A DNA stretch of 64,000 nt. Origin: Nocardiopsis potens DSM 45234 (GTDB taxonomy: Bacteria; Actinomycetota; Actinomycetes; Streptosporangiales; Streptosporangiaceae). The notes beneath the pieces were generated by a model. The model worked only from the letters and a program-made list of their open reading frames with translations. It was not told the origin of the DNA and made no database searches. This document shows, one piece after another, positions 1-64,000 of this stretch (its first letter is position 1; the number at the start of each line of letters is the position of its first letter). Location of the stretch: the NCBI RefSeq assembly GCF_000341105.1, contig NZ_ANBB01000021.1, positions 62,001 to 126,000 of the forward strand, given 5' to 3'. The position numbers and the translations under genes are program-made.

Positions 1-270
1 GCCGCCTACCCGCTCCCCGACTCGGACGACCCCGACGAGCTGCGCCGCCACGCCCGCTCCCTGGAGGAGACCGCCGCGCAGAGCGCCCTCCAACTGGCCG
101 GCGCCGCCTCCGGCAGCGGAACCCTCCGCGAACTCGCCGCGAACGCCCTCCAGGCCGCCGTCGCCCGCTCCCTGGAATGGGGCGGCGACCTCCCGGCCTT
201 CCCGGGCTACCCGGAGAAGGCGGCGCCCTCGCCCTCCCCCACCGCAGCAGAGGAGAAGGAGGGCGACTGA
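1..270 (+). CDS. Ferritin-like DUF4439 protein, C-terminal part (5' end outside window)
   Basis: The reading frame is open from the first base and ends with TGA at 268-270, giving 89 residues. It reads as an Ala/Leu-rich helical segment (ELRRHARSLEETAAQSALQ) followed by a short WGGDLPAFPGYP tail. From memory, actinobacterial DUF4439 (ferritin-like four-helix) proteins end with a similar AFPG motif and often lie next to proS, which is the neighbour here on the opposite strand. The family call is inferred from this tail and the context, because the N-terminal half is missing. Its role is unknown. The stop codon falls inside the first CRISPR-like repeat. Confidence 0.55.
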   Translation, partial: AAYPLPDSDDPDELRRHARSLEETAAQSALQLAGAASGSGTLRELAANALQAAVARSLEWGGDLPAFPGYPEKAAPSPSPTAAEEKEGD

Positions 271-352
271 CCCCGCGTGCGCGGGACTCAGGCGGCCGGC
301 CACAGGGTGCGGGGTGCCGGTGGCGGTCCATTCCCGCGTGCGCGGGACTCAG
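263..352. CRISPR. Two-repeat, one-spacer type I-E-like CRISPR remnant
   Basis: Two 29-nt repeats lie at 263-291 and 324-352 with a 61-bp period, which is the usual 29 + 32 arrangement of type I-E arrays. The last 20 bases of both are identical (CCCGCGTGCGCGGGACTCAG) and hold the typical short GC hairpin. The second repeat starts CGGTCCAT, like canonical actinobacterial I-E repeats. The first repeat is degenerate at its 5' end, where it overlaps the stop codon of the preceding gene. The single spacer is 292-323. No cas gene is visible. It could instead be a duplicated hairpin terminator. Confidence 0.45.
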
Positions 353-423
353 AGCGAATGACCTGGGGAAACAACGGGCGTCATCTTCCCGCGACCGGCC
401 GGGAGCCGCACCGATTCTACGGC

Positions 424-461
424 GGAGGGCGCTCCCCCGCAGGTGCGGCGGAGCGCCCTCC
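424..461. terminator. Hairpin terminator between DUF4439 gene and proS
   Basis: Perfect 12-bp arms (GGAGGGCGCTCC at 424-435 and GGAGCGCCCTCC at 450-461) enclose a 14-nt loop. The hairpin starts 11 bases beyond the proS stop codon and lies between convergent genes, so it can serve both. There is no U-tract, as is common in high-GC actinobacteria. Confidence 0.7.
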
Positions 462-472
462 AAGCCGTCGCG

Positions 473-2239
473 TCAGTCCTTCTTGTCGGCCTCGACGATG
501 GCGGCGACCTTGGTGACGGCGGAGTCCAGGGAGACCTCCTCGCGGTCGCCGGTGCGGCGGTCGCGGAGCTCCAGGACGCCGTCGGCCAGGCCCTTGCCGA
601 CGATGAGGGCGGTGGGGACGCCGAGCAGCTCCGCGTCGGTGAACTTCACGCCCGGGGAGACGCCCTTGCGGTCGTCGACCAGGACCCGGACGCCCTTGGC
701 CTCCAGCTCCTCGGCCAGGCGCAGCGCGACCTCGATCTGCTCGCCCTTGCCGGTGGCGACCACGTGCACGTCGGCGGGGGCCACGGCGCGCGGCCAGACG
801 ATGCCCTTGCCGTCGTGGGACTGCTCGACGATGGAGGCGACCACGCGGGACACCCCGATGCCGTAGGAGCCCATGGTGATCCGCTTGGGCTTGCCGTCCG
901 GGCCGAGCGCGTCCACCTCGAAGGCGTCGGCGTACTTGCGGCCCAGCTGGAAGACGTGGCCGATCTCGATGCCGCGCGCGGTGTAGAGGGTGCCCCGCCC
1001 GTCCGGCGAGGGGTCGCCGTCCCGCACGTCGGCGACGTCGAGGACGCCGTCCGGGGTGAAGTCGCGGCCGCAGACCAGGTCCACCACGTGGTGGTCGGCC
1101 TTGTCCGCGCCGGTGACCCAGGCGGTGCCGGCCACGATGCGCGGGTCGGCGTAGTAGGCGAGCTTGTTGCCCTGCAGCGCGGCCGGGCCGACGTAGCCCT
1201 TGACCAGGTAGGGGCGGGCGGCGAAGTCGGCCTCTTCGAGCAGGGCGACCTCGGCCGGCTCCAGGGCGGCCTCCAGCCGCTTCACGTCGACCTCGCGGTC
1301 GCCGGGCACGCCGATGCCGATGACCTCCCACTCCTCCTCACCCGGCTGCCTGACCTTGACCAGGACGTTCTTCAGGGTGTCGGCGGCGGTGAAGGTGCGG
1401 CCCAGGCCGGCCCCGTTGAGGTGGTCGACCAGGGTCTCGATGGTGGGGGTGTCCGGGGTGTGGTGCACGGCCGCCTCGGGCAGGCCCTCGATCGGCCGCG
1501 CGGGCGGCGCGGGGGTCTTGACCGCCTCGACGTTGGCGGCGTAGTCCGATTCGGTGCTGCGGACGAAGGTGTCCTCGCCGTTGGGGGTCTCGGCGAGGAA
1601 CTCCTCGGAGGCCGAGCCGCCCATCGCGCCGGAGGTGGCCGAGACGATCACGTAGCGCAGGCCGAGCCGGTCGAAGATGCGGACGTAGGCGTCGCGGTGC
1701 CGGGCGTAGGAGCACTCCAGGCCCTCGTCGTCGATGTCGAAGGAGTAGGAGTCCTTCATGTGGAACTCGCGGCCGCGCAGCACGCCGGCCCGCGGGCGGG
1801 CCTCGTCCCGGAACTTCTCCTGGATCTGGTAGAGGATGACCGGGAAGTCCTTGTAGGAGGAGTACTCGCCCTTGACCAGGAGGGTGAAGACCTCTTCGTG
1901 GGTGGGGGCGAGCAGGTAGTCGGCGCCCTTGCGGTCGGTGAGCCGGAACAGGGTGTCGCCGTACTCGGTCCACCGGTTGCTGGCCTCGTAGTACTCGCGG
2001 GGCAGCAGCGCGGGCAGCAGCACCTCCTGGCCGCCGATCCGGTTCATCTCCTCGCGGACGACACCGGCGACGTTCTCCAGGACCAGCTTGCCGAGCGGCA
2101 GCCAGCTGTAGACGCCGGGGGCGGCGCGGCGCACGTAGCCGCCGCGGACCAGCAGCTTGTGGCTCGGCACCTCTGCGTCCGCTGGGTCCTCGCGCAGGGT
2201 GCGCAGGAACAGGGTCGACATCCGCAGCAGCACGGCCAC
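473..2239 (-). CDS. proS: Prolyl-tRNA synthetase (bacterial type with editing insertion)
   Basis: This class II aminoacyl-tRNA synthetase charges tRNA-Pro in the cytoplasm. It has 588 residues, close to actinobacterial ProRS with the INS editing domain. The N-terminus [19 protein letters not shown] and the motifs [38 protein letters not shown] and [21 protein letters not shown] are diagnostic. The segment from about 225 to 400 is the editing insertion, and the HGTP anticodon-binding domain is C-terminal. The ATG at 2239 was chosen because related proteins carry the same short MA..-RMS extension; an internal Met at 2221 is the alternative. A hairpin at 424-461 follows the gene. Confidence 0.97.
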
Positions 2240-2381
2240 TCCTCGGTTGGTGATGCGTCAGGGCAAGCCTGGTGGTCAGAGGGGTTCCAGGCTAGCGCTC
2301 CGCCGTGCCGCCCGCAGCCGGACGGGGGGCGGCCCCGGGGCGGCGGATGCGCTCCCGGAGCCGCCCGCTCCGCGGCCGGGA

Positions 2382-3905
2382 TCAGCCGTCCAGCGCGAAG
2401 GCGGTCATCACCGCCGCGTGGTCGGATGTCCACTCGTTGTCGGCGTGGTCGGGGTAGACCTGCGGGTCTCCGGCGACCAGCGTCTCGGAGCCGCTGACCT
2501 CCAGGTCCCCGGCGTAGTAGACGAAGTCGATCCGGTCCTGGGGCTCCTCCACCCCGGTGGCGCCGTCCCGCCGGGGGAACAGCGGGGACCAGGTGATGCC
2601 GGGCTCGGCCACCGGGTCGGGGTGGGCCTCGCGGAAGGAGTCGGTCAGGCCGGCGTCGGCGGGCACCGTGGAGGCGGGCCAGGGCACGTCGGCGTAGCCG
2701 CAGTTCTTCTCCCGGTTGGCCTCGGTCCAGTCCAGGTGGGAGGGGGAGTTGAAGTCGCCGAGCAGCAGCACCGGGACGTCGCCGGCGGCGGCGAGGTCCG
2801 CCTCCATCGCGGCGACGGTGTCCTCGATCTGCGGGGTGCGGCCGGACTCGGCCTCGCGCTCCAGGATGCGGTCCACCGGCATGCCCGCGTCGCAGGCGTC
2901 GTAGGGGCCGTAGGGGGTGTAGCCGAGGTGGACGTTCCAGAGCGCGACCTCGGAGTCCTCTCCGTCCAGCGCGATCTTGACGCTGCCCGAGGCGTTGACC
3001 TCGCCGCGCTCCTCGGTGATCGGGTACTTGCTGATCACGCCGAGGCTGCCGGGGGACTGCCAGTGGTACCAGCCGAGCGCGTCTGCCAGCCGCTCGGCCG
3101 CCTCGCCCTGGGTCTCCTGCAGGCCGACGATGTCGGCGCCGCTCTCCGCGAGGTAGCGGAGCTGCTTCTCGTGGTACCCGTTGACCCGGGTGCCGGCGTG
3201 CCAGGTGTTGTAGCTCATCACGTCGAGCTCGCCGACCAGCGGCTCCTTCTTCTTGCGGACCGGGACGACGGCGGTGATCCGGTCGGTGGAGCCGTCGTCG
3301 CCGACCGCTTCCACCACGATCTCGGCGCCCCGCCCGGGGTTGCCCTTCGGCGTGCCGGTGACGGTGCCGTCCGCGGCCACCTCGGCCCACTTCGGCCCGG
3401 AGACCTTGCGGAACTCCGGTTCTCCGCCGCCGGAGGCGAGTCCGCCGACGGAGGCCTGGTAGGCGTCGCCCTTGCGCCCGTTGCGCAGGGTGATCTCGTC
3501 GACGGGGAAGGCGACCGGGCGGTCGTCGGTGACGGTGAAGTCGACCGGTTCGGCCAGCCACTCGTAGCCGTCCCGGGCCAGGAGGTAGGCGGTGTAGTCG
3601 CCGGCGCGCAGCGCGGCGGTGTCCACCTCGGCCTCCCCTTCCGCCTCGGGCGCGTAGGACCAGGCCAGGGAGGGTTCGGTGTACTCCTCGTCGACCGGCC
3701 CCTCGCCCTGGGGGTAGACGCCGATCCAGTTGGTGTCGTGCGGGTCGGGGGTGCTGTACCCGAACTTCGCGGCCCCGCCCTGGGCCACCGGGCCGGCCAG
3801 GGCCAGGGTGCCCGCCGGTTCGGCCTGCGCCGGGGCGGCCGCCCCGGCCAGGACGACGGCGGCGGCCGCGGCGGCCGCCAGGGCCCGCCTCCACCTGCCT
3901 CGCAT
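2382..3905 (-). CDS. Secreted endonuclease/exonuclease/phosphatase family protein with Ig-like domain
   Basis: The 507-residue protein starts with a Sec signal peptide (MRGRWRR, an Ala/Val core, then AQA-EP, cleavage near residue 28), so it is exported. Residues from about 30 to 240 contain beta-rich segments including a putative Ig (He_PIG-like) domain. The EEP hydrolase domain follows with its full motif set: SYNTW (Asn), VGLQET (catalytic Glu), WNVHLGYT, LLGDFNSPSH, and terminal SDHAAV (catalytic His). This fold includes secreted nucleases, phosphodiesterases and sphingomyelinase-like enzymes, and the substrate cannot be chosen from sequence. The ATG at 3905 has GGAGGAA just upstream. It diverges from the LLM gene at 4193. 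Confidence 0.85.
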   Translation of the reverse strand: MRGRWRRALAAAAAAAVVLAGAAAPAQAEPAGTLALAGPVAQGGAAKFGYSTPDPHDTNWIGVYPQGEGPVDEEYTEPSLAWSYAPEAEGEAEVDTAALRAGDYTAYLLARDGYEWLAEPVDFTVTDDRPVAFPVDEITLRNGRKGDAYQASVGGLASGGGEPEFRKVSGPKWAEVAADGTVTGTPKGNPGRGAEIVVEAVGDDGSTDRITAVVPVRKKKEPLVGELDVMSYNTWHAGTRVNGYHEKQLRYLAESGADIVGLQETQGEAAERLADALGWYHWQSPGSLGVISKYPITEERGEVNASGSVKIALDGEDSEVALWNVHLGYTPYGPYDACDAGMPVDRILEREAESGRTPQIEDTVAAMEADLAAAGDVPVLLLGDFNSPSHLDWTEANREKNCGYADVPWPASTVPADAGLTDSFREAHPDPVAEPGITWSPLFPRRDGATGVEEPQDRIDFVYYAGDLEVSGSETLVAGDPQVYPDHADNEWTSDHAAVMTAFALDG

Positions 3906-3980
3906 TGCTTCCTCCAGTGCCGTTGCTCATCGCGGTGCGCGTCCCGCACACGCTGACGGCGCATGACGATGGCACGGCTC

Positions 3981-3999
3981 CCGGGGGTGGAACCCCCGG
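3981..3999. promoter_or_regulatory. Perfect inverted repeat upstream of the secreted EEP gene
   Basis: CCGGGGGT (3981-3988) and ACCCCCGG (3992-3999) form an 8-bp stem with a 3-nt loop about 75 bp upstream of the start at 3905. It could be an operator or a leader hairpin. Nothing in the sequence decides between them. Confidence 0.3.
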
Positions 4000-4138
4000 T
4001 AACGGTTGGGCGAAGAAGGCGGGCGGGGCGGGCGGGGCCGGGTGTCCGGGCTGCGAGCGGGGCGGGTCCGGGTAAACATCGGCGGCCTGCCCGGCTGCGG
4101 CGGGCTCCGGATTCGTTGTCGGTCCGGTACCGCACTGA

Positions 4139-4162
4139 TACGCTACCAAGCGTTCGCTTGGT
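4139..4162. promoter_or_regulatory. Promoter -10 plus TetR-type operator, site 1
   Basis: The palindrome ACCAAGCGTTCGCTTGGT occupies 4145-4162 with perfect 8-bp arms around TT. It directly abuts a -10-like TACGCT (4139-4144), which has TTGTCG 17 bp upstream at 4116-4121, so a bound repressor would cover the transcription start. It lies 30 bp before the LLM start at 4193. Near-identical palindromes occur at 10338, 10407, 22971, 30237, 58303 and 61853. Confidence 0.7.
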
Positions 4163-4192
4163 TGCTCGTCACCGTCGAATACCGGAGGCGCC

Positions 4193-5263
4193 ATGCCGTC
4201 CCTACGAGTCAGCCTGGGGTACGAAGTCGAGGTCCGGGGCCGCACCCGCGAGGTCGAGCGGCGCGCCTTCGACAACGTGCTGGCCCAGGCCGAACTGGCC
4301 GACGAACTCGGCTACGAGGCCGCCTGGTTCGTGGAGCACCACTTCACCCGGGGCTTCTCGCACTCCTCCGCCCCCGACCTGGTCCTCGCCGCGATCTCCC
4401 AGCGCACCCGCCGCCTCCGGCTCGGCCTGGGCGTGGTGCTGCTGCCCTTCCAGCCGCCGATCCGCACGGCGGAGCGGGTGGCCACCCTGGACGTGCTCTC
4501 CGGCGGCCGGGTCGAGTTCGGCACCGGCCGCGGCGCCTCCCCGCTGGAGTACCAGGCCTTCCAGCGCCCCTTCGAGCAGTCCCGGCGGATCTGGGAGGAG
4601 TCGCTGGAGGCGGTGCTGGAGATCTGGCGGGCCGACGGCGCCCCGGTCACCATCGACAGCCCCTACTTCCAGGTGCCCGGCGTCTCGGTCTACCCCCGCC
4701 CGACCCAGGAGCCGCACCCCCCGGTCTGGGTGGCCTCCACCAGCCTGGAGGGGTACCTGGCGGCGGCCCGCCGCGGCCACAACCTGCTCGGCATGACCAT
4801 GCTCAAGGGGCTGGACGACGTCGCCGAGGACATCGCCGCCTACAAGCGGACCCTGGCCGAGCACGGCTTCGACCCGGACACCCGCCGGGTCGCGCTGATG
4901 ATCCCCTGGCACGTGGCGCCCACCCGGGACGAGGCGGTGCAGACCGCCTCCGACGCGGTGCTCTGGTACATCCGCCGCCAGGTCAACCTGGTCACCCCGC
5001 CGGACTACTACGACGCCCGGCACGCCACCCACAGGGTGCTGGGCCAGCTGGCCGCCGGCATGCCCCCGGAGGAGGCGCTGGAGGTGCTGGGCCGGCACCA
5101 CATGGTGGTCATCGACGACGTGGCGGGCTCGCGCGCCGCGGTCGAGCGGATCCGCGCGGCGGGCGCCACCGACCTGCTGCTCCAGGCCCAGGTCGGCGGG
5201 CTCGCCCATGAGCACGTGTGCAACTCGATCAAGCTCTTCAAGCAGGAGGTGGTCCCCGAATGA
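4193..5263 (+). CDS. LLM-class (luciferase-like) flavin-dependent monooxygenase, paralogue 1
   Basis: The 356-residue protein has the bacterial-luciferase TIM-barrel fold. Recognisable motifs are the AWFVEHHF segment near residue 45, RLRLGLGVVLLPFQPP, and the VATLDVLSGGRVEFGTGRG signature. Members oxidise substrates with reduced FMN supplied by a separate reductase or with F420. Type II Baeyer-Villiger monooxygenases belong here, and the flavin reductase at 10482 could be its partner. The gene lies behind operator site 1 and overlaps the next gene by four bases (ATGA at 5260-5263), which suggests coupled translation. The ATG at 4193 follows ACCGGAGGCGCC. The substrate is unknown. Confidence 0.85.
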   Translation: MPSLRVSLGYEVEVRGRTREVERRAFDNVLAQAELADELGYEAAWFVEHHFTRGFSHSSAPDLVLAAISQRTRRLRLGLGVVLLPFQPPIRTAERVATLDVLSGGRVEFGTGRGASPLEYQAFQRPFEQSRRIWEESLEAVLEIWRADGAPVTIDSPYFQVPGVSVYPRPTQEPHPPVWVASTSLEGYLAAARRGHNLLGMTMLKGLDDVAEDIAAYKRTLAEHGFDPDTRRVALMIPWHVAPTRDEAVQTASDAVLWYIRRQVNLVTPPDYYDARHATHRVLGQLAAGMPPEEALEVLGRHHMVVIDDVAGSRAAVERIRAAGATDLLLQAQVGGLAHEHVCNSIKLFKQEVVPE

Positions 5264-6375
5264 GCCGGGTGCCGGAACCGGCGTGGATCCGCGCCGACGC
5301 CCCCTTCCCCGCCCCGGCCACCGGGGGCGGGGGGCCGGGGGAGGTACTGCTGGTCTCGCCGGACGCGGAGACCGCCGTCCCGCTGACCGCCGCCGACCGC
5401 GCCGCCGCGGTGGAGGTGGGCGCCGCGGTGCTGGCCCGGGCCGGCGTCGGCCCCGGCGACCGGGTGGCCGTCGCCCTCAACGGCGACGGCGAGCAGACCG
5501 GCGCGCTGGTGGCGGAGGCGGCGGCCGCCGCGGGCGCCTCGGCCGCCTCGCTGGGGCCGCGCGGGCGGATGCGGCTGCACCGGGCGCTGGAGTCGCTGGC
5601 CGCCACGGTGCTGGTGGCCACCCCAACCGGTGTGCTGGACCTGCTGGCCCGGATGCACGCGGAGTTCCTGGTCGACCCGCTCGACCTGGGGCTGCGCCGG
5701 ATCCTGCTGGCCGGGGAGATCACCGGGGAGCACGTCCGCCGGCAGCTGGCCGCGGAGTTCGACGCCGAGGTCGCCGACCTGTTCGTCGACCCGCTGCTCC
5801 AGGTGCCGGTGGCCTGCCGGGACGGCGCCGGCGGCGGGCTGCACCAGCCGCGGCCGGGCCTGGTGGAGGCGGCCCCGCCGGCCGAGGACGAGCTGCTGCG
5901 GGCCCCCTATCCGGCGGGCACCGCCGAGCTGGTCACCCGGCCGCTGTGGCATTCGGCGCTGGCAGGGGCCGCGGTGCGCACCGGCTTCGCCGCCGCGGTG
6001 GCCGAGGGCGCCGACCTGGTCCCGGTCCCCGGGCACACCGTGGGCGACAGGGTGCTGGTCCGGGGGCGTTGGCTCTCGCTGCCCCGGCTGGAGCGGGCGC
6101 TGGCGCCGATCGACGGCATCGGCTCCTGGGAGCTGAGGGTGTCGCGCCCGGGCACCTTGGACACCGCCGCCCTGCACGTCTCCTTCACCCGGGAGTCCCT
6201 GGTGGGCAACCCGATGTGGACCAAGCGGATCGAGCAGGCCCTGCTCGCCGCCGCCCCGGTCCACATCGGCGTGGTCACCGGCCCCGCCGACCCGGACCTG
6301 CCGCCCGGCCCCGCGTCCGGCTCGCTCGCCGACGAACGCGGCCACCACCTGGGCCGCGACCGCGGCGCCCTGTGA
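5260..6375 (+). CDS. PaaK-like adenylate-forming homologue lacking the P-loop
   Basis: The start was placed at ATG 5260, overlapping the LLM stop and preceded by AGGAGG at 5244-5249, giving 371 residues. Segments such as GDRVAVALNGDG, LVATPTGVLDLLARM and LRRILLAGEITGEHVRRQL align by eye with phenylacetate-CoA ligase (PaaK) N-terminal regions, and a C-terminal segment MWTKRIEQAL resembles the PaaK C-domain. No Ser/Thr/Gly-rich ATP-binding loop (SSGTTG) is visible and the length is about 60-70 residues below PaaK. It may be an inactive or repurposed ligase that works with the upstream LLM. A similar LLM plus degenerate ligase pair is at 23034-25689. Confidence 0.7.
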   Translation: MSRVPEPAWIRADAPFPAPATGGGGPGEVLLVSPDAETAVPLTAADRAAAVEVGAAVLARAGVGPGDRVAVALNGDGEQTGALVAEAAAAAGASAASLGPRGRMRLHRALESLAATVLVATPTGVLDLLARMHAEFLVDPLDLGLRRILLAGEITGEHVRRQLAAEFDAEVADLFVDPLLQVPVACRDGAGGGLHQPRPGLVEAAPPAEDELLRAPYPAGTAELVTRPLWHSALAGAAVRTGFAAAVAEGADLVPVPGHTVGDRVLVRGRWLSLPRLERALAPIDGIGSWELRVSRPGTLDTAALHVSFTRESLVGNPMWTKRIEQALLAAAPVHIGVVTGPADPDLPPGPASGSLADERGHHLGRDRGAL

Positions 6376-6560
6376 GCACCCTCCCGACAGCACGGTGACG
6401 CGGCCCCGCCCCGGCCTCCCGCTCGCGGAAGGAGGGGCCGCCCGGGTTCCGCCGGTGGCCGTCCGGCCCGGCCGGGGCCGGCACCGCTCCCCGGACCGCT
6501 CGGCTCCGGCGGGCCCTCCGCGCCGGGCCTCCGCCGCGTTCCCGGCGACCGGCCGGCGCG

Positions 6561-6640
6561 TCCTCCCTGTCCTCCCTGTCCTCCCTGCCTCCCCTCCCCT
6601 GGCGCCTCTTCTTCCGCCTCCTCCTCGGTTCCCCCCTTCC
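6561..6640 (+). other. Polypyrimidine tract in the leader of the FadD3-like gene
   Basis: About 80 bases that are almost all C and T lie 30-110 bp upstream of the start at 6672, including three tandem copies of TCCTCCCTG (6561-6587). The rest of the 296-bp gap from 6376 shows no clear hairpin or operator. Function is unknown; slippage between the short repeats is likely. Confidence 0.5.
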
Positions 6641-6671
6641 GTGCGGGTTCGGCCCGCAGAGAGGATCCGCG

Positions 6672-8354
6672 ATGCAGCAGAGCAGCCCCCGCCCCTCCGC
6701 CGGTGCCGAGCCCGGGTTCGCGCCCCTGCCGCCCGGGTGGACGTCCATCCCCCGCATGCTCCGGGACCGGGCCCGGTCCCGGCCCGAGGCGGTACTGCTC
6801 GCCTCCGGCTCCGAGCGGACCACCGCGGCCGGCCTCGCCGAGCGGGCGCGGCGGACCGCACGCGCGCTGATCGCCGCCGGGGTGCGGCCCGGCGACCGGG
6901 TCGCCCTGCTCGGCCCGAACACCCCGCAGTGGGCGGCCGCCGCCTTCGGGGTGTGGGACGCCGGGGCGGTCCTCGTCCCGCTCTCCACCCGGTTCAAGGG
7001 CCTGGAGGCCGCCGACCTGCTGCGCCGCACCGGGGCCCGGCTGCTGCTCTGCACCGAGCACTTCCTGGACACCTCGTTCGTGCGGCTGATCGAAGAGGCC
7101 GAGGGGCCGCCGGCGGGCGGGCGCCCGTTCGCCGGGCTGCCCGCCCTCGACCGGGCGGTGCTGCTCGACGCCGGGCCGGGCGACCCCGCGGCGGAGCGCG
7201 CCGGGACCTGCGCCTTCGAGGCGTTCCTGGCCGAGGGCGAGCGGGTCCCCGCCGGTACGGCCGAGGAGCGCGCGCTGGCGGTGGGCCCGGGCGACCTGGC
7301 CGAGATCCTGGCGACCTCCGGGACGACCGGCGCGCCCAAGGGCGTGATGATCCCGCACGGCCAGCTGCTCCGCGGCTACTGGGACTGGGCCGAGGTGGTG
7401 ACGCTGGGCGAAGGCGACCGCTACCCGGTGATCGCGCCGTTCTCGCACGGGTTCGGGGTCAACGCGGGGCTGCTGGCGGGGGTGATGCGGGCGGCGGTGC
7501 TGCTGCCGGTTCCGGTGTTCGACCCCGGTGCGCTGCTGGACCTGATCACCGAGGAGGGGGTCGGCGTCCTCGCCGGGCCGCCCACCATGTTCCAGGGGAT
7601 CCTGGAGGGCCTGGCGGCGTCCGGCCGGACCGCGCCCTCGCTGCGGGTCGGCATCTGCGGGGCGGCCTCGGTCCCTCCGGAGCTGGTCCGCCGCCTCCTC
7701 GACGAGCGGGTGGTCCGCCGGATGATCAACGCCTACGGGCTGATCGAGGGCACCGTGGTCTCGATGACCAGGGCGGGCGACCCGGTGGAGACCATCGCCG
7801 GGAGCACCGGCCGCGCCATGCCCGGGGTCTCCGTCGAGATCGCCGGGGAGGACGGGGCGCCGCTGCCGCCCGGCGAGCGCGGCGAGATCCTGGTCGGCGG
7901 GCACGGCGTGATGCTCGGCTACTGGGGCGACCCGGAGCGCACCGCCGAGGCCCTCGACGGCCGCGGCCGGCTGCGCACCGGCGACATCGGCGTCCTCGAC
8001 CAGGAGGGGAACCTGTCGGTGGTGGACCGCAAGAAGGACATGTTCATCGTCGGCGGCTTCAACGCCTACCCCGCCGAGATCGAGTCCCTGCTGCTGCGGC
8101 ACCCCGCGGTCGCGCGGGCCGCGGTGGTCCCGGTGCCCGACCCTCGCCTGGGCGAGGTCGGCTGCGCGTTCGTCGTCCCCGCCCCCGGATCCGGCGCCTC
8201 CTCCGCCGAGATCACCGCCTGGGCCGAGCGGAACATGTCCAACTACAAGGTGCCCCGCCGGGTGGTGCTGGCCGACTCGCTGCCCGCCAACGCCAACGGC
8301 AAGATCGACAAGGTGCGCCTGCGCCGCCTGGCCGAGGAGAGCCCGGCGGGGTGA
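6672..8354 (+). CDS. Acyl-CoA synthetase, FadD3-like (class I adenylate-forming)
   Basis: The 560-residue enzyme has all core motifs: P-loop TSGTTGAPKG (residues 215-224), INAYGLIEGT, GEILVGGHGVMLGYW, LRTGDIGVLD, FIVGGFNAYPAEIES, and the catalytic lysine in ANANGKIDK (about residue 544). It should convert a carboxylate to its CoA thioester via the acyl-adenylate. The HGFGVNAGLLAGVMRAA region, GGFNAYPAEIE and the RLGEVGCAFVV stretch recall mycobacterial FadD3, which activates a steroid C/D-ring propionate; this is a memory-based comparison. The ATG follows AGAGAGGATCCGCG. It is followed by a 64-bp palindrome and faces the DUF35 gene. Confidence 0.85.
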   Translation: MQQSSPRPSAGAEPGFAPLPPGWTSIPRMLRDRARSRPEAVLLASGSERTTAAGLAERARRTARALIAAGVRPGDRVALLGPNTPQWAAAAFGVWDAGAVLVPLSTRFKGLEAADLLRRTGARLLLCTEHFLDTSFVRLIEEAEGPPAGGRPFAGLPALDRAVLLDAGPGDPAAERAGTCAFEAFLAEGERVPAGTAEERALAVGPGDLAEILATSGTTGAPKGVMIPHGQLLRGYWDWAEVVTLGEGDRYPVIAPFSHGFGVNAGLLAGVMRAAVLLPVPVFDPGALLDLITEEGVGVLAGPPTMFQGILEGLAASGRTAPSLRVGICGAASVPPELVRRLLDERVVRRMINAYGLIEGTVVSMTRAGDPVETIAGSTGRAMPGVSVEIAGEDGAPLPPGERGEILVGGHGVMLGYWGDPERTAEALDGRGRLRTGDIGVLDQEGNLSVVDRKKDMFIVGGFNAYPAEIESLLLRHPAVARAAVVPVPDPRLGEVGCAFVVPAPGSGASSAEITAWAERNMSNYKVPRRVVLADSLPANANGKIDKVRLRRLAEESPAG

Positions 8355-8376
8355 GGCCGCGCCCGCGCCCCTCCTC

Positions 8377-8440
8377 CGATGGTCTTGGCGCTGCGGGCCC
8401 GTCAGAGCGCTCTGACGGGCCCGCAGCGCCAAGACCATCG
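8377..8440. repeat. 64-bp perfect palindrome, copy 1
   Basis: Two 32-nt arms (8377-8408 and 8409-8440) are perfectly complementary with no spacer and centre on AGAGCGCTCT. The arm starts CGATGGTCTTGGCGCTGC. It lies 22 bases after the stop of the FadD3-like gene and 35 bases before the stop of the convergent DUF35 gene, as a bidirectional terminator would. Related copies are at 12255, 36259 and, degenerate, 50057. Confidence 0.9.
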
Positions 8441-8475
8441 CCCGGGGGTTCCCGGCGGCGTTGCAGGGCGCGCCG

Positions 8476-8901
8476 TCAGCGCCGCGGGGCCGCCGGGCGC
8501 CAGTCGACCAGGGTCAGTCCGGGCCCGGCGTCGGTGAACACCGCTTCGACGGGCAGGCCCGCGGCGAGCACCTCGGGGCCGGCGCCGGCCAGGCGGCCCC
8601 AGCAGTGCAGGCCCGGGCCGTCGTCCAGGGCGACGCGGAGCACCGTGTAGGGCACCTCGGCCGCGAAGGCGGGGTGGAACGGCTGGTGGGTGACGGTCCA
8701 GGAGGCGACCCGCCCGGTTCCGGCGGAGTCCTGCCACTCCCAGGACCGCGAGCGGCAGGCCGGGCAGTACTCCCGCGCGGGGAAGCGGAGCAGCGCGCAG
8801 CCGGTGCAGCGCTGCACCGCGAGCCGGTGCCCGCGCACCAGTTCCCACCAGGCGGCGGAGTCCCGGTCCGCGCCGGGCCGGGGCCGTTCCGGTTCGGTCA
8901 T
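8476..8901 (-). CDS. DUF35 / Zn-ribbon OB-fold protein, partner of the Ltp2-like aldolase
   Basis: The 141-residue protein carries the rubredoxin-like zinc ribbon of DUF35 proteins (CTGCALLRFPAREYCPAC: C-x2-C-x10-C-x2-C) followed by an acyl-CoA-binding OB-fold (GTGRVASWTVTHQPFHPAF, VPYTVLRVALDDGPGLHCWGRL). In steroid side-chain degradation the ChsH2 DUF35 domain pairs with the thiolase-fold aldolase Ltp2. Here it lies just downstream of a thiolase-fold gene on the same strand (165 bp). The ATG at 8901 was chosen over an upstream start at 9012 because GAGGAG precedes it and the extension is low-complexity Pro/Arg. Confidence 0.85.
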   Translation of the reverse strand: MTEPERPRPGADRDSAAWWELVRGHRLAVQRCTGCALLRFPAREYCPACRSRSWEWQDSAGTGRVASWTVTHQPFHPAFAAEVPYTVLRVALDDGPGLHCWGRLAGAGPEVLAAGLPVEAVFTDAGPGLTLVDWRPAAPRR

Positions 8902-9066
8902 GGTCTCCTCGCCCTTCTGCCGGAGGTCGGCCCCGCCCGCCTGCGGGACCGGGGGAGTCCGGGGCGCCGGGCGCGGCCGCCGCGGCTCCGCCGCCGGCGG
9001 GGCGCCGGGCATCGGCCGTCCGCCCCGCCCTGCTCCGGGCCGGGGCGCCGGGTGCGCGGGCTCCGT

Positions 9067-10245
9067 TCACCGGGCCGCCGTCAGCAGCAGCGCCGAGGTT
9101 CCGGCCAGCACGTACCCCGGTTGCGCGGTGGAGAGCGCGACCTCGGCACCGGGGACCTGGCGCGGGCCCGCATCCCCGCGCAGCTGCTGGACCGCCTCGG
9201 CCGCGTGGTTGATGCCGTGCACGTACCCCTCGGAGAGGAAGCCGCCGTGCGTGTTGACCGGGAGCTCCCCGCCGATCCGCAGCGCGCCGGAGGCCGCGTA
9301 CGGGCCGCCCTCGCCCTTGGCGCAGAACCCGTAGTCCTCCAGCTGCACCAGGACGGTCCAGGTGAAGCAGTCGTAGAGCTCGGCGACGTCGACGTCGGCC
9401 GGGCCGAGGCCGGCCATCGCGTACAGCCGCGGCGCCAGCCGGGCGGCGGCCGAGGTGGTGGTGTCCGCGCCGATCCCGCCGGCCCCGGCCCCGGAGTAGG
9501 AGGAGTGCCCTCCGCCCCAGGCCGCGGCGGTGATGTTCACCGGGGGCCGGCGCAGGTCCCGGGCGCGTTCGGCGGAGGTCAGCACCAGGGCGCAGGCGCC
9601 GTCGGTCTCCAGGCAGCAGTCCAGCAGCCGGAACGGCTCGGCGATCCACCGGGAGGCCAGGTAGTCCTCCATGGTGATCGGGGCCCGCTTGAGCGCGCGC
9701 GGGTTGCCGGCCGCCTTCTCCCGCTGGCCGACGGCGACCGCGCCGAGGTGCTCGTGGGCGGTGCCGTAGGCCAGCATGTGCGCGCGGGCGAGCAGCGCGT
9801 AGTGCTGCGCGGGCGCGAGCAGCCCGTAGGGCGCCTGGTACTGCAGGTCGAAGGCGCCCGCCGGGGGCCGGCCCTGGCCGCCCATCCGGAACTCCGAGCG
9901 GGCGTTGATCGCGCGGTAGCAGACGACGGTCTCGGCGACGCCGGCGGCGATGGCCATGGCGGCCTGGCCGAGCACGGCGTGCGAGACGCTGCCGCCGCCG
10001 AACTGGTCCAGGTACCAGCCCTGGTCCTCGATGCCGAGGGCGGGCGCCACCACCCACGGCGGGCTGGAGTCGCCGACCCGGTGGGTGGCGATCCCGTCGA
10101 CGTCCTCGGGGCCCAGTCCGGCGTCGTCCAGCGCCGCGAGGATCGCCTCGCAGGCCAGCGTGGTGGTGCTGACCCCGGAGTCCTTGCCGAACGGGGTGTA
10201 TCCGACGCCGGCCACGGCCGCCGCGTCCCGCAGGGGTGCGCCCAC
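9067..10245 (-). CDS. Thiolase-fold lipid-transfer protein / Ltp2-like retro-aldolase, paralogue 1
   Basis: The 392-residue protein has the SCP-x/Ltp thiolase fold (AAVAGVGYTPFGKDSG start, DCCLETDGACALVLTS, ELYDCFTWT, HGGFLSEGYVHGINHAAEA). The position of the thiolase nucleophilic Cys reads FGGGSVSHAV, with no Cys, as in Ltp2-type aldolases that cleave C-C bonds of beta-hydroxyacyl-CoA rather than thiolyse. Conserved tyrosines at 291 and 341 are catalytic candidates. The GTG at 10245 follows AAGGAGG. It forms an operon with the DUF35 gene at 8476, and operators at 10338 and 10407 lie upstream. Confidence 0.85.
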   Translation of the reverse strand: MGAPLRDAAAVAGVGYTPFGKDSGVSTTTLACEAILAALDDAGLGPEDVDGIATHRVGDSSPPWVVAPALGIEDQGWYLDQFGGGSVSHAVLGQAAMAIAAGVAETVVCYRAINARSEFRMGGQGRPPAGAFDLQYQAPYGLLAPAQHYALLARAHMLAYGTAHEHLGAVAVGQREKAAGNPRALKRAPITMEDYLASRWIAEPFRLLDCCLETDGACALVLTSAERARDLRRPPVNITAAAWGGGHSSYSGAGAGGIGADTTTSAAARLAPRLYAMAGLGPADVDVAELYDCFTWTVLVQLEDYGFCAKGEGGPYAASGALRIGGELPVNTHGGFLSEGYVHGINHAAEAVQQLRGDAGPRQVPGAEVALSTAQPGYVLAGTSALLLTAAR

Positions 10246-10337
10246 CGCCTCGGCCTCCTTCCCGCGCCCGGCGCCGCGCCCGTCCCGCTCGGCGCGGGCG
10301 CGGCGCCGGGGTGCCGATCGACTCGCCCCGACCCAAT

Positions 10338-10355
10338 ACCAAGCAACTGCTTGGT
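10338..10355. promoter_or_regulatory. TetR-type operator, site 2
   Basis: ACCAAGCAACTGCTTGGT has perfect 8-bp arms around AC. It lies 93 bp upstream of the GTG of the Ltp2-like gene, in the divergent region with the flavin reductase, and probably serves the leftward promoter. It shares its arms with site 1. Confidence 0.7.
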
Positions 10356-10395
10356 GTCAAGGGGCCGCCCCCGTGACGGGGCGCGGAAAAGCGGG

Positions 10396-10424
10396 TACAG
10401 TGATGAACCAAGCAAGCGCTTGGG
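10396..10424. promoter_or_regulatory. Promoter -10 plus TetR-type operator, site 3
   Basis: ACCAAGCAAGCGCTTGGG (10407-10424) lies five bases after a -10-like TACAGT (10396-10401), which has GTGACG 17 bp upstream. It therefore sits over the start of the rightward transcript for the flavin reductase at 10482. Only the outermost base breaks the palindrome consensus. Confidence 0.7.
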
Positions 10425-10481
10425 TCAAGCGGCCGCCGCCGCTCCGGACGAACTCGGCCCCGCACAGGAAGGGCGACGCCC

Positions 10482-11093
10482 ATGTCTGCCGGCAACCCCG
10501 GATGCGCGAACCGCACCGTCGTCGAGACCCCGCCCCCCGAGGCCGCCCCGCAGCACCGCGCCAACGGCTCCGCCGCGCCCCGCGGCCCCGCCCCCGCCCG
10601 CCCCCCGGTCGACGGGCGCCGGTTCCGCGACGCTCTGGGCCGCTTCCCCACCGGCGTCGTCGCCATCACCGGCCGCGACCCGGAGTCCGGCCGCCCCGCG
10701 GGCCTGGCCGCCAACTCCTTCACCTCGGTCTCGCTGGACCCGCCGCTGGTCGGCTTCTGCGTCGCCCACACCAGCACCAGCTGGCCCGCGCTCCGCCGGG
10801 CGGGCCGCCTCGCCGTCAGCATCCTCGGCGCCGACCAGGAGGAGGCCTGCCGCCGGCTGGCCTCGAAGGGCGGCGACAAGTTCGCCGGCCTCGGCCACTT
10901 CCCCTCCCCCTCCGGGGCCCCGGTCCTGGACGGCGCGCCGGCCTGGCTCGAATGCTCCGTCGAGGCCGAGCACCCCGCCGGCGACCACCTGATCGTCGTC
11001 GCCCGCGTGCACCACCTGGACACCGACGGGGCCGCCGGCGGCGGCCCGCTCGTCTTCTACCGGGGCGGATACGGCGACCTGCCCTGGGGGTGA
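10482..11093 (+). CDS. Flavin reductase (HsaB/DIM6-NTAB family)
   Basis: The 203-residue protein has a Pro/Ala-rich N-terminal tail of about 40 residues and then the FMN-binding split-barrel domain: FRDALGRFPTGVVAITG, GLAANSFTSVSLDPPLVGFCV, LAVSILG, KFAGLGHF and the terminal PLVFYRGGYGDL. Such enzymes supply reduced flavin to two-component monooxygenases; HsaB of steroid degradation is the comparison I know. In this window the LLM proteins (4193, 23034, 57406) are the obvious possible clients. It is divergent from the Ltp2-like gene, with two operators in between. The ATG at 10482 follows AGGAAGGGCGACGCCC. Confidence 0.85.
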   Translation: MSAGNPGCANRTVVETPPPEAAPQHRANGSAAPRGPAPARPPVDGRRFRDALGRFPTGVVAITGRDPESGRPAGLAANSFTSVSLDPPLVGFCVAHTSTSWPALRRAGRLAVSILGADQEEACRRLASKGGDKFAGLGHFPSPSGAPVLDGAPAWLECSVEAEHPAGDHLIVVARVHHLDTDGAAGGGPLVFYRGGYGDLPWG

Positions 11094-11411
11094 CGCCCGC
11101 GCACCACGCCGGCCGCGCCCTCGCCGGACCGGGAGCGCCGGACCGGGCGGCGCCCCGCCCCCTTCTCTCCGCCGCCCGGGCGGAGGGATCGGCCCCGGAA
11201 GCGGACACCGGCGGCGCCGCGCCTTCCCCCCCCCGCCCTTCTCTGCGCCGCCCGGCCGGTTCCCGGTCCGACCAGGGCCGCGCCGGCCGTACCTTTGGGT
11301 TGCGGACCGGGGAGGCGCCCCGGCCGGACGGATCATCGCGGGAGAGGGCGGGAGGCGGCGGGTTCCCCGACGCCCGCGGCGCCCCTCCCGCCGAGGGTGC
11401 AGGGGGCGGGC
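11094..11411. other. Gene-free gap with a degenerate direct repeat
   Basis: I see no gene in these 318 bases. A GC-rich motif built around CCCTTCTCTNCGCCGCCCGG occurs twice (about 11160 and 11238) in imperfect direct repeat. No operator of the ACCAAGC type is present. Confidence 0.5.
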
Positions 11412-12242
11412 ATGGGAGCCGAGACGGCCGCGGGCGGGCCGCGGACGGAGCTGCTGCGGGACGCCGACCGGGCGGACTCCTGGCTGCTGGTGGTGGACGG
11501 GACGCCGCAGTCCCACGTCGACCTGGCGGACCCGACGCACCTGGACTTCGAGTACGTGCGCCGGCTCGGGCACGTCGCCGACCTCGCGGCGCCGGCCGGG
11601 CGGCCGATCGAGGCGTTCCACCTCGGCGCGGGCGCGCTGACCCTGGCCCGCTACATCGCGGCGACCCGGCCGGGGTCGCGGCAGCGGGCCGTGGACATCG
11701 ACGCCGACCTGGTCGAGCTGGTCCGCCGGGAGCTCCCGCTGGACCGGCGGGCCGGGATCCGGGTCGGCATCGGCGACGCCCGGGCCTGGCTGGCCGAGCG
11801 CCGGGACGGCACCGCGGACCTGGTCGTGTGCGACGTGTTCGCCGGTGCGCGCACCCCGGCCGCGCTGACCACCGCCGAGTTCCACGCCGACGCGGCGCGC
11901 GTGCTCCGCCCCGGCGGCGTGTTCGCGGTCAACGTCGCCGACGGCGGGCGCCTGGCGCACACCAGGGCGCAGCTGGCCACCGCCGCCACCGCGTTCGCGC
12001 ACACCGCGCTGATCGCCGAGCCCTCGGTGCTGCGCGGGCGCCGGTTCGGCAACCTCGTCCTGGCCGCCTCGGACCGCCCGCTGCCCGTCGACGAGCTGGG
12101 CCGCCGCGCCCACCGCGACCCGGACATGGCCCGGCTGGTCTGCGGACCGGACCTGGAGCGGTTCACCGCGGGCACCGCACCGGTCCGCGACGGCGCCGCC
12201 GCGGACTCCCCCGCCCCGCCCGAGGGCGCCTTCACCCGCTGA
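11412..12242 (+). CDS. Spermidine synthase-like class I methyltransferase-fold protein
   Basis: The 276-residue protein (ATG at 11412) contains the nucleotide-binding core of SpeE-like proteins: EAFHLGAGALTLARYIA (glycine loop near 60), RAVDIDADLVELVRREL (acidic strand 2), GDARAWLAERRDGTADLVVCDVF and LRPGGVFAVNVADG. Actinobacterial members are mostly annotated as spermidine-synthase-like, and whether they make polyamines is unclear. There is no membrane part, unlike the fused MFS forms. The Asp pairs after DARAW resemble the SpeE decarboxy-AdoMet/putrescine site only loosely. It is followed 12 bases after the stop by a 64-bp palindrome. Confidence 0.75.
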   Translation: MGAETAAGGPRTELLRDADRADSWLLVVDGTPQSHVDLADPTHLDFEYVRRLGHVADLAAPAGRPIEAFHLGAGALTLARYIAATRPGSRQRAVDIDADLVELVRRELPLDRRAGIRVGIGDARAWLAERRDGTADLVVCDVFAGARTPAALTTAEFHADAARVLRPGGVFAVNVADGGRLAHTRAQLATAATAFAHTALIAEPSVLRGRRFGNLVLAASDRPLPVDELGRRAHRDPDMARLVCGPDLERFTAGTAPVRDGAAADSPAPPEGAFTR

Positions 12243-12254
12243 GCGCCCCCTCCC

Positions 12255-12318
12255 CGATGATCTTGACGTTGCGGGGGCATCAGAGCGCTCTGATGCCCCC
12301 GCAACGTCAAGATCATCG
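12255..12318. repeat. 64-bp perfect palindrome, copy 2
   Basis: The 32-nt arms (12255-12286 and 12287-12318) are perfectly complementary with the same AGAGCGCTCT centre as copy 1. The arm starts CGATGATCTTGACGTTGC. Differences from copy 1 occur on both arms, so pairing is kept. It follows the methyltransferase stop codon by 12 bases. Confidence 0.9.
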
Positions 12319-12418
12319 CCCGGGGTCGCCCTGTCATCCGACGGGTCCGCGCGGTAGCCTGGCCCGGACACGTCCCGCCCGGTCGGGCGGGCGGCGGACG
12401 CATGAGCGCGAGGAAGCG

Positions 12419-12503
12419 ATGGAGCACGAGTCACGGCTTTTCGTGACGCCCCCTCCGGTCGGCTGACCGGGGCGCCGGGTCCTCCCCCGCGGTGAACCGC
12501 GGC
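12419..12503 (+). promoter_or_regulatory. Possible leader-peptide attenuator upstream of the EamA gene
   Basis: A 15-codon ORF MEHESRLFVTPPPVG (12419-12466) is preceded by GAGGAAG and followed by a perfect CCGCGG-TGAA-CCGCGG hairpin at 12488-12503. Its own sequence contains a GTCACG...CGTGAC stem. The Pro triplet near the end could stall ribosomes. It lies about 105 bp upstream of the transporter at 12571. This is an inference from layout only. Confidence 0.35.
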
Positions 12504-12570
12504 GGGTTCCTCAGCCGATCGCGGACGCCCCTCGACGATCCCCTGTTCCGTCGACGGAGGAGTCCTCTTC

Positions 12571-13530
12571 GTGTCGTCTTCCCTTCCCGCGGCGCAGGCC
12601 GCGGTTCCCTCCCGCGCGCCGTCCCAGCGCGGGTTCGCACTGCTGCTGCTCGCCGGGGTGCTCTGGGGCACCGGCGGGCCCGCCGGGCACCTGCTGCAGG
12701 CCCAGGGGGTCGCCCCGATGGCCGCGGCGACCTACCGGCTGCTCCTGGCCGGCCTGCTCATCTCCGCCTTCCTGGCGGCCACCGGGGAGCTGAGGCGGAT
12801 CCCGCGGTCCCGGCCGCTGCTCCGGCGGCTGGCGGTCAACGGCGCCCTGCACGCGGTGTTCCAGATGCTCTACTTCGGCTCGCTCGCGCTGATCCCGGTG
12901 GGCCTGGCCACGCTGGTCAAGATCGGCAGCGTGCCGGTCTTCGTCGCGGTGGGCGTGTGCGCGCTGTCCCGCAGCCGGCCCGGCGCCCGACTGGCCGTGC
13001 CGGTGCTGCTGGCCGTGGCGGGCCTGGCGCTGCTCGCCGGGTTCCCCGGGGCCGGCGGCTCCCCCGCCCGGCTGGCCGGCGGCCTGGCCTGCGCGCTCGG
13101 CGCCGGGCTTGCCTTCTCCGCGATGACCCTGGTCAACCGGAGGCCGGTGGAGGGCCTGCCGCCGCTGGCCAACGCCGGCCTGGGCATGCTCATCGGCGCG
13201 GTGCTGCTGCTCCCCGCCGGGGCCGCGACCGGCCTCGCGGTGCCGGTGCGGGCCGACACCCTGGCCCTGCTCGCGTTCCTCGGCACGGTGCCCACCGTGC
13301 TGGCCTACCTGGCCTACTTCGCCGGGCTGCGGACCGCCTCCGACACCGGGGCGGCCGTCGGCACACTGGCCGAGCCGCTGACCGCGGCGCTGCTGTCGGT
13401 GGCCTTCCTCGGCGAGGCGATGACGCCGCTGGGCATGGCCGGGGCGGTGCTGCTGCTCGCCTCGATGGGGGCCGAACCGCTCGCCCGCGCGGTCGGTGAG
13501 CGCCGCCGGCGCCGGCCCGGGCCCCGGTAG
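12571..13530 (+). CDS. EamA/DMT-family transporter
   Basis: The 319-residue protein is a ten-helix drug/metabolite transporter with two EamA repeats (about residues 18-148 and 165-305). It starts GFALLLLAGVLWGTGGPAGHLL, typical for the first helix, and repeat two contains GTVPTVLAYLAYFAGLRTASDTGAAVGTLAEPLTAALLSVAFLGE, the usual DMT signature region. It should export small metabolites or amino acids across the inner membrane; the substrate is unknown. The GTG at 12571 follows GGAGGAG. A possible leader peptide and hairpin precede it. Confidence 0.85.
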   Translation: MSSSLPAAQAAVPSRAPSQRGFALLLLAGVLWGTGGPAGHLLQAQGVAPMAAATYRLLLAGLLISAFLAATGELRRIPRSRPLLRRLAVNGALHAVFQMLYFGSLALIPVGLATLVKIGSVPVFVAVGVCALSRSRPGARLAVPVLLAVAGLALLAGFPGAGGSPARLAGGLACALGAGLAFSAMTLVNRRPVEGLPPLANAGLGMLIGAVLLLPAGAATGLAVPVRADTLALLAFLGTVPTVLAYLAYFAGLRTASDTGAAVGTLAEPLTAALLSVAFLGEAMTPLGMAGAVLLLASMGAEPLARAVGERRRRRPGPR

Positions 13531-13636
13531 CCCGGGGCGGCGGCCCGAACCCCCGCGGCCCGGGGTTCCGGGGGCGGGAGGCCCGTGCGCGGCCGGCCGC
13601 CCCTCCGGCGGCCGGGGAGAGCCGGGCGCCCGCGCC

Positions 13637-13664
13637 GGGGCGTACTCCGCCGGGAGTACGCCCC
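13637..13664. promoter_or_regulatory. Inverted repeat upstream of the first two-component operon
   Basis: GGGGCGTACTCC (13637-13648) and GGAGTACGCCCC (13653-13664) form perfect 12-bp arms around four bases, about 70 bp before the histidine kinase start. Symmetry and position suggest an autoregulatory site for the NarL-type response regulator encoded next, or a repressor operator. Confidence 0.45.
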
Positions 13665-13730
13665 CGGCTCCGGGAACCTCCCCCTGGGGGACGCCCCGAC
13701 CGGGGTGGGGGCGCGTAACGTCGAACCGCG

Positions 13731-14942
13731 ATGATCCGCCTGCCTCCCCGTCCGTCCCGGACCGACGTCCTGATCGCCGCCGTGATCGCGGCGGCCGTCG
13801 CCCTGCCCACGGTCGCCCTGGACCTGTGGCACGCCCCGGCGTTCGAGCGGTCCCTGAGCGACCTCGGCCTCCTCGGCTACATCCTGATCCTGCTCGGCAC
13901 CGTGCCGCTGGTCTGGGTGCGCACCGCCCCGGTGCCGACCGGCCTGATCGTGGTCCCCTCCGCCACGGTGTACTACCCGCTCGGCTTCCCCGACGGGCCG
14001 CTGATGCTCTGCGCCGCGCTCGCGCTGTTCGTCCCGGTCGCGCAGGGCATGCGCTGGCAGGGCTGGACGCTGGGGATCGCGCAGTGGCTCACCGTCTACG
14101 CCTGGGAGTTCACCGACGAGGGCGCGTTCCGCATCGGCCAGGCGTTCGGCGTGCTCGCCTGGGTGCTGGTCGTGCTGATCTCCGCCGAGCTGGTGCGCTG
14201 GCGCCGCGACTACCTCTCCGTGCAGGAGCAGCGGCGGGCCGACGCCGCGCGCAGCCGGGAGGAGGAGATCCTGCGCCGCGCCGCCGACGAGCGGCTCCGG
14301 CTGGCCCGCGAGGTGCACGACACCGTGGCGCACAGCATCTCGCTGATCAACGTGCAGGCGGGCACCGCGCTCTACCTGATCGAATCCGAGCCGGAGCGCG
14401 CCGCCGAGGCGCTCGCCACCATCAAGCGGACCAGCAAGTCGGCCCTGCAGGAGCTGCGCGCCACGCTGGACGTGCTGCGGGCGGTCGACGAGAAGGCGCC
14501 GCGCAGCCCCGCCCCCGCGCTGGACGGCCTGGCGGCCCTGGCCGAGGAGACCCGCACCTCCGGGCTGGAGGTGACGGTGGAGGCCTCCGGGGAGCGGCGG
14601 CTGCCGCCCAACGTCGAGGCGACCGGCTACCGGATCGTCCAGGAGGCGCTGACCAACGCGGTCCGGCACAGCGGGGCGGCGCACGCCCGGGTCGGCCTGG
14701 TCTTCGGCGAGCGGTGGCTGGAGATCTCGGTGACCGACGACGGCCGCGGCGCGCCGGACGGGGTCCGCCCGGGGAACGGGATCACCGGGATGCGAGAGCG
14801 CGCCGCGCTGCTGGGCGGGGACTTCTCCGCCGGGCCGCGGCCGGGCGGCCGGGGCTTCGAGGTCCGGGCGCGGCTGCCGCACTTCCCGGCCGACGGCGGT
14901 TCCCCCCGCCCCGACGGCGCCGGGCGCGACGGTGCCGGATGA
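13731..14942 (+). CDS. Sensor histidine kinase (NarL-partner, HisKA_3 type)
   Basis: The 403-residue kinase has an N-terminal membrane region of about five or six helices (residues 12-160) with no large extracellular domain. A linker follows, then the HisKA_3 phosphoacceptor helix (RLAREVHDTVAHSISLINVQAG, His near 205), and a HATPase_c domain with ATGYRIVQEALTNAVRHS (N-box) and VTDDGRGA and GNGITGMRERAALLGG (G-boxes). It phosphorylates the response regulator encoded 48 bp downstream. The ATG at 13731 has almost no leader after a TAACGT -10-like box, so the transcript may be nearly leaderless. The signal is unknown; cydAB downstream is one possible target. Confidence 0.9.
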   Translation: MIRLPPRPSRTDVLIAAVIAAAVALPTVALDLWHAPAFERSLSDLGLLGYILILLGTVPLVWVRTAPVPTGLIVVPSATVYYPLGFPDGPLMLCAALALFVPVAQGMRWQGWTLGIAQWLTVYAWEFTDEGAFRIGQAFGVLAWVLVVLISAELVRWRRDYLSVQEQRRADAARSREEEILRRAADERLRLAREVHDTVAHSISLINVQAGTALYLIESEPERAAEALATIKRTSKSALQELRATLDVLRAVDEKAPRSPAPALDGLAALAEETRTSGLEVTVEASGERRLPPNVEATGYRIVQEALTNAVRHSGAAHARVGLVFGERWLEISVTDDGRGAPDGVRPGNGITGMRERAALLGGDFSAGPRPGGRGFEVRARLPHFPADGGSPRPDGAGRDGAG

Positions 14943-14990
14943 TGGACGGGTCCGGGTGAGGAGCACTCGACCGCAGCGAAGGGGCCGGGA

Positions 14991-15659
14991 TTGATCAGAG
15001 TACTGCTGGCGGACGACCAGTCGCTGGTCCGGGCGGGGTTCCGGGCCCTGCTGAACAGCGCTCCCGACATCGAGGTGGTGGCCGAGGCCGCCGACGGCGC
15101 CGAAGCGGTCCGGCTGACCGCCTCGGCCCGGCCGGACGTGGTGCTGATGGACATCCGGATGCCCGGCACCGACGGGCTCGCCGCCAGCGGGCGGATCCTC
15201 GCCGAGTCCGGCCCGGACGGCCCCCGGATCATCATCCTCACCACCTTCGACCTGGACGAGTACATCTTCGAGGCGCTGCGCATGGGCGCCAGCGGGTTCC
15301 TGGTCAAGGACACCGAGCCGGAGGACCTGCTGCAGGCGGTCCGGGTGGTCGCCGAGGGGGACGCGCTGCTCTCGCCCGGCGTCACCCGCCGGCTGATCTC
15401 CGACTACGCCCGCCGCGCGCCGCGCGCCGCCGCGCCGACCGCCTCCCTGGACGGGCTGACCGAGCGGGAGCGCGAGGTGCTCGCGCTGGTCGGCGCGGGG
15501 CTGTCCAACGACGAGATCGCCGCGCGGCTGGTGGTCAGCCCCGCCACGGCCAAGACCCACGTCAGCCGGATCATGGTGAAGCTGCGCATGCGCGACCGCG
15601 CCCAGCTGGTGGTCCTCGCCTACGAGTCGTCGCTGGTGACCCCCGGCTGGCTGGACTGA
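14991..15659 (+). CDS. NarL/LuxR-family response regulator
   Basis: The 222-residue protein has a receiver domain (IRVLLADDQSLVRAGFRALL, phospho-Asp in DVVLMDIRMPGTDG, Lys in FLVKDTEPEDLL) and a C-terminal LuxR helix-turn-helix (LTEREREVLALVGAGLSNDEIAARLVVSPATAKTHVSRIMVKL). A TTG start at 14991 with GGGGCCGGGA upstream fits the conserved N-terminus. It is cognate to the preceding kinase. The palindrome at 13637 is a candidate binding site. A strong hairpin at 15676-15700 ends the operon. Confidence 0.92.
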   Translation: MIRVLLADDQSLVRAGFRALLNSAPDIEVVAEAADGAEAVRLTASARPDVVLMDIRMPGTDGLAASGRILAESGPDGPRIIILTTFDLDEYIFEALRMGASGFLVKDTEPEDLLQAVRVVAEGDALLSPGVTRRLISDYARRAPRAAAPTASLDGLTEREREVLALVGAGLSNDEIAARLVVSPATAKTHVSRIMVKLRMRDRAQLVVLAYESSLVTPGWLD

Positions 15660-15675
15660 CCCCGGGGCGGGCCGG

Positions 15676-15700
15676 GGCCGGCCGGCTCCCCCGGCCGGCC
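15676..15700 (+). terminator. Hairpin terminator after the response regulator
   Basis: GGCCGGCCGG (15676-15685) and CCGGCCGGCC (15691-15700) form a 10-bp stem with a 5-nt loop, 16 bases after the stop codon. The rest of the gap to 15940 is GC-rich. It contains a near-palindrome CTACCCCC/GGGGGCGTAG at 15800-15817 that may be a control site for cydA. Confidence 0.65.
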
Positions 15701-15940
15701 GAACCGGCCTGCGGGGACGCGCCTCCGCCCCCGGCCGGGCGTTCGGGGGTTGCCCCGGGATCCGGCCGCCCGCCCCCGGGGAAGGGTCGGGGTTTCCCCC
15801 TACCCCCGGGGGCGTAGCCGGGGAGGGGGCCGCACCCCCGGCGCGGTAGGGGGATTGCCTTCCCCGGGGCGATGCCCGGAGGGCGGGCCGGGCGGGAGCA
15901 TCGGAGCGTTCCGTTCCCCTACCGGCGAAGGCTCAGGGCG

Positions 15941-17182
15941 ATGCTCGACGACCCGCTTGTCCTCGCGCGGCTCCAGTTCGCGCTCACAGCGGCGACGCAC
16001 TACATGTTCGTCGCCTTCACCCTCGGCCTCGCGCCGTACATCCTGGTCACGCAGTTCATCGCGGTGCTGCGCCGGGACGCCGCGCGGATGCGCGCGGTGC
16101 GCTTCTGGGGCGGCCTCTACCTGGTCAACTACGCGATGGGCATCCTGTCCGGGCTGGTCATGGAGCTCCAGCTGGGGCTGAACTGGAGCGGGCTGAACGA
16201 GATGTTCGGCTACGTCTTCGGCGCCCCGCTCGCGGTGGAGACGATGGCCGCGTTCTTCGTCGAGTCGACCTTCCTCGGCCTGTGGATCTTCGGCTGGGAC
16301 CGGATGGGCCGCTGGGCGCACTGGGCGTGCTTCCTGGTGGTGACGGGCACCGCCTACCTCTCCGCCTACTGGGTCCTGGTCGCCAACGGCGTCCTCAAGT
16401 GGCCCGACGGGTTCCGGATCGAGGGCGGCGAGGCCGTGCTGGAGGACCCGATGGCGCTGGTCGCCAACCCGTCGGCGGTGATGGCGTTCTGGCACGTGGC
16501 GAGCACCGCCCTGCTGGTCGGCGGCGCGGTGGTGGCCGCGGTCAGCGCCTACCACCTGGCCCGGCGCAACGACCCGGACCGGATGTTCCACCGCGGGGTC
16601 CGCGCCGGCACGGTGATGCTGATCCTCGGCGTGATGCCCACGGTGATCACCGGCGGCACCCAGTTCTCCCTGTTCGGCAAGGAGCCGCCGACGGCCGGGC
16701 TCACCTACACCGCCGACGAGATCGAGGCGATCGAGAAGGCCTCAGACTCCTCCGTCGCCACCGCGTTCGGGGCGGCCGGCGACATGGTGATGATGAGCGC
16801 GTGGGCGATGATCTCCCTCGCCGCCGGGCTGCTGGCGCTGGTGTGGCTGCTGCGCGGCCTGAGCAAGTGGCGCTGGTTCCTGCACCCGGTGGTGTTCCTG
16901 CCGCTGCTCCCCTACGCCGCGAGCATCGGCGGGTGGGTCTTCCGGGAGACCAACCGCCAGCCCTGGGTGGTGCGGGGCCACCTGACCACCGCCGACGCGA
17001 TGACCGACCTGAGCCCGGCGATGGCGCTCGCCTCCTTCTCCTTCTTCACCGTCGCCTTCGCCGTGCTCGGCGGGGCCACCCTCTGGCTGCTCGCCCGGTT
17101 CGCCCGGCGCGGCCCCGAGGGCGGGCCACTGGCGCCGGCCCCCGCCGAGGAGGCGGAGCCCGCCCCCGTCCGGACCTTCTGA
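15941..17182 (+). CDS. cydA: Cytochrome bd-type ubiquinol oxidase subunit I, compact form
   Basis: Subunit I of the bd oxidase reduces oxygen with quinol in the membrane. At 413 residues it is shorter than most CydA. Motifs seen are RLQFALTAATHYMF (heme b595 His20), MELQLGLNWSGL, GAPLAVETMAAFFVESTFLG with the conserved Glu residues, FWHVASTALLV (heme b558 His) and TNRQPWVV in place of GRQPW. The periplasmic Q-loop is reduced to about 40 residues (GGTQFSLFGKEPPTAG...) and lacks the usual QP-K-AAxE segment, so quinol binding may differ. The ATG at 15941 was chosen to match the conserved N-terminus, and the upstream extension to 15872 is rejected. Confidence 0.88.
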   Translation: MLDDPLVLARLQFALTAATHYMFVAFTLGLAPYILVTQFIAVLRRDAARMRAVRFWGGLYLVNYAMGILSGLVMELQLGLNWSGLNEMFGYVFGAPLAVETMAAFFVESTFLGLWIFGWDRMGRWAHWACFLVVTGTAYLSAYWVLVANGVLKWPDGFRIEGGEAVLEDPMALVANPSAVMAFWHVASTALLVGGAVVAAVSAYHLARRNDPDRMFHRGVRAGTVMLILGVMPTVITGGTQFSLFGKEPPTAGLTYTADEIEAIEKASDSSVATAFGAAGDMVMMSAWAMISLAAGLLALVWLLRGLSKWRWFLHPVVFLPLLPYAASIGGWVFRETNRQPWVVRGHLTTADAMTDLSPAMALASFSFFTVAFAVLGGATLWLLARFARRGPEGGPLAPAPAEEAEPAPVRTF

Positions 17183-17213
17183 CCACCAGCCCGACGACCG
17201 CAGGAGAACCAGC

Positions 17214-18206
17214 ATGGATACCGTCCCCGTCCTCTTCCTCACCGGCCTGGTCGTGGGCTACTTCGTGCTCGCCGGGTGCGACATCGGCCTGGGCATGCTC
17301 ATGCCCTACCTGGCCCGCACCCCGACCGAGCGGCGGCGCCTGGTGTCGGCCGCCGCCCCCTACTTCCTCGGCACCGAGGTGTGGCTGGTGGGCGCGGTCG
17401 GCGTCGTGGCCGGCCTCTTCCCGGAGCTGAAGAGCGCGCTCTTCGGCGGCCTGTGGCCGGTGTTCAGCGTGCTGCTCGCGGCGTGGCTGCTGCGCGACGC
17501 CGGACTGTGGTTCCGGGCCCGCATCGACACCGACTCCTGGCGGAGGGCGTGCGACGCGCTGATCGTCGGCGGCAGCTGGGTGCTCGCGCTGAGCTGGGGC
17601 GCGGTGCTGGCCGGGCTGATCGCCGGCGGGGCGGCGCCGAGCGTGTTCACCGTCGCCTGCACGCTGGCCGTGGCCGCGCTCTTCCTGCTGCGCGGTGCCG
17701 CGTTCGGCGCGGAGCGCCTGGTGCCGGCGGAGGCCGGGGAGGCGGCGAGCGCCGACGACGCCGGGCGGCTCACCCGGGTGCTGGCCCGCGTCGCGCTGGG
17801 CGCGGCCGCGGTGACCGCGGTGGCGGCGGTGCTGCCCGGCGCCGCCGCGATCGAGCGGCCGCTGGCGCTGGCCGCCGCCGCGCTGGTGCCGGCCGCGGCG
17901 CTGGCGGCGACGGCCGGGCTGTCCGGTCCGCGGCTGTCCCGGCACACGTCGGCGGTGGCGATCGGCTCGGCCCCGCTGCTGGCGGCCGCCGCCCAGGCGC
18001 TGCCGCTGGACGGCCCGCCGGCGGGCGTCCTGGCCCTGGCCGGGATCGCGATCGTCCCGCTGGTCCCGCTGATGGCGGTGGGGCAGGTGGGGCTCTACCG
18101 GATGCTGCGCCGGCCCGCCGCCGACACCGGTTTCTTCGCCTCGCCGCCGGCCCCGGCGCTCCCGCCGCGCCGGAGGGCCGTGCCGGATCCGGCCATCCGG
18201 GGTTGA
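17214..18206 (+). CDS. cydB: Cytochrome bd-type ubiquinol oxidase subunit II
   Basis: The 330-residue membrane protein has eight or nine helices and starts VPVLFLTGLVVGYFVLAGCDIGLGMLMPYLAR, matching the CydB N-terminus, although the first Asp of the usual VLDGFDLG is Ala here. FLGTEVWLVGAVGVVAGLFPE and AWLLRDAGLWFRAR are also CydB-like. It lies 31 bp after cydA with AGGAGAACC before the ATG, so the two are co-transcribed. It is shorter than the E. coli protein (379), in keeping with the compact partner. No cydC/D or small subunit gene follows. Confidence 0.85.
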   Translation: MDTVPVLFLTGLVVGYFVLAGCDIGLGMLMPYLARTPTERRRLVSAAAPYFLGTEVWLVGAVGVVAGLFPELKSALFGGLWPVFSVLLAAWLLRDAGLWFRARIDTDSWRRACDALIVGGSWVLALSWGAVLAGLIAGGAAPSVFTVACTLAVAALFLLRGAAFGAERLVPAEAGEAASADDAGRLTRVLARVALGAAAVTAVAAVLPGAAAIERPLALAAAALVPAAALAATAGLSGPRLSRHTSAVAIGSAPLLAAAAQALPLDGPPAGVLALAGIAIVPLVPLMAVGQVGLYRMLRRPAADTGFFASPPAPALPPRRRAVPDPAIRG

Positions 18207-18280
18207 CCGCGGCGCCGCCCGGGCACCTGCCCCGAGTGGACGGGCGGCCCGGGCGGCCGCCCCCGTGCGGCCATCCCGAG

Positions 18281-18316
18281 GCGCGGGCCGCCCCATGCCC
18301 CCGGGGCGGCCCGCGC
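18281..18316 (+). terminator. Terminator after cydAB
   Basis: Perfect 14-bp arms GCGCGGGCCGCCCC (18281-18294) and GGGGCGGCCCGCGC (18303-18316) with an 8-nt loop lie 75 bp after the cydB stop. Confidence 0.7.
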
Positions 18317-18365
18317 GGATCCGGTGGAAGCGGGGCCCCAGGGCGTTTCCCACCCCCCTCCGAAC

Positions 18366-18395
18366 ACTCAGTGTGACATTATTTACACAGTGAGT
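18366..18395. promoter_or_regulatory. 30-bp imperfect palindrome over the promoter of the 18418 gene
   Basis: ACTCAGTGTG at the left and ACACAGTGAGT at the right face each other around an AT-rich centre that includes CATTATTTA, a likely -10 region. Eleven of 15 positions pair. It ends 22 bp before the start codon and looks like a TetR-type operator, but it is unrelated to the ACCAAGC family. Confidence 0.5.
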
Positions 18396-18417
18396 ATGGA
18401 CCGGGGGAAGGGGTCCG

Positions 18418-18786
18418 ATGTCGATCTCCGATCTGTTCGCCTCGGCGGACGACCAGCTCGATGTGCACGAACGGCTCCGCCTCTACGTCGAGGGGGTGCG
18501 CGAGCGGGCCGACCGGGCGGCGCCCTGGGGGCCGGACACCGTCGGCGTCCCCCGGCAGAACTGCGACAGCGGCCTGCTGCGCATCAACGACGTGGCGTTC
18601 TACGCCAACGCGCGGCACGAGATCTCGGCCTTCGCCGACCTCTGCCTCAACCTGCTCTCGCTGCACCGGCCGCGCGACGGCGGCGGGATCAGCAGCGGCC
18701 CCGGGCCCGCGGTGCAGCGCTGCCAGTGCTGCATGCTCCGCTGGCCCTGCCCGACCGTCCGCGAGATGAGCGCCCTGCTGGGGTGA
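18418..18786 (+). CDS. Small protein of unknown function with Cys-rich C-terminus
   Basis: I do not recognise this 122-residue protein beyond its resemblance to small actinobacterial hypotheticals. It is hydrophilic and helical, has four Cys (one near 43 and the C-terminal CQCCMLRWPCP), and no signal peptide or membrane segment. The RCQCCMLRWPCPT tail could bind a metal. The start at 18418 follows GGAAGGGG. A 30-bp palindrome covers its promoter. Its last 45 bases and stop codon are part of a 56-bp tandem duplication that extends toward the TetR gene at 18891. Confidence 0.65.
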   Translation: MSISDLFASADDQLDVHERLRLYVEGVRERADRAAPWGPDTVGVPRQNCDSGLLRINDVAFYANARHEISAFADLCLNLLSLHRPRDGGGISSGPGPAVQRCQCCMLRWPCPTVREMSALLG

Positions 18787-18853
18787 GCGCATCCAGGTGG
18801 CCCTGCCCGACCGTCCGCGGGATGAGCGCCCTGCTGGGGTGAGCGCATCCAGG
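18742..18853 (+). repeat. 56-bp tandem duplication across a stop codon
   Basis: 18742-18797 is repeated at 18798-18853 with one mismatch (GCGAGATG versus GCGGGATG). The unit contains the last 14 codons of the 18418 gene, its TGA and 11 further bases. Because the copy is downstream of the stop codon, the protein is not altered. The second copy ends at the TetR-gene operator. Confidence 0.9.
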
Positions 18854-18884
18854 CGAGCAAGCGATTGGACAGCGTCCGCATAAT
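18852..18884. promoter_or_regulatory. Promoter of the TetR gene with weak operator, site 8
   Basis: GGCGAGCAAGCGATTGGA (18852-18869) matches 13 of the 16 arm positions of the window's ACCAAGC(G/A)-N2-(C/T)GCTTGGT palindrome when the variants seen at other sites are allowed. It is followed by CATAAT (18879-18884), whose expected start is at or next to the GTG at 18891, so the mRNA is probably leaderless. The layout suggests autorepression. Confidence 0.5.
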
Positions 18885-18890
18885 GGGAGC

Positions 18891-19604
18891 GTGAACACCC
18901 GCAGCAGCGCCACCGGCGCCTCACCCTCCGACCAGGACTCCGACCAGGGCGGCGGCGCGCGCACGCCGTCCCGCGCCCCGCGCAGGCGGGGCCGCCAGTC
19001 CTCCGCGCTCGCCTCCGAGCGCCGGGTCGACCTGGTCCGGCTCGCCGCCGACCTCTTCGCGCAGAAGGGCTTCCAGGCCACCACCGTCCGCGAGATCGCC
19101 GACGAGGCCGGGATCCTCTCCGGGAGCCTCTACCACCACTTCGACTCCAAGGAGTCGATCGTGGACGAGGTGCTCTCCTCCTACCTCGACGAGCTGCTGG
19201 GCGACTACCGCGCCGCGCTGGAGCAGGGCGGCGAGCCCCGGGAGCTGCTCGGCCGGCTGATCAGCGCCGCGTACCGCTCGCTCAAGCCGCACCGCGCCGC
19301 GATCACCGTGCTGCAGAACGACTGGAACTACCTGCGCCAGTTCTCCCGGTTCGGCTACCTGGAGGAGGCCGAGCAGGAGATCCAGCGGATCTGGATGGAC
19401 GTGATCCGGGACGGCCAGGCCAAGGGCGCCTTCCGCCCGGACATCGACCCCAAGCTCACCTACCGGATGATCCGCGACACCATCTGGGTGGCGGTCCGGT
19501 GGTACCGGCCGGACGGCCCGCTCGGCACCGACGACCTGGCCGAGCACTTCATGACGGTGCTCTTCGACGGGATCAGCTTCGGCGAGCGCTCCTTCGAGTC
19601 CTGA
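18891..19604 (+). CDS. TetR-family regulator, KstR2-like
   Basis: The 237-residue protein has a disordered 38-residue N-terminus, a TetR DNA-binding domain (RVDLVRLAADLFAQKGFQATTVREIADEAGILSGSLYHHFDSKESIVDEVL) and an all-helical ligand domain. The phrases ATTVREIADEAGILSGSLYHHF and YRMIRDTIWVAVRWYRPDGPL closely resemble, from memory, KstR2, the CoA-thioester-responsive repressor of steroid C/D-ring catabolism in mycobacteria. It is the only TetR-type gene in the window and so the natural candidate for the repeated ACCAAGC palindromes, one of which overlaps its promoter. KstR2 sites in mycobacteria have CAAG-N2-CTTG, whereas the sites here have CAAG-N6-CTTG, so the assignment is not certain. 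Confidence 0.75.
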   Translation: MNTRSSATGASPSDQDSDQGGGARTPSRAPRRRGRQSSALASERRVDLVRLAADLFAQKGFQATTVREIADEAGILSGSLYHHFDSKESIVDEVLSSYLDELLGDYRAALEQGGEPRELLGRLISAAYRSLKPHRAAITVLQNDWNYLRQFSRFGYLEEAEQEIQRIWMDVIRDGQAKGAFRPDIDPKLTYRMIRDTIWVAVRWYRPDGPLGTDDLAEHFMTVLFDGISFGERSFES

Positions 19605-19794
19605 CCCGCGGCCCCTCCCCCGCGCCGCCGTCCCGACCGGCGCCGGGGCGGCGACGGCGCGGAGCCGGCGCGCCCGGCGTACACGCCCGGCGAGGTCGGT
19701 GAACGGCGGCGGCCGGCGCGTTAGCCTGGCCGCGCGGGCCGCCCCGGCGCCCGCGGCCGACACCCGACCCCGGACGTCCCGGAGGGCGCCTCCC

Positions 19795-20835
19795 ATGGCA
19801 CAGCGCACCCGCACCGGCGGGCCCGTCCCCGCGCAGCGCACCCGCGGCGGGCCCGCCCGGGAACCGCGGCCCGGGCCGCCGGACGGCACCGACTTCCGGG
19901 CCACCGCCACCGCCCGCAAACGCAGCTGGTACGGGGCGAAGAAGCACGTCAAGAGGTTCCTCGGCAGCCCGCTGCCGAACCTGGCGATGCGCGGCGCGGT
20001 CCGCTTCGCCGCGCCGGGGCTGCGCGCCACCGGCCGGCTCCCCGCGCCGTCCTCGGTCCGCGAGGTCACCGGATACGCGGGCGGCGCCTCCTTCACCATG
20101 CTCGCCCCGGCGCGCTGCGTGATCGCCAAGGAGCTGTACTGGGGGCGGGGCCGCCGCCCCGGCCCCGCCGACGACCTCGCAGTGCAGGCGTTCGCCGCGC
20201 TGGCCCGCCGGGCGCCGGCGGTGTTCGACATCGGCGCCTACACCGGGCTGTTCACCCTGGTCGGGACCGCGGTCAACGCCGAGCTGCGGGCGCACGCCTT
20301 CGAGATGGTCCCGGAGGTCTACCGCGGGCTGTTCGACAACGCGGTGCGCAACCGGGTGCTGCACCGCACCACGCTGCACCACGTGGGGGTCGGCGCGCCG
20401 GACGGCCTGGTCGCGATGCCCGCCGAGTCCGGCGACTCGGCGCTGCCCTGCTTCTACTCCAGCGAGATGGACTTCGCCGACGGCGTCCCGGTGCGCACCG
20501 TGGCGCTGGACGCGTTCACCGGCGAGGCGGGCGGCGCCGGCGGCGGGCGCCCGCTGCTCAAGGTGGACGTCGAGGGCACCGAGGCCGAGGTGTTCGCGCA
20601 CGGGCAGGACTTCCTCCGGGAGCACCGCCCGGACGTGCTGTGCGAGGTGCTGCCCGACGCCGACACCGACCGGCTGACCGGGCTGCTGGCGCCGTTCGGC
20701 TATCGCTTCCACCTGGTCGGGGAGCGGGCGCTGGCCCCCGCGGGGCCGCTCCGGGCGCACGACCGGTTCCGCGACTGGTTCTTCACCGCCCGCACTGCCG
20801 GCGACCTGCGCGCCCTGGGGGTCCCGGTGGCCTGA
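19795..20835 (+). CDS. FkbM-family SAM-dependent methyltransferase
   Basis: The 346-residue protein begins with about 60 basic, disordered residues. The FkbM methyltransferase core follows: VFDIGAYTGLFTLVG (motif I), AHAFEMVPEVYRGLFDN, VGVGAPDGLVAMP, and LLKVDVEGTEAEVFAHG with the family's DVEG motif, then DVLCEVLPDAD. The acceptor, probably a hydroxyl of a sugar or secondary metabolite, cannot be named. The ATG at 19795 follows GGAGGGCGCC, and an upstream in-frame GTG at 19699 was rejected for its low-complexity extension. It is 190 bp after the TetR gene and convergent with the Ltp2-like gene at 21077. Confidence 0.8.
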   Translation: MAQRTRTGGPVPAQRTRGGPAREPRPGPPDGTDFRATATARKRSWYGAKKHVKRFLGSPLPNLAMRGAVRFAAPGLRATGRLPAPSSVREVTGYAGGASFTMLAPARCVIAKELYWGRGRRPGPADDLAVQAFAALARRAPAVFDIGAYTGLFTLVGTAVNAELRAHAFEMVPEVYRGLFDNAVRNRVLHRTTLHHVGVGAPDGLVAMPAESGDSALPCFYSSEMDFADGVPVRTVALDAFTGEAGGAGGGRPLLKVDVEGTEAEVFAHGQDFLREHRPDVLCEVLPDADTDRLTGLLAPFGYRFHLVGERALAPAGPLRAHDRFRDWFFTARTAGDLRALGVPVA

Positions 20836-21076
20836 CCGGGCCGACCTGTGCAGCCGGTCCCGGCCGTTCCGCGGCGCGGTGATCGCGGCGCCGAGCGGCC
20901 GGCCGGGCGGCCCCCGGGACTCGTCGCCCGGGCCGCCGTCCGCCGGCCGGAAGGGCCGGCGCGGCACCGGCGGGGCCCCGGCCGGGTTCTCATGGGGCTC
21001 GCCCCCGGCCCGGCGGATACAGGCGGGCACCCTCGGGCCGCGCCCGGCCGGTACCGCCGGGGCGTCCTCCTCCCGG

Positions 21077-22240
21077 TCAGGCGGCGACGAGGAGGGCGGC
21101 GGCGCCGTAGGCGCCGCCGAAGCCGGTGCACAGCGCCGTCGACGCGCCGGGCACCTGGTTCACCCCGTCGCCGCGGAGCTGGCGGACGGCCTCGGCGGTG
21201 TTGTTCAGCCCGTGCACGTACCCCTCGGAGAGCAGGCCGCCGTGCGGGTTGACCGGGACGCCGCCGGCCGCCGCCGCGCCCGCCGCCGAGATCCCGCCGG
21301 AGCGCAGCACCCGGGCCATCTCCTCCGGGGCGACCAGGCCGAAGTCGGCGAGCTGGCGCGGCACCAGGAACGAGTAGGCGTCGTAGAGCAGGGCGACGTC
21401 GACGTCGGCGGGGCGCATCCCGGCGGCCGCGTACAGCTCCGGGGCCAGGCCGGCGGAGAACACCCCGGCCGGGTCGGGGGTGCGGTCCGGGCGGGAGTGC
21501 TCCGGCCGGCCGCCGCGCACCACGGCGCGGATCCGCGGCGCCCCGGCGGCGAGGCCCCGCCGGGAGCCGGTGACGACCAGCGCGCACGCGCCGTCGGTCT
21601 CCTGGCAGCAGTCGGCCCGGCGCAGCGGGTCGGAGACCATCGGCTCGGCGAGGTAGCCGGCCCGGTCCAGCGGGGTGCGGCGCAGCGCGCGCGGGTTGGC
21701 GGCGGCGTGCGCCCGGGACGCCTCGACCACGGCGGCCAGGTCGCGGGAGTCCAGCCCGGCCTCGTGCAGGTAGCGCCGGGCGACCATGGCGAAGGCGTTG
21801 ACCGGGCCCAGGACCCCGTAGGGGACGGTGAACTGCTGCTCGACGCCGGCGCCGAGGCGCAGCCCGGCGCGGTTCATCCGCTTCCCGGAGCGGCCGTTGA
21901 GCGCCCGGTAGACCAGGACCGTCTCGGCCTGGCCGGTGGCCACCAGCATGGCGGCGTCGCCGAGGATCGAGGCGCTCTGCGTGCCGCCGCCGCGGATCTC
22001 GTTGTGCCAGCCCAGCCGGTGCATGCCGAGTTCGCGGGCGAGATCGGTGACCGGCACCGAGTCGTCCAGGTGGTAGCTGAGCACCGCGTCGACGCCGTCC
22101 GGGCCGATCCCGGCGTCCGCGAGCGCGGCGCGGGCGGCCTCGGCGGCCAGTGAGAGCTCGGTGCGGCCCGAGGCGCGGCTGAGCGGGGTCGCTCCGACGC
22201 CGGCCACGGCCGCACGCTCGGCGATTCCGGTACCGGGCAC
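21077..22240 (-). CDS. Thiolase-fold lipid-transfer protein / Ltp2-like retro-aldolase, paralogue 2
   Basis: This 387-residue paralogue of the 9067 gene has the same architecture: AAVAGVGATPLSR start, ADCCQETDGACALVVTG, LLYDAYSFLVPRQ, HGGLLSEGYVHGLNNTAEA. The thiolase nucleophile position reads IRGGGTQSAS, again without Cys. Tyr286 and Tyr341 match the tyrosines of paralogue 1. It has no adjacent DUF35 gene; the DUF35 protein at 30338 is the possible partner. The GTG at 22240 follows GGGAGGCGCC. A KstR-box-like sequence lies at 22399 in its upstream region. Confidence 0.82.
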   Translation of the reverse strand: MPGTGIAERAAVAGVGATPLSRASGRTELSLAAEAARAALADAGIGPDGVDAVLSYHLDDSVPVTDLARELGMHRLGWHNEIRGGGTQSASILGDAAMLVATGQAETVLVYRALNGRSGKRMNRAGLRLGAGVEQQFTVPYGVLGPVNAFAMVARRYLHEAGLDSRDLAAVVEASRAHAAANPRALRRTPLDRAGYLAEPMVSDPLRRADCCQETDGACALVVTGSRRGLAAGAPRIRAVVRGGRPEHSRPDRTPDPAGVFSAGLAPELYAAAGMRPADVDVALLYDAYSFLVPRQLADFGLVAPEEMARVLRSGGISAAGAAAAGGVPVNPHGGLLSEGYVHGLNNTAEAVRQLRGDGVNQVPGASTALCTGFGGAYGAAALLVAA

Positions 22241-22398
22241 GGCGCCTCCCGCGCAGAGACGCCGCCCGCCGGGGACGGGGCGCGATCCATCCCCGGCGGG
22301 CGACGCGTTCTTCCGCCTGCCGCCCGGTGGCCGCCCGCCGGGTCCGCGCCCGGTCCGGGCGCCCGCACCGGGCCCGGCTCTGCCCCAGAAGGTAATAC

Positions 22399-22412
22399 TG
22401 TAACTCGTTCTA
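22399..22412. promoter_or_regulatory. KstR-box-like palindrome upstream of Ltp2-like paralogue 2
   Basis: TGTAACTCGTTCTA fits TNNAACNNGTTNNA, the consensus I recall for KstR, the other steroid-catabolism TetR repressor. On the minus strand it lies between TTGCGC (-35-like) and the TATTAC region (-10-like), about 165 bp upstream of the start at 22240. A single 14-bp match with six fixed bases can be chance. The remainder of the 305-bp gap shows only the terminator of the Dabb gene. Confidence 0.4.
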
Positions 22413-22492
22413 GCGCAACCCTCGGGACCGATCCGGTACCTTCCGGGCCGCTTTCCGCTCCCCCGGGAACAGGGCGCCGAGGGGCACGAGAG

Positions 22493-22522
22493 CGGGGCGG
22501 GCGCCGACCGGCGCCCGCCCCG
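22493..22522 (-). terminator. Terminator after the Dabb gene
   Basis: CGGGGCGGGCGCC (22493-22505) and GGCGCCCGCCCCG (22510-22522) form a perfect 13-bp stem with a 4-nt loop, 24 bases beyond the stop of the leftward Dabb gene. Confidence 0.7.
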
Positions 22523-22545
22523 GAGACGGTGAACGAGAACGCGAT

Positions 22546-22863
22546 CTAATCGGACTCCGGGTCGGACTCCGGGAGGACGAACTGCACCGCCGACCGCGCG
22601 GCCAGCAGCGGCTTGATCAGCCCCAGCACGGCCCGGTGGTCCGGGTGGTCCCGGTAGGCGGCGAAGCCGTCCGCGTCGTCGACGTCGGCCACCACGGCGA
22701 AGTCGGAGTTGCCCTCGGAGATGCCCAGGTCCGGGCCGAAGCTGTAGCCGCGCAGCGCCGGGATGAGCCCCGGAAGCCGGGAGAGCGCCCCCTCGATCTC
22801 GGCGACCCGCTCCGGCGTCGCCTCGGAGTTCCAGCTGAACAGCGCGATGTGCCTGATTGCCAT
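22546..22863 (-). CDS. Dabb (stress-responsive A/B barrel) family protein
   Basis: The 105-residue protein MAIRHIALFSWNSEATPERVAEIEGAL...GYSFGPDLGISEGNSDFAVVADVDDADGFAAYRDHPDHRAVL has the ferredoxin-like Dabb fold, seen in small dimeric proteins and in some cyclases and olivetolic-acid-cyclase-like enzymes of catabolic or polyketide pathways. The conserved start His (RHIALF) and the HPDH segment are present. The ATG at 22863 was preferred to an upstream Met at 22902 because it matches the family N-terminus, although no good SD is seen. It diverges from the LLM gene at 23034 across operator site 4. Confidence 0.8.
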   Translation of the reverse strand: MAIRHIALFSWNSEATPERVAEIEGALSRLPGLIPALRGYSFGPDLGISEGNSDFAVVADVDDADGFAAYRDHPDHRAVLGLIKPLLAARSAVQFVLPESDPESD

Positions 22864-22963
22864 GTGCCCGAACCTAGCGGCCCGCCCCCGCCCGCGCGGC
22901 ACCGGCCCCGCGCCCGGCGGGCGGCCGGCCCGTCCGGCGCTGGCCAGGCTCGGGGGCGGCTGT

Positions 22964-22988
22964 TACGCTACCCAAGCGAGCGCTTGGT
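22964..22988. promoter_or_regulatory. Promoter -10 plus TetR-type operator, site 4
   Basis: CCCAAGCGAGCGCTTGGT (22971-22988) follows a -10-like TACGCT (22964-22969) by one base, the same layout as site 1. It lies 45 bp before the LLM start at 23034 and between divergent genes, so it can also act on the Dabb gene. Confidence 0.7.
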
Positions 22989-23033
22989 ATGAGGCGGTGC
23001 AGAGACCCCATCGCGCGAGGAGCGGCCCGAGCA

Positions 23034-24104
23034 ATGAAGTTCTCCACGTTCCACCTGTTCCACCGCTTCGACGGGCAGTCGTTCGGAGAGGTGTACGACT
23101 ACCACGTCGAGCTCATCGAACTCGCCGAGGAGCTGGGCTTCGACGGGGTGCGCCTCGCCGAGCACCACTTCCGCGACTACGGTGCGGTGCCCTCGGTGCT
23201 GACCTTCCTCGGGCACCTGGCCGGCCGGACCGAGCGGCTGCGGCTGGGCACCGGGATCGTGGTGCTGCCGCTGTACGACCCGGTGCACGTCGCCGAGCAG
23301 GCCGCCCTGGTCGACGTGGTCTCCGGGGGGCGGCTGGACTTCGGGGTCGGGCGCGGCTACCAGAGCTTCGAGTTCGACGGGTTCGGCGTCGACCTGGCCC
23401 AGGCGCGCGCCCGGTTCGACGAGTCGCTCGGGGTGATCCGCGCGCTGTGGAGCGGAGAGCGGGTGCGCCACGAGGGCGAGTTCCACCGGGTGGCGCCCGG
23501 CCTCGACGAGGGCGTCGCCCTGGTGCCGCTCCCGCTCCAGGACCCGCACCCGCCGATCCACGTCGCCGCGGTCAGCCCGGAGACCGTCGAGCGCTACGCC
23601 GCCCGCGGCCTGCCCGTGCTCGCCGACCCGGCGGCCCCGTTCCGCAAGGTCGCCCGGGCCGCCGAGACCTGGCGGGCCACCGCGGCCGCGCACGGCCACG
23701 ACCCGGACGCCGCCGAACTCGTGGTCAGCCGGTCGGTCTACGTGGCGCCCACCGCCGAGCAGGCGCGCGAGGACCTGGAGCGGTTCGAGTCCTCCTTCGA
23801 CCGGTCCCGCATCTTCAACGAGCGCAGCGCACCGGTGGACCGGCGCACCGGCGAGGTCGCCGAGGGCTTCGAGTACTGGCAGAACCGCTACCTCAAGGGC
23901 GGCTCGGTCGGTCCCGACTTCCGCTGGGAGCAGCTGGAGGTGATCGGCGACCCCGAGCGCGTGGTCGGCCAGATCGCCATGCTCCGCGAGATGGGCTTCG
24001 ACCACCTGCTCTGCGACTTCGGCAGCACCCGGCCGATGCCGGTCGAGGAGATGAAGAAGGTGCTGAAGTTCTTCGCGGCCGAGGTCATGCCGGCCTTCCG
24101 GTGA
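23034..24104 (+). CDS. LLM-class flavin-dependent monooxygenase, paralogue 2
   Basis: The 356-residue luciferase-like protein starts MKFSTFHLFHRFDGQSFGEVYDYHVELIELAEELGFDGVRLAEHHF, then RLRLGTGIVVLPLYDPVHVAEQAALVDVVSGGRLDFGVGRGY, the same core as paralogue 1 at 4193. It probably oxidises the same class of substrate using FMNH2. The ATG at 23034, with GCGAGGAGCGG upstream, was chosen over 22989, which lies inside the operator region. It is 46 bp ahead of an acyl-CoA-synthetase homologue without a P-loop, repeating the gene pair at 4193-6375. Confidence 0.85.
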   Translation: MKFSTFHLFHRFDGQSFGEVYDYHVELIELAEELGFDGVRLAEHHFRDYGAVPSVLTFLGHLAGRTERLRLGTGIVVLPLYDPVHVAEQAALVDVVSGGRLDFGVGRGYQSFEFDGFGVDLAQARARFDESLGVIRALWSGERVRHEGEFHRVAPGLDEGVALVPLPLQDPHPPIHVAAVSPETVERYAARGLPVLADPAAPFRKVARAAETWRATAAAHGHDPDAAELVVSRSVYVAPTAEQAREDLERFESSFDRSRIFNERSAPVDRRTGEVAEGFEYWQNRYLKGGSVGPDFRWEQLEVIGDPERVVGQIAMLREMGFDHLLCDFGSTRPMPVEEMKKVLKFFAAEVMPAFR

Positions 24105-24150
24105 CCGGCGCGCCGCGCTCCCCCGTCCCCTCCCCGCCCCCGGAGGCAGC

Positions 24151-25689
24151 ATGACCGTCCATCGACTCACCCTCGGCGACGTCCTGCGCGAGCACCGGCG
24201 CTCCCGGCCGGACGACACGGCGGCCGTGGACGGCCCGGTGCGGCTCGGCTACGCCGAACTCGACGACCGGGTGAACCGGCTGGCGAACGCCCTGGCCGCG
24301 GCCGGCGTCGGCCGCGGCGACCGGGTCTGCTACATCGGGCGCAACTCCGTCCGGCTGCAGGAGGGCCTGCTCGCCGCGGGCCGGCTCGGCGCGGTGTTCG
24401 TCCCGGCGAACTGGCGGCAGAGCGCCGACGAGCTCGCCTTCGTCCTCTCCGACCTGGCCCCCGCCGCGGTGCTGTGGCAGTCCGAGGGCATCGGGGAGGC
24501 GGTCCGCGCCGCCCGCGAGGCCGCGCCGGAGGCCGCCGGGGCCCGCTGGGTGCACTGCGCGGCCGGGGCCCCGGGCACGGAGCCGGACGAGTACGAGGAG
24601 TTCCTGGCCGCCGCGCCGGCCGGGGACCCCGACGCCGACGGCGACGGCTCGCTGCCCGTGCTCGGCCTGTACACCGCGGCCTTCGACGGGCGGCCGAGCT
24701 GCGCGCTGCTCTCCTCCGACGCGCTGCTGGCGCACAGCGCGGTCCTGCTCTGGCTGCGCCGGATCGAGCCCGGGTTCACCTTCCTCAACAGCGGCCCTCT
24801 GTTCCACGTCGGCACGGTGATGTTCAATCTGGCCGCGCTGCACGCCGGGGGCACCAACGTCTACCTGCCCGCCTTCGACGCGGCCGAGGCGGCCCGGCTG
24901 ATCGAGGCCGAGCGGGTCGACCACATCTTCGGCTTCGGGCCGATGCTGGACGCCATCGCCGAGGCGGCCGGCGGCCGCGACCTGTCCAGCCTGCGCTTCA
25001 CCGCGCACTCCCCCGACTGGGACGCCCGGATCACCGTGGGGACCGACCCGTGGAACGCCTCCGGGATGGGCGGGTACGGGCAGACCGAGGCCGGCGGGAT
25101 GCTCACCTTCCTGGCCCTGGGCATGGGCGGGGCGGGCGGCGCGGGCCGCCCCTCGCCGATGGTGCAGGTGCGCATCGCCGGCCCGGACGGCGAGGAGCTG
25201 CCGGCCGGCGAGACCGGGGAGATCACCGCCCGGGGCAGGACCCTGTTCAGCGGCTACCACGGCCGCCCCGAGCTGAACCGGAGCAAGGCGGCGGGCGGCT
25301 GGCACCGCACCGGGGACCTGGGGCGGCGCGAACCCGACGGGACGATCTCCTTCATCGGCCCGCGGCTGAAGATGATCAAGACCGGGAACGAGAACGTCTA
25401 CCCGGCGGAGGTCGAGCGCGCGCTCAGGGCGCACCCGGAGATCGCCGACGCGGCGGTGATCGGGGTGCCGGACGAGCGGTGGGGGCAGAGCGTCACCGCG
25501 GTGGTGCGGCGGGCCCCCGGGTCGGCCCTGGACGCCGAGGCCGTGGTCGCGCACGCCCGCTCCCTGCTGGCCTCGTACAAGAAGCCGCGGCGGGTGGTGT
25601 TCACCGAGGAGGTGCCCCGGGCCGGGCAGCTGCCGGACTACGCGGCGCTGGACGCGGCGCACGGCGGCGGGGGCTACCCGGGGGAGTGA
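24151..25689 (+). CDS. Acyl-CoA synthetase homologue with degenerate ATP-binding loop and no catalytic Lys
   Basis: The 512-residue protein aligns over the whole length of class I acyl-CoA synthetases: LGYAELDDRVNRLANALAAAGVGRGDRV, GGYGQTEAGG, GEITARGRTLFSGYHG, WHRTGDLGRREPDG, IKTGNENVYPAEVERAL. The P-loop, normally YTSGTTGxPKG, reads YTAAFDGRPSCALLS (residues 174-188), and the C-terminal region with the adenylation lysine reads EEVPRAGQLPDYAALD, with no Lys. It may bind but not activate acyl groups, or be a pseudoenzyme. A family with TAAF-G-P at this site exists in other actinobacteria as far as I recall. The ATG at 24151 follows GGAGGCAGC. Confidence 0.82.
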   Translation: MTVHRLTLGDVLREHRRSRPDDTAAVDGPVRLGYAELDDRVNRLANALAAAGVGRGDRVCYIGRNSVRLQEGLLAAGRLGAVFVPANWRQSADELAFVLSDLAPAAVLWQSEGIGEAVRAAREAAPEAAGARWVHCAAGAPGTEPDEYEEFLAAAPAGDPDADGDGSLPVLGLYTAAFDGRPSCALLSSDALLAHSAVLLWLRRIEPGFTFLNSGPLFHVGTVMFNLAALHAGGTNVYLPAFDAAEAARLIEAERVDHIFGFGPMLDAIAEAAGGRDLSSLRFTAHSPDWDARITVGTDPWNASGMGGYGQTEAGGMLTFLALGMGGAGGAGRPSPMVQVRIAGPDGEELPAGETGEITARGRTLFSGYHGRPELNRSKAAGGWHRTGDLGRREPDGTISFIGPRLKMIKTGNENVYPAEVERALRAHPEIADAAVIGVPDERWGQSVTAVVRRAPGSALDAEAVVAHARSLLASYKKPRRVVFTEEVPRAGQLPDYAALDAAHGGGGYPGE

Positions 25690-26232
25690 GCGGCGCCGCG
25701 GGTGCGGACCGGGCCCAGGGGCGGGGGACAGCCCCTGGGACCGACCGCGGGGCGGCCCGGGCCCCGGCCGGAGGCGGCCCCCGCGCCCGCCGGGGAGCGG
25801 GGCCCGCCGAGTTCAGAACGTAGCGACCCGGGGGTCACGCCCATGGACTGTTCGTGTAACTGAAATGTCTCGATTTGTCCGTTGAACGATCCGGGAACGC
25901 CCGCATGAGCAGCAAGGATAAGCAGCCGATAAACGGCCTTCCACCCCCGCAGGCGGCCGGATCCGGCCGCCGCCCCGGGGTTTCGGCACTTCGGGGACCT
26001 CTCCGAGCAGCGCATACGCCGCTCCCGCCCCTCGCCCCGCCCGCCCCCCGGCCGGCCTCTCGGGCGCTCCGCCCGCCCCTCGCCGAGCAGGCCGGACGCA
26101 CCGGCGCCCGGAAGCCGCCCGCTCCTCCGGCGATCCACCGGCCGCCGACGGCCCTGCCAGCCGGCTTCGGGGCGATGCGCGCGGAGAGCAGGCCCCGTGC
26201 GGGCGAGGAGGCGCGCCGATCGCCCCGGCCGG
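25690..26232. other. Gene-free gap with a lower-GC segment
   Basis: I see no convincing gene. Bases 25820-25945 have clearly lower GC than the surroundings and include the AT-rich run GTGTAACTGAAATG and GTCCGTTGAACGATCC, possibly the remnant of a promoter or of a lost gene. Leftward reading frames here (for example 25674-26138) have no family resemblance. Confidence 0.4.
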
Positions 26233-26274
26233 CGGCCCCCGGGCGGCCCGTCGCGGCCGGGCCGCCGGGGGCCG
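26233..26274 (-). terminator. Terminator after the cyclase gene
   Basis: CGGCCCCCGGGCGGCCCG (26233-26250) pairs with CCGGGCCGCCGGGGGCCG (26257-26274) with one bulged base, 15 bases past the stop of the leftward cyclase gene. Confidence 0.6.
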
Positions 26275-26288
26275 TCCGGCAGGGGGCG

Positions 26289-27233
26289 TCACAGCACCGC
26301 GACCGGGTTGACCGGGCTCGCCGTGCCTCCGTGGAGCGGGAGCGGGAGGGCGATGAAGAGGAAGTCGGAGCGGTCCTCGGCGGCGAGCGCCGCGGCCAGG
26401 TCCTCCAGCCAGAGCATCTCCGCCAGGTGGATGCCGTGCCGCCAGAGCAGGGTGAGGTGCAGGTCGTCGCCGAGGTCCTCGTCGGAGCGGCCGTCGGCGT
26501 TGAGGCCCTGCACCGCGGTGTTGTCCGCGGCGACCAGCGCGACGTCGCGCGCGGCCAGCCAGCGCCCGGCGTCGGCGCCCAGGCCGGGCTGGGCGCCCTG
26601 GTAGTGCGCGGGGTCCTCGGCCCAGGCCAGCGGCCACCCGGTGCGCAGCAGCACCGCGTCGCCGGCCCGCGGCCCGCCCGCCCCGGCGGCGTCCGCCATC
26701 TCCGCCAGCTCCTCCGCGCCGACCCGGTCCCCGGCCTCCAGCCGCTCCACCCCGCGGTGCCGGGCCGCGTCGAACAGCACGCCGCGGGCGACCACACCGC
26801 GCCCGGCGGCGTGCTCGATGCCCAGCCGGCCCGCGCCGTAGCTGCGCACCCTGCCGGCCGGGTGGCCGTTGTAGAGCGCGTCCCCGGTCCACATGTGGCA
26901 GAGCGCGTCCATGTGCGTGGTGGTGCCGTGCGGGGAGAGCACCAGCGCGTCGTCGGCGGTCTTCAGCCCGGCGCCGATCGGGCGCACGCCGGCCGCGTAG
27001 TCGCCGCCGTCGACCGACATGAAGTGCTGCGGCAGCGGCCGGCCCGCCATGTGCGGGACCCCCGACGGAGCCGTCCCCGAGGTCGCCCCCTTGATCGGCA
27101 GGGCCAGGCTGAACACCCGGCCGGTGCGCGCCGCCGACAGCGCGGCGAGCACCCGCTCCGGGGTGAGCAGGTTCAACGTGCCGAGCTGGTCGCCGTCCCC
27201 CCAGCGCCCCCAGTTGTGCGGCGGTTCGGGCAT
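26289..27233 (-). CDS. Cyclase/kynurenine-formamidase-like metal-dependent hydrolase
   Basis: The 314-residue protein belongs to the cyclase superfamily. It has N-terminal WGRWGDGDQLGTLNLLTPERV, the metal-binding HGTTTHMDALCHM (His/Asp/His ligands), and GRGVVARGVLFDAARH. The group includes kynurenine formamidase and isatin hydrolase; the long form with the WG-DQ-G-N start is common in actinobacterial and proteobacterial catabolic clusters. It could open a lactone, amide or 1,3-dicarbonyl. The start at 27233 has GGAGGAC upstream. It diverges from the esterase at 27406; no ACCAAGC operator lies in the 172-bp gap. Confidence 0.82.
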   Translation of the reverse strand: MPEPPHNWGRWGDGDQLGTLNLLTPERVLAALSAARTGRVFSLALPIKGATSGTAPSGVPHMAGRPLPQHFMSVDGGDYAAGVRPIGAGLKTADDALVLSPHGTTTHMDALCHMWTGDALYNGHPAGRVRSYGAGRLGIEHAAGRGVVARGVLFDAARHRGVERLEAGDRVGAEELAEMADAAGAGGPRAGDAVLLRTGWPLAWAEDPAHYQGAQPGLGADAGRWLAARDVALVAADNTAVQGLNADGRSDEDLGDDLHLTLLWRHGIHLAEMLWLEDLAAALAAEDRSDFLFIALPLPLHGGTASPVNPVAVL

Positions 27234-27405
27234 GGCCGTCCTCCTGTCCGTTCGTGCGCGGTGCGCGCCGCCGCCCGCGGATGCGGGCCGCCGGGGCGTG
27301 CGGCGCCTCTCATCGGGCCCCGGGTCCCGGGCGGGCGCGTCCGGGGGCGGGTGGTCTACAGTCGCGGAGGCGGCCGCCGCGCGGCCGGAGAAGGGAGTGT
27401 CGCAG

Positions 27406-28635
27406 GTGAGATCGGCAGCTCAGAGCGGAGAGGCGGTTCCGGAGGGGGCCGCCGGGGTGCAGGGGACGTGCGCGCCGGAGTTCGCGCGGGTGCGCAAGGT
27501 GTTCGAGAACAACTTCGCCCGCGGCCTGGAGACCGGGGCCGCGATCACCGTGCACGTCGGCGACGAGAAGGTCGTGGAGCTGTGGGGCGGCCTCGCCGAC
27601 CACAAGAGCGGGCGCCGCTGGGAGCGCGACACCCCCTGCTTCGCGTTCTCCTGCACCAAGGCGCTGACCGCGGCCGCCGCGCTGCGCACCGCCGAGCGCG
27701 GCGGGCACGACCTCGGCGCGCCGGCGGCCTCCTGGTGGCCCGGGTTCGACGCGGCGGGCAAGGCCGGGGTGACCGGCGAGCACCTCCTCTCCCACCAGGC
27801 GGGGCTGCCCGCGTTCGCCCGGCCGGTGACGGCGGAGGAGGCCGCCGACCCGGCGGCGATGGCCGCGCTGCTCGCCGGGCAGGCGCCCGAGTGGGAGCCG
27901 GGGACCGCGCACGGTTACCACACCTTCACCTACGGCTGGCTGGCCGGGGAGATCGTGCGCCGGCTGGACGGGCGCACCGTGGGCCGCTACGTGGCCGACG
28001 AGATCGCCGGGCCGCTCGGCCTGGACCTGTGGGTCGGCGCGCCCGACGCGGTGCTGGACCGCGCCGCGCGGCTCACCTCCTCCGCCGCCGACGCGGAGCG
28101 CGGCGGGGCTGCGGCCGGTGCCGCGCCGACCGGGGACGACCCGCTCAGCCGGATGAAGCGCGCCGCGCAGGACCCGGAGAGCGCGTTCTCCCGGAGCTTC
28201 GCCCAGCCCGACGTCTCGGCGGTGCCCGGCCGGTTCAACAACCGGGGCGTGCTCGCCGCGGGGTGGCCGGCCGCCGGCGTGGTCGCCTCCGCCACCGGCC
28301 TGGCCGGGTTCTACCGCGACCTGCTGGCCGGGCGGATCGTCGCCCCGGAGACGCTGCGCGGCGCCGTCCGCCCCCGGGTGGCCGGCCCGGACCGGGTGCT
28401 GGTGCTGGAGAGCTCGTTCGGGCTGGGCTTCATGCGGCCCTCGCTCACCTTCGCGGTGCCCCGGGCCGCCCGGCAGGGCGCGTTCGGGCACACCGGCTCG
28501 GGCGGCTCGATCGGCCTGGCCGACATCGATCACGGCATCTCCCTGGGCTACGTGGTGAACGGCCTGGGCGCGCAGCTGTCCGGCGGGATGCGCTCCATGC
28601 GCCTGGTCAAGGCGGTCTACGACAGCCTCCGCTGA
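27406..28635 (+). CDS. Serine hydrolase of the beta-lactamase/EstB family (putative esterase)
   Basis: The 409-residue protein has the serine beta-lactamase-like fold. The nucleophile motif is SCTK (in AFSCTKALTAAAALRT), the Tyr motif is in HGYHTFTYGWLAGEI, and the third element is FGHTGSGGSIGLAD. Proteins of this type in catabolic clusters are usually esterases or lactonases. After Baeyer-Villiger oxidation by an LLM enzyme such a hydrolase would cut the ester or lactone, which is inference. A GTG at 27406 is placed nine bases after AAGGGA; an in-frame GTG at 27397 is too close to it. It is convergent with the SDR gene, 28 bases apart. Confidence 0.85.
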   Translation: MRSAAQSGEAVPEGAAGVQGTCAPEFARVRKVFENNFARGLETGAAITVHVGDEKVVELWGGLADHKSGRRWERDTPCFAFSCTKALTAAAALRTAERGGHDLGAPAASWWPGFDAAGKAGVTGEHLLSHQAGLPAFARPVTAEEAADPAAMAALLAGQAPEWEPGTAHGYHTFTYGWLAGEIVRRLDGRTVGRYVADEIAGPLGLDLWVGAPDAVLDRAARLTSSAADAERGGAAAGAAPTGDDPLSRMKRAAQDPESAFSRSFAQPDVSAVPGRFNNRGVLAAGWPAAGVVASATGLAGFYRDLLAGRIVAPETLRGAVRPRVAGPDRVLVLESSFGLGFMRPSLTFAVPRAARQGAFGHTGSGGSIGLADIDHGISLGYVVNGLGAQLSGGMRSMRLVKAVYDSLR

Positions 28636-28663
28636 GCGGCGGGGCCGGCCGGGCGCCCGCGGG

Positions 28664-29443
28664 TCAGTGCATGGTCATGCCGCCGCTCAGCGAGAGCGTC
28701 TGGCCGGTGATGTAGGAGGCCCCGGGGCCGGCCAGGAAGGCGGCGGCCTCGGCCACGTCCCGCGGGTCCCCCAGCCGGCCGACCGGGATCCGCCGGGCCA
28801 GCCGGTCCACCAGGCCGGGGTGCTCCCGGGCCACCCCGCGCAGCATCGGCGTGTCGGTGGGGCCGGGGCAGAGCACGTTGCTGGTCACCCCGTGCCGGGC
28901 GGTCTCCCTGGCCAGCGTCTTGGCCAGCCCGAACAGCGCGGCCTTGGTCGCCGCGTAGGCGCCCTCCCCGCCGGAGCCGGCCCGGGCGCCGTCGGAGGAG
29001 ACGAAGATCAGCCGGCCGAACCCGCGCTCGGTCATCCCGGGCAGGAACGCCTGGGTGAGCTGCATCGGGGCGCGGGCGTTGACCCGCCACATCAGGTCCC
29101 AGTCGGCGGGGTCGCTGTCGCAGAACGGGCCGATCACGCTCACCCCGGCGTTGTGCACCAGGACGTCCACGCCGCCGGGGGCGGCGGCGCGCACCCGGTC
29201 GACGCCGGCGGCGACGTCCTCCGGGTCGGCCAGGTCGATCCGGACCGCGGCGGCGCCGGGCAGCGCCGCGGCGGTCCGCTCCGCCCCCGCCCCGTCGACG
29301 TCGGCCGCCACCGTGCGCGCGCCGGCCGCGGCCAGCGCCGCGCAGACCGCCCGGCCGATGCCGCCCGCTCCTCCGGTGACCAGCGCGGTCCGCCCGTGGA
29401 GGGGGCGCCCGTAGAGGGGCCGCCCGCGGTGTCCGTCGGCCAT
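28664..29443 (-). CDS. Short-chain dehydrogenase/reductase
   Basis: The 259-residue classical SDR has the NAD(P)-binding TGGAGGIGRAV near residue 23, AADVDGA after strand 2 (an Asp that favours NAD(H)), VHNAGVS, the catalytic Ser in FVSSDGARAG, YAATK (Tyr and Lys) and LCPGPTDTPML. It oxidises or reduces a hydroxy/keto group. The ATG at 29443 follows GGGAAGGACGGAG and matches the usual N-terminus. It is 47 bp downstream of the isochorismatase-like gene on the same strand, probably one transcript from the site 5 region. Confidence 0.9.
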   Translation of the reverse strand: MADGHRGRPLYGRPLHGRTALVTGGAGGIGRAVCAALAAAGARTVAADVDGAGAERTAAALPGAAAVRIDLADPEDVAAGVDRVRAAAPGGVDVLVHNAGVSVIGPFCDSDPADWDLMWRVNARAPMQLTQAFLPGMTERGFGRLIFVSSDGARAGSGGEGAYAATKAALFGLAKTLARETARHGVTSNVLCPGPTDTPMLRGVAREHPGLVDRLARRIPVGRLGDPRDVAEAAAFLAGPGASYITGQTLSLSGGMTMH

Positions 29444-29490
29444 CCGCTCCGTCCTTCCCGTCGGCCGCCGCCCGGCGGCTCCGGCCCCGC

Positions 29491-30114
29491 TCAGCCGGCC
29501 CAGGCGGCGGCGATGTCCGCCGCCGGCGCCCGCGCCGCGAGCAGGGCGATGGTGTTCTCCATGACCGCCCGCGCGTACTCCTCCGGGACCCCCGCCACCG
29601 CGTCCTCGGCGACGACGACCCGGTAGCCGAGGTTGACCGCCTCCAGGGCGAGCCCCAGGACGCCCAGGTTGACCGAGAGGCCGAGGGCGACCACGGTTCC
29701 GGTGCCCATCGCGCGCAGCGCGGTGTCCAGCCCGGTCCCGGTGAACGGGGAGAAGCCGTGGTGGCGGCGGGACTCCAGGTCGCCGGGGGCGCGCAGGCCG
29801 CCGAGGACCTCGACGGCCGGGGTGCCCTCCAGCATGTGCCCGGGGTCGCGCAGCAGGCGGCGGATGAACGGGGAGTTGCCGGTGTGGCTGCCCCGGCGGT
29901 CGGCCCGGAAGGCCGCGGTGCAGTGCACCACCGGGACGCCCGCGGCGCGCGCGGCGCCCAGCACCCGGGCGGCGTTGGCCCGCAGGCCCGCCCGGTCCGC
30001 GGCCGCGGCGAGCTCGGGGAAGCGCGCCCCCTCGCCGATGACGCCCTCCTGCAGCTCCATCGCGAGCACCGCGGTGCGCTCCGGTGCGAGCGCGGCGCGC
30101 AGGTCGAACGGCAT
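29491..30114 (-). CDS. Isochorismatase-fold protein lacking the catalytic Cys
   Basis: The 207-residue protein has the isochorismatase-like alpha/beta fold (RTAVLAMELQEGVIGEGARFPEL, VPVVHCTAAFRADRRGSH, DLESRRHHGFSPFTGTGLDTALRAMG, VALGLSVNLGVLGLALEAVNLGY, DAVAG). The Asp of the usual DMQ motif is Glu (AMELQ), and the nucleophilic Cys of amidohydrolase members (normally in TDVCV) is Gly (VNLGVLG). It may use isochorismatase-like acid chemistry or be non-catalytic. The ATG at 30114 was chosen over 30237, which overlaps operator site 5. The SDR gene follows. Confidence 0.8.
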   Translation of the reverse strand: MPFDLRAALAPERTAVLAMELQEGVIGEGARFPELAAAADRAGLRANAARVLGAARAAGVPVVHCTAAFRADRRGSHTGNSPFIRRLLRDPGHMLEGTPAVEVLGGLRAPGDLESRRHHGFSPFTGTGLDTALRAMGTGTVVALGLSVNLGVLGLALEAVNLGYRVVVAEDAVAGVPEEYARAVMENTIALLAARAPAADIAAAWAG

Positions 30115-30236
30115 CGGCTCCCGCCTTTCTCCGGGTCCGGACCGGCGCGCGGGCGCCGGTCCGCCGCGCCTCCCCGCTCCGGGCCCGGGGAGGCGCGGCC
30201 GCGGCCGGCCGGGGCGGTGCCCGCCCTTGCCGACCA

Positions 30237-30254
30237 ACCAAGCGTACGCTAGCT
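30237..30254. promoter_or_regulatory. TetR-type operator, site 5
   Basis: ACCAAGCGTACGCTAGCT keeps seven of eight bases in the left-right match near the centre and contains TACGCT, the -10-like hexamer seen beside sites 1 and 4. It lies between the divergent isochorismatase-like gene (start 30114) and the DUF35 gene (start 30338), so it can control both. Confidence 0.6.
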
Positions 30255-30337
30255 TGACTGCATCCGGTTGTCACGGGCCCCGCGGCGGGCCGGGCGCCGG
30301 ACCGCACCGCAGGGCCGGCAGTGAGGAGGTCGCCGCG

Positions 30338-30769
30338 ATGAGCGTCCCCGGCGAGCGCCCGCACCCGGTGCCGACCCCGCTCACCGAGCCGTACTGGGCC
30401 TCCTGCCGGGCCGGCGTGCTCTCCATCCAGCGGTGCGCCTCCTGCCGCCGCTACGTGCACTTCCCCGAGGAGCGCTGCCCGTTCTGCGGCGGCGGCTCCC
30501 TGGCCTACGAGGCGGTCTCCGGGCGGGGGCGCGTGGTCACCCACACCACGGTGCACCGCCCCTTCGTCCCCGGCTTCGCCGGCCTGGCCCCCTACACCGT
30601 GGCCTGGGTGGAACTGGAGGAGCAGCCCGGGCTGCGCGCCTTCGGCGGCCTGCTCGGCCACCCGCCCGGCACCGAGGCGATCGGCCTGCCGGTCGAGGTG
30701 GCCTTCACCGACCTGCCCGGCTTCGGCCCGATCCCCGACTTCCGCCCCCGACGCGAAGGAGAGCGATGA
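30338..30769 (+). CDS. DUF35 / Zn-ribbon OB-fold protein, paralogue 2
   Basis: The 143-residue protein has a zinc ribbon CASCRRYVHFPEERCPFC (C-x2-C-x11-C-x2-C) and an OB-fold with GRGRVVTHTTVHRPFVPGFAGLAPYTVAWVELEEQPGLRAFGGL. It is homologous to the 8476 protein and would pair with a thiolase-fold partner; the closest unpaired one is the Ltp2-like gene at 21077. The ATG at 30338 follows GAGGAGGTCGCCGCG. The stop overlaps the start of the VOC gene (ATGA at 30766-30769). Confidence 0.88.
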   Translation: MSVPGERPHPVPTPLTEPYWASCRAGVLSIQRCASCRRYVHFPEERCPFCGGGSLAYEAVSGRGRVVTHTTVHRPFVPGFAGLAPYTVAWVELEEQPGLRAFGGLLGHPPGTEAIGLPVEVAFTDLPGFGPIPDFRPRREGER

Positions 30770-31125
30770 GCGACGGCGCCGCCGCGGCCCGCATCGGCAA
30801 CGTCCTGTACCCCAGCACCGACGTGGCGGCCTCCACCGCCTTCTACCGCGACGGCCTCGGCCTGCCGGTCCGGTTCACCGACGGGGACCGGTTCGCCGCG
30901 CTGGACGGCGGCGGGGTCACCCTGGCCCTGTCCGCCGGGAGCGAGGAGGTGACCGGCGGCGTCCCCGCCGTCTCGGTGCGGGTGCCCGACGTCGAGGCGG
31001 CCGTCGCCGAGCTGACCCGCCGGGGGGCACCGCTGCTCCGCCCGGCCGAGGCCGGCCCGCACGAGGTCCGCGCCGTCGTCGCCGACCCCGCGGGCAACCC
31101 CGTCGTCCTCTACTCCGTTGAGTGA
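30766..31125 (+). CDS. VOC-superfamily (glyoxalase-like) protein
   Basis: The 119-residue protein contains one vicinal-oxygen-chelate domain: RIGNVLYPSTDVAASTAFYRDGLGLPVRF, ALDGGGVTLALS, AVSVRVPDVEAAVAELTRRGAPLL, ADPAGNPVVLYSVE. Members are metal-dependent lyases, epimerases (methylmalonyl-CoA epimerase) or dioxygenases; the usual first metal His (near the N-terminus) is not obvious here, so a binding role is possible. It is translationally coupled to the DUF35 gene, and RBS GAAGGAG lies inside that gene. Confidence 0.82.
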   Translation: MSDGAAAARIGNVLYPSTDVAASTAFYRDGLGLPVRFTDGDRFAALDGGGVTLALSAGSEEVTGGVPAVSVRVPDVEAAVAELTRRGAPLLRPAEAGPHEVRAVVADPAGNPVVLYSVE

Positions 31126-31420
31126 ATCCCAGCGTTCCTCTCGCTGGTCTTCATTCCTGCTTCACCGACCGCCGCCGACTCCGAAGAGCGAGGTCTCACA
31201 CGGTCTCCACGAGGCGTTTCTCCTCTCCGGGCAACTTCCCGGCGAGGGTTCCCATATCAGGCGGTGCTCTCTTCGAGACGCGCCCGCTTCCAGGCGCTCT
31301 GACGGTGAACGCCCTGCATACGCGCCGGATCACTGAACCGCCTGAGGCGATGGTAACGGAAATCATTGAGAAGTACCGATGAAATCACCAACAGTTGTCA
31401 GCCCCCCTCCCCGGCGGTGA
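31126..31420. other. Low-GC, gene-poor segment
   Basis: About 275 bases (31126-31400) have an estimated 55-58% GC against about 75% around them. Short reading frames exist on the plus strand (31122-31382, 86 codons; 31118-31336, 72 codons), but they have no family resemblance, no SD and atypical third positions. The composition suggests acquired or relic DNA between two catabolic genes. Confidence 0.45.
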
Positions 31421-31460
31421 CCCCGGTGCCGCGCGCCCGGCCGGGCGCGCGGCACCGGGG
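31421..31460. repeat. 40-bp perfect palindrome upstream of an acyl-CoA synthetase gene
   Basis: Twenty-base arms (31421-31440 and 31441-31460) are exactly complementary with no spacer; the left arm begins CCCCGGTGCCGCGCGC. It ends 28 bases before the GTG at 31489. It could end transcription from the left, act as an operator, or regulate translation of the next gene. Confidence 0.85.
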
Positions 31461-31488
31461 ACCGCAGGCAGCGAAGGAGCCCGGAACC

Positions 31489-33090
31489 GTGACGCCCTCC
31501 CCTTCCGACGCCCCCGTCCCCGCCCCCGCGGCCGACCCCTTCGGCAACTACGGCTACGCCGTCCTCACCGCCGGCGCGCTCGCCTGCCCGGACCGGACCG
31601 CGCTGACCTACTGCGGCGAGCGCCGGTTCGGCTACGCCGAGCTGGACCGGGCGGTCAACCGGCGCGCCCACGCCCTGCTCCGGGCCGGCGTCGCCCCCGG
31701 CCGGCGGGTCGCCGCGCTGCTCGGCGAGACGCTCGGCGTGGCCGAGACCTACCTCGCCCAGTTCAAGATCGGCGCGGTCACCGCGGCGCTCAACCCGTTC
31801 TGGAGCGCCGAGGTGCTGGCCGCCGTGGTCGACCGCTCCGGCGCCACCGCGTTCGTCTACGACGCCGGGATGGACGCGCTGGTCGCCGAGGTCCGCCCCA
31901 AACTGCCCGGGATCGGCCTGTGGCTGCGGCTCGGCGGCCCCTCCGAGGACGCGGTGGACCTGGACACCCTCGCCGCCCGGTGCCCCGAGGACCAGCCGGA
32001 GATCCGCGGCTCCGGGGACGACCCGCTGGCCCTCTTCTACACCTCCGGCTCCACCGACCTGCCCAAGGCGGTGCTGCACACCCACGCCAGCGCGCTGGCC
32101 ACCGCCCGGCTCTGGCAGGACATCCCGCGCGAGGACGACTCGGTCTTCGGCACCGGCGCGATCATCTGGGGCATCGGCTTCCCCGCCATCGCCGGCCCGG
32201 CGCTGTACGGGCGGATGCACCTGGTGCTGGAGCAGGACTGGGGCCCGGAGAACTTCCTCCGGGTGGTGCCCCGGGAGAAGGTCACCCACGTCAGCCTGAT
32301 CCCGAGCTTCTTCAGCGCGCTGCTCGCCGGCGACGCGCACCGCGGCGCCGACCTGTCCTCGGTCACCACCATCGTGCTCGGCGGCGAGCCGCTGGCCCCG
32401 GCGCTGCTCGACCGGATCAAGGAGCGGATGCCGCAGGCCCGGGTGTACGGCTACTACGGCCAGACCGAGGCCCCCTACTCGGTGTGCGGCCGGCTCGACG
32501 ACGGCAGCCAGGACCTGCGCTCCTCCGGGCGGGCCCGGACCGGGTTCGCGGTCCGGGTCACCGGCCCCGGCGGCGAGCCGCTGGTGGACGAGGTCGGCGA
32601 GATCAACCTGGCCGGCCCGCACCGGATGGCCCGCTACGACGGCCGCCCGGACAAGACCGCCGAGGTGCTGCGGGGCGTCTGGTACGTCGGCGGGGACCTC
32701 GGCCGCATCGACGGCGAGGGCAGGCTGTACGTGCTGGGGCGCCGCTCCGACGCGATCCTCAAAGGCGGGCGCTGGACGCCGCCCGCCGAGGTCGAGGAGG
32801 CCGCCGCCGAACTGGAGCAGGTGGCCGAGGCCGGGGCCGTCGGGGTGCCGGAGAACATCGACGGCGAGGACCCCGTCGAGCAGCGGCTGCTGCTGGCCGT
32901 GGTGGCCCGCCCCGGATCGGGGGCGACGGCGGAGGGCATCGCCGCGGCCCTGGCCGAGCGCCTCCCCGAGCACCGGCGCCCCGACGCGGTGGTACTGGCC
33001 GACGAACTGCCGCACACCGCGGACGCCTCGGGCGGCCCCGGCAAACTACTCCGCCGAGAGATCCGCGCCCGCTACGCCGACCGCCTGTGA
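31489..33090 (+). CDS. Acyl-CoA synthetase (class I adenylate-forming)
   Basis: The 533-residue enzyme keeps the ATP-binding loop YTSGSTDLPKAVLHTH (residues 184-199), VYGYYGQTEAP, WYVGGDLGRIDGEG, ILKGGRWTPPAEVEEA and the C-terminal lysine in GGPGKLLRRE. It should activate a carboxylic acid to the CoA ester. The substrate is unknown; the neighbourhood suggests a catabolic intermediate. The GTG at 31489 follows GAAGGAG; the upstream frame to 31366 runs through the 40-bp palindrome and low-GC DNA and is rejected as coding. The next gene is 721 bp away. Confidence 0.87.
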   Translation: MTPSPSDAPVPAPAADPFGNYGYAVLTAGALACPDRTALTYCGERRFGYAELDRAVNRRAHALLRAGVAPGRRVAALLGETLGVAETYLAQFKIGAVTAALNPFWSAEVLAAVVDRSGATAFVYDAGMDALVAEVRPKLPGIGLWLRLGGPSEDAVDLDTLAARCPEDQPEIRGSGDDPLALFYTSGSTDLPKAVLHTHASALATARLWQDIPREDDSVFGTGAIIWGIGFPAIAGPALYGRMHLVLEQDWGPENFLRVVPREKVTHVSLIPSFFSALLAGDAHRGADLSSVTTIVLGGEPLAPALLDRIKERMPQARVYGYYGQTEAPYSVCGRLDDGSQDLRSSGRARTGFAVRVTGPGGEPLVDEVGEINLAGPHRMARYDGRPDKTAEVLRGVWYVGGDLGRIDGEGRLYVLGRRSDAILKGGRWTPPAEVEEAAAELEQVAEAGAVGVPENIDGEDPVEQRLLLAVVARPGSGATAEGIAAALAERLPEHRRPDAVVLADELPHTADASGGPGKLLRREIRARYADRL

Positions 33091-33811
33091 CCACCGCCCC
33101 GGACAGCGCCCTCCCCCGGCCGGAAAGGGCCTGCGAGCGGCGCCGCCGGTCAGCGGTCGGCCGCCTTGGACGCCGCTCTCTTCGAGCGGGAAGGGTCCGG
33201 CGCGGTCGGTGCCGGGGCCTCCGCCGGAGCGGGCGGCGGTCTGCAGGTCAGCAGCACGCCTCTTCGGCGGCCGTTCCGGCATGGCCGGGCCTCCGGCTCC
33301 CCCTGCGGCGGGCGCGGGGACCGGGGCCGGATCAGAAGGCGTGTCCGCCCGGCAGGGGCCGGGCTGCGCCCCTGCGCCGGCCTCCCGTCTCCGAGGCGGC
33401 GCAGGGGCTCGTGGGGATGGTGCCGGTACTTCTCCCCGCCCCGGATCTCCGGGACGGGGACGCGGGGCCGGCACGGTCGTCCGATCCGCTGGGGATGGCG
33501 AAAGGTGCGCCGCGGATCCCCGTGCCGGCCCCGTCCTCCTGCGCCCGTGTCCAGCGCACGCCCGCGGAGCGGACGCGGGCGTACCCGGGACGCCTCTCCA
33601 CCGGGCCCGTTCGGCGACGTCCGGGCCCGTACCGCTCTTCCGGCATCCTCACCCCGTCACCGTCCGCCCCGACAGGCCCACCAAGGGCCCGGTTTCCTTT
33701 TTGGGCCCTGGGGCCCCGCAGCGGCCCGTTCCGGTCCCGCCCGCGGGCCCGGGCCAGGGCCCACCGGCCCTCCCCGCCCCGGACCGGGGCCGCCGACCCG
33801 AGGAGTTCCGC
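33091..33811. other. 721-bp gap without a recognised gene
   Basis: I see no gene. Reading frames on both strands are long only because stop codons are rare at this GC. One possible hairpin, AGGGCCC (33684-33690) with GGGCCCT (33703-33709) around GGTTTCCTTTTT, lies 100 bp before the next gene. No ACCAAGC palindrome is present. Confidence 0.5.
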
Positions 33812-36244
33812 ATGACCAGTGCACCCACCGGAACCGGCCGCGGGCCGGTCCCGCAGGCCGTTCCCGAGCACCGGGCCAAGGCGCTCGCCGCCCGGGCCGG
33901 GGTCCCCGTGCCGCGCGGCGCGGTGGCCGGTTCGGCGGCCGGCGCGGCGCGCGCGGCCGCGGGGCTGCGGCCCCCGCTGGTACTGAAGGCCCACGGCCCC
34001 GGGCTGCTGCACAAGAGCGACGCCGGGGCGGTCCGGCTCGGGCTGGCCGGACCGGACGAGGTCGCCGCCGCCGCGGAGGAGATGGGCCGGTCCCTGGCCG
34101 GGGCCGGGTACGCCGCCGCGGGGTTCCTCGTCGAGGAGCAGGCCGAGGCCGGGGTGGAGCTGATCGTGGGCGTGCTGGCCGACCCGGCGTTCGGCCCGGT
34201 GCTGATGGTCGGCCTGGGCGGGGTCTGGACCGAGGTACTGGACGACGCCGCGGTGCTGCCCTGCCCGGTGCGCCGGGGCGAGGTCGAGTCGATGCTGGCC
34301 GGGCTGCGCGGCGCCGCCCTGCTCGACGGCGCCCGGGGCGCCGCCCCCGTGCACCGCCCGGCCCTGCTCGACCTGGTCATGGCGGTCGGCGGCCCCGGCG
34401 GCCTGGCCGAGCGGCTGGGACCCCGACTGGCCGAGTTCGAACTCAACCCGGTCATCGCCGGCCCGCACGGTGCGGTCGCGGTCGACGCCCGGCTGCTGCT
34501 CCGGGACGGCGACGGCGATCCCGATGCGCTCCCGGCACCGCGAGAGGACGGAACGGCGGAGGCCGGAAACGGCGCACCCCCGGCGCCGCAGAGGCACGGG
34601 GACGGCGAACCCGGCGCACCCCGCACACCGCGAGAGGGCGGGACCACAGGGAACGGAGACGGCGCACCCCCGGCGCCGCAAGGGCACGGGGACGGTCCCG
34701 GCGCGCCCCCCGCGTCGCGGCGGGACGGGGGCGCGAGGGGCGGGGCTGGCGGGCCCTCCGGGGCCGCCGATACCGGCGCCGATACCGGAACCGACTTCAC
34801 ACGGCTGTTCGCTCCGCGCGGGATCGCCGTGGTCGGGGCCTCGGCGAGCCGACCGTCGTTCGGCAACATGCTCCTCGGGCAGTACCGCGCCGCCGGCTTC
34901 TCCGGGACGCTGGTCGCCGTGCATCCCGAGGCGGCCGAGGTCGACGGGGTGCCCGCGGTCCCCTCGCTGCGCGACGTCCCCCCGGAGGTGGACTACGCGC
35001 TGGTCGCCGTCCCGGCGCGCGGCTGCGCGCAGGCGGTGCGCGACGCCGCCGGCACCGGCATCGGCTTCGTCCAGGTGGTGAGCGGCGGGTTCGCCGAATC
35101 CGGGCCGGAGGGGGCGGCGCTGGAGGACGAGCTGCGCACCGCCGCCCGCCGGAGCGGCGTCCGGCTGCTCGGCCCCAACTGCATGGGCGTCTACTCCCCC
35201 GCCGGGGGCCAGACGTTCCTCGGCGGCGCCCCGGGGCGGCCCGGCCGGATCAGCCTGGTCTCGCAGAGCGGCGGGCTGGCCGGCGAGGTGGTCCGGGTGG
35301 GCGAGCGGCGCGGGCTGCGGTTCGCGAAGGCGGCGACCCTGGGCAACAGCGCCGACGTCACCCCGGCGGAGCTGGTCCGGTTCCTCGCCGCCGATCCCGG
35401 CACCGGCGTCCTCGGCCTCTACCTGGAGGACCCGCGGGACGGGCGGGCGCTGGCCGAGGCGCTGCAGGCGTGCGCGGGGCGGCTCCCCGCGGTCGCGCTG
35501 ATCGGCGGCCGGACCGCGCAGGGCGGGCGGGCCGCCGCCTCGCACACCGGCGGGATGGTCCGCGACGCCCGGATCTGGACCGGGCTCGCCGAGCGGTGCG
35601 GGCTGGCCCTGGTGGACGGCCAGGACGCCCTGATCGGCGCGCTGGACTTCCTGGAGCTGCACGCGCACCGGCGGGCCGGCGGCGGCCCGGGCGTCCTGGT
35701 GGTCGGGCCGAGCGGCGGGGCGAGCGTGCTGGCCGCCGACGTGTTCGACGCGGCCGGGGCCCGCCTGGAACCGCTCCCCGGCGCCGCCCGCGCCGCCCTG
35801 CGCTCGCTGGGCCTGGGCGCCGGCGCGCCGCTCGGCAACCCGCTGGAGATACCGCTGGGCCCGCGGGGCCGCAAGGACCTGGCCCGGCCGGCCGCCGCCG
35901 CGGTCGCCGCGGAGAGCCCCGACGGGTCGCTCCCGGACATCGTCGCGCACGCCAACGTGCAGAGCTTCGCGACCTTCGCCGCCCCGGGCGCGGACGGCGG
36001 GGCGGTCCGCGACGGCCTGCTGGAGTACGTGTCGCACCTGGCCGCGCTCCAGGAGGAGCTGCCCGCCTCCCGGGTCACCCTGGTGCTGCGCAACCCCGAG
36101 TGCGGCCCGCCGGACCTCCTGGACGCCCTCCGCCCGGCCGCCCGGCGCGCCGGGATCCCCTGCTACACCTCGATGGAGGGCGCCTCCGCCGCGATCGCCG
36201 CGGGCAAGGCCTTCGCCCGCGCCCGCGCGGCCGCAGAGCGCTGA
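33812..36244 (+). CDS. Acetate--CoA ligase (ADP-forming)-like acyl-CoA synthetase, fused beta-alpha order
   Basis: The 810-residue fusion begins with an ATP-grasp domain (residues about 8-235: AKALAARAGVPVPRG, LVLKAHGPGLLHKSDAGAVRLGL, GVELIVGVLADPAFGPVLMVGLGGVWTEVL, FELNPVI). A Gly/Pro/Ala/charged linker of about 90 residues with internal repeats follows. Next come a CoA-binding domain from about 328 (LFAPRGIAVVGASASRPSFG) and a succinyl-CoA-ligase-like domain (LGPNCMGVYSP, SLVSQSGGLAGEV, ASHTGGM with the family His). It would make acyl-CoA with ADP release, or run in reverse to gain ATP. Most family members have the opposite domain order. The ATG follows GAGGAGTTCCGC. A 64-bp palindrome lies 14 bases after the stop. 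Confidence 0.85.
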   Translation: MTSAPTGTGRGPVPQAVPEHRAKALAARAGVPVPRGAVAGSAAGAARAAAGLRPPLVLKAHGPGLLHKSDAGAVRLGLAGPDEVAAAAEEMGRSLAGAGYAAAGFLVEEQAEAGVELIVGVLADPAFGPVLMVGLGGVWTEVLDDAAVLPCPVRRGEVESMLAGLRGAALLDGARGAAPVHRPALLDLVMAVGGPGGLAERLGPRLAEFELNPVIAGPHGAVAVDARLLLRDGDGDPDALPAPREDGTAEAGNGAPPAPQRHGDGEPGAPRTPREGGTTGNGDGAPPAPQGHGDGPGAPPASRRDGGARGGAGGPSGAADTGADTGTDFTRLFAPRGIAVVGASASRPSFGNMLLGQYRAAGFSGTLVAVHPEAAEVDGVPAVPSLRDVPPEVDYALVAVPARGCAQAVRDAAGTGIGFVQVVSGGFAESGPEGAALEDELRTAARRSGVRLLGPNCMGVYSPAGGQTFLGGAPGRPGRISLVSQSGGLAGEVVRVGERRGLRFAKAATLGNSADVTPAELVRFLAADPGTGVLGLYLEDPRDGRALAEALQACAGRLPAVALIGGRTAQGGRAAASHTGGMVRDARIWTGLAERCGLALVDGQDALIGALDFLELHAHRRAGGGPGVLVVGPSGGASVLAADVFDAAGARLEPLPGAARAALRSLGLGAGAPLGNPLEIPLGPRGRKDLARPAAAAVAAESPDGSLPDIVAHANVQSFATFAAPGADGGAVRDGLLEYVSHLAALQEELPASRVTLVLRNPECGPPDLLDALRPAARRAGIPCYTSMEGASAAIAAGKAFARARAAAER
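34540..34700 (+). repeat. Direct repeat inside the ligase linker
   Basis: A unit containing ACGGCGCACCCCCGGCGCCG, then CA-A/G-GGCACGGGGACGG occurs at about 34571-34605 and 34660-34694, with a related GAACCCGGCGCACCCCGC segment between them. It encodes the repeated GAPPAPQ-HGDG linker of the ADP-forming ligase. Confidence 0.7.
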
Positions 36245-36258
36245 GGGACCGCCCTCCC

Positions 36259-36322
36259 CGATGCTCTTGACGTCGCGGCCCCATCAAGGCGCTCTGATGG
36301 GGCCGCGACGTCAAGAGCATCG
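36259..36322. repeat. 64-bp palindrome, copy 3
   Basis: The arms 36259-36290 and 36291-36322 pair at 30 of 32 positions; the mismatches are next to the centre (ATCAAGGC versus ATCAGAGC). The arm starts CGATGCTCTTGACGTCGC. It lies 14 bases after the ADP-forming ligase stop and 54 bases before the stop of the convergent small gene. Confidence 0.9.
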
Positions 36323-36376
36323 CCCTGCCGGGTGCCGGGGGCGGATTTCCGGACGGAAATCCGGTGGTCCGTTATT

Positions 36377-36646
36377 TCAGCTGATCCGGACGCAGAGAAG
36401 ATAGGCGTCCGATGTCTCCGCCTCGCGGATGTCGGTGATTTTCCACGTCTGCCCGCCGACGCTGAACGTGTCCCCGACGCGGACGTCCAGCATTCCGGTG
36501 GGGTGCCATTCCTGCGGGCCCCCGATCCTCGCCGTGGGGCGGCCCTCCTCGTCCACCCAGAACCGGCCGCCTCCGACCGGACCGCCATCGAAGCGGTCGT
36601 TGCGCCCGTAGGTGACCTTCTCCTCCGCTCCGACCTCGTGAGCCAC
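36377..36646 (-). CDS. Small conserved-looking protein (possibly DUF6406)
   Basis: The 89-residue protein MAHEVGAEEKVTYGRNDRF...GGRFWVDEEGRPTARIGGP...VRVGDTFSVGGQTWKITDIREAE is beta-rich. The phrase VRVGDTFSVGGQTWKITDI resembles small Streptomyces proteins filed under DUF6406, but I am not certain. No signal peptide or catalytic motif is visible. The GTG at 36646 has GGAGGACGGAGACGGGG upstream at a slightly long distance. Local GC is lower than in the neighbours. Confidence 0.55.
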   Translation of the reverse strand: MAHEVGAEEKVTYGRNDRFDGGPVGGGRFWVDEEGRPTARIGGPQEWHPTGMLDVRVGDTFSVGGQTWKITDIREAETSDAYLLCVRIS

Positions 36647-36923
36647 GCCGACCCCGTCTCCGTCCTCCGGCCAGATCCGCCCCTCGGCAGAGAAGGCGCG
36701 GCCGCCATTTCGACCGCTCCCGAGGGGATTCTCCGAACTTTACCGCCCCGAAATGCAATTGCATATGACCTCGCACGGCGTTTTCCCGCCCGATATGTCG
36801 CATCTCGCGCGAGAGTTCCGGCTGGGGACTTTCGTCCTGAAGCACCGGCTTCCCGGATGCTCCCCGCCTATCCCCTCCGGCCCCTCCGGAACCGCGGAGC
36901 GGCCGCGCTCGACTCGGCCGCGC
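36647..36923. other. Promoter region of the small gene
   Basis: This 277-bp gap includes a lower-GC stretch (36715-36820) with the 12-bp perfect palindrome ATGCAATTGCAT at 36750-36761. That lies about 105 bp upstream of the leftward start at 36646 and may be an operator. Confidence 0.35.
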
Positions 36924-37601
36924 TCACCGCCGGTCCGCGCCCGACCTCAGGTAGGCCAGGACCGCCATCACCCGCCGGTGCACGTCGTCGGAGGGCGGCA
37001 GGTCCAGCTTGGCCAGGATGTTGCCGATGTGCTTGCCCACCGCCGCCTCGCTCACGTGCAGCCGGCCCGCGATGGCCGCGTTGGAGTGGCCCTCGGCGAT
37101 CTCGCCCAGCACCTCCCGCTCCCGCTCGGAGAGGCGGGACAGCGGATCCCGGTTGCGGCGGAGCAGCTGGCGGACCACCTCGGGGTCGACCACGGTGCCG
37201 CCGTCCAGCACCCTGCGCAGCTGGCCGACGAACTCCTGCACGTCGGCGACGCGCTCCTTGAGCAGGTAGCCGACGCCCCGGCCGCCCTCGGAGTCGAGCA
37301 GGTCGGCGGCGTAGCTCTGCTCCACGTACTGGCTCAGCGCGACGACCGCCAGGCCCGGGTGCTCGCGGCGCAGCGCCACGGCGGCCCGCAGCCCCTCGTC
37401 GGTGAAGCCGGGCGGCATCCGGATGTCGGTGACCACCAGCCGGGGGCGGTGCTCGGCGACCGCGGCGGCCAGCGCGCCGGCGTCGCCGACGGCCGCCGCC
37501 ACCTCGAAGCCGAACCGCTCCAGCAGCCCGGCCAGGCCCTCCCGGAGCAGGACCCCGTCCTCGGCCAGGACGGTGCGGACGGCGGGGGCCTCTACTGACA
37601 C
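36924..37601 (-). CDS. NarL/LuxR-family response regulator, second system
   Basis: The 225-residue regulator has a receiver (RTVLAEDGVLLREGLAGLLERFGF, phospho-Asp in LVVTDIRMPPGFTDEGL, YLLKERVADVQEF) and a LuxR helix-turn-helix (LSEREREVLGEIAEGHSNAAIAGRLHVSEAAVGKHIGNILAKL). The GTG at 37601 overlaps the kinase stop (37592) by ten bases, so the genes are translationally coupled. The palindromes at 39046 and 41485 are its predicted targets. Confidence 0.92.
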   Translation of the reverse strand: MSVEAPAVRTVLAEDGVLLREGLAGLLERFGFEVAAAVGDAGALAAAVAEHRPRLVVTDIRMPPGFTDEGLRAAVALRREHPGLAVVALSQYVEQSYAADLLDSEGGRGVGYLLKERVADVQEFVGQLRRVLDGGTVVDPEVVRQLLRRNRDPLSRLSEREREVLGEIAEGHSNAAIAGRLHVSEAAVGKHIGNILAKLDLPPSDDVHRRVMAVLAYLRSGADRR

Positions 37602-38992
37602 GGCAACTCCACTCTCACGACGGTCGGCCCGCCGGGCGGGCTGGACAGCAGCATTCTCCCGTCCATCACGGCCACCCGGTCGGCCAGGCCGGTCAGGCCG
37701 GTCCCGTTCGCCGGGTCGGCGCCGCCGCGGCCGTCGTCGGTCACGTCGACCACCAGGGCGCCGCCCTCGCGCCGCACGGACAGTTCGGCCCGGGCCGCGC
37801 CGCTGTGCTTGGCGACGTTGGCCAGGGCCTCGGAGACCACGAAATAGGCGGTGCCCTCGATGTGGTCCGGGAACCGCTCCTCGGGGACGGCGGCGACCTC
37901 GACCGGGACCGGGCTGCGGTCGGCCAGCTCCGGCAGGGCGGCGGCCAGCCCGCGGTCGGTGAGGACCTGCGGGTGGATGCCCCGGATCAGCTCGCGCAGC
38001 TCGGCGATGGCCCGCTTGGCCTGCTCCTGGGCCTCGGCGACGCTGCGCGCCGCCGGCGAGTCCGCGGGCAGGTCCAGCCGGGCCAGGCCGAGCTGCATGG
38101 AGAGCGCGACCAGCCGCTGCTGGGCGCCGTCGTGCAGGTCCCGCTCGATCCGCCGGCGCTCCGACTCGAAGGCGTCCACCAGCCGGGCCCGCGACCGGGT
38201 CACCTCGGTGAGGTCCGCGCGCAGCTCGGCGGTGCCCCGGTCGCGCAGCAGCGCCCTGGCCAGCACCCCGTGCGCCCCGGTCAGGACGCCGGCCGCGTAC
38301 ACCGCGGCGACCAGCATGAGCACGCCGACCGGTAGCAGCGGCACGGCCTCCGCGGCGCCCTCGACCCGCACCGGGCCGACGCTCATCGGCACCTCTTCCG
38401 AGGCGAGCAGCGGGGCGGCCAGCAGCATCACGGAGAGCATTCCGAGCGCGGCCAGCCCCAGGGAGAGCGGGGTGAACAGCGCCGCGGTGAGCACCAGCAG
38501 CGCCAGCTCCGCCCAGGTCGCCGACTCGGTGTAGCGGAGCCGGGCCCAGGCCCACAGACCGGGCTCGGCCGGGGACCGGTGCCCCGTCCCCGGGTCGCGC
38601 TCGTCCACCAGCCACAGCCGGAACCGCTCCAGCCGCCCGGCGGGCAGCGCCATCAGCGGGCCGAAGACCGCCGTCAGCACGACCCCGGAGGCCAGCAGCG
38701 CCAGCACGGTCCCCGCGGACGGCGCGGCCGCCAGTCCGTCCGCGGCCTCCGCCACCAGGAAGGCCGGCAGGTAGAGCGGCAGGGTCAGGACGAACAGCGG
38801 CACACCGAAGAAGAGGGCGGACAGCGGCGTGGTGGCCAGGTGCACCAGCGCCCGCCAGGGCCACGCGCCGATCAGGAACCGGCGGGCGCCCAGGGCCTGC
38901 AGCATGGTCCGCGGCCGCGCGCCCGGGGGCCCGCCCGCCGCGCCGCGCCGGTCCGCGCCCGCGGCGGCCGTCCGCACTCCGTGTTCTTCCAC
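37592..38992 (-). CDS. Sensor histidine kinase, second system
   Basis: The 466-residue kinase has a membrane sensor domain in its first 240 residues with two pairs of helices (ALFFGVPLFVLTLPLYLPAFLVAE, LALLASGVVLTAVFGPLMALPAG, and two more around 150-190), as in kinases that sense envelope or antibiotic stress next to ABC exporters. Then come HisKA_3 (RRRIERDLHDGAQQRLVALSMQLGLA) and HATPase_c (FVVSEALANVAKHSGAA, VTDDGRGGADP, GLTGLADRVAVMDG). The GTG at 38992 has a weak SD; ATG at 38905 is the alternative. A 26-bp palindrome is centred about 65 bp upstream. Confidence 0.9.
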   Translation of the reverse strand: MEEHGVRTAAAGADRRGAAGGPPGARPRTMLQALGARRFLIGAWPWRALVHLATTPLSALFFGVPLFVLTLPLYLPAFLVAEAADGLAAAPSAGTVLALLASGVVLTAVFGPLMALPAGRLERFRLWLVDERDPGTGHRSPAEPGLWAWARLRYTESATWAELALLVLTAALFTPLSLGLAALGMLSVMLLAAPLLASEEVPMSVGPVRVEGAAEAVPLLPVGVLMLVAAVYAAGVLTGAHGVLARALLRDRGTAELRADLTEVTRSRARLVDAFESERRRIERDLHDGAQQRLVALSMQLGLARLDLPADSPAARSVAEAQEQAKRAIAELRELIRGIHPQVLTDRGLAAALPELADRSPVPVEVAAVPEERFPDHIEGTAYFVVSEALANVAKHSGAARAELSVRREGGALVVDVTDDGRGGADPANGTGLTGLADRVAVMDGRMLLSSPPGGPTVVRVELPCQ

Positions 38993-39045
38993 GGCACAAC
39001 GCTATTGCCGGGCGGGCCCGGCGCGGAATCGCCCTGGCCCCGCTC

Positions 39046-39071
39046 CCGGGGTAGGGCGGGCCCCACCCCGG
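39046..39071. promoter_or_regulatory. 26-bp palindrome upstream of the second two-component operon (site A)
   Basis: CCGGGGTAGGGC, two bases, GCCCCACCCCGG: 11 of 12 arm positions pair. It lies 54-79 bp upstream of the kinase start and between it and the secA2 stop. The same sequence with one base deleted stands at 41485 before the ABC transporter. Confidence 0.6.
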
Positions 39072-39075
39072 CGGG

Positions 39076-41406
39076 TCAGGCGCCGCCGCCCTTGCCCTTG
39101 AGCCGGCCGACGACGGTCTCCAGGTCGGAGGAGAAGGGGTGGTCGTGGACCATGTAGGTCCAGGTCATCGAGGGGCGCTTCACCCCGGCGGTGGAGACGT
39201 CGATCCCGCCGTCGGCGGCCTCGGTGTCGGCGAAGGTCTCGGCGGCCCTGGCCCGGGCGCCGTCCAGGAAGCCCTTGAAGGCGGGGACGGCGTCCCGGTT
39301 GAACTCGTCCAGCGGGTCCCGCCGGCCGAGGAAGCGCAGGTGGATGCCTTCCCGGAGCTCGGCGAGGAAGGCGTTGTGGTCGGTCCAGCCGCGGTCCAGG
39401 TGGTACAGGGTGATGAGCCGGGCCGCCCGGGCGACCTCCGCCTCTCCGTCGCCGCCGCCGGCCTCCACGTCGTCGATGAGGTCGGCGTGGTGCCGGGCGC
39501 AGTCCAGGGCCAGCTGCCGGTCGCCGAGGCCCTGGGTGAGCACGGCCTCGCGGTGCTCCAGGACCACGCCGCGCTGGACGTCGATGAGCTGGTTGTAGCG
39601 CCAGGTGTTGCGGTGCACCTCCAGCAGCTGGCCCTCGGAGACCCGCTGGGCGTGGTCGACCGTACCCAGCCAGGTGGGGTCGGCGACCCGCCCCTCGGCG
39701 TCGGCGGTGTAGCCGGAGGTGTCCGCGACGTTCGCGGTGACCAGGTCGTCGTCGAGGCTGACGAAGAACACCGACTTGCCCGGGTCGCCCTGGCGCCCGG
39801 CGCGGCCGCGGAGCTGGTCGTCCAGCCGGCTGCTCGGGTAGCGGCCGTAGCCCAGCACGTACAGGCCGCCGGCCTCCACCACCCGGTCCCGGTCGGCCAT
39901 GTCGCTGCCGCCGAGCCGGATGTCGGTGCCCCGGCCGGCCATCTGGGTGGAGACGGTGATCGCGCCGTACTCGCCGGCCTCGGCGATGATCGCCGCCTCA
40001 TCGGCGTCGTTCTTGGCGTTCAGCACCGAGCAGGTCAGCCCCTCGCCCTCCAGGCGCTTGGCCAGCCGCTCGGACTCGGCGACGTCCTGGGTGCCGATGA
40101 GCAGCGGGCGGCCGGTGGCGTGCACCTCGGCCACCTCGGCGACGACCGCGTCCTCCTTCTCCTCCAGGGTGGCGTAGAGGCGGTCCGCCTCGTCCTCGCG
40201 GACGCACGGCTTGTTGGAGGGGATCTGCGCGACCTCCAGCCCGTAGAACTCGCGCAGCTGCTCGGCGACGGCCATCGCGGTGCCGGTCATGCCGCCCAGC
40301 GTCGGGTAGCGCACCACCAGGGCCTGCACCGTGATGGAGTCCAGCACCTCGCCGGTCTCGGAGACGTCGACCTTCTCCTTGGCCTCGACCGCGGCCTGCA
40401 GGCCGTCCGGCCAGCGCTGCAGCAGCGCGATGCGGCCGCGGGACTCGTTGATCAGCCGCACCTCGCCGTCCCGGACGACGTAGTGCACGTCCCGCTTGAG
40501 GAGCACGTGGGCGTGGAGCGCGAGGTTCACCCGCGGCAGCACCGAGACGTCGTCCTCGTCGTAGAGGTCGATGCCGCCGAGGCGCTTCTCCACCTCGTCG
40601 ATGCCGTCCTCGGTGAGCTGGACGTTGCGGCCCTCCTCGTCGATCTCGTAGTGCAGCCGGGGCTTGAGGGTCCTGACCACCTCGGCCATCTCCAGGTCGG
40701 CCGCCGCGGCCTCGGCCGCGCCGGCCAGCACCAGCGGCACCCGCGCCTCGTCGACCAGCACCGAGTCGGCCTCGTCCACGATGGCCACCTCGGGCTCGGG
40801 CAGCACCCGGTCGGCGGCGTCGGTGACCATCCGGTCGCGCAGCACGTCGAAGCCGACCTCGCTGACCGAGGCGTAGGTGACGTCGGCGGTGTAGGCGATG
40901 CGCCGCTCCTCCGGCGCGGACTCCTCGGTGACCCAGGAGGGCGCCACGCCCAGCAGGTCGTAGAGGGGCCGCATCCACTCGGCGTCGCGCCGGGCCAGGT
41001 AGTCGTTGACGCTGAGCACGTGCACCCGCTTGCCGCGCAGCGCGAACCCGGCGGCGGCCAGCGCACCGGTCAGGGTCTTGCCCTCGCCGGTGGCCATCTC
41101 CGCGACGTGGCCGTCCAGCAGCGCCATGACGCCGAGCAGCTGGACGTCGAAGGGCCGCTCGCCGAGCGCGCGGCGGGCGGCCTCGCGCCCGACGGCGCAC
41201 AGCTCGATCAGGTCGGCGCGCTCGTAGGGGAGTTCCGCGTCGCCGAGTTCGGCGGCCTTCGCGGTGAGCTCCGCGTCGTCCAGAGCCCGCAGGTCCTCTT
41301 CCCGGGCCTCGATGGGTTCCAGCAGCTTGGTATAGGGCCTGATGTCCACGGCACCGGGCTTGCCCAGCAGCCTGCGGACGCTCTCCGCCATTCGTCCGAA
41401 CACCAC
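39076..41406 (-). CDS. secA2: Accessory preprotein translocase ATPase SecA2
   Basis: The 776-residue protein has the SecA DEAD-motor and preprotein-binding regions: QLLGVMALLDGHVAEMATGEGKTLTGALAAAGFAL (Walker A), VHVLSVNDYLARRDAEWM, VAIVDEADSVLVDEARVPLVLAG (DEAD box), TGTAMAVAEQLREFYGLEVAQIPSNKP, MAGRGTDIRLGG, DQLRGRAGRQGDPG. It lacks the long C-terminal linker and zinc finger of SecA1 and is about 130 residues shorter, as in actinobacterial SecA2, which exports a subset of proteins. The start is one of GTG 41406, GTG 41403 or ATG 41391; the first is kept. It sits between a two-component system and an ABC transporter. Confidence 0.92.
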   Translation of the reverse strand: MVFGRMAESVRRLLGKPGAVDIRPYTKLLEPIEAREEDLRALDDAELTAKAAELGDAELPYERADLIELCAVGREAARRALGERPFDVQLLGVMALLDGHVAEMATGEGKTLTGALAAAGFALRGKRVHVLSVNDYLARRDAEWMRPLYDLLGVAPSWVTEESAPEERRIAYTADVTYASVSEVGFDVLRDRMVTDAADRVLPEPEVAIVDEADSVLVDEARVPLVLAGAAEAAAADLEMAEVVRTLKPRLHYEIDEEGRNVQLTEDGIDEVEKRLGGIDLYDEDDVSVLPRVNLALHAHVLLKRDVHYVVRDGEVRLINESRGRIALLQRWPDGLQAAVEAKEKVDVSETGEVLDSITVQALVVRYPTLGGMTGTAMAVAEQLREFYGLEVAQIPSNKPCVREDEADRLYATLEEKEDAVVAEVAEVHATGRPLLIGTQDVAESERLAKRLEGEGLTCSVLNAKNDADEAAIIAEAGEYGAITVSTQMAGRGTDIRLGGSDMADRDRVVEAGGLYVLGYGRYPSSRLDDQLRGRAGRQGDPGKSVFFVSLDDDLVTANVADTSGYTADAEGRVADPTWLGTVDHAQRVSEGQLLEVHRNTWRYNQLIDVQRGVVLEHREAVLTQGLGDRQLALDCARHHADLIDDVEAGGGDGEAEVARAARLITLYHLDRGWTDHNAFLAELREGIHLRFLGRRDPLDEFNRDAVPAFKGFLDGARARAAETFADTEAADGGIDVSTAGVKRPSMTWTYMVHDHPFSSDLETVVGRLKGKGGGA

Positions 41407-41484
41407 GCAAGACTAACGCGCCGGACCCGGTGTGTGTTCCGGCACATCCGGCGCACCTCCACTCTGCAACGCGTGGGGGACGCG

Positions 41485-41509
41485 CCGGGGTAGGGCCCGC
41501 CCCACCCGG
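41485..41509. promoter_or_regulatory. 25-bp palindrome upstream of the ABC transporter (site B)
   Basis: CCGGGGTAGGGC, two bases, GCCCCACCCGG is the same sequence as site A except for the central dinucleotide and one missing C. It lies 55-79 bp before the start of the ABC ATPase at 41564. The response regulator encoded at 36924 is the likely binder. Confidence 0.6.
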
Positions 41510-41563
41510 ATCCTCGCCCTGGACGCAGTGACCGGGCCGCCCCGCCCGCGGTGTGATCGGTGC

Positions 41564-42343
41564 ATGCTGATCGAGTACGCCGTGCGGCTGGACGCCGTCA
41601 CCCGGGCCTACGGGGCGGGCGAGGGGCGGGTGATCGCGCTGGACGCGGTCTCCGCCGGGTTCCCCGCCGGCTCCTTCACCGCCGTCATGGGCCCTTCCGG
41701 GTCCGGGAAGTCGACCCTGCTGCACTGCGCGGCGGGGCTGGAGCGGCCCTCCTCGGGCCGGGTCGAGGTGGCCGGGAGCGACCTGGCCGCGCTGCCGGAG
41801 CGGCGGCTGACCCTGCTCCGCCGGGACCGGATCGGGTTCGTCTTCCAGGCCTTCAACCTGGTCTCCTCGCTGACCGCCGAGCAGAACGCCGGGCTGCCGC
41901 TGCGGCTGGCCGGCCGCCGGCCGGGGCGCGCCGCGATCCGCGCCGCCCTGGCCGAGGTGGGCCTGGAGGGCAGGGAGCGGCACCGGCCCGCCCAGCTCTC
42001 CGGCGGCCAGCAGCAGCGGGTGGCGATCGCGCGGGCGCTGATCACCTCCCCCGAGGTGCTCTTCGCCGACGAGCCCACCGGCGCGCTGGACAGCACATCC
42101 TCGCGCACCGTGCTGCGGCTGCTGCGCGGCTTCGCCGGGGCGGGCGGTGCGCGGCCGCGCACCGTCGTCATGGTCACCCATGACCCGGTGGCCGCCTCCT
42201 ACGCCGACCGGGTGCTGTTCCTGGCCGACGGCCGGCTCGTGGACGCGGTGGACGCGCCCTCCCCCGAGGAGGTCGCCGCCCGGCTGGCGGGCCTGGAGCG
42301 GGGCGCCGGCGCGGCCGCCGCACCGGCCGGGGGCTCCCGGTGA
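41564..42343 (+). CDS. ABC transporter ATP-binding protein (MacB/LolD type)
   Basis: The 259-residue ATPase has Walker A GPSGSGKST (about residue 48), Q-loop FVFQAFNLVSSLT, signature LSGGQQQRVAIARAL, Walker B VLFADEPTGALD and the switch His in MVTHDP. It powers the FtsX-type permease whose GTG start overlaps its stop (GTGA at 42340-42343). The ATG at 41564 matches the family N-terminus. Such pairs next to NarL-type kinases often export antimicrobial peptides or lipoproteins. The shared palindrome suggests control by the 36924/37592 system on the far side of secA2. Confidence 0.92.
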   Translation: MLIEYAVRLDAVTRAYGAGEGRVIALDAVSAGFPAGSFTAVMGPSGSGKSTLLHCAAGLERPSSGRVEVAGSDLAALPERRLTLLRRDRIGFVFQAFNLVSSLTAEQNAGLPLRLAGRRPGRAAIRAALAEVGLEGRERHRPAQLSGGQQQRVAIARALITSPEVLFADEPTGALDSTSSRTVLRLLRGFAGAGGARPRTVVMVTHDPVAASYADRVLFLADGRLVDAVDAPSPEEVAARLAGLERGAGAAAAPAGGSR

Positions 42344-44253
42344 TCTGGATCGCGGTGCGGACCCTGCGCGACCGGTGGCCGTCGTTCGCCGGCTCGCTGC
42401 TGATCATCGCCCTGGGCGCCGCGCAGATCTCCGCGGTGGGGCTGACCATGCAGGCCGCCGGGCGGGACGGCCGCGACTTCTCCGGCGCGCTCAACCTGCT
42501 CGGCATGACGATGCTGATCACCACGTTCGTCTCGGTGTTCGTGATCGCCTCCACGTTCGCCTACTCGGTGGCCCAGCGGCGCCGGGAGTTCGCGCTGCTG
42601 CGCTCGCTCGGCGCCGGGCCGGTCCGGGTGCGGGCGGTGCTGTACGGCGAGGCGCTGCTGGTCGCGGCGGTGGGCGGGGCGGCCGGGTGCGCGCTGAGCC
42701 TCCCGCTCGCCGAGGGGTTGCTGCGCCTGATGCACGCCGCCGGCATCGCGCCCGGCGTGCCGGAGGTGCGCTACGAGGCGGTGCCGATGGCCCTCGCCGC
42801 GTGCACCGGCACCGCCGTGGCGCTGGCCGGGGTGTGGGGCCCGGCCCGCAGGATCCGGCGGATCCGGCCGATCGAGGCGCTCCGCGAGGCCTCGGTGGAC
42901 ACCGGCGCGATGACCCTCGGCCGCTGGGTGCTCGGCCTGGGCGCCACCGGGCTGGCGGTGCTCGCCGGGTACGGGCTGGTGAACGCGACCGGCGACGGCG
43001 CCGTCCCGCTCACCATGGCCCTGGGCATGGTCTCCATCGTGGCCGCGGCGTTCCTCGCCCCGGTGGTGGTGCCGCCGGTGGCCGCCGCGCTCGCCCTGCC
43101 CGCCGCGCTGCTGCCGGGCGCCGGGGCCCTGGTGGTGCGGGAGAACATGCGGACCGCGGTGCGGCGCACCGCGTCGCTGTGCGCCCCGGTGCTGCTCACC
43201 GTGGGCCTGTCCGGGGTGCTCGCCGGGGCGGTCTCGCTCACCTCGGCGTCCATGGCCCGCGCCACCGCGGAGTGGACCTCGGCCGACCTGGTGGTGACGG
43301 CGACCGGCCCCGGCGGGCTCTCCGGCGGGACGGTGGACCGGCTGCGCGCGGTGCCCGGGGCCGAGCTCGCGGTGCTGGACGTGGCCGAGGCCGGGCTCGG
43401 CCCGGTCTCCGCCCCGGTGGCCTTCGCCGAGCCGGGCGCCCTCGCCCGGGCGATCGACCCGCCCGCGGTCCGGGGCTCGCTGTCCGACCTGGACGAGGGC
43501 GGCCTGGTGCTGGACCCCCTGGCCGCCGCGGAGACCGGCCTGGACGTAGGGGACCGGGTCGAGGTGCGGCTGCCGGGCGGGGCCCGCGCGGAGCTGCGGG
43601 TGCGGGGCGTGCTGGCCGAGGGGAACTGGAACGCGACGAGCTACGCGGCGGTGCCGCCCGGTTCCGCGGTCGCCGAGGCCGCCGCGGCGGCCGGGCCGGA
43701 GGGGCCGGGGGCGACCTTCCTCTACGCCTCGGCCGGCCCCGGCACCGGCCCCGAGGAGCTGCGCGGGGCGCTGGAGGAGGCGCTCGGCGGCGCCGCCGCC
43801 CGGGTGGACGCGGTCGGCGAGGTGGAGCCCGGCCGGCAGGAGAACGACCGGATGGTGGCGGTGCTGGGCGGGCTGGTGCTGGGCATGGGCCTGTTCTGCT
43901 CCTGCCTGGCCATCGCCAACACGCTGGTCATGTCGGCCTCGGACCGGGCCCGGGACCTGGGCGCGCTGCGCCTGGCCGGGGCCACCGGCGGGCAGGTGCT
44001 GCGGATGGTGGCCGCGGAGGCGGCGGCCGTGGTCGCGCTGGGGGCGCTGCTCGCCTGGGGGGTGGTGATCGGGGTGCTCGCGGTGCTGCACCGGGCGCTC
44101 TCCGCCGGGGTGGACGGGCTCCCGCTGGCCGTCCCCTGGGGGCCGCTGCTCGCGCTGACCGGGGTGTGCGCGGCGATCGCGCTGCCCTCGGCGGTGCTGC
44201 CGGCCCGCGCGGTGCTGCGCCGCTCGGCCTCGCTCACCGGGGTGCGCGAGTAG
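42340..44253 (+). CDS. ABC transporter permease, FtsX type
   Basis: The 637-residue permease begins with a helix (SFAGSLLIIALGAAQISAVGLTM) and contains two FtsX blocks. The first is TMLITTFVSVFVIASTFAYSVAQRRREFALLRSLGAGPVRVRAVLYGEALLVAAVGG (about residues 50-120). The second is NDRMVAVLGGLVLGMGLFCSCLAIANTLVMSASDRARDLGALRLAGATGGQVLRMVAAEAA (about 505-575). An extracytoplasmic region lies between. It forms the membrane part of the transporter with the preceding ATPase. A strong hairpin follows at 44274. Confidence 0.92.
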   Translation: MIWIAVRTLRDRWPSFAGSLLIIALGAAQISAVGLTMQAAGRDGRDFSGALNLLGMTMLITTFVSVFVIASTFAYSVAQRRREFALLRSLGAGPVRVRAVLYGEALLVAAVGGAAGCALSLPLAEGLLRLMHAAGIAPGVPEVRYEAVPMALAACTGTAVALAGVWGPARRIRRIRPIEALREASVDTGAMTLGRWVLGLGATGLAVLAGYGLVNATGDGAVPLTMALGMVSIVAAAFLAPVVVPPVAAALALPAALLPGAGALVVRENMRTAVRRTASLCAPVLLTVGLSGVLAGAVSLTSASMARATAEWTSADLVVTATGPGGLSGGTVDRLRAVPGAELAVLDVAEAGLGPVSAPVAFAEPGALARAIDPPAVRGSLSDLDEGGLVLDPLAAAETGLDVGDRVEVRLPGGARAELRVRGVLAEGNWNATSYAAVPPGSAVAEAAAAAGPEGPGATFLYASAGPGTGPEELRGALEEALGGAAARVDAVGEVEPGRQENDRMVAVLGGLVLGMGLFCSCLAIANTLVMSASDRARDLGALRLAGATGGQVLRMVAAEAAAVVALGALLAWGVVIGVLAVLHRALSAGVDGLPLAVPWGPLLALTGVCAAIALPSAVLPARAVLRRSASLTGVRE

Positions 44254-44273
44254 CGGCGCGGCCGGAGGCGCGG

Positions 44274-44314
44274 CGGCGCCCGGTCCGCGCCGCCCCGGCG
44301 CGGACCGGGCGCCG
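44274..44314. terminator. Bidirectional terminator between ABC permease and GTPase gene
   Basis: CGGCGCCCGGTCCGCGCC (44274-44291) and its exact complement (44297-44314) form an 18-bp stem with a GCCCC loop between two convergent genes. Confidence 0.8.
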
Positions 44315-44327
44315 CCCGGGGTCCGGC

Positions 44328-44915
44328 TCAGGTGACGAGCTGGGCGCTCTGCCGCGCCTCCACCGCCATCGCCCGCTTGACCAGGACCACCAGGGTGTCC
44401 AGCACGGACTGCCGCTCGCGGGCGTCGCAGTGCACGATGGGCACGCCGTCCTCCAGGTCGAGGGCGTCGCGCAGCTCCTGGTCGGTGTAGCCGGAGCCGC
44501 CCTCCTGGGCGAAGTCGTTGACCGCGATGAGGAACGGCAGCCGGTACTGCTTCTCGAAGTAGTCGATGGCCTGGAAGGAGTCCTCCAGGCGGCGGACGTC
44601 GACCAGGATGACCGCGCCCAGGGCGCCGCGGACCAGGTCGTCCCACATGAACCAGAAGCGCTGCTGGCCGGGGGTGCCGAACAGGTAGAGCACCAGGTCG
44701 GTGTCGAGCGAGATGCGGCCGAAGTCCATGGCGACGGTGGTGCTGGTCTTGTCCGGGGTCTGCGACAGGTCGTCGATTCCGGCGCTCGCCGCGGAGACCG
44801 CGGCCTCGGTACGCACCGGCGGGATCTCCGAGATGGCGCCCACGAACGTCGTCTTGCCGACACCGAACCCGCCGGCGACGATGATCTTCGTAGAGAGCTT
44901 CGGTGACTCGTTCAC
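44328..44915 (-). CDS. Conservon-type small GTPase (CvnD-like), orphan
   Basis: The 195-residue protein has the features of actinobacterial conservon GTPases: KIIVAGGFGVGKTTFVGAISEIPP (P-loop), VAMDFGRISLDTDLVLYLFGTPGQQRFWFMWDDLVRGALGAVILVDVRRLEDSF and LIAVNDF for base recognition. In Streptomyces, cvnD follows cvnA-C (kinase-like, roadblock, DUF742). None of these is present here: the next gene upstream is a permease 304 bp away. It may respond to another regulator or be the remnant of a conservon. The GTG at 44915 follows GAGGACCTGAAGACGCA. Confidence 0.88.
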   Translation of the reverse strand: MNESPKLSTKIIVAGGFGVGKTTFVGAISEIPPVRTEAAVSAASAGIDDLSQTPDKTSTTVAMDFGRISLDTDLVLYLFGTPGQQRFWFMWDDLVRGALGAVILVDVRRLEDSFQAIDYFEKQYRLPFLIAVNDFAQEGGSGYTDQELRDALDLEDGVPIVHCDARERQSVLDTLVVLVKRAMAVEARQSAQLVT

Positions 44916-45219
44916 TGCGTCTTCAGGTCCTCACGACTCCGGGTTGCGGCGGGACCGCGAGGAACCGGGATAGCCCGCCACAAAAGGGATACGGTCCCCA
45001 CGACTGCGCGCAGAAGACCTTCCAGTGAACCTAGCACCGTCGGGTCGCGCTGTGTGACCGGATGAGCGAGTTGGACGGAAACGCCTGGCCGGGAGGGGAC
45101 GAACACCCCTACTCCTCCGGCCCGGCGGTCCCGGCCTCCTCCGGCCCGGCGGTCCCGGCGCCGGCGCCGTCCCGACCGGCTTCGGAACGGCGCCGGACCG
45201 CCGCGGCGGGGCCCTCCCG
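44916..45219. other. Promoter region of the CvnD-like gene
   Basis: No gene is seen in these 304 bases. Reading leftward, TGCTAGGTT (around 45030) is a possible -10 region. A 24-bp GC-rich unit (CTCCTCCGGCCCGGCGGTCC) occurs twice in tandem at 45112 and 45136. No cvnC-like coding sequence is present. Confidence 0.45.
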
Positions 45220-46686
45220 CTAGGGCCGCTCCGGGTCCGCCTCCCCGCCGGACTCCGGTCCGGGGGCGTCCGGGGCTCCCCGCCCCGGCTCCGCGTCCTC
45301 GGCGCGCACCGCGTCGGACCCGGTGCCCAGCACCGTCCCGGCGCCCTGCGCGGGCACCTCGGCCGGGCCGGCCGGGCGGGGCCGCATCGACTCCGGGGCC
45401 AGCCGGTACAGCAGGTGGTAGCCGGCCAGCGTGATGAAGGTGCCCAGCGCGATCCCCTCGACCGCGAACGCCTCGGTGAACTCCAGCCGCACCCCGCCGA
45501 TGCCGGCGATGAGCCCGGCGGCGAGCGGGACCAGCACCACCGGGTTGCCGAAGTCGACCCGGTTCTCCACCCAGATCTTCGCGCCGAGCAGCCCGATCAT
45601 CCCGTAGAGCACCACGGTGATGCCGCCGAGCACGCCTTCGGGGACGGCCGCCACCAGGGCGCCGAACTTCGGGCAGAGGCCGAACAGGATCGCGGCCAGC
45701 GCGGCGGCGTAGTAGGCGGCGGTGGAGTAGACCCGGGTCGCCGCCATCACCCCGATGTTCTCCGCGTAGGTGGTGGTGGGGGCGCCGCCGACGGCGCTGG
45801 ACAGCGCGGTGGCGATGCCGTCGGCGGCGATGGCCCGCCCCATGTAGGGGTCGAGGTCGTCGCCGGTCATCTCCTGGACCGCCTTGACGTGCCCGGCGTT
45901 CTCCGCGATCAGCGCGATCACCGCGGGCAGCGCGACCAGCGCGGCGGAGACCTGGAACTCCGGGGCGTGCAGCTCGGGCAGGCCGAACCAGGCCGCCTCG
46001 CCCACCGCGGACAGGTCGACGCGCGGCGCGGTGCCGCCGTCCGGCAGCGCCGCCGGGCCGGCCAGGAGGTCGGCCAGCCAGGACAGCGCGAAGCCGAACA
46101 CCAGGCCGAGCAGGATCGCGATGCGCCCGGCGAACCCGCGCAGCAGCACCGTCGCCAGGATGACGAAGGCCATGGTGGCCAGGCCGATCCACTGGTCGAA
46201 GGGCCAGTAGCTGTCCGCGACGACCGGGGCCAGGTTGAACCCGATGAGCATGACCACCGCGCCGGTGACCGCCGGCGGGAAGGCCGCCAGCACCGCCTTG
46301 GGCCCGATCAGGTGGATCGCCCAGCCGGACAGCGCCAGCACGATCCCCGCGACGCACACCGCACCGGTGACCAGCGCCGGGTTCGCACCGCCCGGCGAGA
46401 TGAGCGCGGCCGCGCCGACGAAGGAGGCGCTGGACCCGAGGTAGCTGGGGATCCGGTTCCGCACGATGAGCAGGAACAGGATGGTGGCCAGCCCGGACAT
46501 CATGATCGCCAGGTTGGGGTCGAGCCCCATCATCAGCGGGAAGACGAAGGTCGCCCCGAACATCGCCACCACGTGCTGGGCGCCCAGCCCGGCGGTGCGC
46601 CCCCAGGACAGCCGCTCGCCCGGCGCGACGACCTCTCCGGGGGGCGGGGCGCCGCCGTCGCCGTAGAGCTTCCAGATCGGCTTCAT
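45220..46686 (-). CDS. Uracil permease (NCS2/UraA family)
   Basis: The 488-residue transporter has about 14 membrane segments, the LGAQHVVAMFGATFVFPLMMG start and the NCS2 signature PTTTYAENIGVMAATRVYSTAAYY, which points to uracil-type substrates, as does ALIAENAGHVKAV. The C-terminal 60 residues are acidic and Pro-rich. The ATG at 46686 was chosen because GGAGGG lies six bases before it; the in-frame ATG at 46707 lacks a spaced SD. No pyrimidine-operon attenuator was recognised upstream. Confidence 0.88.
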   Translation of the reverse strand: MKPIWKLYGDGGAPPPGEVVAPGERLSWGRTAGLGAQHVVAMFGATFVFPLMMGLDPNLAIMMSGLATILFLLIVRNRIPSYLGSSASFVGAAALISPGGANPALVTGAVCVAGIVLALSGWAIHLIGPKAVLAAFPPAVTGAVVMLIGFNLAPVVADSYWPFDQWIGLATMAFVILATVLLRGFAGRIAILLGLVFGFALSWLADLLAGPAALPDGGTAPRVDLSAVGEAAWFGLPELHAPEFQVSAALVALPAVIALIAENAGHVKAVQEMTGDDLDPYMGRAIAADGIATALSSAVGGAPTTTYAENIGVMAATRVYSTAAYYAAALAAILFGLCPKFGALVAAVPEGVLGGITVVLYGMIGLLGAKIWVENRVDFGNPVVLVPLAAGLIAGIGGVRLEFTEAFAVEGIALGTFITLAGYHLLYRLAPESMRPRPAGPAEVPAQGAGTVLGTGSDAVRAEDAEPGRGAPDAPGPESGGEADPERP

Positions 46687-47295
46687 CAGCGGCCCTCCGC
46701 GATCCATGCCCGAAATATGACGATCACCTAGAATGCCGGATGTTTACGCGGGTCCGGCTCGGATGTGCGCGGACACCGGGGCCTCTACCCCTCCGGAACC
46801 CCGGCGGCACGCGGACTTTACGACATTGTGAGCGGCCCATTTCGGCCGCCGGGAATGCTGTCCGGGACCGCCTCCGGGGGTCTACCGTGGTAGTGAGGCC
46901 TTCGACGCGGCGCCGGCGATCGCATTCCTGGCACAGCGGTATCGCACGGACACCCGCAAGGACGGTCCTCACCGTCGCACGGGGCGACGACCGGGCGGAG
47001 CACTCCGCCCGCCGCCCTCCGATGCCCGGTGGCCCCACCGGCCCACTCTCCGTCCATGTGGGCCGGTGGCGGCGTCTCGGCGCGGCCGCCCGCGCAGGGC
47101 CGCCCGCCGCCCCCGGGGCCGCCGCGGCACGACGCCCGCCCCCCGTTCCGGGACTTCCCGGGCGGACCGCGCGCGCACCGGCGGTGACGTGCCGTTCCGC
47201 CCCCGTACGCCCGCCTCCGCCGGTTCGGCCGCACCGCGGCGCAGGCCCTACCATTGGTCGCAGTCCCGTACCGGCCGAAGGAGCCAACCGAACCG
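46687..47295. other. 609-bp divergent region between permease and hisS
   Basis: I see no gene. The first 60 bases upstream of the permease are AT-richer, with TCTAGGTGATC as a possible leftward promoter. A small CTACC-GT-GGTAG inverted repeat lies at 46882-46893. No T-box-like structure for hisS was recognised. Confidence 0.45.
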
Positions 47296-48618
47296 ATGTC
47301 CGATCAGCGCGTCATCCGCCCGACCCCCATCAGCGGCTTCCCCGAGTGGCTGCCGGAGACCCGGTCCGTGGAGCAGCGCTGGCTGGACCATATCCGGGCG
47401 GGGTTCGAGCGCTACGGGTTCGCCTCGGTCGAGACGCCCTCGGTGGAGAACCTGGACGTCCTGATGGCCAAGGGCGAGACCTCCAAGGAGGTCTACACGC
47501 TGCACCGGGTGCACGACGACGGCGACGACTCCGAGGCCCGCCTGGGCCTGCACTTCGACCTGACGGTCCCGTTCGCCCGCTACGTCGCCCAGCACTTCAA
47601 CGACCTGGTCTTCCCGTTCAAGCGGTACCAGATGCAGCGGGTCTGGCGCGGCGAGCGCCCGCAGGAGGGCCGCTACCGCGAATTCACCCAGTGCGACATC
47701 GACGTGATCAACGTCGACAGCGTGCCGCTGCACTTCGACGCCGAGGTGCCGCGGATCGCGCACGAGGTGCTGTCCGGGCTGGACCTGCCCGCCTGGACCA
47801 TCGGCATCAACAACCGCAAGGTGCTGCAGGGCTGCTACGAGGGGATCGGCGCCGCCGACCCGATGGCGGTCATCCGCGCCGTGGACAAGCTGCACAAGAT
47901 CGGCGACGACGGCGTCCGCCTCATCCTCACCGAGGAGGCCGGTCTCACCTCCGCGCAGGCCGACACCTGCCTGGAGCTGGCCCGGATCCGCGGCGCGGAC
48001 CGCTCGGTGGTCGACGCCGTCCGCAAGCTCGGCATCCGGTCCGAGCTGCTCGCCGAGGGCCTGGAGGAGCTCGGCTTCGTCCTGGACTCGCTGGCCGACC
48101 TGGAGGGCGGCGTGCTGGCCGACCTGTCCATCGCGCGCGGCCTGGACTACTACACCGGCACCGTCTACGAGGCCGCCTTCGACGACGACCCCGACTACGG
48201 CAGCATCGTGGCCGGTGGCCGCTACGAGAACCTGGCCGGCCAGTTCATCCGGCGGCGGCTGCCCGGCGTGGGCATCTCGATCGGGCTGACCCGCATCTTC
48301 GCCAAGCTCGTCGCCGAGGGGCGGCTGGCCGGCGGGCGGACCTGCCCGACCGACGTGCTGGTCGTCGTCCCCTCCGACGAGCGCCGCGGCGAGGCGCTGC
48401 GCACCGGCGCGCTGCTCCGCGAGCGCGGCTTCAACACCGAGGTCTTCCACCAGGCCTCCAAGGTGGGCAAGCAGGTGCAGTACGCCTCGAAGAAGGGCAT
48501 CCCCTTCGTCTGGTTCCCCCCGTTCGACGACGGCAAGCCGCACGAGGTCAAGGACATGGGCAGCGGCGAGCAGTACGAGGCCGACCCGGCCGCCTGGGAG
48601 CGGCCCGCCGCCGGCTGA
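47296..48618 (+). CDS. hisS: Histidyl-tRNA synthetase
   Basis: The 440-residue class II synthetase has IRPTPISGFPEWLPETRSVEQRWLDHIRAGFERYGFASVETPSVE, LHFDLTVPFARYVA and FKRYQMQRVWRGERPQEGRYREFTQCDID (motif 2), the histidine-specific ARGLDYYTGTVYEA, GGRYENLAG and GVGISIGLTRIF (motif 3). The C-terminal anticodon-binding domain is present. This sequence type differs from the common actinobacterial HisRS that starts KAPKGTYD, so it may be the only HisRS or a second copy. The ATG at 47296 follows AAGGAGCC; the upstream GTG at 47254 precedes the SD and is rejected. Confidence 0.93.
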   Translation: MSDQRVIRPTPISGFPEWLPETRSVEQRWLDHIRAGFERYGFASVETPSVENLDVLMAKGETSKEVYTLHRVHDDGDDSEARLGLHFDLTVPFARYVAQHFNDLVFPFKRYQMQRVWRGERPQEGRYREFTQCDIDVINVDSVPLHFDAEVPRIAHEVLSGLDLPAWTIGINNRKVLQGCYEGIGAADPMAVIRAVDKLHKIGDDGVRLILTEEAGLTSAQADTCLELARIRGADRSVVDAVRKLGIRSELLAEGLEELGFVLDSLADLEGGVLADLSIARGLDYYTGTVYEAAFDDDPDYGSIVAGGRYENLAGQFIRRRLPGVGISIGLTRIFAKLVAEGRLAGGRTCPTDVLVVVPSDERRGEALRTGALLRERGFNTEVFHQASKVGKQVQYASKKGIPFVWFPPFDDGKPHEVKDMGSGEQYEADPAAWERPAAG

Positions 48619-48645
48619 GGCGGGACCGGCCGGCCGGTCAGGCAC

Positions 48646-49089
48646 GGCGCCCCGCGGGGCCGGGGTCCAGGCGGGCAGCGAAGGCGGCGGCAGGGACCGG
48701 CTGGTCGGTCAGGCGCGGCGCCCCGCGGAGCGAAGGTCCAAACCGGCACCGACGGCAGCGGTAGGGGCGGGGCCGGGCGCCTCACCCGAGCGCGGCGCCC
48801 CGCGGAGCGAAGGTCCAAACCGGCACCGACGGCAGCGGTAGGGGCGGGGCCGGGCGCCTCACCCGAGCGCGGCGCCCCGCAGAGCGAAGGTTCAAGCAGG
48901 CAGCGAAGACAGCAGTGGGCACCGGTCGGCCGGTCGGGCGCGGCGCCTCACGAAGTGCAGGTTCAGGCGGGCGGCGACGGCGGCGGTGGGGGCGGGGCGA
49001 GGGTAGTCGCCCGGGCGCGGCGCCTCACGGGGTGAGGGTTCAAGCGGGCGGCGAGGGGGCGGTGGGGGACCGGCCGGTCGGTCGGGCGC
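48646..49089 (+). repeat. Tandem array of six 71/77-bp repeats (left arm)
   Basis: Six head-to-tail units start with GGCGCC at 48646, 48717, 48794, 48871, 48942 and 49019, with lengths 71, 77, 77, 71, 77 and 71. Units 2 and 3 (48717-48793, 48794-48870) are identical. The two lengths differ in the second half: the 71-bp type ends near CCGGTCGGTCGGGCGC, the 77-bp type near GGGGCGGGGC...CCGAGCGC. No gene is visible. An inverted array follows at 49630. Confidence 0.9.
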
Positions 49090-49629
49090 GGCGGGGCGGG
49101 TCGGGGCGGCAGAGGTGGTCCGGGGTGGCGGGTTCGCCGTGCCCGCGTCGCCCCGGGCGCCGGGGCCGGCCGCCTGGAAACCGCTACCCCTCTCTGACCT
49201 GGGTGAATACACAGGGTGATGGCGAGGTGGGGTGCCCTGCGCACCGCGAGAGCACCCCGGTGATTCCCGGGCGCGCATCCCGGGCCGGATCGGCCCCTTG
49301 GCAGCCCGGTTGGGGCCGTTCGAGCCGATGTTCGGGGGTTCGAGCCGCCCGGAAGGCCGGGATGCAAGGGGCCGGAACCCGGGGAGGGCGGAGGGCAGGG
49401 GCGGGATGTCGCTTTTGTTCTCCCGGGAGGCCTTGTTTGGCCACTCCGGGTAACCGGCGAGGGGGCGGTGGGGACTTCGAGGCTCACTACTCGCTGGTAG
49501 ATGTAATCGGAGTGCTGCGGAGGTGCGCAGGGCGCCTCCACCCCCGCCCGTTCCCCGCCGCGAACCAGGCATATAGGGATAAGACCCCCAGGTAGGCCAG
49601 GGCGAGCGTCCCGCCCCCTTCACTAGCAC
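49090..49629. other. Spacer between the inverted repeat arrays
   Basis: These 540 bases are flanked by the two arrays and differ from them. They contain the AT-richer stretches GTGAATACACAGGG (49202) and CTCACTACTCGCTGGTAGATG (49482) and short runs GTTCGAGCCG that are not tRNA. Small frames on both strands lack SD, family resemblance or coding bias. I see no gene, transposase or attachment site. Confidence 0.4.
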
Positions 49630-49981
49630 CGCCCCGCCCCCTCCCGCCCTCGCTGCCCGTCTTGACCTTCACTCTGCGGAGCGCCGCACCCGACCGACCG
49701 GCCGACCGGTCCCCCTGCCGGCCTTCGCCGCCTGCTTGAGCCCTCGCTCGGTGAGGCGCCGCGCCCGGGCGACCGCCTCCGCCCCGCCCCTACCGCCGCC
49801 GTCGGTTCCGGTTTGGACCTTCGCTCTGCGGGGCGCCGCACCCGACCGACCAGCCGGTCCCCCTCCCGCCGTCGCCGCCCGTTTGAACCTCACCCCGTGA
49901 GGCGCCGCACCCGACCGACCGGCCGACCGGTCCCCCTGCCGGCCTTCGCCGCCCGCTCGAACCCTCACCCTGTGAGGCGCC
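49630..49981 (-). repeat. Inverted array of the same repeats (right arm)
   Basis: Read on the minus strand, units beginning GGCGCC end at plus-strand positions 49685, 49760, 49837, 49906 and 49981, with lengths about 56 (partial), 75, 77, 69 and 75. They match the left array in reverse complement (for example CGCTCTGCGGGGCGCC and GAACCTCACCCCGTGAGGCGCC), including the alternation of the two second-half types. The two arrays can form a very large hairpin. Confidence 0.85.
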
Positions 49982-50056
49982 GCGCCCGGGCGGGGCACCT
50001 CCAGCCTCTCCCCCTCCCTGAGTTCCTCGTTTTCCTCGTTGCAACGGTTCCTCGTT

Positions 50057-50120
50057 GCGATGGGCGCAGCGGCCATTTGACGGCAAGCGCTCTGACAGGG
50101 CCGCGACGCCGAGGGCGCCG
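50057..50120. repeat. Degenerate copy 4 of the 64-bp palindrome
   Basis: The sequence runs CGATGGGCGCAGC...AAGCGCTCTGACAGGGCCGCGACGC around a centre at 50088/50089. It keeps the AGCGCTCTGA core and the GGCCGCGACG right arm of copy 3 but has lost most pairing. It lies between the repeat array and the first LuxR-type regulator. Confidence 0.6.
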
Positions 50121-50133
50121 TTTCGGCGGAACA

Positions 50134-50175
50134 GCCGCTACCCCTGGTAGCAGATCATTCCGCCGGAGTAGCGGC
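50134..50175. promoter_or_regulatory. Nested inverted repeat upstream of the first NB-ARC/LuxR gene
   Basis: GCCGCTAC (50134-50141) and GTAGCGGC (50168-50175) pair, and the left arm also pairs locally as CTAC-CCCT-GGTAG. The element lies 160 bp upstream of the start at 50337 and is a candidate control site. Confidence 0.35.
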
Positions 50176-50336
50176 CTCCCCGCTCCCACCAGTGGTTTTT
50201 CCTCCGCGGGTGCCGGAACCGGCCAATCCGCGAACACCGACCGCGCCCCGTGGAAGACTTGGCGCCGGGACGGAACAGGCCGCCGCCGCGGCCCGCGACG
50301 TCCTCCCGTCGCGGTCGCCCCAGTGTGAACGAGGCC

Positions 50337-52766
50337 ATGTCAGACCCCCGCCATAACCTGCCCTTGTCCGCCGCCCCCATCGGCCGCGAGCGGGACATCG
50401 CCGACCTCCTCCGGATCGTCCGGAACTCGCGCTCGGTATCGCTCGTCGGGGCGGGGGGCATCGGCAAGACCCTGCTCGCCGTCCGCGTCGCCGAGGCCGC
50501 CCTGCCCGCTTTCGAGCACGGCGCCCGCTTCGTCGACCTGAGCCGGGTCTCCACCCGGGACCAGGCGACCGCCGCGATCGGGCACGCGCTCGGCGTCCCC
50601 GAGGCCGCGGGCGCCTCCGCCGTGGAATCGGTGGCGATGGCGCTGCGCTCCCGCTCCGTGCTGCTCCTACTGGACACCTGCGAGCACCTCACCCCCGCCC
50701 TGGGCGGGCTCTGCGAGGAGCTGCTCGCCGCCTGCCCGCGGCTGCACATCCTGGCCACCGGGCGGGAGCCGCTGCGGGTCGGGCGCGAGGTCGTCTGGCG
50801 GGTCCCCCCGCTCGCCCTGCCGCCGTCCCCCTCGCCCTCCCCGTCCGGGGAGCCCCGGCCCGAGCCCGCCTGCTCCCCCGAGGAGGCGGTGCGGCACGAG
50901 GCGGTCCGGCTCTTCGTCGAGCGCGCCACCGCGGCCCGGCCCGGCTTCAGGCTGACCCCCGGCAACACCGAGGCGGTGCTGCGCATCTGCCGGATGCTGG
51001 AGGGCGTCCCGCTCGCCCTGGAGCTGGCGGCGGCCCGGATCCGGGTGCTCAGCGCCGAGCAGGTGCTGGAGCGGCTGGACGACCGGTTCCGGCTGCTCGC
51101 CGCCGGCGCGGACGGCCTGCCGCCCCGGCAGCGCACCATGCGCGCCGCCCTGGAGTGGAGCCACGACCTGCTCTCTCCGGAGGAGCGGGTGCTCTTCCGC
51201 CGCCTGGCGGTGTTCTGCATCTGGACCGCGGACAAGGTGGGCCCGGTGTGCGGCTTCCGCGAGCTCCCCGCCGGGAGCGCCGACCGGGTGCACGCCGCCC
51301 TGGTGGACAAGTCGCTGGTCACCGCGGACGTGCACGAGGACGGCGCGGTGACCTACCGGATGACCGAGACGGTGCGCGCCTTCGCCGCGGAGCGGCTCGC
51401 CGAGGCCGGCGAGGAGGACGAGGTCTGGCGGCGGATGCTGACCACCGCGGCGCCCTACCTGGAGGGGCTCGCGGCCCACCTCACCGGCCGGGTCGACTGG
51501 GACGAGCGGATGCTCACCATCCGCATGCTCGACCGGTGCCTGGAGAACACCCTGCAGATGCTGGACCGGGCGGTGCCGCTCGGCCTGGTCCAGGAGGGGC
51601 TGCGGATCTGCGTCGCGCTGCGCTTCCACTGGTTCGTGCGCGGCCTGCAGACCCAGGCCCGCACCCGGCTGGAGCGGCTGCTCGCGGTGCCCGCCGCGCG
51701 CACCCCGGTGCGCGCCCGGGCCGCAGCGGTCCGCTCCGAGATGCTCCTGCCGCTGGACGGGCCGCAGGGCGCCGCCTCCGCCGCCCAGGAGGCCCTGCAG
51801 GCCGCGCTGGCCTGCGACGACCCGGCGCAGGGCATCGCGCACACCACCCTGGCGATGGCCTCGCTGCGCCGGGGGGACGGCGCCGAGGCGCTGCGGCACG
51901 GCCGCCGGGCGCTGCGGCTGGCGATCGCCTCCGGGGAGCGGCTCACCGAGATCTGCTCGCTGGGCGCGCTCTCCCAGATCGCGCGCTCGCGCGGCGACTT
52001 CGACTCCTCCGAGGTCTTCCTGACCCGCGGCATCGCGATCGGCCAGGAGATGGGCGACCGCTGGTGCGTGGCCCGCTGCCTCAACGCGCTGGGCGTGGTC
52101 TCCACCCGCCGGGGCGACATGGAGGCCGCCGCCCGGCAGCTGGGCGAGGCGCTGAACGTCTTCATCGAGATGGAGCTGCTGCCCGACATCGCGCGCTGCA
52201 CCGCCGGCCTGGGCTACCTGGACCTGGCCCGGGGCGACGTCTCCGGCGCCCGCCGCCGCCTCTCCTGCTGCCTGCGGCTGAGCGTCGCCAGCGGGCGCAG
52301 GCTGGCGGTGGCCCGCGCGCTGGAGGCGCTCGGCGGGCTCGCCGCCGCCGAGGAGCAGCCGGAGCGGGCCGCCTCGCTGGCCGGCGCCGGGGCCGCGCTC
52401 CGCGCCTCGCTGGGCCTGGTCGCGCCGCACGCCGAGGCGATCCGCGCCGAGGCGGCGGCGGTCCTGTCCGAGGAGGCCGCGGAGGAGGCCTGGAATTCCT
52501 GGCGCACACTGCCGCTGGAGCAGGTGGTGGAGCGCGCCCTCTTCTTCCCGACCCCGCGCAGGGCGCTGCCCTCCCTGCTCACCCGCCGGGAGAGGGAGAT
52601 ATCGGTGCTGGTCAGCAAGGGCCTGTCCAACCGGGAGATCGCCGAGCGGCTCACCATCAGCCAGGCGACCGCCGCCCGGCACATCGCCAACATCTTCCAG
52701 AAGCTGCTGTTCACCTCGCGCACCCAGCTCGCCGAGTGGGTGCAGCGCAACGGCCTCGCCCCCTGA
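50337..52766 (+). CDS. Large LuxR-family regulator with NB-ARC-like ATPase and TPR repeats, copy 1
   Basis: The 809-residue protein has an N-terminal ATPase (GRERDIADLLRIV, Walker A GAGGIGKT at 38-45, VLLLLDTCEH as Walker B, then CRMLEGVPLALELAAARI) and a winged-helix segment (PEERVLFRRLAVF). A long helical TPR-like region (about 380-740) and a C-terminal LuxR helix-turn-helix (LTRREREISVLVSKGLSNREIAERLTISQATAARHIANIFQKL) follow. Such regulators sense an unknown ligand or partner through the repeats. ATG at 50337 is used; GTG at 50325 is possible. A paralogue follows. Confidence 0.9.
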   Translation: MSDPRHNLPLSAAPIGRERDIADLLRIVRNSRSVSLVGAGGIGKTLLAVRVAEAALPAFEHGARFVDLSRVSTRDQATAAIGHALGVPEAAGASAVESVAMALRSRSVLLLLDTCEHLTPALGGLCEELLAACPRLHILATGREPLRVGREVVWRVPPLALPPSPSPSPSGEPRPEPACSPEEAVRHEAVRLFVERATAARPGFRLTPGNTEAVLRICRMLEGVPLALELAAARIRVLSAEQVLERLDDRFRLLAAGADGLPPRQRTMRAALEWSHDLLSPEERVLFRRLAVFCIWTADKVGPVCGFRELPAGSADRVHAALVDKSLVTADVHEDGAVTYRMTETVRAFAAERLAEAGEEDEVWRRMLTTAAPYLEGLAAHLTGRVDWDERMLTIRMLDRCLENTLQMLDRAVPLGLVQEGLRICVALRFHWFVRGLQTQARTRLERLLAVPAARTPVRARAAAVRSEMLLPLDGPQGAASAAQEALQAALACDDPAQGIAHTTLAMASLRRGDGAEALRHGRRALRLAIASGERLTEICSLGALSQIARSRGDFDSSEVFLTRGIAIGQEMGDRWCVARCLNALGVVSTRRGDMEAAARQLGEALNVFIEMELLPDIARCTAGLGYLDLARGDVSGARRRLSCCLRLSVASGRRLAVARALEALGGLAAAEEQPERAASLAGAGAALRASLGLVAPHAEAIRAEAAAVLSEEAAEEAWNSWRTLPLEQVVERALFFPTPRRALPSLLTRREREISVLVSKGLSNREIAERLTISQATAARHIANIFQKLLFTSRTQLAEWVQRNGLAP

Positions 52767-53059
52767 CCCGGGCGGGCGCACAACGCGCATACACCCGCAC
52801 TCCTTGTGATTACGCCGGATCGCCTCCGATTCCGCCGTATCGCTTGCACGACCGCGACCCACCTACTAAGAACAGAGCACAGAGCCCTGCAGACGACCGT
52901 CATGGAACCCTTACCGGACCCCCAGCTGACCGACATCCCGGCGCCCCCGGGCCTCCTCGGCCGGGAACCTGCCGCACACGATCCCCGTCCCTCCGACCCA
53001 CAGGTAACGCCCTTACCCTCAGGCAAGGTGAGAGCGGCCCCCGACCGCCTGATCGCGTG
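52767..53059. promoter_or_regulatory. Region between the two LuxR-type genes with shared motif
   Basis: The motif GCACAA-C-GC-G-CATACACC lies at 52778-52795, 12 bases after the first stop. The same motif (GCACAA-A-GC-C-CATACACC) follows the second gene at 55577-55594. The gap also contains a lower-GC stretch (52800-52880) that probably holds the promoter of the next gene. No SD is seen before 53060. Confidence 0.45.
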
Positions 53060-55555
53060 ATGGCCATGGCACCTCGAACCGCGCCCGCGCGGCAGAACCT
53101 CCCCCAGGAATCCGACAGCTTCATCGGCCGCGAGCGCGACCTCGGCGACCTGCTCCGCCTGCTCGCCGCCGACCGGGTGGTCACCCTCTGCGGGGTCGGC
53201 GGGGTCGGCAAGACCCGGCTGGCGCTGAAGGTCGCCGCGCACGCCACCGCCGCCTTCCGGGACGGGGTCTGGCTGGCCGAGATGTCGGGGGTGTCCACCC
53301 CGCACGAGGTGGCCGCGAGGGTGGCCGCGGCCGTCGGCGTCACCGAGGAGACCGGGCGCCCGCTGGCCGAGACGCTCCGCGACGCGCTGCGCACCCGCCG
53401 GGTGCTGCTCATCCTGGACGACTGCACCCGGGCCGCCGCGGACGCCGCCGGACTGGGCGCCGCGCTGACCCGGTCCTGCCCCGACGTGACCCTGCTGATC
53501 ACAGCCGACGCCCCGATCGGGCTGCCGGGGGAGGCGGTCTGGCACGTGCCGCCGCTCGCCCTGCCCGGCGAGGAGGGCGACCCGCGCGAGGCCGAGGCCG
53601 TCCGGCTCTTCCTGGACCGGGCCCGCACCGCCGACCCGGACTTCTCCGCCGACCCGGAGGCGGTCGCGGCCGCCGCCCGGATCTGCCGGTCGCTGGACGG
53701 GGTCCCGCTCGCCCTGGAGCTGGTCGCCGCCTGGCTGCGGCGGATGCCCGTGCACCGGGCCGAGGCCCTGCTGGCCGAGGCGCTGCACCCGTCCGGCGCC
53801 CCGCCGGGCGCGCGGGGCGCCGAACCGCCCCGCCCCCGGGAGGCCGAACCGGACCGGGCCGCGCCCCGGGCCCGGCTGCTCCGCGCCGCGCTGGAGCAGA
53901 GCCACGCCCTGCTCGGGGCGGAGGAGCGGGTGCTGCTGCGCAGGCTGTCGGTCTTCGCCGACTGGACCCTGGAGTCGGCCGAGCGGGTCTGCCCGGACGC
54001 GGGCCTGCCCGAGAGCGCCGTGCTGGACCTGGTCTCCTCGCTGGCCGAGTGGTCCCTGATCGCGCTCACCCGGGAATTCCAGGGGCGGGTCCGCTACCGC
54101 CTCCCCGGTGCGGTGCGCGCCTTCGCCGCGGAGCGGCTGGCCGCCGCCGGCGAGGAGGAGGCGGTGCGGCTGCGCCACCGCGACCACATGCTCCGCATCA
54201 CCGAGGAGATGGGCGCCTCCTCGGTGGGCGGCCGGCTCATGCCCTGGGCGGAGCGGTTCGCGCACTGGCTGCTCGCCTCGGTCGAGTACGACGACATCCG
54301 CGCCGTCCTGCACTGGACGGCCGAGCGCCGCGACACCGAGGAGGGGCTGCGGCTCTGCGCCGCGCTGCGCCCCTACTGGGGGACCGGCTACCACTTCACC
54401 GAGGGAATGGGGTGGACCGAGCGGTTCCTGGCCATGCCGGGCGGCTCCGGCCCGGTGCGCGCCCGCGCGTCGGTGACCGCGGCCGAGCTCTCCTGGGCCC
54501 GGGGCGACCTGGACTCGGCCCTGCACCACGGGCGCACCGCGCTGCGCCTCGCCGAGGACGCCGGCGACGATCCGACCGCGGCCGCCGCGCTGAACATGCT
54601 CGCGCTGGCCGCGCTCCGCTCCGGGGAGCCCGAGGAGGCCGCCGGGCACCTGGAGCGGACCCTGGCGCTCGCCCGGCGGAGCGGGGACCTGTGGAACGAG
54701 GCCATCGCGCTGAGCACCCGGGGGGCGCTGGCCGCCCGGCACGGGAACTTCGCCGAGGCCGATGCGCTGTACAGCGCGGCGCTGATGATCCTGCGCGGCA
54801 TGGACCACCGCTGGGGGGTCGGGGTGTCGCTGATCGGCCAGGCCACCGCGGCCGAACGGCAGAGCGACATCGCCGTGGCGGACCGCTGCTACCGGGAGTC
54901 GCTGGACATCCAGCGCGAGATCGGCGCCGCCCCCGAACTGGCCCGCTGCCTGTTCGGGGTGGGCCGCATCGCGCACGCCTTCGGGTCGACCTCGCAGGCC
55001 TACGACTACCTCGCCGAGGGGCTGCTGCTGAGCCAGAGCACCGGGCAGCGGACCGGGGTCGCGGCCGGCCTCGCCTCCATCGCGCGGGTCGCCGCCGGCT
55101 CCGGCGAGGTCCGCGGCGGCTGCATCCTGGCCGGCGCCGCGGCGGCGCTGCGCGAGCGCGCCGAGCCCGGGCGCCCCCCGCGCCCGCCGGCGGTCAAGGG
55201 CGAGGAGTTCGGCATCGACTCCGGGACGCTCTCCTCGCTGCTGCGCGAGGGCCGCCGGCTGCCGGTGGACGAGGCCGTCGGGCTGGCGCTGCGGATCACC
55301 GAGACCGGCCGCCTGCCCCGGCAGCGCCAGCCGGAGCGGAAGGGGCCGCGGTCGACCCGGCGCGCGCTCACCCCGCGGGAGCGGGAGATCGCCCGCCTCG
55401 TGGCGCGGGGAATGGGCAACCGGGAGATCTCCGAGCGGCTCTTCATCACCCCGGCGACCGTCGCGCGGCACGTCGCCAACATCAACCGGAAGCTCGGGTT
55501 CCACTCGCGCAAGCAGATCGCCGCGTGGGTCACCAGATCTCCGCTCCCCGAGTAG
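53060..55555 (+). CDS. Large LuxR-family regulator with NB-ARC-like ATPase and TPR repeats, copy 2
   Basis: This 831-residue paralogue of the preceding gene has FIGRERDLGDLLRLL, Walker A GVGGVGKT (45-52), VLLILDDC, CRSLDGVPLALELVAAW, a helical repeat region (HHGRTALRLAEDAGDDPTAAAALNMLALAALRSGEPEEAAGHLERTLAL) and a terminal LuxR helix-turn-helix (LTPREREIARLVARGMGNREISERLFITPATVARHVANINRKL). ATG at 53060 is used; GTG 53057 and ATG 53066 are equally possible and none has an SD, so the mRNA may be leaderless. The same frame is open far upstream into the first gene, but that part is a shadow. Confidence 0.9.
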   Translation: MAMAPRTAPARQNLPQESDSFIGRERDLGDLLRLLAADRVVTLCGVGGVGKTRLALKVAAHATAAFRDGVWLAEMSGVSTPHEVAARVAAAVGVTEETGRPLAETLRDALRTRRVLLILDDCTRAAADAAGLGAALTRSCPDVTLLITADAPIGLPGEAVWHVPPLALPGEEGDPREAEAVRLFLDRARTADPDFSADPEAVAAAARICRSLDGVPLALELVAAWLRRMPVHRAEALLAEALHPSGAPPGARGAEPPRPREAEPDRAAPRARLLRAALEQSHALLGAEERVLLRRLSVFADWTLESAERVCPDAGLPESAVLDLVSSLAEWSLIALTREFQGRVRYRLPGAVRAFAAERLAAAGEEEAVRLRHRDHMLRITEEMGASSVGGRLMPWAERFAHWLLASVEYDDIRAVLHWTAERRDTEEGLRLCAALRPYWGTGYHFTEGMGWTERFLAMPGGSGPVRARASVTAAELSWARGDLDSALHHGRTALRLAEDAGDDPTAAAALNMLALAALRSGEPEEAAGHLERTLALARRSGDLWNEAIALSTRGALAARHGNFAEADALYSAALMILRGMDHRWGVGVSLIGQATAAERQSDIAVADRCYRESLDIQREIGAAPELARCLFGVGRIAHAFGSTSQAYDYLAEGLLLSQSTGQRTGVAAGLASIARVAAGSGEVRGGCILAGAAAALRERAEPGRPPRPPAVKGEEFGIDSGTLSSLLREGRRLPVDEAVGLALRITETGRLPRQRQPERKGPRSTRRALTPREREIARLVARGMGNREISERLFITPATVARHVANINRKLGFHSRKQIAAWVTRSPLPE

Positions 55556-56068
55556 CACCCCCTCTGACCTGCACTCGCACAAAGCCCATACACCTCAGGA
55601 CAGAAAATACATATGCAGCTGCACACGTGGATGCATGTGCAAACGCGCGGGAAGGCGCTAGTGTCTGGGGCATGGGGACGCGCTCCCCGCCCGTCCCGGC
55701 GGCGGGCGGCGGGCCGCCCCGCGGGCCTTGGAGGTGCGAGCCTCCGGGGCTCCGCGAAGTCCGGCCGAGGCCGTCCGGGCCGATCGACCCCGCTTCGCCA
55801 CCTCTCGGGGGCGCGAAGCGGAGGCCCGTTCCGGCACCGCGGATTCGCTGGAGGACCGCCCGTCCCAGGGTGCGGAGAGGGGAGGCACCCGGGGCGGCGG
55901 ACACGGCGCTACCGGGCTCGCCACGTGGAGGGGGCGTGACGAGCCCGGCTGGCGCAGGCGGCGCGGGGGCGTCCCCCGCGCGCCGCCCTCCCGCGGCCGC
56001 CGCACGGGCCGCGCGGAGCGGACGGGCGGCCGGCGCAAGAGCCACCTCGCTCGAAGGGACACCACCCC
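55556..56068. promoter_or_regulatory. 513-bp gap after the second LuxR-type gene
   Basis: The shared motif noted after copy 1 recurs at 55577-55594. It is followed by ATACATATGCAGCTGCACACGTGGATGCATGTGCAAAC (55605-55643, split here for description), an AT-richer stretch with three TGCA elements that could bind a LuxR-type protein. No gene is seen in the remaining GC-rich sequence up to 56068. Confidence 0.4.
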
Positions 56069-56896
56069 ATGAGGCACCACCCGGTCCCCGCTTCCGACGG
56101 AGGTGCCCCCGCGGGGTCGCTCACCGGCGGACTGCTCGACCGGCTCCGCTCCTCGGCCCTCTCCCCCGCCGTCTCGGCCCCCGGCGGCCAGCGCATCCCC
56201 GGTTCCGTCTTCGCCTCCACGGTGGAGCGCGCCGCGGCCGGGCTGCGGATCAGGGGGTCCCGCCCCGGCGACGTGACCGCGGTGCTCTGCCCGCACTCAC
56301 CGGACCGGCTGATGGCGCTGTTCACCGTGCTGGCCGCCGACGGCGCGGCGCTGCCGCTCCACCCGGACGCGCCCGCCTCCGCCCTGGTCCACCTGCTCAC
56401 CGCCACCGAGACCCGGATGGTGATCGCCGACGCGTCGCTGGCCGGCGCCGCCCTGCGGCTGGCCGACCGGTCCCGGGTCCGGCAGGTGCTCGCCTTCGGC
56501 CGGGTCCCGGGGACGACCCCCTTCGACGAGCTGCTGCTGCCCGGCCCCGCCGCGCCGCCGGACCCGCTCTCCTCCGGCGCCCCCGGGCCGCCGCCCGATG
56601 CCCGCGCGGGCCGGGCCGACGGCGCCCTGCTGGAGCACCGGTCGGCCGGCGGCCGCCCGCGGACCGTGCTGCACACCCGCGCCGACCTGCTCCGCCGCCG
56701 GGCGGAACTGCAGCGCGAACTCGGCCTCGACCCCGCGGACACCGTGGCCGTCGACGCCCTCACCCCGGAGCGCGACCGGATCGCCCTCACCGCCGCCGCC
56801 CTATGGAGCGGCGCCTCGGTGACCACCGTCCCCACCCCCGCCGAAGCCCCGGAGGCCACCGTCCACAGCTCCCCCGTCCCATCCCGCTCCCGCTGA
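56069..56896 (+). CDS. Truncated AMP-dependent synthetase-like protein (N-terminal subdomain only)
   Basis: The 275-residue protein resembles the first half of an acyl-CoA/amino-acid adenylation enzyme: GSVFASTVERAAAGLRIRGSRPGDVTAVLCPHSPDRLMALFTVLAADGAALPLHP, VHLLTATETRMVIADASLA. The P-loop region reads LLEHRSAGGRPRTVLHTRADLL instead of YSSGTTGxPKGVxxTH. It ends after the following helix with a Pro/Ser tail, so the second half of the N-domain and the whole C-domain are missing. The ATG at 56069 follows GAAGGGAC. It is either a decayed ligase or a small non-catalytic family member. Confidence 0.65.
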   Translation: MRHHPVPASDGGAPAGSLTGGLLDRLRSSALSPAVSAPGGQRIPGSVFASTVERAAAGLRIRGSRPGDVTAVLCPHSPDRLMALFTVLAADGAALPLHPDAPASALVHLLTATETRMVIADASLAGAALRLADRSRVRQVLAFGRVPGTTPFDELLLPGPAAPPDPLSSGAPGPPPDARAGRADGALLEHRSAGGRPRTVLHTRADLLRRRAELQRELGLDPADTVAVDALTPERDRIALTAAALWSGASVTTVPTPAEAPEATVHSSPVPSRSR

Positions 56897-57405
56897 CCGC
56901 CGCCCGCCTCCCCCGGACGGAGCGGCCTCCCGCCCCACCGGCCCACGGCACCGCCCCACGCCCCGGCCCCGGCACCTCTCGCACCCGCCACCGCGCCGAA
57001 GGGCGCGGCCCGGCCACGACACCGCCCGCCCCCGGCCGGACGATCCGCCTCACTCCCCGCCTCGGATGAAGCAGCACCCGCCCCACCGATCCACGGCACC
57101 GTCCGGCTTCACGGTCCCGGTGCCCCGTCCTGCCACCGCCCCGAAGGGCGCGGCCCGGGCGCGCCGCCACTCCCCCGGCCCGGTGCCCCGTCCCGTCCCA
57201 GTGCGGTGCGAGGCCCGGGCCTTCTCTCCGCCCGCTGCGGTAGGCGGGCGGCGGCTCCCGAGCGGCTGCGCCGCAGCGGACCGCAAGGCCTCATGCCCGT
57301 GGCGCCTTCGGAGGCGCGAGCGGGCCGGGCGGGCGGTGATCGGCGGAGTCCCCGTCCCCTGGTGGCCGTACCCGCGATCGGCCCGGCCGTCGCCGGACCG
57401 GCGGC
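56897..57405. repeat. Convergent gap with a degenerate direct repeat
   Basis: Between two convergent genes, 56931-57013 is partly repeated at 57079-57158. CGCCCCACCG-N2-CCACGGCACCG opens both copies, and GCCACCGC(G/C)CCGAAGGGCGCGGCC closes them at an offset of 145-148 bp. No gene is seen. Confidence 0.6.
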
Positions 57406-58287
57406 TCAGGAGGCCGGCCGGGCGGGGCGGGCCCGGTCCGAGGGGGCGCCGGGGGCGAGGCCGTGGTCGCGGGCGAAGCGCTCGGCGGCGGCGAGCGCGT
57501 CGCGGCCCCGGCGCCAGGGGCGGACGATCAGGGTGTGCACGCCCGCCGCGGTCCAGGCGGCGGTCTCGTCCGGGCGGCAGCCGCCCTCCGCGTGCGCCAC
57601 CACCTCGAACGGCTCGCCCTCCCGGCCGGCCTCCGCGCGCAGCCGGCGGAGTTCGGCGGCGGCGCCGGCCACCCGCTCCGGCGGGGCGGGCATGGAGATC
57701 CACCCGTCGTTGCGGGCGGCCCTGCTCAGCGCGGCCGGGGACTCCCCGCCGATCAGGATCGGTACGGCGCGCCGGGGCGGCTTCGGCTCGAAGGCCACCT
57801 CGGGGAAGGGGAAGTGCGGTCCGCCGTGGGCGACCGCCTCCTCACTCCACAGCCGCCGCAGTACCCCGATCGCCTCGTCCAGTCGGCCGCCGCGCTCCGC
57901 GAAGGGCGCGCCGACCGCGTCCCATTCGGCCCGGTACCAGCCGGCCCCGGCGCCGAGCACGGTCCGGCCGCCGGCGATCTCGTCCAGGGTCGCGAAGGCG
58001 CGGGCGCTGATCAGGGGGTGGCGCAGCCCGAGCAGGTAGACGGCGGTCCCGAGCCGGACGCGCCGGGTGGCCGCGGCCAGCGCGGCCAGCCGGACCGGGG
58101 CGTCGTAGAGCGGGGTGGACGGCCGGATCGGCGCCCGCCCGCCGGGGTAGCCCTGCATGCCGCCCCCGGTGGCCAGCACCAGGTGCTCGGGGAGCCACAC
58201 CGAGTCGAAGCCGAGCTCGTCGGCGGCTACGGCGAGGTCGTGCCAGGCGTCCGGCCGGACCAGCCCGAGGGGGATTCCGAAGCGCAC
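57406..58287 (-). CDS. LLM-class F420-type oxidoreductase (Rv2161c-like group), paralogue 3
   Basis: The 293-residue luciferase-like protein MRFGIPLGLVRPDAWHDLAVAADELGFDSVWLPEHLVL...RVRLGTAVYLLGLRHPLISARAFATLDEIAGGRTVLGAGAGWYRAEWDAVG fits the group usually annotated as F420-dependent oxidoreductases (TIGR03619). It is shorter than and distinct from paralogues 1 and 2. The GTG at 58287 lies after GGAGGGCGCC. Operator site 6 is just upstream, so it probably belongs to the same regulon. Confidence 0.85.
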   Translation of the reverse strand: MRFGIPLGLVRPDAWHDLAVAADELGFDSVWLPEHLVLATGGGMQGYPGGRAPIRPSTPLYDAPVRLAALAAATRRVRLGTAVYLLGLRHPLISARAFATLDEIAGGRTVLGAGAGWYRAEWDAVGAPFAERGGRLDEAIGVLRRLWSEEAVAHGGPHFPFPEVAFEPKPPRRAVPILIGGESPAALSRAARNDGWISMPAPPERVAGAAAELRRLRAEAGREGEPFEVVAHAEGGCRPDETAAWTAAGVHTLIVRPWRRGRDALAAAERFARDHGLAPGAPSDRARPARPAS

Positions 58288-58302
58288 GGCGCCCTCCGTT
58301 CG

Positions 58303-58320
58303 ACCTAGCGGTTGCTCGGT
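58303..58320. promoter_or_regulatory. TetR-type operator variant, site 6
   Basis: ACCTAGCGGTTGCTCGGT matches the ACCAAGC(G/A)-N2-(C/T)GCTTGGT consensus except at one arm position on each side. It lies 15 bp upstream of the GTG of the leftward LLM gene, next to its SD. Confidence 0.5.
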
Positions 58321-58456
58321 AACGGTAGGCGCGGCGCGGGGACCGGTCAAGCGGGGACGGCCGGGCGAGAGCGGGGGGCGGGGCCCGTTCGGCGGCGCAC
58401 TCCCGCTCCAGGCCCGCCCGGGCCGTGTACGGCGCCGGGCGGGCGGGGCGGTTCCG

Positions 58457-59413
58457 TCAGGCGTTGGTGCGGGCGGCCGCGAGGGCCTCGCCGAGGGCCC
58501 GGAAGGCGGGCAGGGCGGCGGCGCGGGCCGCCGGCACCGCGTGCATCCAGCGCAGGAAGCTGTGCACCATGCCCGGGGAGTCCTTCACCTCGACCGGGAC
58601 GCCGGCGGCGCGGAGCCGGTCGGCGAAGGCCTCGCCGTCCGCGCGCAGCGGGTCGAGCTCGGCGGTGAGGATGAACGTCGGCGGCAGCACGGAGAGCCCT
58701 TCGGCCCGCCCCGGCGGCATGTAGGGCGGCAGCGCGGAGAGGTCCCGGTCGCCGAGGAAGGCGCGCAGGTACCAGCCGAGCTCCTCGCCGCTCATCCCAC
58801 CGGAGGTGTCGGCCCCCTCAGAGGCGGAGAAGCCTCCGCCGGGGGCGGCTCCGGTGCCGGGGTAGACGAGCAGCTGGAAGACCGGGGCGGGCAGGCCGCG
58901 CTCGGCCGCCAGCAGGCCGGTGCAGGCGGAGAGGAAGCCGCCCGCGCTGTCTCCGGCCACCGCCACCCGGTCCGGGTCCCCGCCCAGCTCGGCGGCGTTG
59001 GCCAGGACCCAGGCGTAGGCCGCGAACGCGTCCTCCACCGCCGCGGGGAACCGGTGCTCGGGGGCGAGCCGGTAGTCGACCGAGACGGCGATCGTGCCGG
59101 CCTCCTCGGCGAGCAGCCGGACCGCGTTGTCGTGGGTGTCCAGCCCGCCCACGACGAACCCGCCGCCGTGCAGGTAGACGGTGACCGGAAGCCCGGTCCC
59201 GGCCGACGGCCGGTAGATCCGGACCGGGATCTCCGGGGCGCCCTCCGGGCCGGGGATGCTCCGCTCCTCGACCGCGTACGGCTCGGCGAGCCGGGGCGCG
59301 CGCAGCGCCTCCTCGCGCTCGCGCGCCCGCTCGCCGGGAACGTCGAGGCCGTCGTCGAAGACGACCTCGGTGAGCGTGCCGAGGTACTCCTCCAGCACGG
59401 GGTCGATCGCCAT
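58457..59413 (-). CDS. Alpha/beta hydrolase of the hormone-sensitive-lipase family (esterase)
   Basis: The 318-residue esterase has YLHGGGFVVGGLDTHD (oxyanion hole), VSVDYRLAPEHRFPAAVEDAFAAYAWV, the nucleophile elbow GDSAGG (about residue 150), ILTAELDPLRADGEAFADRL (Asp) and GMVHSFLRW (His). It hydrolyses short acyl esters or lactones and could act with the LLM monooxygenases. The ATG at 59413 follows GAGAGGAGCG; the frame extends to 59446 without a better start. No ACCAAGC operator was found before it. Confidence 0.9.
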   Translation of the reverse strand: MAIDPVLEEYLGTLTEVVFDDGLDVPGERAREREEALRAPRLAEPYAVEERSIPGPEGAPEIPVRIYRPSAGTGLPVTVYLHGGGFVVGGLDTHDNAVRLLAEEAGTIAVSVDYRLAPEHRFPAAVEDAFAAYAWVLANAAELGGDPDRVAVAGDSAGGFLSACTGLLAAERGLPAPVFQLLVYPGTGAAPGGGFSASEGADTSGGMSGEELGWYLRAFLGDRDLSALPPYMPPGRAEGLSVLPPTFILTAELDPLRADGEAFADRLRAAGVPVEVKDSPGMVHSFLRWMHAVPAARAAALPAFRALGEALAAARTNA

Positions 59414-59850
59414 GCCGCCCGCGCTCCTCTCCGCGCGCCGCCGCACCGCGCGGGGCGCGTCTCATCCGTCGTGCTCGTCCCCGCCGCGGCCGGAAGGACG
59501 GCGGCGGGCGGTCTGCCGCCGCAGAATACACAGCTCACGGACGTGCCACGCGGCGGGGGCGGGTCTTCGGCCGGGTGCGGACCGGCCGGGGCGGGACGGC
59601 TCCGGGCCCGCCGGGCGTGCGGGCGCCCGCTCGCGGCCGGCCCGCGCCCCTTGTGCGGCGGCGGCCCTGGCACCGGGCGGGTCGCGCGGAGGCCGGAGAC
59701 CGGGCACCGCCCGCGGTGGTCCTTCCGCCCGGCCTGCGGGAACGCCCTCCGGAGGCGACGGCTCTCCGCGTCTCGTCCGGTCGCGGGCAGGGCGCAGGCG
59801 GGCCGGGCGGCGCGGTGCACCGGTGGGCCGGGGGCGGCGGGGAGGGAGGG
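59414..59850. other. 437-bp gap between the esterase and the anti-sigma-like gene
   Basis: No gene was recognised. An AT-richer spot at about 59520-59545 (CGCAGAATACACAGCTCACG) gives TATTCT on the minus strand and may be the promoter of the esterase gene. Confidence 0.4.
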
Positions 59851-60348
59851 TCAGGACTCGGGGAGGTCGATCTCGAACCAGGCGACGTGGGTGCTGTCGG
59901 TCCAGTACTCGCCGCTGCGGGAGGTGCAGCTCTCGATGATGAGCTTGCCGCGGCCGTAGTCGCCGTCGGACTCGCGGAGGACGCCGTCCGCGCCGACGCC
60001 GTCGGGCTGCTTCTCGCCCTGGTCGGCGACGGCCACCCGGACGCTGCCGCGGTCGGAGCGGATGAACAGGGTCATCACCCCGCCGACCTGGCCGGAGCGG
60101 GAGTGCAGCAGCGCGTTGGTGGCCAGTTCGCTGGCGGCCAGCTCGGCGTCGTCGACCGCCTCGCAGGGGCCCTGGACGCCCTCCAGGAAGTCGCGGACGC
60201 GGGCGCGGATGGAGCGGACCGCGGTGAGGTTCCCGACGCAGCTCCACACCGTGTGGTCGGTGGCGACCTCTTCGGCGAACTCGCCCGCCTCCAGATCGCG
60301 CAAGGGGTCGGCAGCGGCGTATTCCCGAAGTCGCTGCGATTCGGTCAT
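59851..60348 (-). CDS. Anti-sigma-factor-like ATP-binding protein (RsbW/SpoIIAB type)
   Basis: The 165-residue protein has a HATPase_c_2 domain: VDDAELAASELATNALLHSRSGQ (N-box), VRVAVADQGEKQPD (G1) and DYGRGKLIIESCTSRSGEYW (G2). Such small serine kinases bind sigma factors or anti-anti-sigma proteins; in actinobacteria they are numerous and mostly uncharacterised. No sigma factor or antagonist gene is adjacent. The 35-residue N-terminus is acidic. ATG at 60348 has a weak upstream SD. Confidence 0.88.
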   Translation of the reverse strand: MTESQRLREYAAADPLRDLEAGEFAEEVATDHTVWSCVGNLTAVRSIRARVRDFLEGVQGPCEAVDDAELAASELATNALLHSRSGQVGGVMTLFIRSDRGSVRVAVADQGEKQPDGVGADGVLRESDGDYGRGKLIIESCTSRSGEYWTDSTHVAWFEIDLPES

Positions 60349-60634
60349 CCCCGTGTCACTCCCATCACCGGACGGCGGTAGCCGCTGGCCTCACCTTAGA
60401 CAACGGCGCACCATGACCAGGACAGCACACCGGGGCCCGGTTGATCTCGGATACCTCACAAAACGCGGGCCCGTGTCCCCTCGGGATACGACAAAGCCCC
60501 CGGACGGCTCCGGCGCGCCCCGTCCGACCTGCGCCTTCCTGGCATTCCCGCCCTCCCGCCGGGCACCCGGCCGCCCCGGCCGGGACACGCGGTGCGGCCG
60601 GATCGGTGAAATGGCTGACACGACCCGGAACAAG

Positions 60635-60647
60635 AACGATAATCGTT
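60635..60647. promoter_or_regulatory. Palindrome AACGAT-A-ATCGTT upstream of the CooC-like gene
   Basis: A perfect 13-bp palindrome with a single central base lies 95 bp before the start at 60743, inside a lower-GC promoter region. The core CGAT-N-ATCG recurs at 62021 upstream of the ABC operon. It resembles Fur-family (Zur or Nur) sites in general form only. The rest of the 394-bp gap from 60349 shows no gene. Confidence 0.45.
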
Positions 60648-60742
60648 GCCATTCACGGCTCCCCGCCCCCTTCGGGAGCCGTGTCCGCGCCGCCCGGGAC
60701 CGACCGGGCGGCGCTCCCCGACCACGTCACGGAAGGCCACCC

Positions 60743-61729
60743 ATGAAGATCGCGTTCGCCGGCAAGGGCGGCAGCGGCAAGACCACCCTCTCCGCGCTGT
60801 TCACCCGGTTCCTCGCGGACGCCGGGCACACCGTCGCGGCGATCGACGCCGACATCAACCAGAACCTCGGCCAGGCGCTCGGCGTCCCGGCGGACCGGCT
60901 GGCCGCCCTGCCGCCGCTCGGCGGCCACCTGACCGAGATCAAGGAGCTGCTGCGCGGCGCCAACCCGCGGATCGGCGGCCCCGAGACGATGGTGAAGACG
61001 ACGCCCCCGGGGCGCGGCTCCCGGCTGCTCGACCTCTCCCCGGACAACCCGGTGCACCGCCGGTTCGGCGTCCGGGCCGCGGGCGCCGTGCTCATGGCCA
61101 CCGGGCCGTTCACCGAGGAGGACCTGGGCGTCGCCTGCTACCACTCCAAGGTCGGCGCGGCCGAGATGTACCTGAACCACCTCGTCGACGGGGCCGGCGA
61201 GTACGTCGTGGTGGACATGACCGCCGGCGCCGACTCCTTCGCCTCCGGCCTGTTCACCCGGTTCGACCTCACCTTCCTGGTCGCCGAGCCGACGCTGCGC
61301 GGGGTCGGCGTCCACCGGCAGTACGCCGAGTACGCCCGCGACCACGGGGTGCGCATCATGGTCATCGGCAACAAGGTCGAGGACGCCGCCGACGAGGCGT
61401 TCCTCCGCGAGCACGTGGGCGACGCGCTGGCCGCCTGCTTCGGCCGGTCCGGCTTCGTGCGGTCGATGGAGAAGGGCGCGCACCCCGGCCTCGGCGAGCT
61501 GGAGCCGGAGAACCTCAAGACGCTGGCGTGGATGCGCGACGCGGTCGACTCGGTGCCGAAGGACTGGGCGGCCTTCACCCGCCAGGGGGTCGAGTTCCAC
61601 CTGCGCAACGCCGAGGCCTGGGCCGGGGCCGCCACCGGCGCCGACCTGGGCGCGCAGGTGGACCCGGAGTTCGTGATGGGGCCGGAGGCGCTCGCCGCCT
61701 CCCGGGCGCTGCTCGGCGCACCGGCCTGA
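60743..61729 (+). CDS. CooC/MinD-like P-loop ATPase
   Basis: The 328-residue protein starts MKIAFAGKGGSGKTTLSALFTRFLADAGHTVAAIDADINQNLGQAL, the deviant Walker A (GKGGSGKTT) of the MinD/ParA/CooC group, with VVVDMTAGADSF as Walker B region and FLVAEPTLRGVGVHRQYAEYA, VIGNKVEDAADEAFL. CooC proteins insert nickel into carbon-monoxide dehydrogenase, and others mature metalloenzymes. No CODH, hydrogenase or urease gene is in view. The ATG follows GGAAGGCCACCC. A hairpin terminator follows at 61746. Confidence 0.85.
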   Translation: MKIAFAGKGGSGKTTLSALFTRFLADAGHTVAAIDADINQNLGQALGVPADRLAALPPLGGHLTEIKELLRGANPRIGGPETMVKTTPPGRGSRLLDLSPDNPVHRRFGVRAAGAVLMATGPFTEEDLGVACYHSKVGAAEMYLNHLVDGAGEYVVVDMTAGADSFASGLFTRFDLTFLVAEPTLRGVGVHRQYAEYARDHGVRIMVIGNKVEDAADEAFLREHVGDALAACFGRSGFVRSMEKGAHPGLGELEPENLKTLAWMRDAVDSVPKDWAAFTRQGVEFHLRNAEAWAGAATGADLGAQVDPEFVMGPEALAASRALLGAPA

Positions 61730-61745
61730 GCGGCCCGGGGCCGGT

Positions 61746-61788
61746 CCGCGGGGGCGGGCGGAGCGCGGTGCTCCGCCCGCCCCCGCGG
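61746..61788 (+). terminator. Terminator after the CooC-like gene
   Basis: CCGCGGGGGCGGGCGGAGC (61746-61764) and its exact complement (61770-61788) make a 19-bp stem with a 5-nt loop, 16 bases after the stop codon. Confidence 0.85.
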
Positions 61789-61852
61789 CGCTCTCCCCCG
61801 CCTCCGGAAGGGGCTCCGGGGAGGGCGCTCGGCGAGGCCTTCGGACACCCTT

Positions 61853-61870
61853 ACCGAGCAACTGCTTGAT
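61853..61870. promoter_or_regulatory. TetR-type operator variant, site 7
   Basis: ACCGAGCAACTGCTTGAT differs from the perfect site 2 at two positions. It lies 423 bp upstream of the substrate-binding-protein gene in a lower-GC intergenic region that has no gene of its own. If functional, the ABC operon has a long leader or a second promoter. Confidence 0.45.
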
Positions 61871-62020
61871 ATTACGCAAAACCGGCGAAATCAACCTCAA
61901 ACAACAAGGTTCAGCGACTCGGCCGCATCGATTGGATCACGAACCCGCACCCCGGAATGACAGCTTCAGTGCACTCGGCCACTCTTTCGCCATCCGAACG
62001 GCCGTGCGCACGACGCAACT

Positions 62021-62076
62021 TGCGATTATCGCACAATCGCACGTCAGTACGGCTTTTATCACGCTCTGTACATAAT
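62021..62076 (+). promoter_or_regulatory. Palindrome TGCGAT-T-ATCGCA and likely promoter of the ABC operon
   Basis: The perfect 13-bp palindrome at 62021-62033 shares the CGAT-N-ATCG core with the site before the CooC-like gene. A -10-like CATAAT follows at 62071-62076. The segment 61871-62150 is much less GC-rich than the genes around it. The leader from here to 62293 is about 210 bases. Confidence 0.5.
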
Positions 62077-62292
62077 TCGAAGCAGACTCCCGTCACACCC
62101 GTTATCACGCACGGCATCCGTTCGAACACGGTTTGACGTCCCTGTTCGAGGTGATGACTATCGGTTGGGTCGGCGCGGGCCGCCCGCCCGCTCCGACGGG
62201 CGCCGCCCGCCCCCTTCCCGGTCAGCCGCCTCCCCGGCCCGGCGGCCGGACCGGCGCCCTTGCCCTGCCCCGAGCGCGAACCGAGGTGTCCC

Positions 62293-63882
62293 GTGTCGTC
62301 CATCCCCAACGAGTCCGGCCATCAGCGTCCCGCCCCGGAGGCCGGACCGGCGCCGAGCCGCAGAACCGTCCTGATGGCGGGTGCGGCCGGGGCCGTCGTC
62401 GTTCCGGCCCTGGCCGCCTGCGGCGGGGGCGGCTCGGGCTCCGGCTCCGGCGGCGGCCGGCTCCGCGTCGGGGTCGCGGGCGGCTCCTCCAACGACACCG
62501 TCGACGCCCACCAGCCCACCGACAACCCCGACATCGCCCGGGTCTACAACCTCTACGCCGGGCTGTGCCGGTTCGCCTCCGACTTCACCGTGCAGATGGC
62601 GCTGGCCGAGTCGCTGGAGCCGAACGAGGAGGCCGACCTCTGGACGGCCAAGCTCAAGAAGGGCCTGACCTTCCACGACGGGTCGCCGGTCAACGCCGAC
62701 GCGCTCATCTTCACCCTGGAGCGGATCACCGACCCCGACCGCCCGGGCACCAGCTCCGAGCAGCTCTCCCAGATGAAGCGGGACGACCTGAAGAAGGTCG
62801 ACGACCTCACCGTCGAGATCCCGTTCAAGGAGCCCTTCGTCACCTTCAAGGAGCTCTGCGCCGAGTACGCGATGGGCCTGGTCCCGGAGGGCTACGACCC
62901 GGAGAAGCCGGTCGGCGCGGGCCCGTTCAAGTTCGAAGAGCTCACCAAGGGCGAGCGGAGCGTCTTCTCCGCCTTCGACGACTTCTGGGACGGCCGGCCG
63001 CAGATCGACGAGCTGGAGATCATCAACTTCGCCGACGAGAGCGCCCGGGTCAACGCCCTGGTCAGCGGCCAGGTCGAGGTGATCGCCCAGGTCCCGCACA
63101 GCCAGATCGAGGTGATCGAGGGCAACGGGAACCTGCAGATCCTGGAGTCGGAGTCGGGCATGTGGCTGCCGTTCACCATGCGGGTGGACGAGAAGCCGTT
63201 CGACGACGTGAAGGTGCGCCAGGCGTTCCGGCTCATCGTCGACCGCCAGCAGATGATCGACCAGGCCCTGAACGGCTACGGCCTGCTCGGCAACGACATG
63301 TACTCCCGGTTCGACCCGTACTACAACGAGGACCTCCCGCAGCGCGAGCAGGACATCAAGGAGGCCCGCAAGCTGCTCAAGGAGGCCGGCTACGAGGACG
63401 ACCTCGAGGTCGAGCTGGTCACCGGCCCGATCAGCGCCGGCGCGGAGTCCGCCGCCCAGGTCTTCCAGGAGCAGGCCAAGAAGGCCGGCGTCAAGGTCGA
63501 GCTGAAGCGCGTCACCAGCGAGGAGTTCTACGGGGACAACTACCTCAAGTGGACCTTCGCCCAGGACTTCTGGAGCGCGCGCCACTACCTCACCCAGGCC
63601 GCCCAGGGCTCCTACCCCGGTGCGCCGTTCAACGAGACGCACTGGGACGACGAGGAGTGGATCGAGCTGGTCGACGAGGCCCGCGCCACCGTCGACGACG
63701 ACAAGCGCGGCGAGCTGATCAAGAAGGCCATGAAGATCGAGTACGAGCGCGGCGGCTACATCGTCTGGGGCTTCCCGAGCATGATCGACGGGATCAGCAA
63801 GAAGGTGAAGGGCTTCGAGCCCTCGGTCGTCGGGCACCCGCTGGGCGGCTACAACTTCCACGCCGTGACGATGGAGGCCTGA
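62293..63882 (+). CDS. ABC transporter substrate-binding lipoprotein (family 5, peptide/nickel type)
   Basis: The 529-residue protein has a signal with twin arginine (SRRTVLMAGAAGAVVVPALAAC) and a lipobox whose Cys is near residue 45, followed by a Gly/Ser linker. It is probably exported by Tat and anchored as a lipoprotein. The SBP_bac_5 domain follows: MALAESLEPNEEADLWTAKLKKGLTFHDGSPVNADALIFTLERI, VGAGPFKFEELTKGE, RQAFRLIVDRQQMIDQAL. Family members bind oligopeptides, nickel or glutathione; the ligand is not clear here. The GTG at 62293 follows a weak GAGG, and ATG-led extensions upstream are rejected. A DppB-type permease follows. Confidence 0.9.
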   Translation: MSSIPNESGHQRPAPEAGPAPSRRTVLMAGAAGAVVVPALAACGGGGSGSGSGGGRLRVGVAGGSSNDTVDAHQPTDNPDIARVYNLYAGLCRFASDFTVQMALAESLEPNEEADLWTAKLKKGLTFHDGSPVNADALIFTLERITDPDRPGTSSEQLSQMKRDDLKKVDDLTVEIPFKEPFVTFKELCAEYAMGLVPEGYDPEKPVGAGPFKFEELTKGERSVFSAFDDFWDGRPQIDELEIINFADESARVNALVSGQVEVIAQVPHSQIEVIEGNGNLQILESESGMWLPFTMRVDEKPFDDVKVRQAFRLIVDRQQMIDQALNGYGLLGNDMYSRFDPYYNEDLPQREQDIKEARKLLKEAGYEDDLEVELVTGPISAGAESAAQVFQEQAKKAGVKVELKRVTSEEFYGDNYLKWTFAQDFWSARHYLTQAAQGSYPGAPFNETHWDDEEWIELVDEARATVDDDKRGELIKKAMKIEYERGGYIVWGFPSMIDGISKKVKGFEPSVVGHPLGGYNFHAVTMEA

Positions 63883-63935
63883 CCGGAGGAGTCCGCCACG
63901 CTTCCCACGTCCGCAGCGACCCGAAGGTCCTCCCC

Positions 63936-64000
63936 ATGACACGTCTGATCCTGTACCGCCTCGGCTACGGGGTGCTGACCCTCTTCGTGGTCTCACTCGT
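63936..64000 (+). CDS. ABC transporter permease, DppB-like, N-terminus (runs off the window)
   Basis: Twenty-one codons are visible from ATG 63936: MTRLILYRLGYGVLTLFVVSL, the usual first helix of DppB/OppB-type permeases (R-L-L-x-x-I/V-x-T-L-F). It begins 53 bp after the substrate-binding gene and is the next gene of the operon. Confidence 0.85.
   Translation, partial: MTRLILYRLGYGVLTLFVVSL

Follow-up and report, generated by a model that had tools for sequence, protein, structure and literature searches.

A dispersed non-coding repeat family with facing satellite arms in Nocardiopsis potens, probably a foldback-like mobile element

The window, i.e., the whole stretch of 64,000 nucleotides of Nocardiopsis potens DSM 45234 analysed here, carries a member of a dispersed family of non-coding elements with about 125 copies in the genome. 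This family is probably a lineage-restricted, high-copy and non-autonomous mobile element of a foldback-like type, which has satellite arms and shares its termini with a 64-bp palindrome (P64) that also occurs alone. Its foldback order would be an end, an inward-facing tandem array, the conserved core, a second inward-facing tandem array and the other end. We compared the genome of the window (G000) with five other genomes of the same genus (G001 to G005), where G004 is assembled in 3 contigs.

The arrays of the window copy were recovered by direct reading, by TRF and by a repeat finder (Table 1). The initial annotation had described six plus-strand units that face about five minus-strand units, and matching with a profile built from the 42 conserved nucleotides of the unit recovers the same sets. 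On the plus strand, the conserved parts start at 48645, 48716, 48793, 48870, 48941 and 49018 (spacing of 71, 77, 77, 71 and 77 bp), while those on the minus strand are found at 49645, 49721, 49796, 49867 and 49942 (76, 75, 71 and 75 bp). The reported identity of two units was reproduced by direct reading (48713-48789 and 48790-48866, 77 bp each). In the output of the repeat finder, the top five inverted pairs by length measure 81-177 nt and are 74-86% complementary.

With regard to the boundaries, the annotated 540-bp core (49090-49629) stands as a core but not in its limits, i.e., the best-conserved part covers only about 460 bp (approximately 49160-49620). For the element as a whole, the arrays were placed correctly but its right extent was too short, since the element runs on to about 50120. 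No gene is called between the end of hisS at 48618 and the LuxR-type regulator, in agreement with the earlier view of an array region free of genes. The left arm adjoins hisS, and the right end is degenerate. The left arm of the core-internal inverted repeat also matches other G000 copies on the reverse strand.

Table 1. Coordinates of the element copy, its flanking genes and the solo P64 palindromes in the window.
Feature	Position	Strand	Remark
Solo P64, between two gene 3' ends	8377..8440	.	
Solo P64, after gene 3' end	12255..12318	.	
Solo P64, between two gene 3' ends	36259..36322	.	
Flanking hisS, histidyl-tRNA synthetase	47254..48618	+	context only
Left arm, six tandem units	48619..49095	+	starts right after hisS stop; outer limits approximate
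Conserved core	49160..49620	+	core searches of G000 and G004
Core-internal inverted repeat, left arm	49231..49259	+	repeat finder; partner 49508-49536
Near-invariant core 23-mer	49488..49510	+	125 G000 places at up to 3 mismatches
Core-internal inverted repeat, right arm	49508..49536	-	repeat finder
Right arm, five tandem units	49623..49995	-	reading, TRF, unit profile; outer limits approximate
Type-2 subterminal region	50000..50087	-	resembles ends of other copies; limits approximate
Degenerate half of 64-bp palindrome, element terminus	50088..50120	-	
Flanking LuxR-family regulator with TPR repeats	50250..52766 (start maybe ~50325)	+	context only

To characterize the architecture, we used 80 copies, i.e., the window copy, 39 further G000 copies (L041-L079) and 40 G004 copies (L080-L119), in which the unit profile has 740 hits. 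Orientation was counted for 77 of them, leaving out L051 and L070 (near contig ends) as well as L081 (insertion sequence in the copy). None of the 721 units in these copies points the wrong way, i.e., all face the core, and 72/77 copies have at least two units in both arms. The number of units per arm ranges from 0 to 11 on the left and from 0 to 10 on the right. Long inverted arms of tandem subrepeats around a middle part are also what characterizes foldback elements. Away from a core, units were found as a single cluster of two in 857 kb of G000 scanned and, for G004, only as the displaced right arm of L081. The units are no common scattered repeats without a conserved arrangement, which had been named as a reason to dismiss the structure; rather, the dispersed copies compared keep the inward-facing layout. 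When inverted array pairs were sought independently of any family model, G000 yielded 13 (480 kb scanned) and G004 yielded 3 (220 kb scanned), and none turned up in 400 kb of G001, G002, G003 and G005 together. The insertion in L081 (contig C2 of G004, ~726 kb) carries an ISL3-family transposase gene (Pfam DDE_Tnp_ISL3, 4326-5705, minus strand) and lies in the core.

The core seems to be conserved as sequence, in blocks. A coding function was ruled out, as no reading frame is open in more than 27/78 copies and the core lengths are random modulo 3 (28/26/26 among the 80 copies, with extrapolated ends). Like foldback elements, the element is non-coding and non-autonomous. A structured non-coding RNA was rejected as well, given that no conserved structure with covariation was found: an alignment of 735 units shows conservation of the unit part at most of its positions, while the apparent unit hairpin has no covariation there. 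The consensus fold of the core is weak on both strands (-12.9 and -23.4 kcal/mol, 79 copies), and no Rfam family reaches its gathering threshold in the window (one match with E 0.77 is far under the cut-off of its family). Both observations disfavour the non-coding RNA locus considered initially. A consensus scan for promoters of the sigma-70 type found none in 48500-50400.

A search with the whole structure finds long relatives at other places of the window genome as well as in the same-genus G004. Searching with the core, all of the best 40 places scored match in each of the two genomes, with identities of 83-88% for the G000 copies besides that of the window and 67-83% for G004. These counts are lower bounds, i.e., there are at least 40 copies in G000 and at least 40 in G004. 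The suggested search for further copies in the genome was most productive with the core 23-mer, which occurs with up to 3 mismatches at 125 places in G000 (64 plus, 61 minus) and at 16 places in G004. At the same threshold it is found 0 times in G001, G002, G003 and G005, as is a reversed control. For the element, too, four of the six same-genus genomes give no match, and a family-wide search, in which two candidates were scored per genome, returned 2/341 genomes at E <= 1e-8. Short weak hits in 25 further genomes of 41 (E ~1e-6 to 1e-3) were regarded as noise from GC-rich sequence. No element match was obtained from plasmid, phage and viral collections at the sensitivities used. In a broader contig collection, which may omit genomes near the window, the core 21-mer has one match, in Pseudomonas viridiflava; it comprises 22 exact bases, otherwise a 12-base match at E 0.45, and was taken as chance.

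That the arrays are an assembly artefact, which was initially named as a possible refutation, is unlikely because the same architecture is present at 40 or more places in G004 with its 3 contigs. The G000 draft contigs C1 and C46 (both ends) stop inside element copies, such that 125 may not be the actual number of copies. That is, the element family breaks assemblies. Assuming 125 copies of about 1.3 kb, it makes up an estimated 2% of the G000 genome.

The element looks mobile, since its presence differs between two species of the genus. When comparing contig C46 (165 kb) with the syntenic stretch of G004, 3/6 G000 copies are at shared sites and 3/6 are not (one G004 copy is outside the aligned stretch). 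At the L061 site, about 17 bp in G004 correspond to about 1.27 kb in G000; for L078, the alignment with G004 ends where the gene does. The comparison of the window locus across relatives, proposed along with its annotation, shows a hisS site without the element in G001 to G005 (reading, TRF). Including two from the C46 comparison, nine sites are shared between G000 and G004. The other seven were found separately, with long flanking pieces that are 86-96% identical. For two of the nine (L043/L092 and L070/L088), the core is reversed relative to its flanks, where the reversal of L070/L088 is judged from one flank with L070 being near a contig end.

These data also bear on the alternative of a chromosome-organising or regulatory array, in which a nucleoid or segregation protein would recognise the 42-nt unit part and the copies would serve as domain markers. 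The units may bind a protein, and in favour of such an array the unit part is conserved without structural covariation, the inward orientation is fixed, and the conserved core blocks are long. If an element depended on nothing but its ends, strong internal conservation blocks would furthermore be surprising, and they argue against the mobile reading. On the other hand, the 34 best-scoring G004 chromosome copies are randomly spaced (CV of the gaps 1.04, with 0.71-1.30 for random placement), half of the six copies in the syntenic stretch are not shared, and there is no match in four of six same-genus and 339/341 family genomes. We consider such an array quite improbable. Of the functions proposed initially, a regularly spaced nucleoid or parS-like site is disfavoured by the random spacing together with the presence/absence differences, while a single-locus site is excluded by the ~125 copies.

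Element copies sit at the 3' ends of genes and keep away from divergent promoters. To classify the sites, genes were called with a simple composition model and compared to a background of 297 gaps with a length of 100 bp or more, which are from G000 contigs only and include those occupied by the elements themselves. The classification leaves out ten palindromes too near the edge of their stretch as well as two large copies at contig ends. Divergent gaps host 2/78 large elements (P = 1.7e-7) and 0/25 solo P64 (P = 0.0011) compared to 81/297 in the background. Convergent gaps, in turn, account for 32/78 large elements, 16/25 solo P64 and 52/297 background gaps. The remaining 9 solo P64 are in tandem gaps, and for 23/25 a stop codon is at most 67 bp away.

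Such a preference for convergent gaps and the proximity to stop codons would also be expected from a 3'-end RNA device, i.e., if palindromes and arms serve as bidirectional terminators or 3' stabilisers that are selected at convergent ends. The P64 arms fit this idea, too, since they are complementary with compensatory swaps (CCC and GGG blocks exchange on both, 35 copies). However, a mobile element that avoids promoters would show a like placement, and 3/6 sites are not conserved between the two species. In addition, the device is at odds with a core that has no strong consensus fold, a unit hairpin without covariation and the missing Rfam gathering match, such that we rate it as unlikely.

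Solo P64 copies number 72 in G000 and 31 in G004, with none in the four other same-genus genomes and none for the control. The three in the window are near-perfect, lie just past stop codons and look like a separate tiny mobile palindrome. Direct flanks of 3 bp are present for 10/38 solo copies (shuffled mean 3.6, P = 0.0002) and absent for 28/38; direct flanks of 4 bp were observed for 0/38, and inverted flanks are not enriched. The solo P64 thereby combines the properties of a prokaryotic MITE (short, non-coding, inverted repeats, target duplication). After turning all copies with the C-richer flank to the left, a C-run precedes and a G-run follows the palindrome, where this way of orienting the copies by itself promotes C in the last three bases of the left flank. 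This suggests that the solo P64 targets the loop of a GC hairpin and duplicates 3 bp upon insertion; the hairpin might be a terminator.

Two subterminal profiles match 28/78 element sides in G000 and 6/80 in G004. In a re-check, two matches per genome turned out to be intact palindromes beside the element, which leaves 26/78 and 4/80 sides. The 26 sides of G000 terminate in a region containing one half of P64 or preserve remnants of it, and most subterminal ends begin with the 32-nt half palindrome. The other 52/78 and 76/80 sides are without an end, two per genome having the intact palindrome instead. A subterminal region on both sides is found for 8/38 G000 and 2/40 G004 copies. Inspecting the flanks of the 8 G000 copies with both ends by eye, we saw no consistent target duplication; with flanks so judged, the large element departs from foldback elements in its lack of a target-site duplication.

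The half palindromes at the ends could also result if the large element inserted into the centres of P64 copies that were already present. In favour of such an insertion, the half palindrome of the window at the hisS site has a P64-like hairpin as its counterpart in G004. Against this, the empty L061 site of G004 has no P64, and the half palindromes are biased in subtype, i.e., the GGG block is found in 1/21 readable large-element ends versus 5/13 local solo P64. The half palindromes, mostly of one subtype, may represent either a shared terminus or an insertion target; given this bias and the empty L061 site without P64, we tentatively prefer shared termini over P64-centre insertion. Intact P64 are located right beside the large-element copies L052 (4894-4957) and L065 (3489-3552) and are not split by them. 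Two palindromes, L075 7170-7212 (43 bp) and G004:C1 ~2582953-2583040 (88 bp), combine the P64 terminal motif with other interiors, which hints at further palindromic elements in a broader family.

A foldback-like mobile element of this kind would be moved by a DNA transposase that acts on the half-palindrome termini, with a preference for inserting into C-run/G-run hairpins, perhaps terminators, after stop codons. Its arrays would grow and shrink by unequal exchange, and the arms could provide multiple protein-binding or recombination sites. We found no transposase tied to the element ends and, within the ~1.43 Mb of G000 and G004 scanned, no gene enclosed by an unassigned inverted pair of ends. 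The ISL3-family gene of L081 was rejected as mobilising enzyme, as it was seen in only one of the compared copies. A derivative of IS110/IS1111 was rejected, too, since its partner Transposase_20 has 0 matches in G000 (3 in G004). High-copy extragenic palindromes at gene 3' ends would also fit a REP/BIME-type system, in which a RAYT (Y1 tyrosine) transposase is responsible for the movement. Nevertheless, such a system is very improbable: Pfam Y1_Tnp has 0 matches in both G000 and G004 while being present in the four other same-genus genomes and 5/14 controls, and the units face one way within each arm.

We also compared the cores among each other. The median core identity is 0.833 within G000, 0.657 within G004 and 0.645 between the two, where the latter leans toward similarity because the G004 sample consists of the best 40 matches to the window core. 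For seven orthologous pairs, the partner ranks 1, 3, 10, 13, 14, 14 and 17 among the 40 G004 copies and 4, 11, 19, 19, 20, 25 and 29 among the 40 G000 copies, i.e., it is not consistently the closest copy. In the tree, copies group mostly by genome, but the separation is incomplete, with two of the 40 G004 copies (L080, L081) falling among those of G000.

Tracts of near-identity were studied for 10 pairs picked for high core identity, for which the alignment of the tandem arms is uncertain. In these pairs, the tracts span much or all of the core and drop in the arms. L085 and L086, for instance, are 97-100% identical from -60 to +660, 58-70% further left and 60-63% further right; since the identity is back at 97-100% in the outermost windows, the arm tracts are patchy. 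For L054/L062, identity is 92-98% from -360 to +360 and then 50-78% up to +720, such that the drop starts inside the core. From these alignments we infer gene conversion among dispersed copies, because whole-element copying alone would not break identity inside the core. Conversion would account for both the tracts and the similarity within a genome. Two of the initial suggestions thus hold in part, namely a recombination-related site, with regard to the shared core tracts, and an expanding satellite, with regard to arms of 0-11 units.

Conversion could even be the means of spreading. In a self-propagating conversion element, a break or nick in the core would provoke repair from other copies, such that the family becomes homogenised and spreads mainly by ectopic conversion with little movement by a transposase. 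The core-centred tracts of the 10 chosen pairs, the highly conserved core blocks and the grouping of orthologous-site copies mostly by genome rather than site are all compatible with this scenario. Still, conversion alone leaves a L061 copy opposite an empty relative site unexplained and ordinary homologous repair between long repeats would give tracts as well, which is why we think this explanation improbable. A combined scheme is doubtful, though conceivable: the core would initiate recombination, the arms would give homology for strand exchange and core flipping, and the ~125 copies would co-evolve, while entry into terminator-like hairpins would proceed via the termini shared with P64. If true, the family overwrites itself genome-wide. 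In any case, a species pair with shared, empty and homogenised sites allows a direct measurement of how dispersed bacterial repeats evolve in concert.

The literature searched, largely without subscription papers, contains no description of the element family. All comparisons with known systems are by description. Among the systems considered, the closest bacterial kind found are the minisatellite-bearing MITEs BrickBuilt and MITE464/PgRS of Porphyromonas gingivalis (PMC4596501), which are likewise non-coding, intergenic, host-restricted and equipped with internal tandem repeats. BrickBuilt is described with 19 copies, a direct array of 23-nt units and ends that resemble IS5-family elements of its genome; both terminal inverted repeats are present in 4/19 copies (PMC4596501). 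That is, as for our family, one or both terminal inverted repeats are missing in most copies, and the termini are common to another element type. In contrast to BrickBuilt as described there, with its direct minisatellite array, leader and tail, the present family has two facing arrays of 71-77-bp units across a conserved core (facing arrays in 72/77 copies) and ~125 copies.

With regard to architecture, the closest system in these sources is Tetris, a foldback transposon of Drosophila virilis with target duplications of 8-10 bp (PMC4079207); common descent is not claimed. According to its description, Tetris also has terminal inverted repeats that contain tandem repeats, is non-autonomous with no transposase found and shares its termini with a small element (DAIBAM there, P64 here). 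Tetris differs in being eukaryotic and in its target duplications (PMC4079207), as none was seen for the large element here. Foldback architecture with satellite arms is thus known from eukaryotic transposons, and a family of ~125 copies would show its occurrence in bacteria. REP, BIME and RAYT systems, as far as covered by PMC2817692, are extragenic, palindromic, high in copy number and species-specific, too; they differ from the present family in that G000 and G004 have no Y1 transposase match and that the 71-77-bp units do not alternate within an arm.

Finally, the window contains two further tandem repeats, i.e., two imperfect 90-bp copies at 34506-34695 (81% matches), apparently unrelated to the element, and two nearly identical 56-bp copies at 18742-18853 (98% matches).
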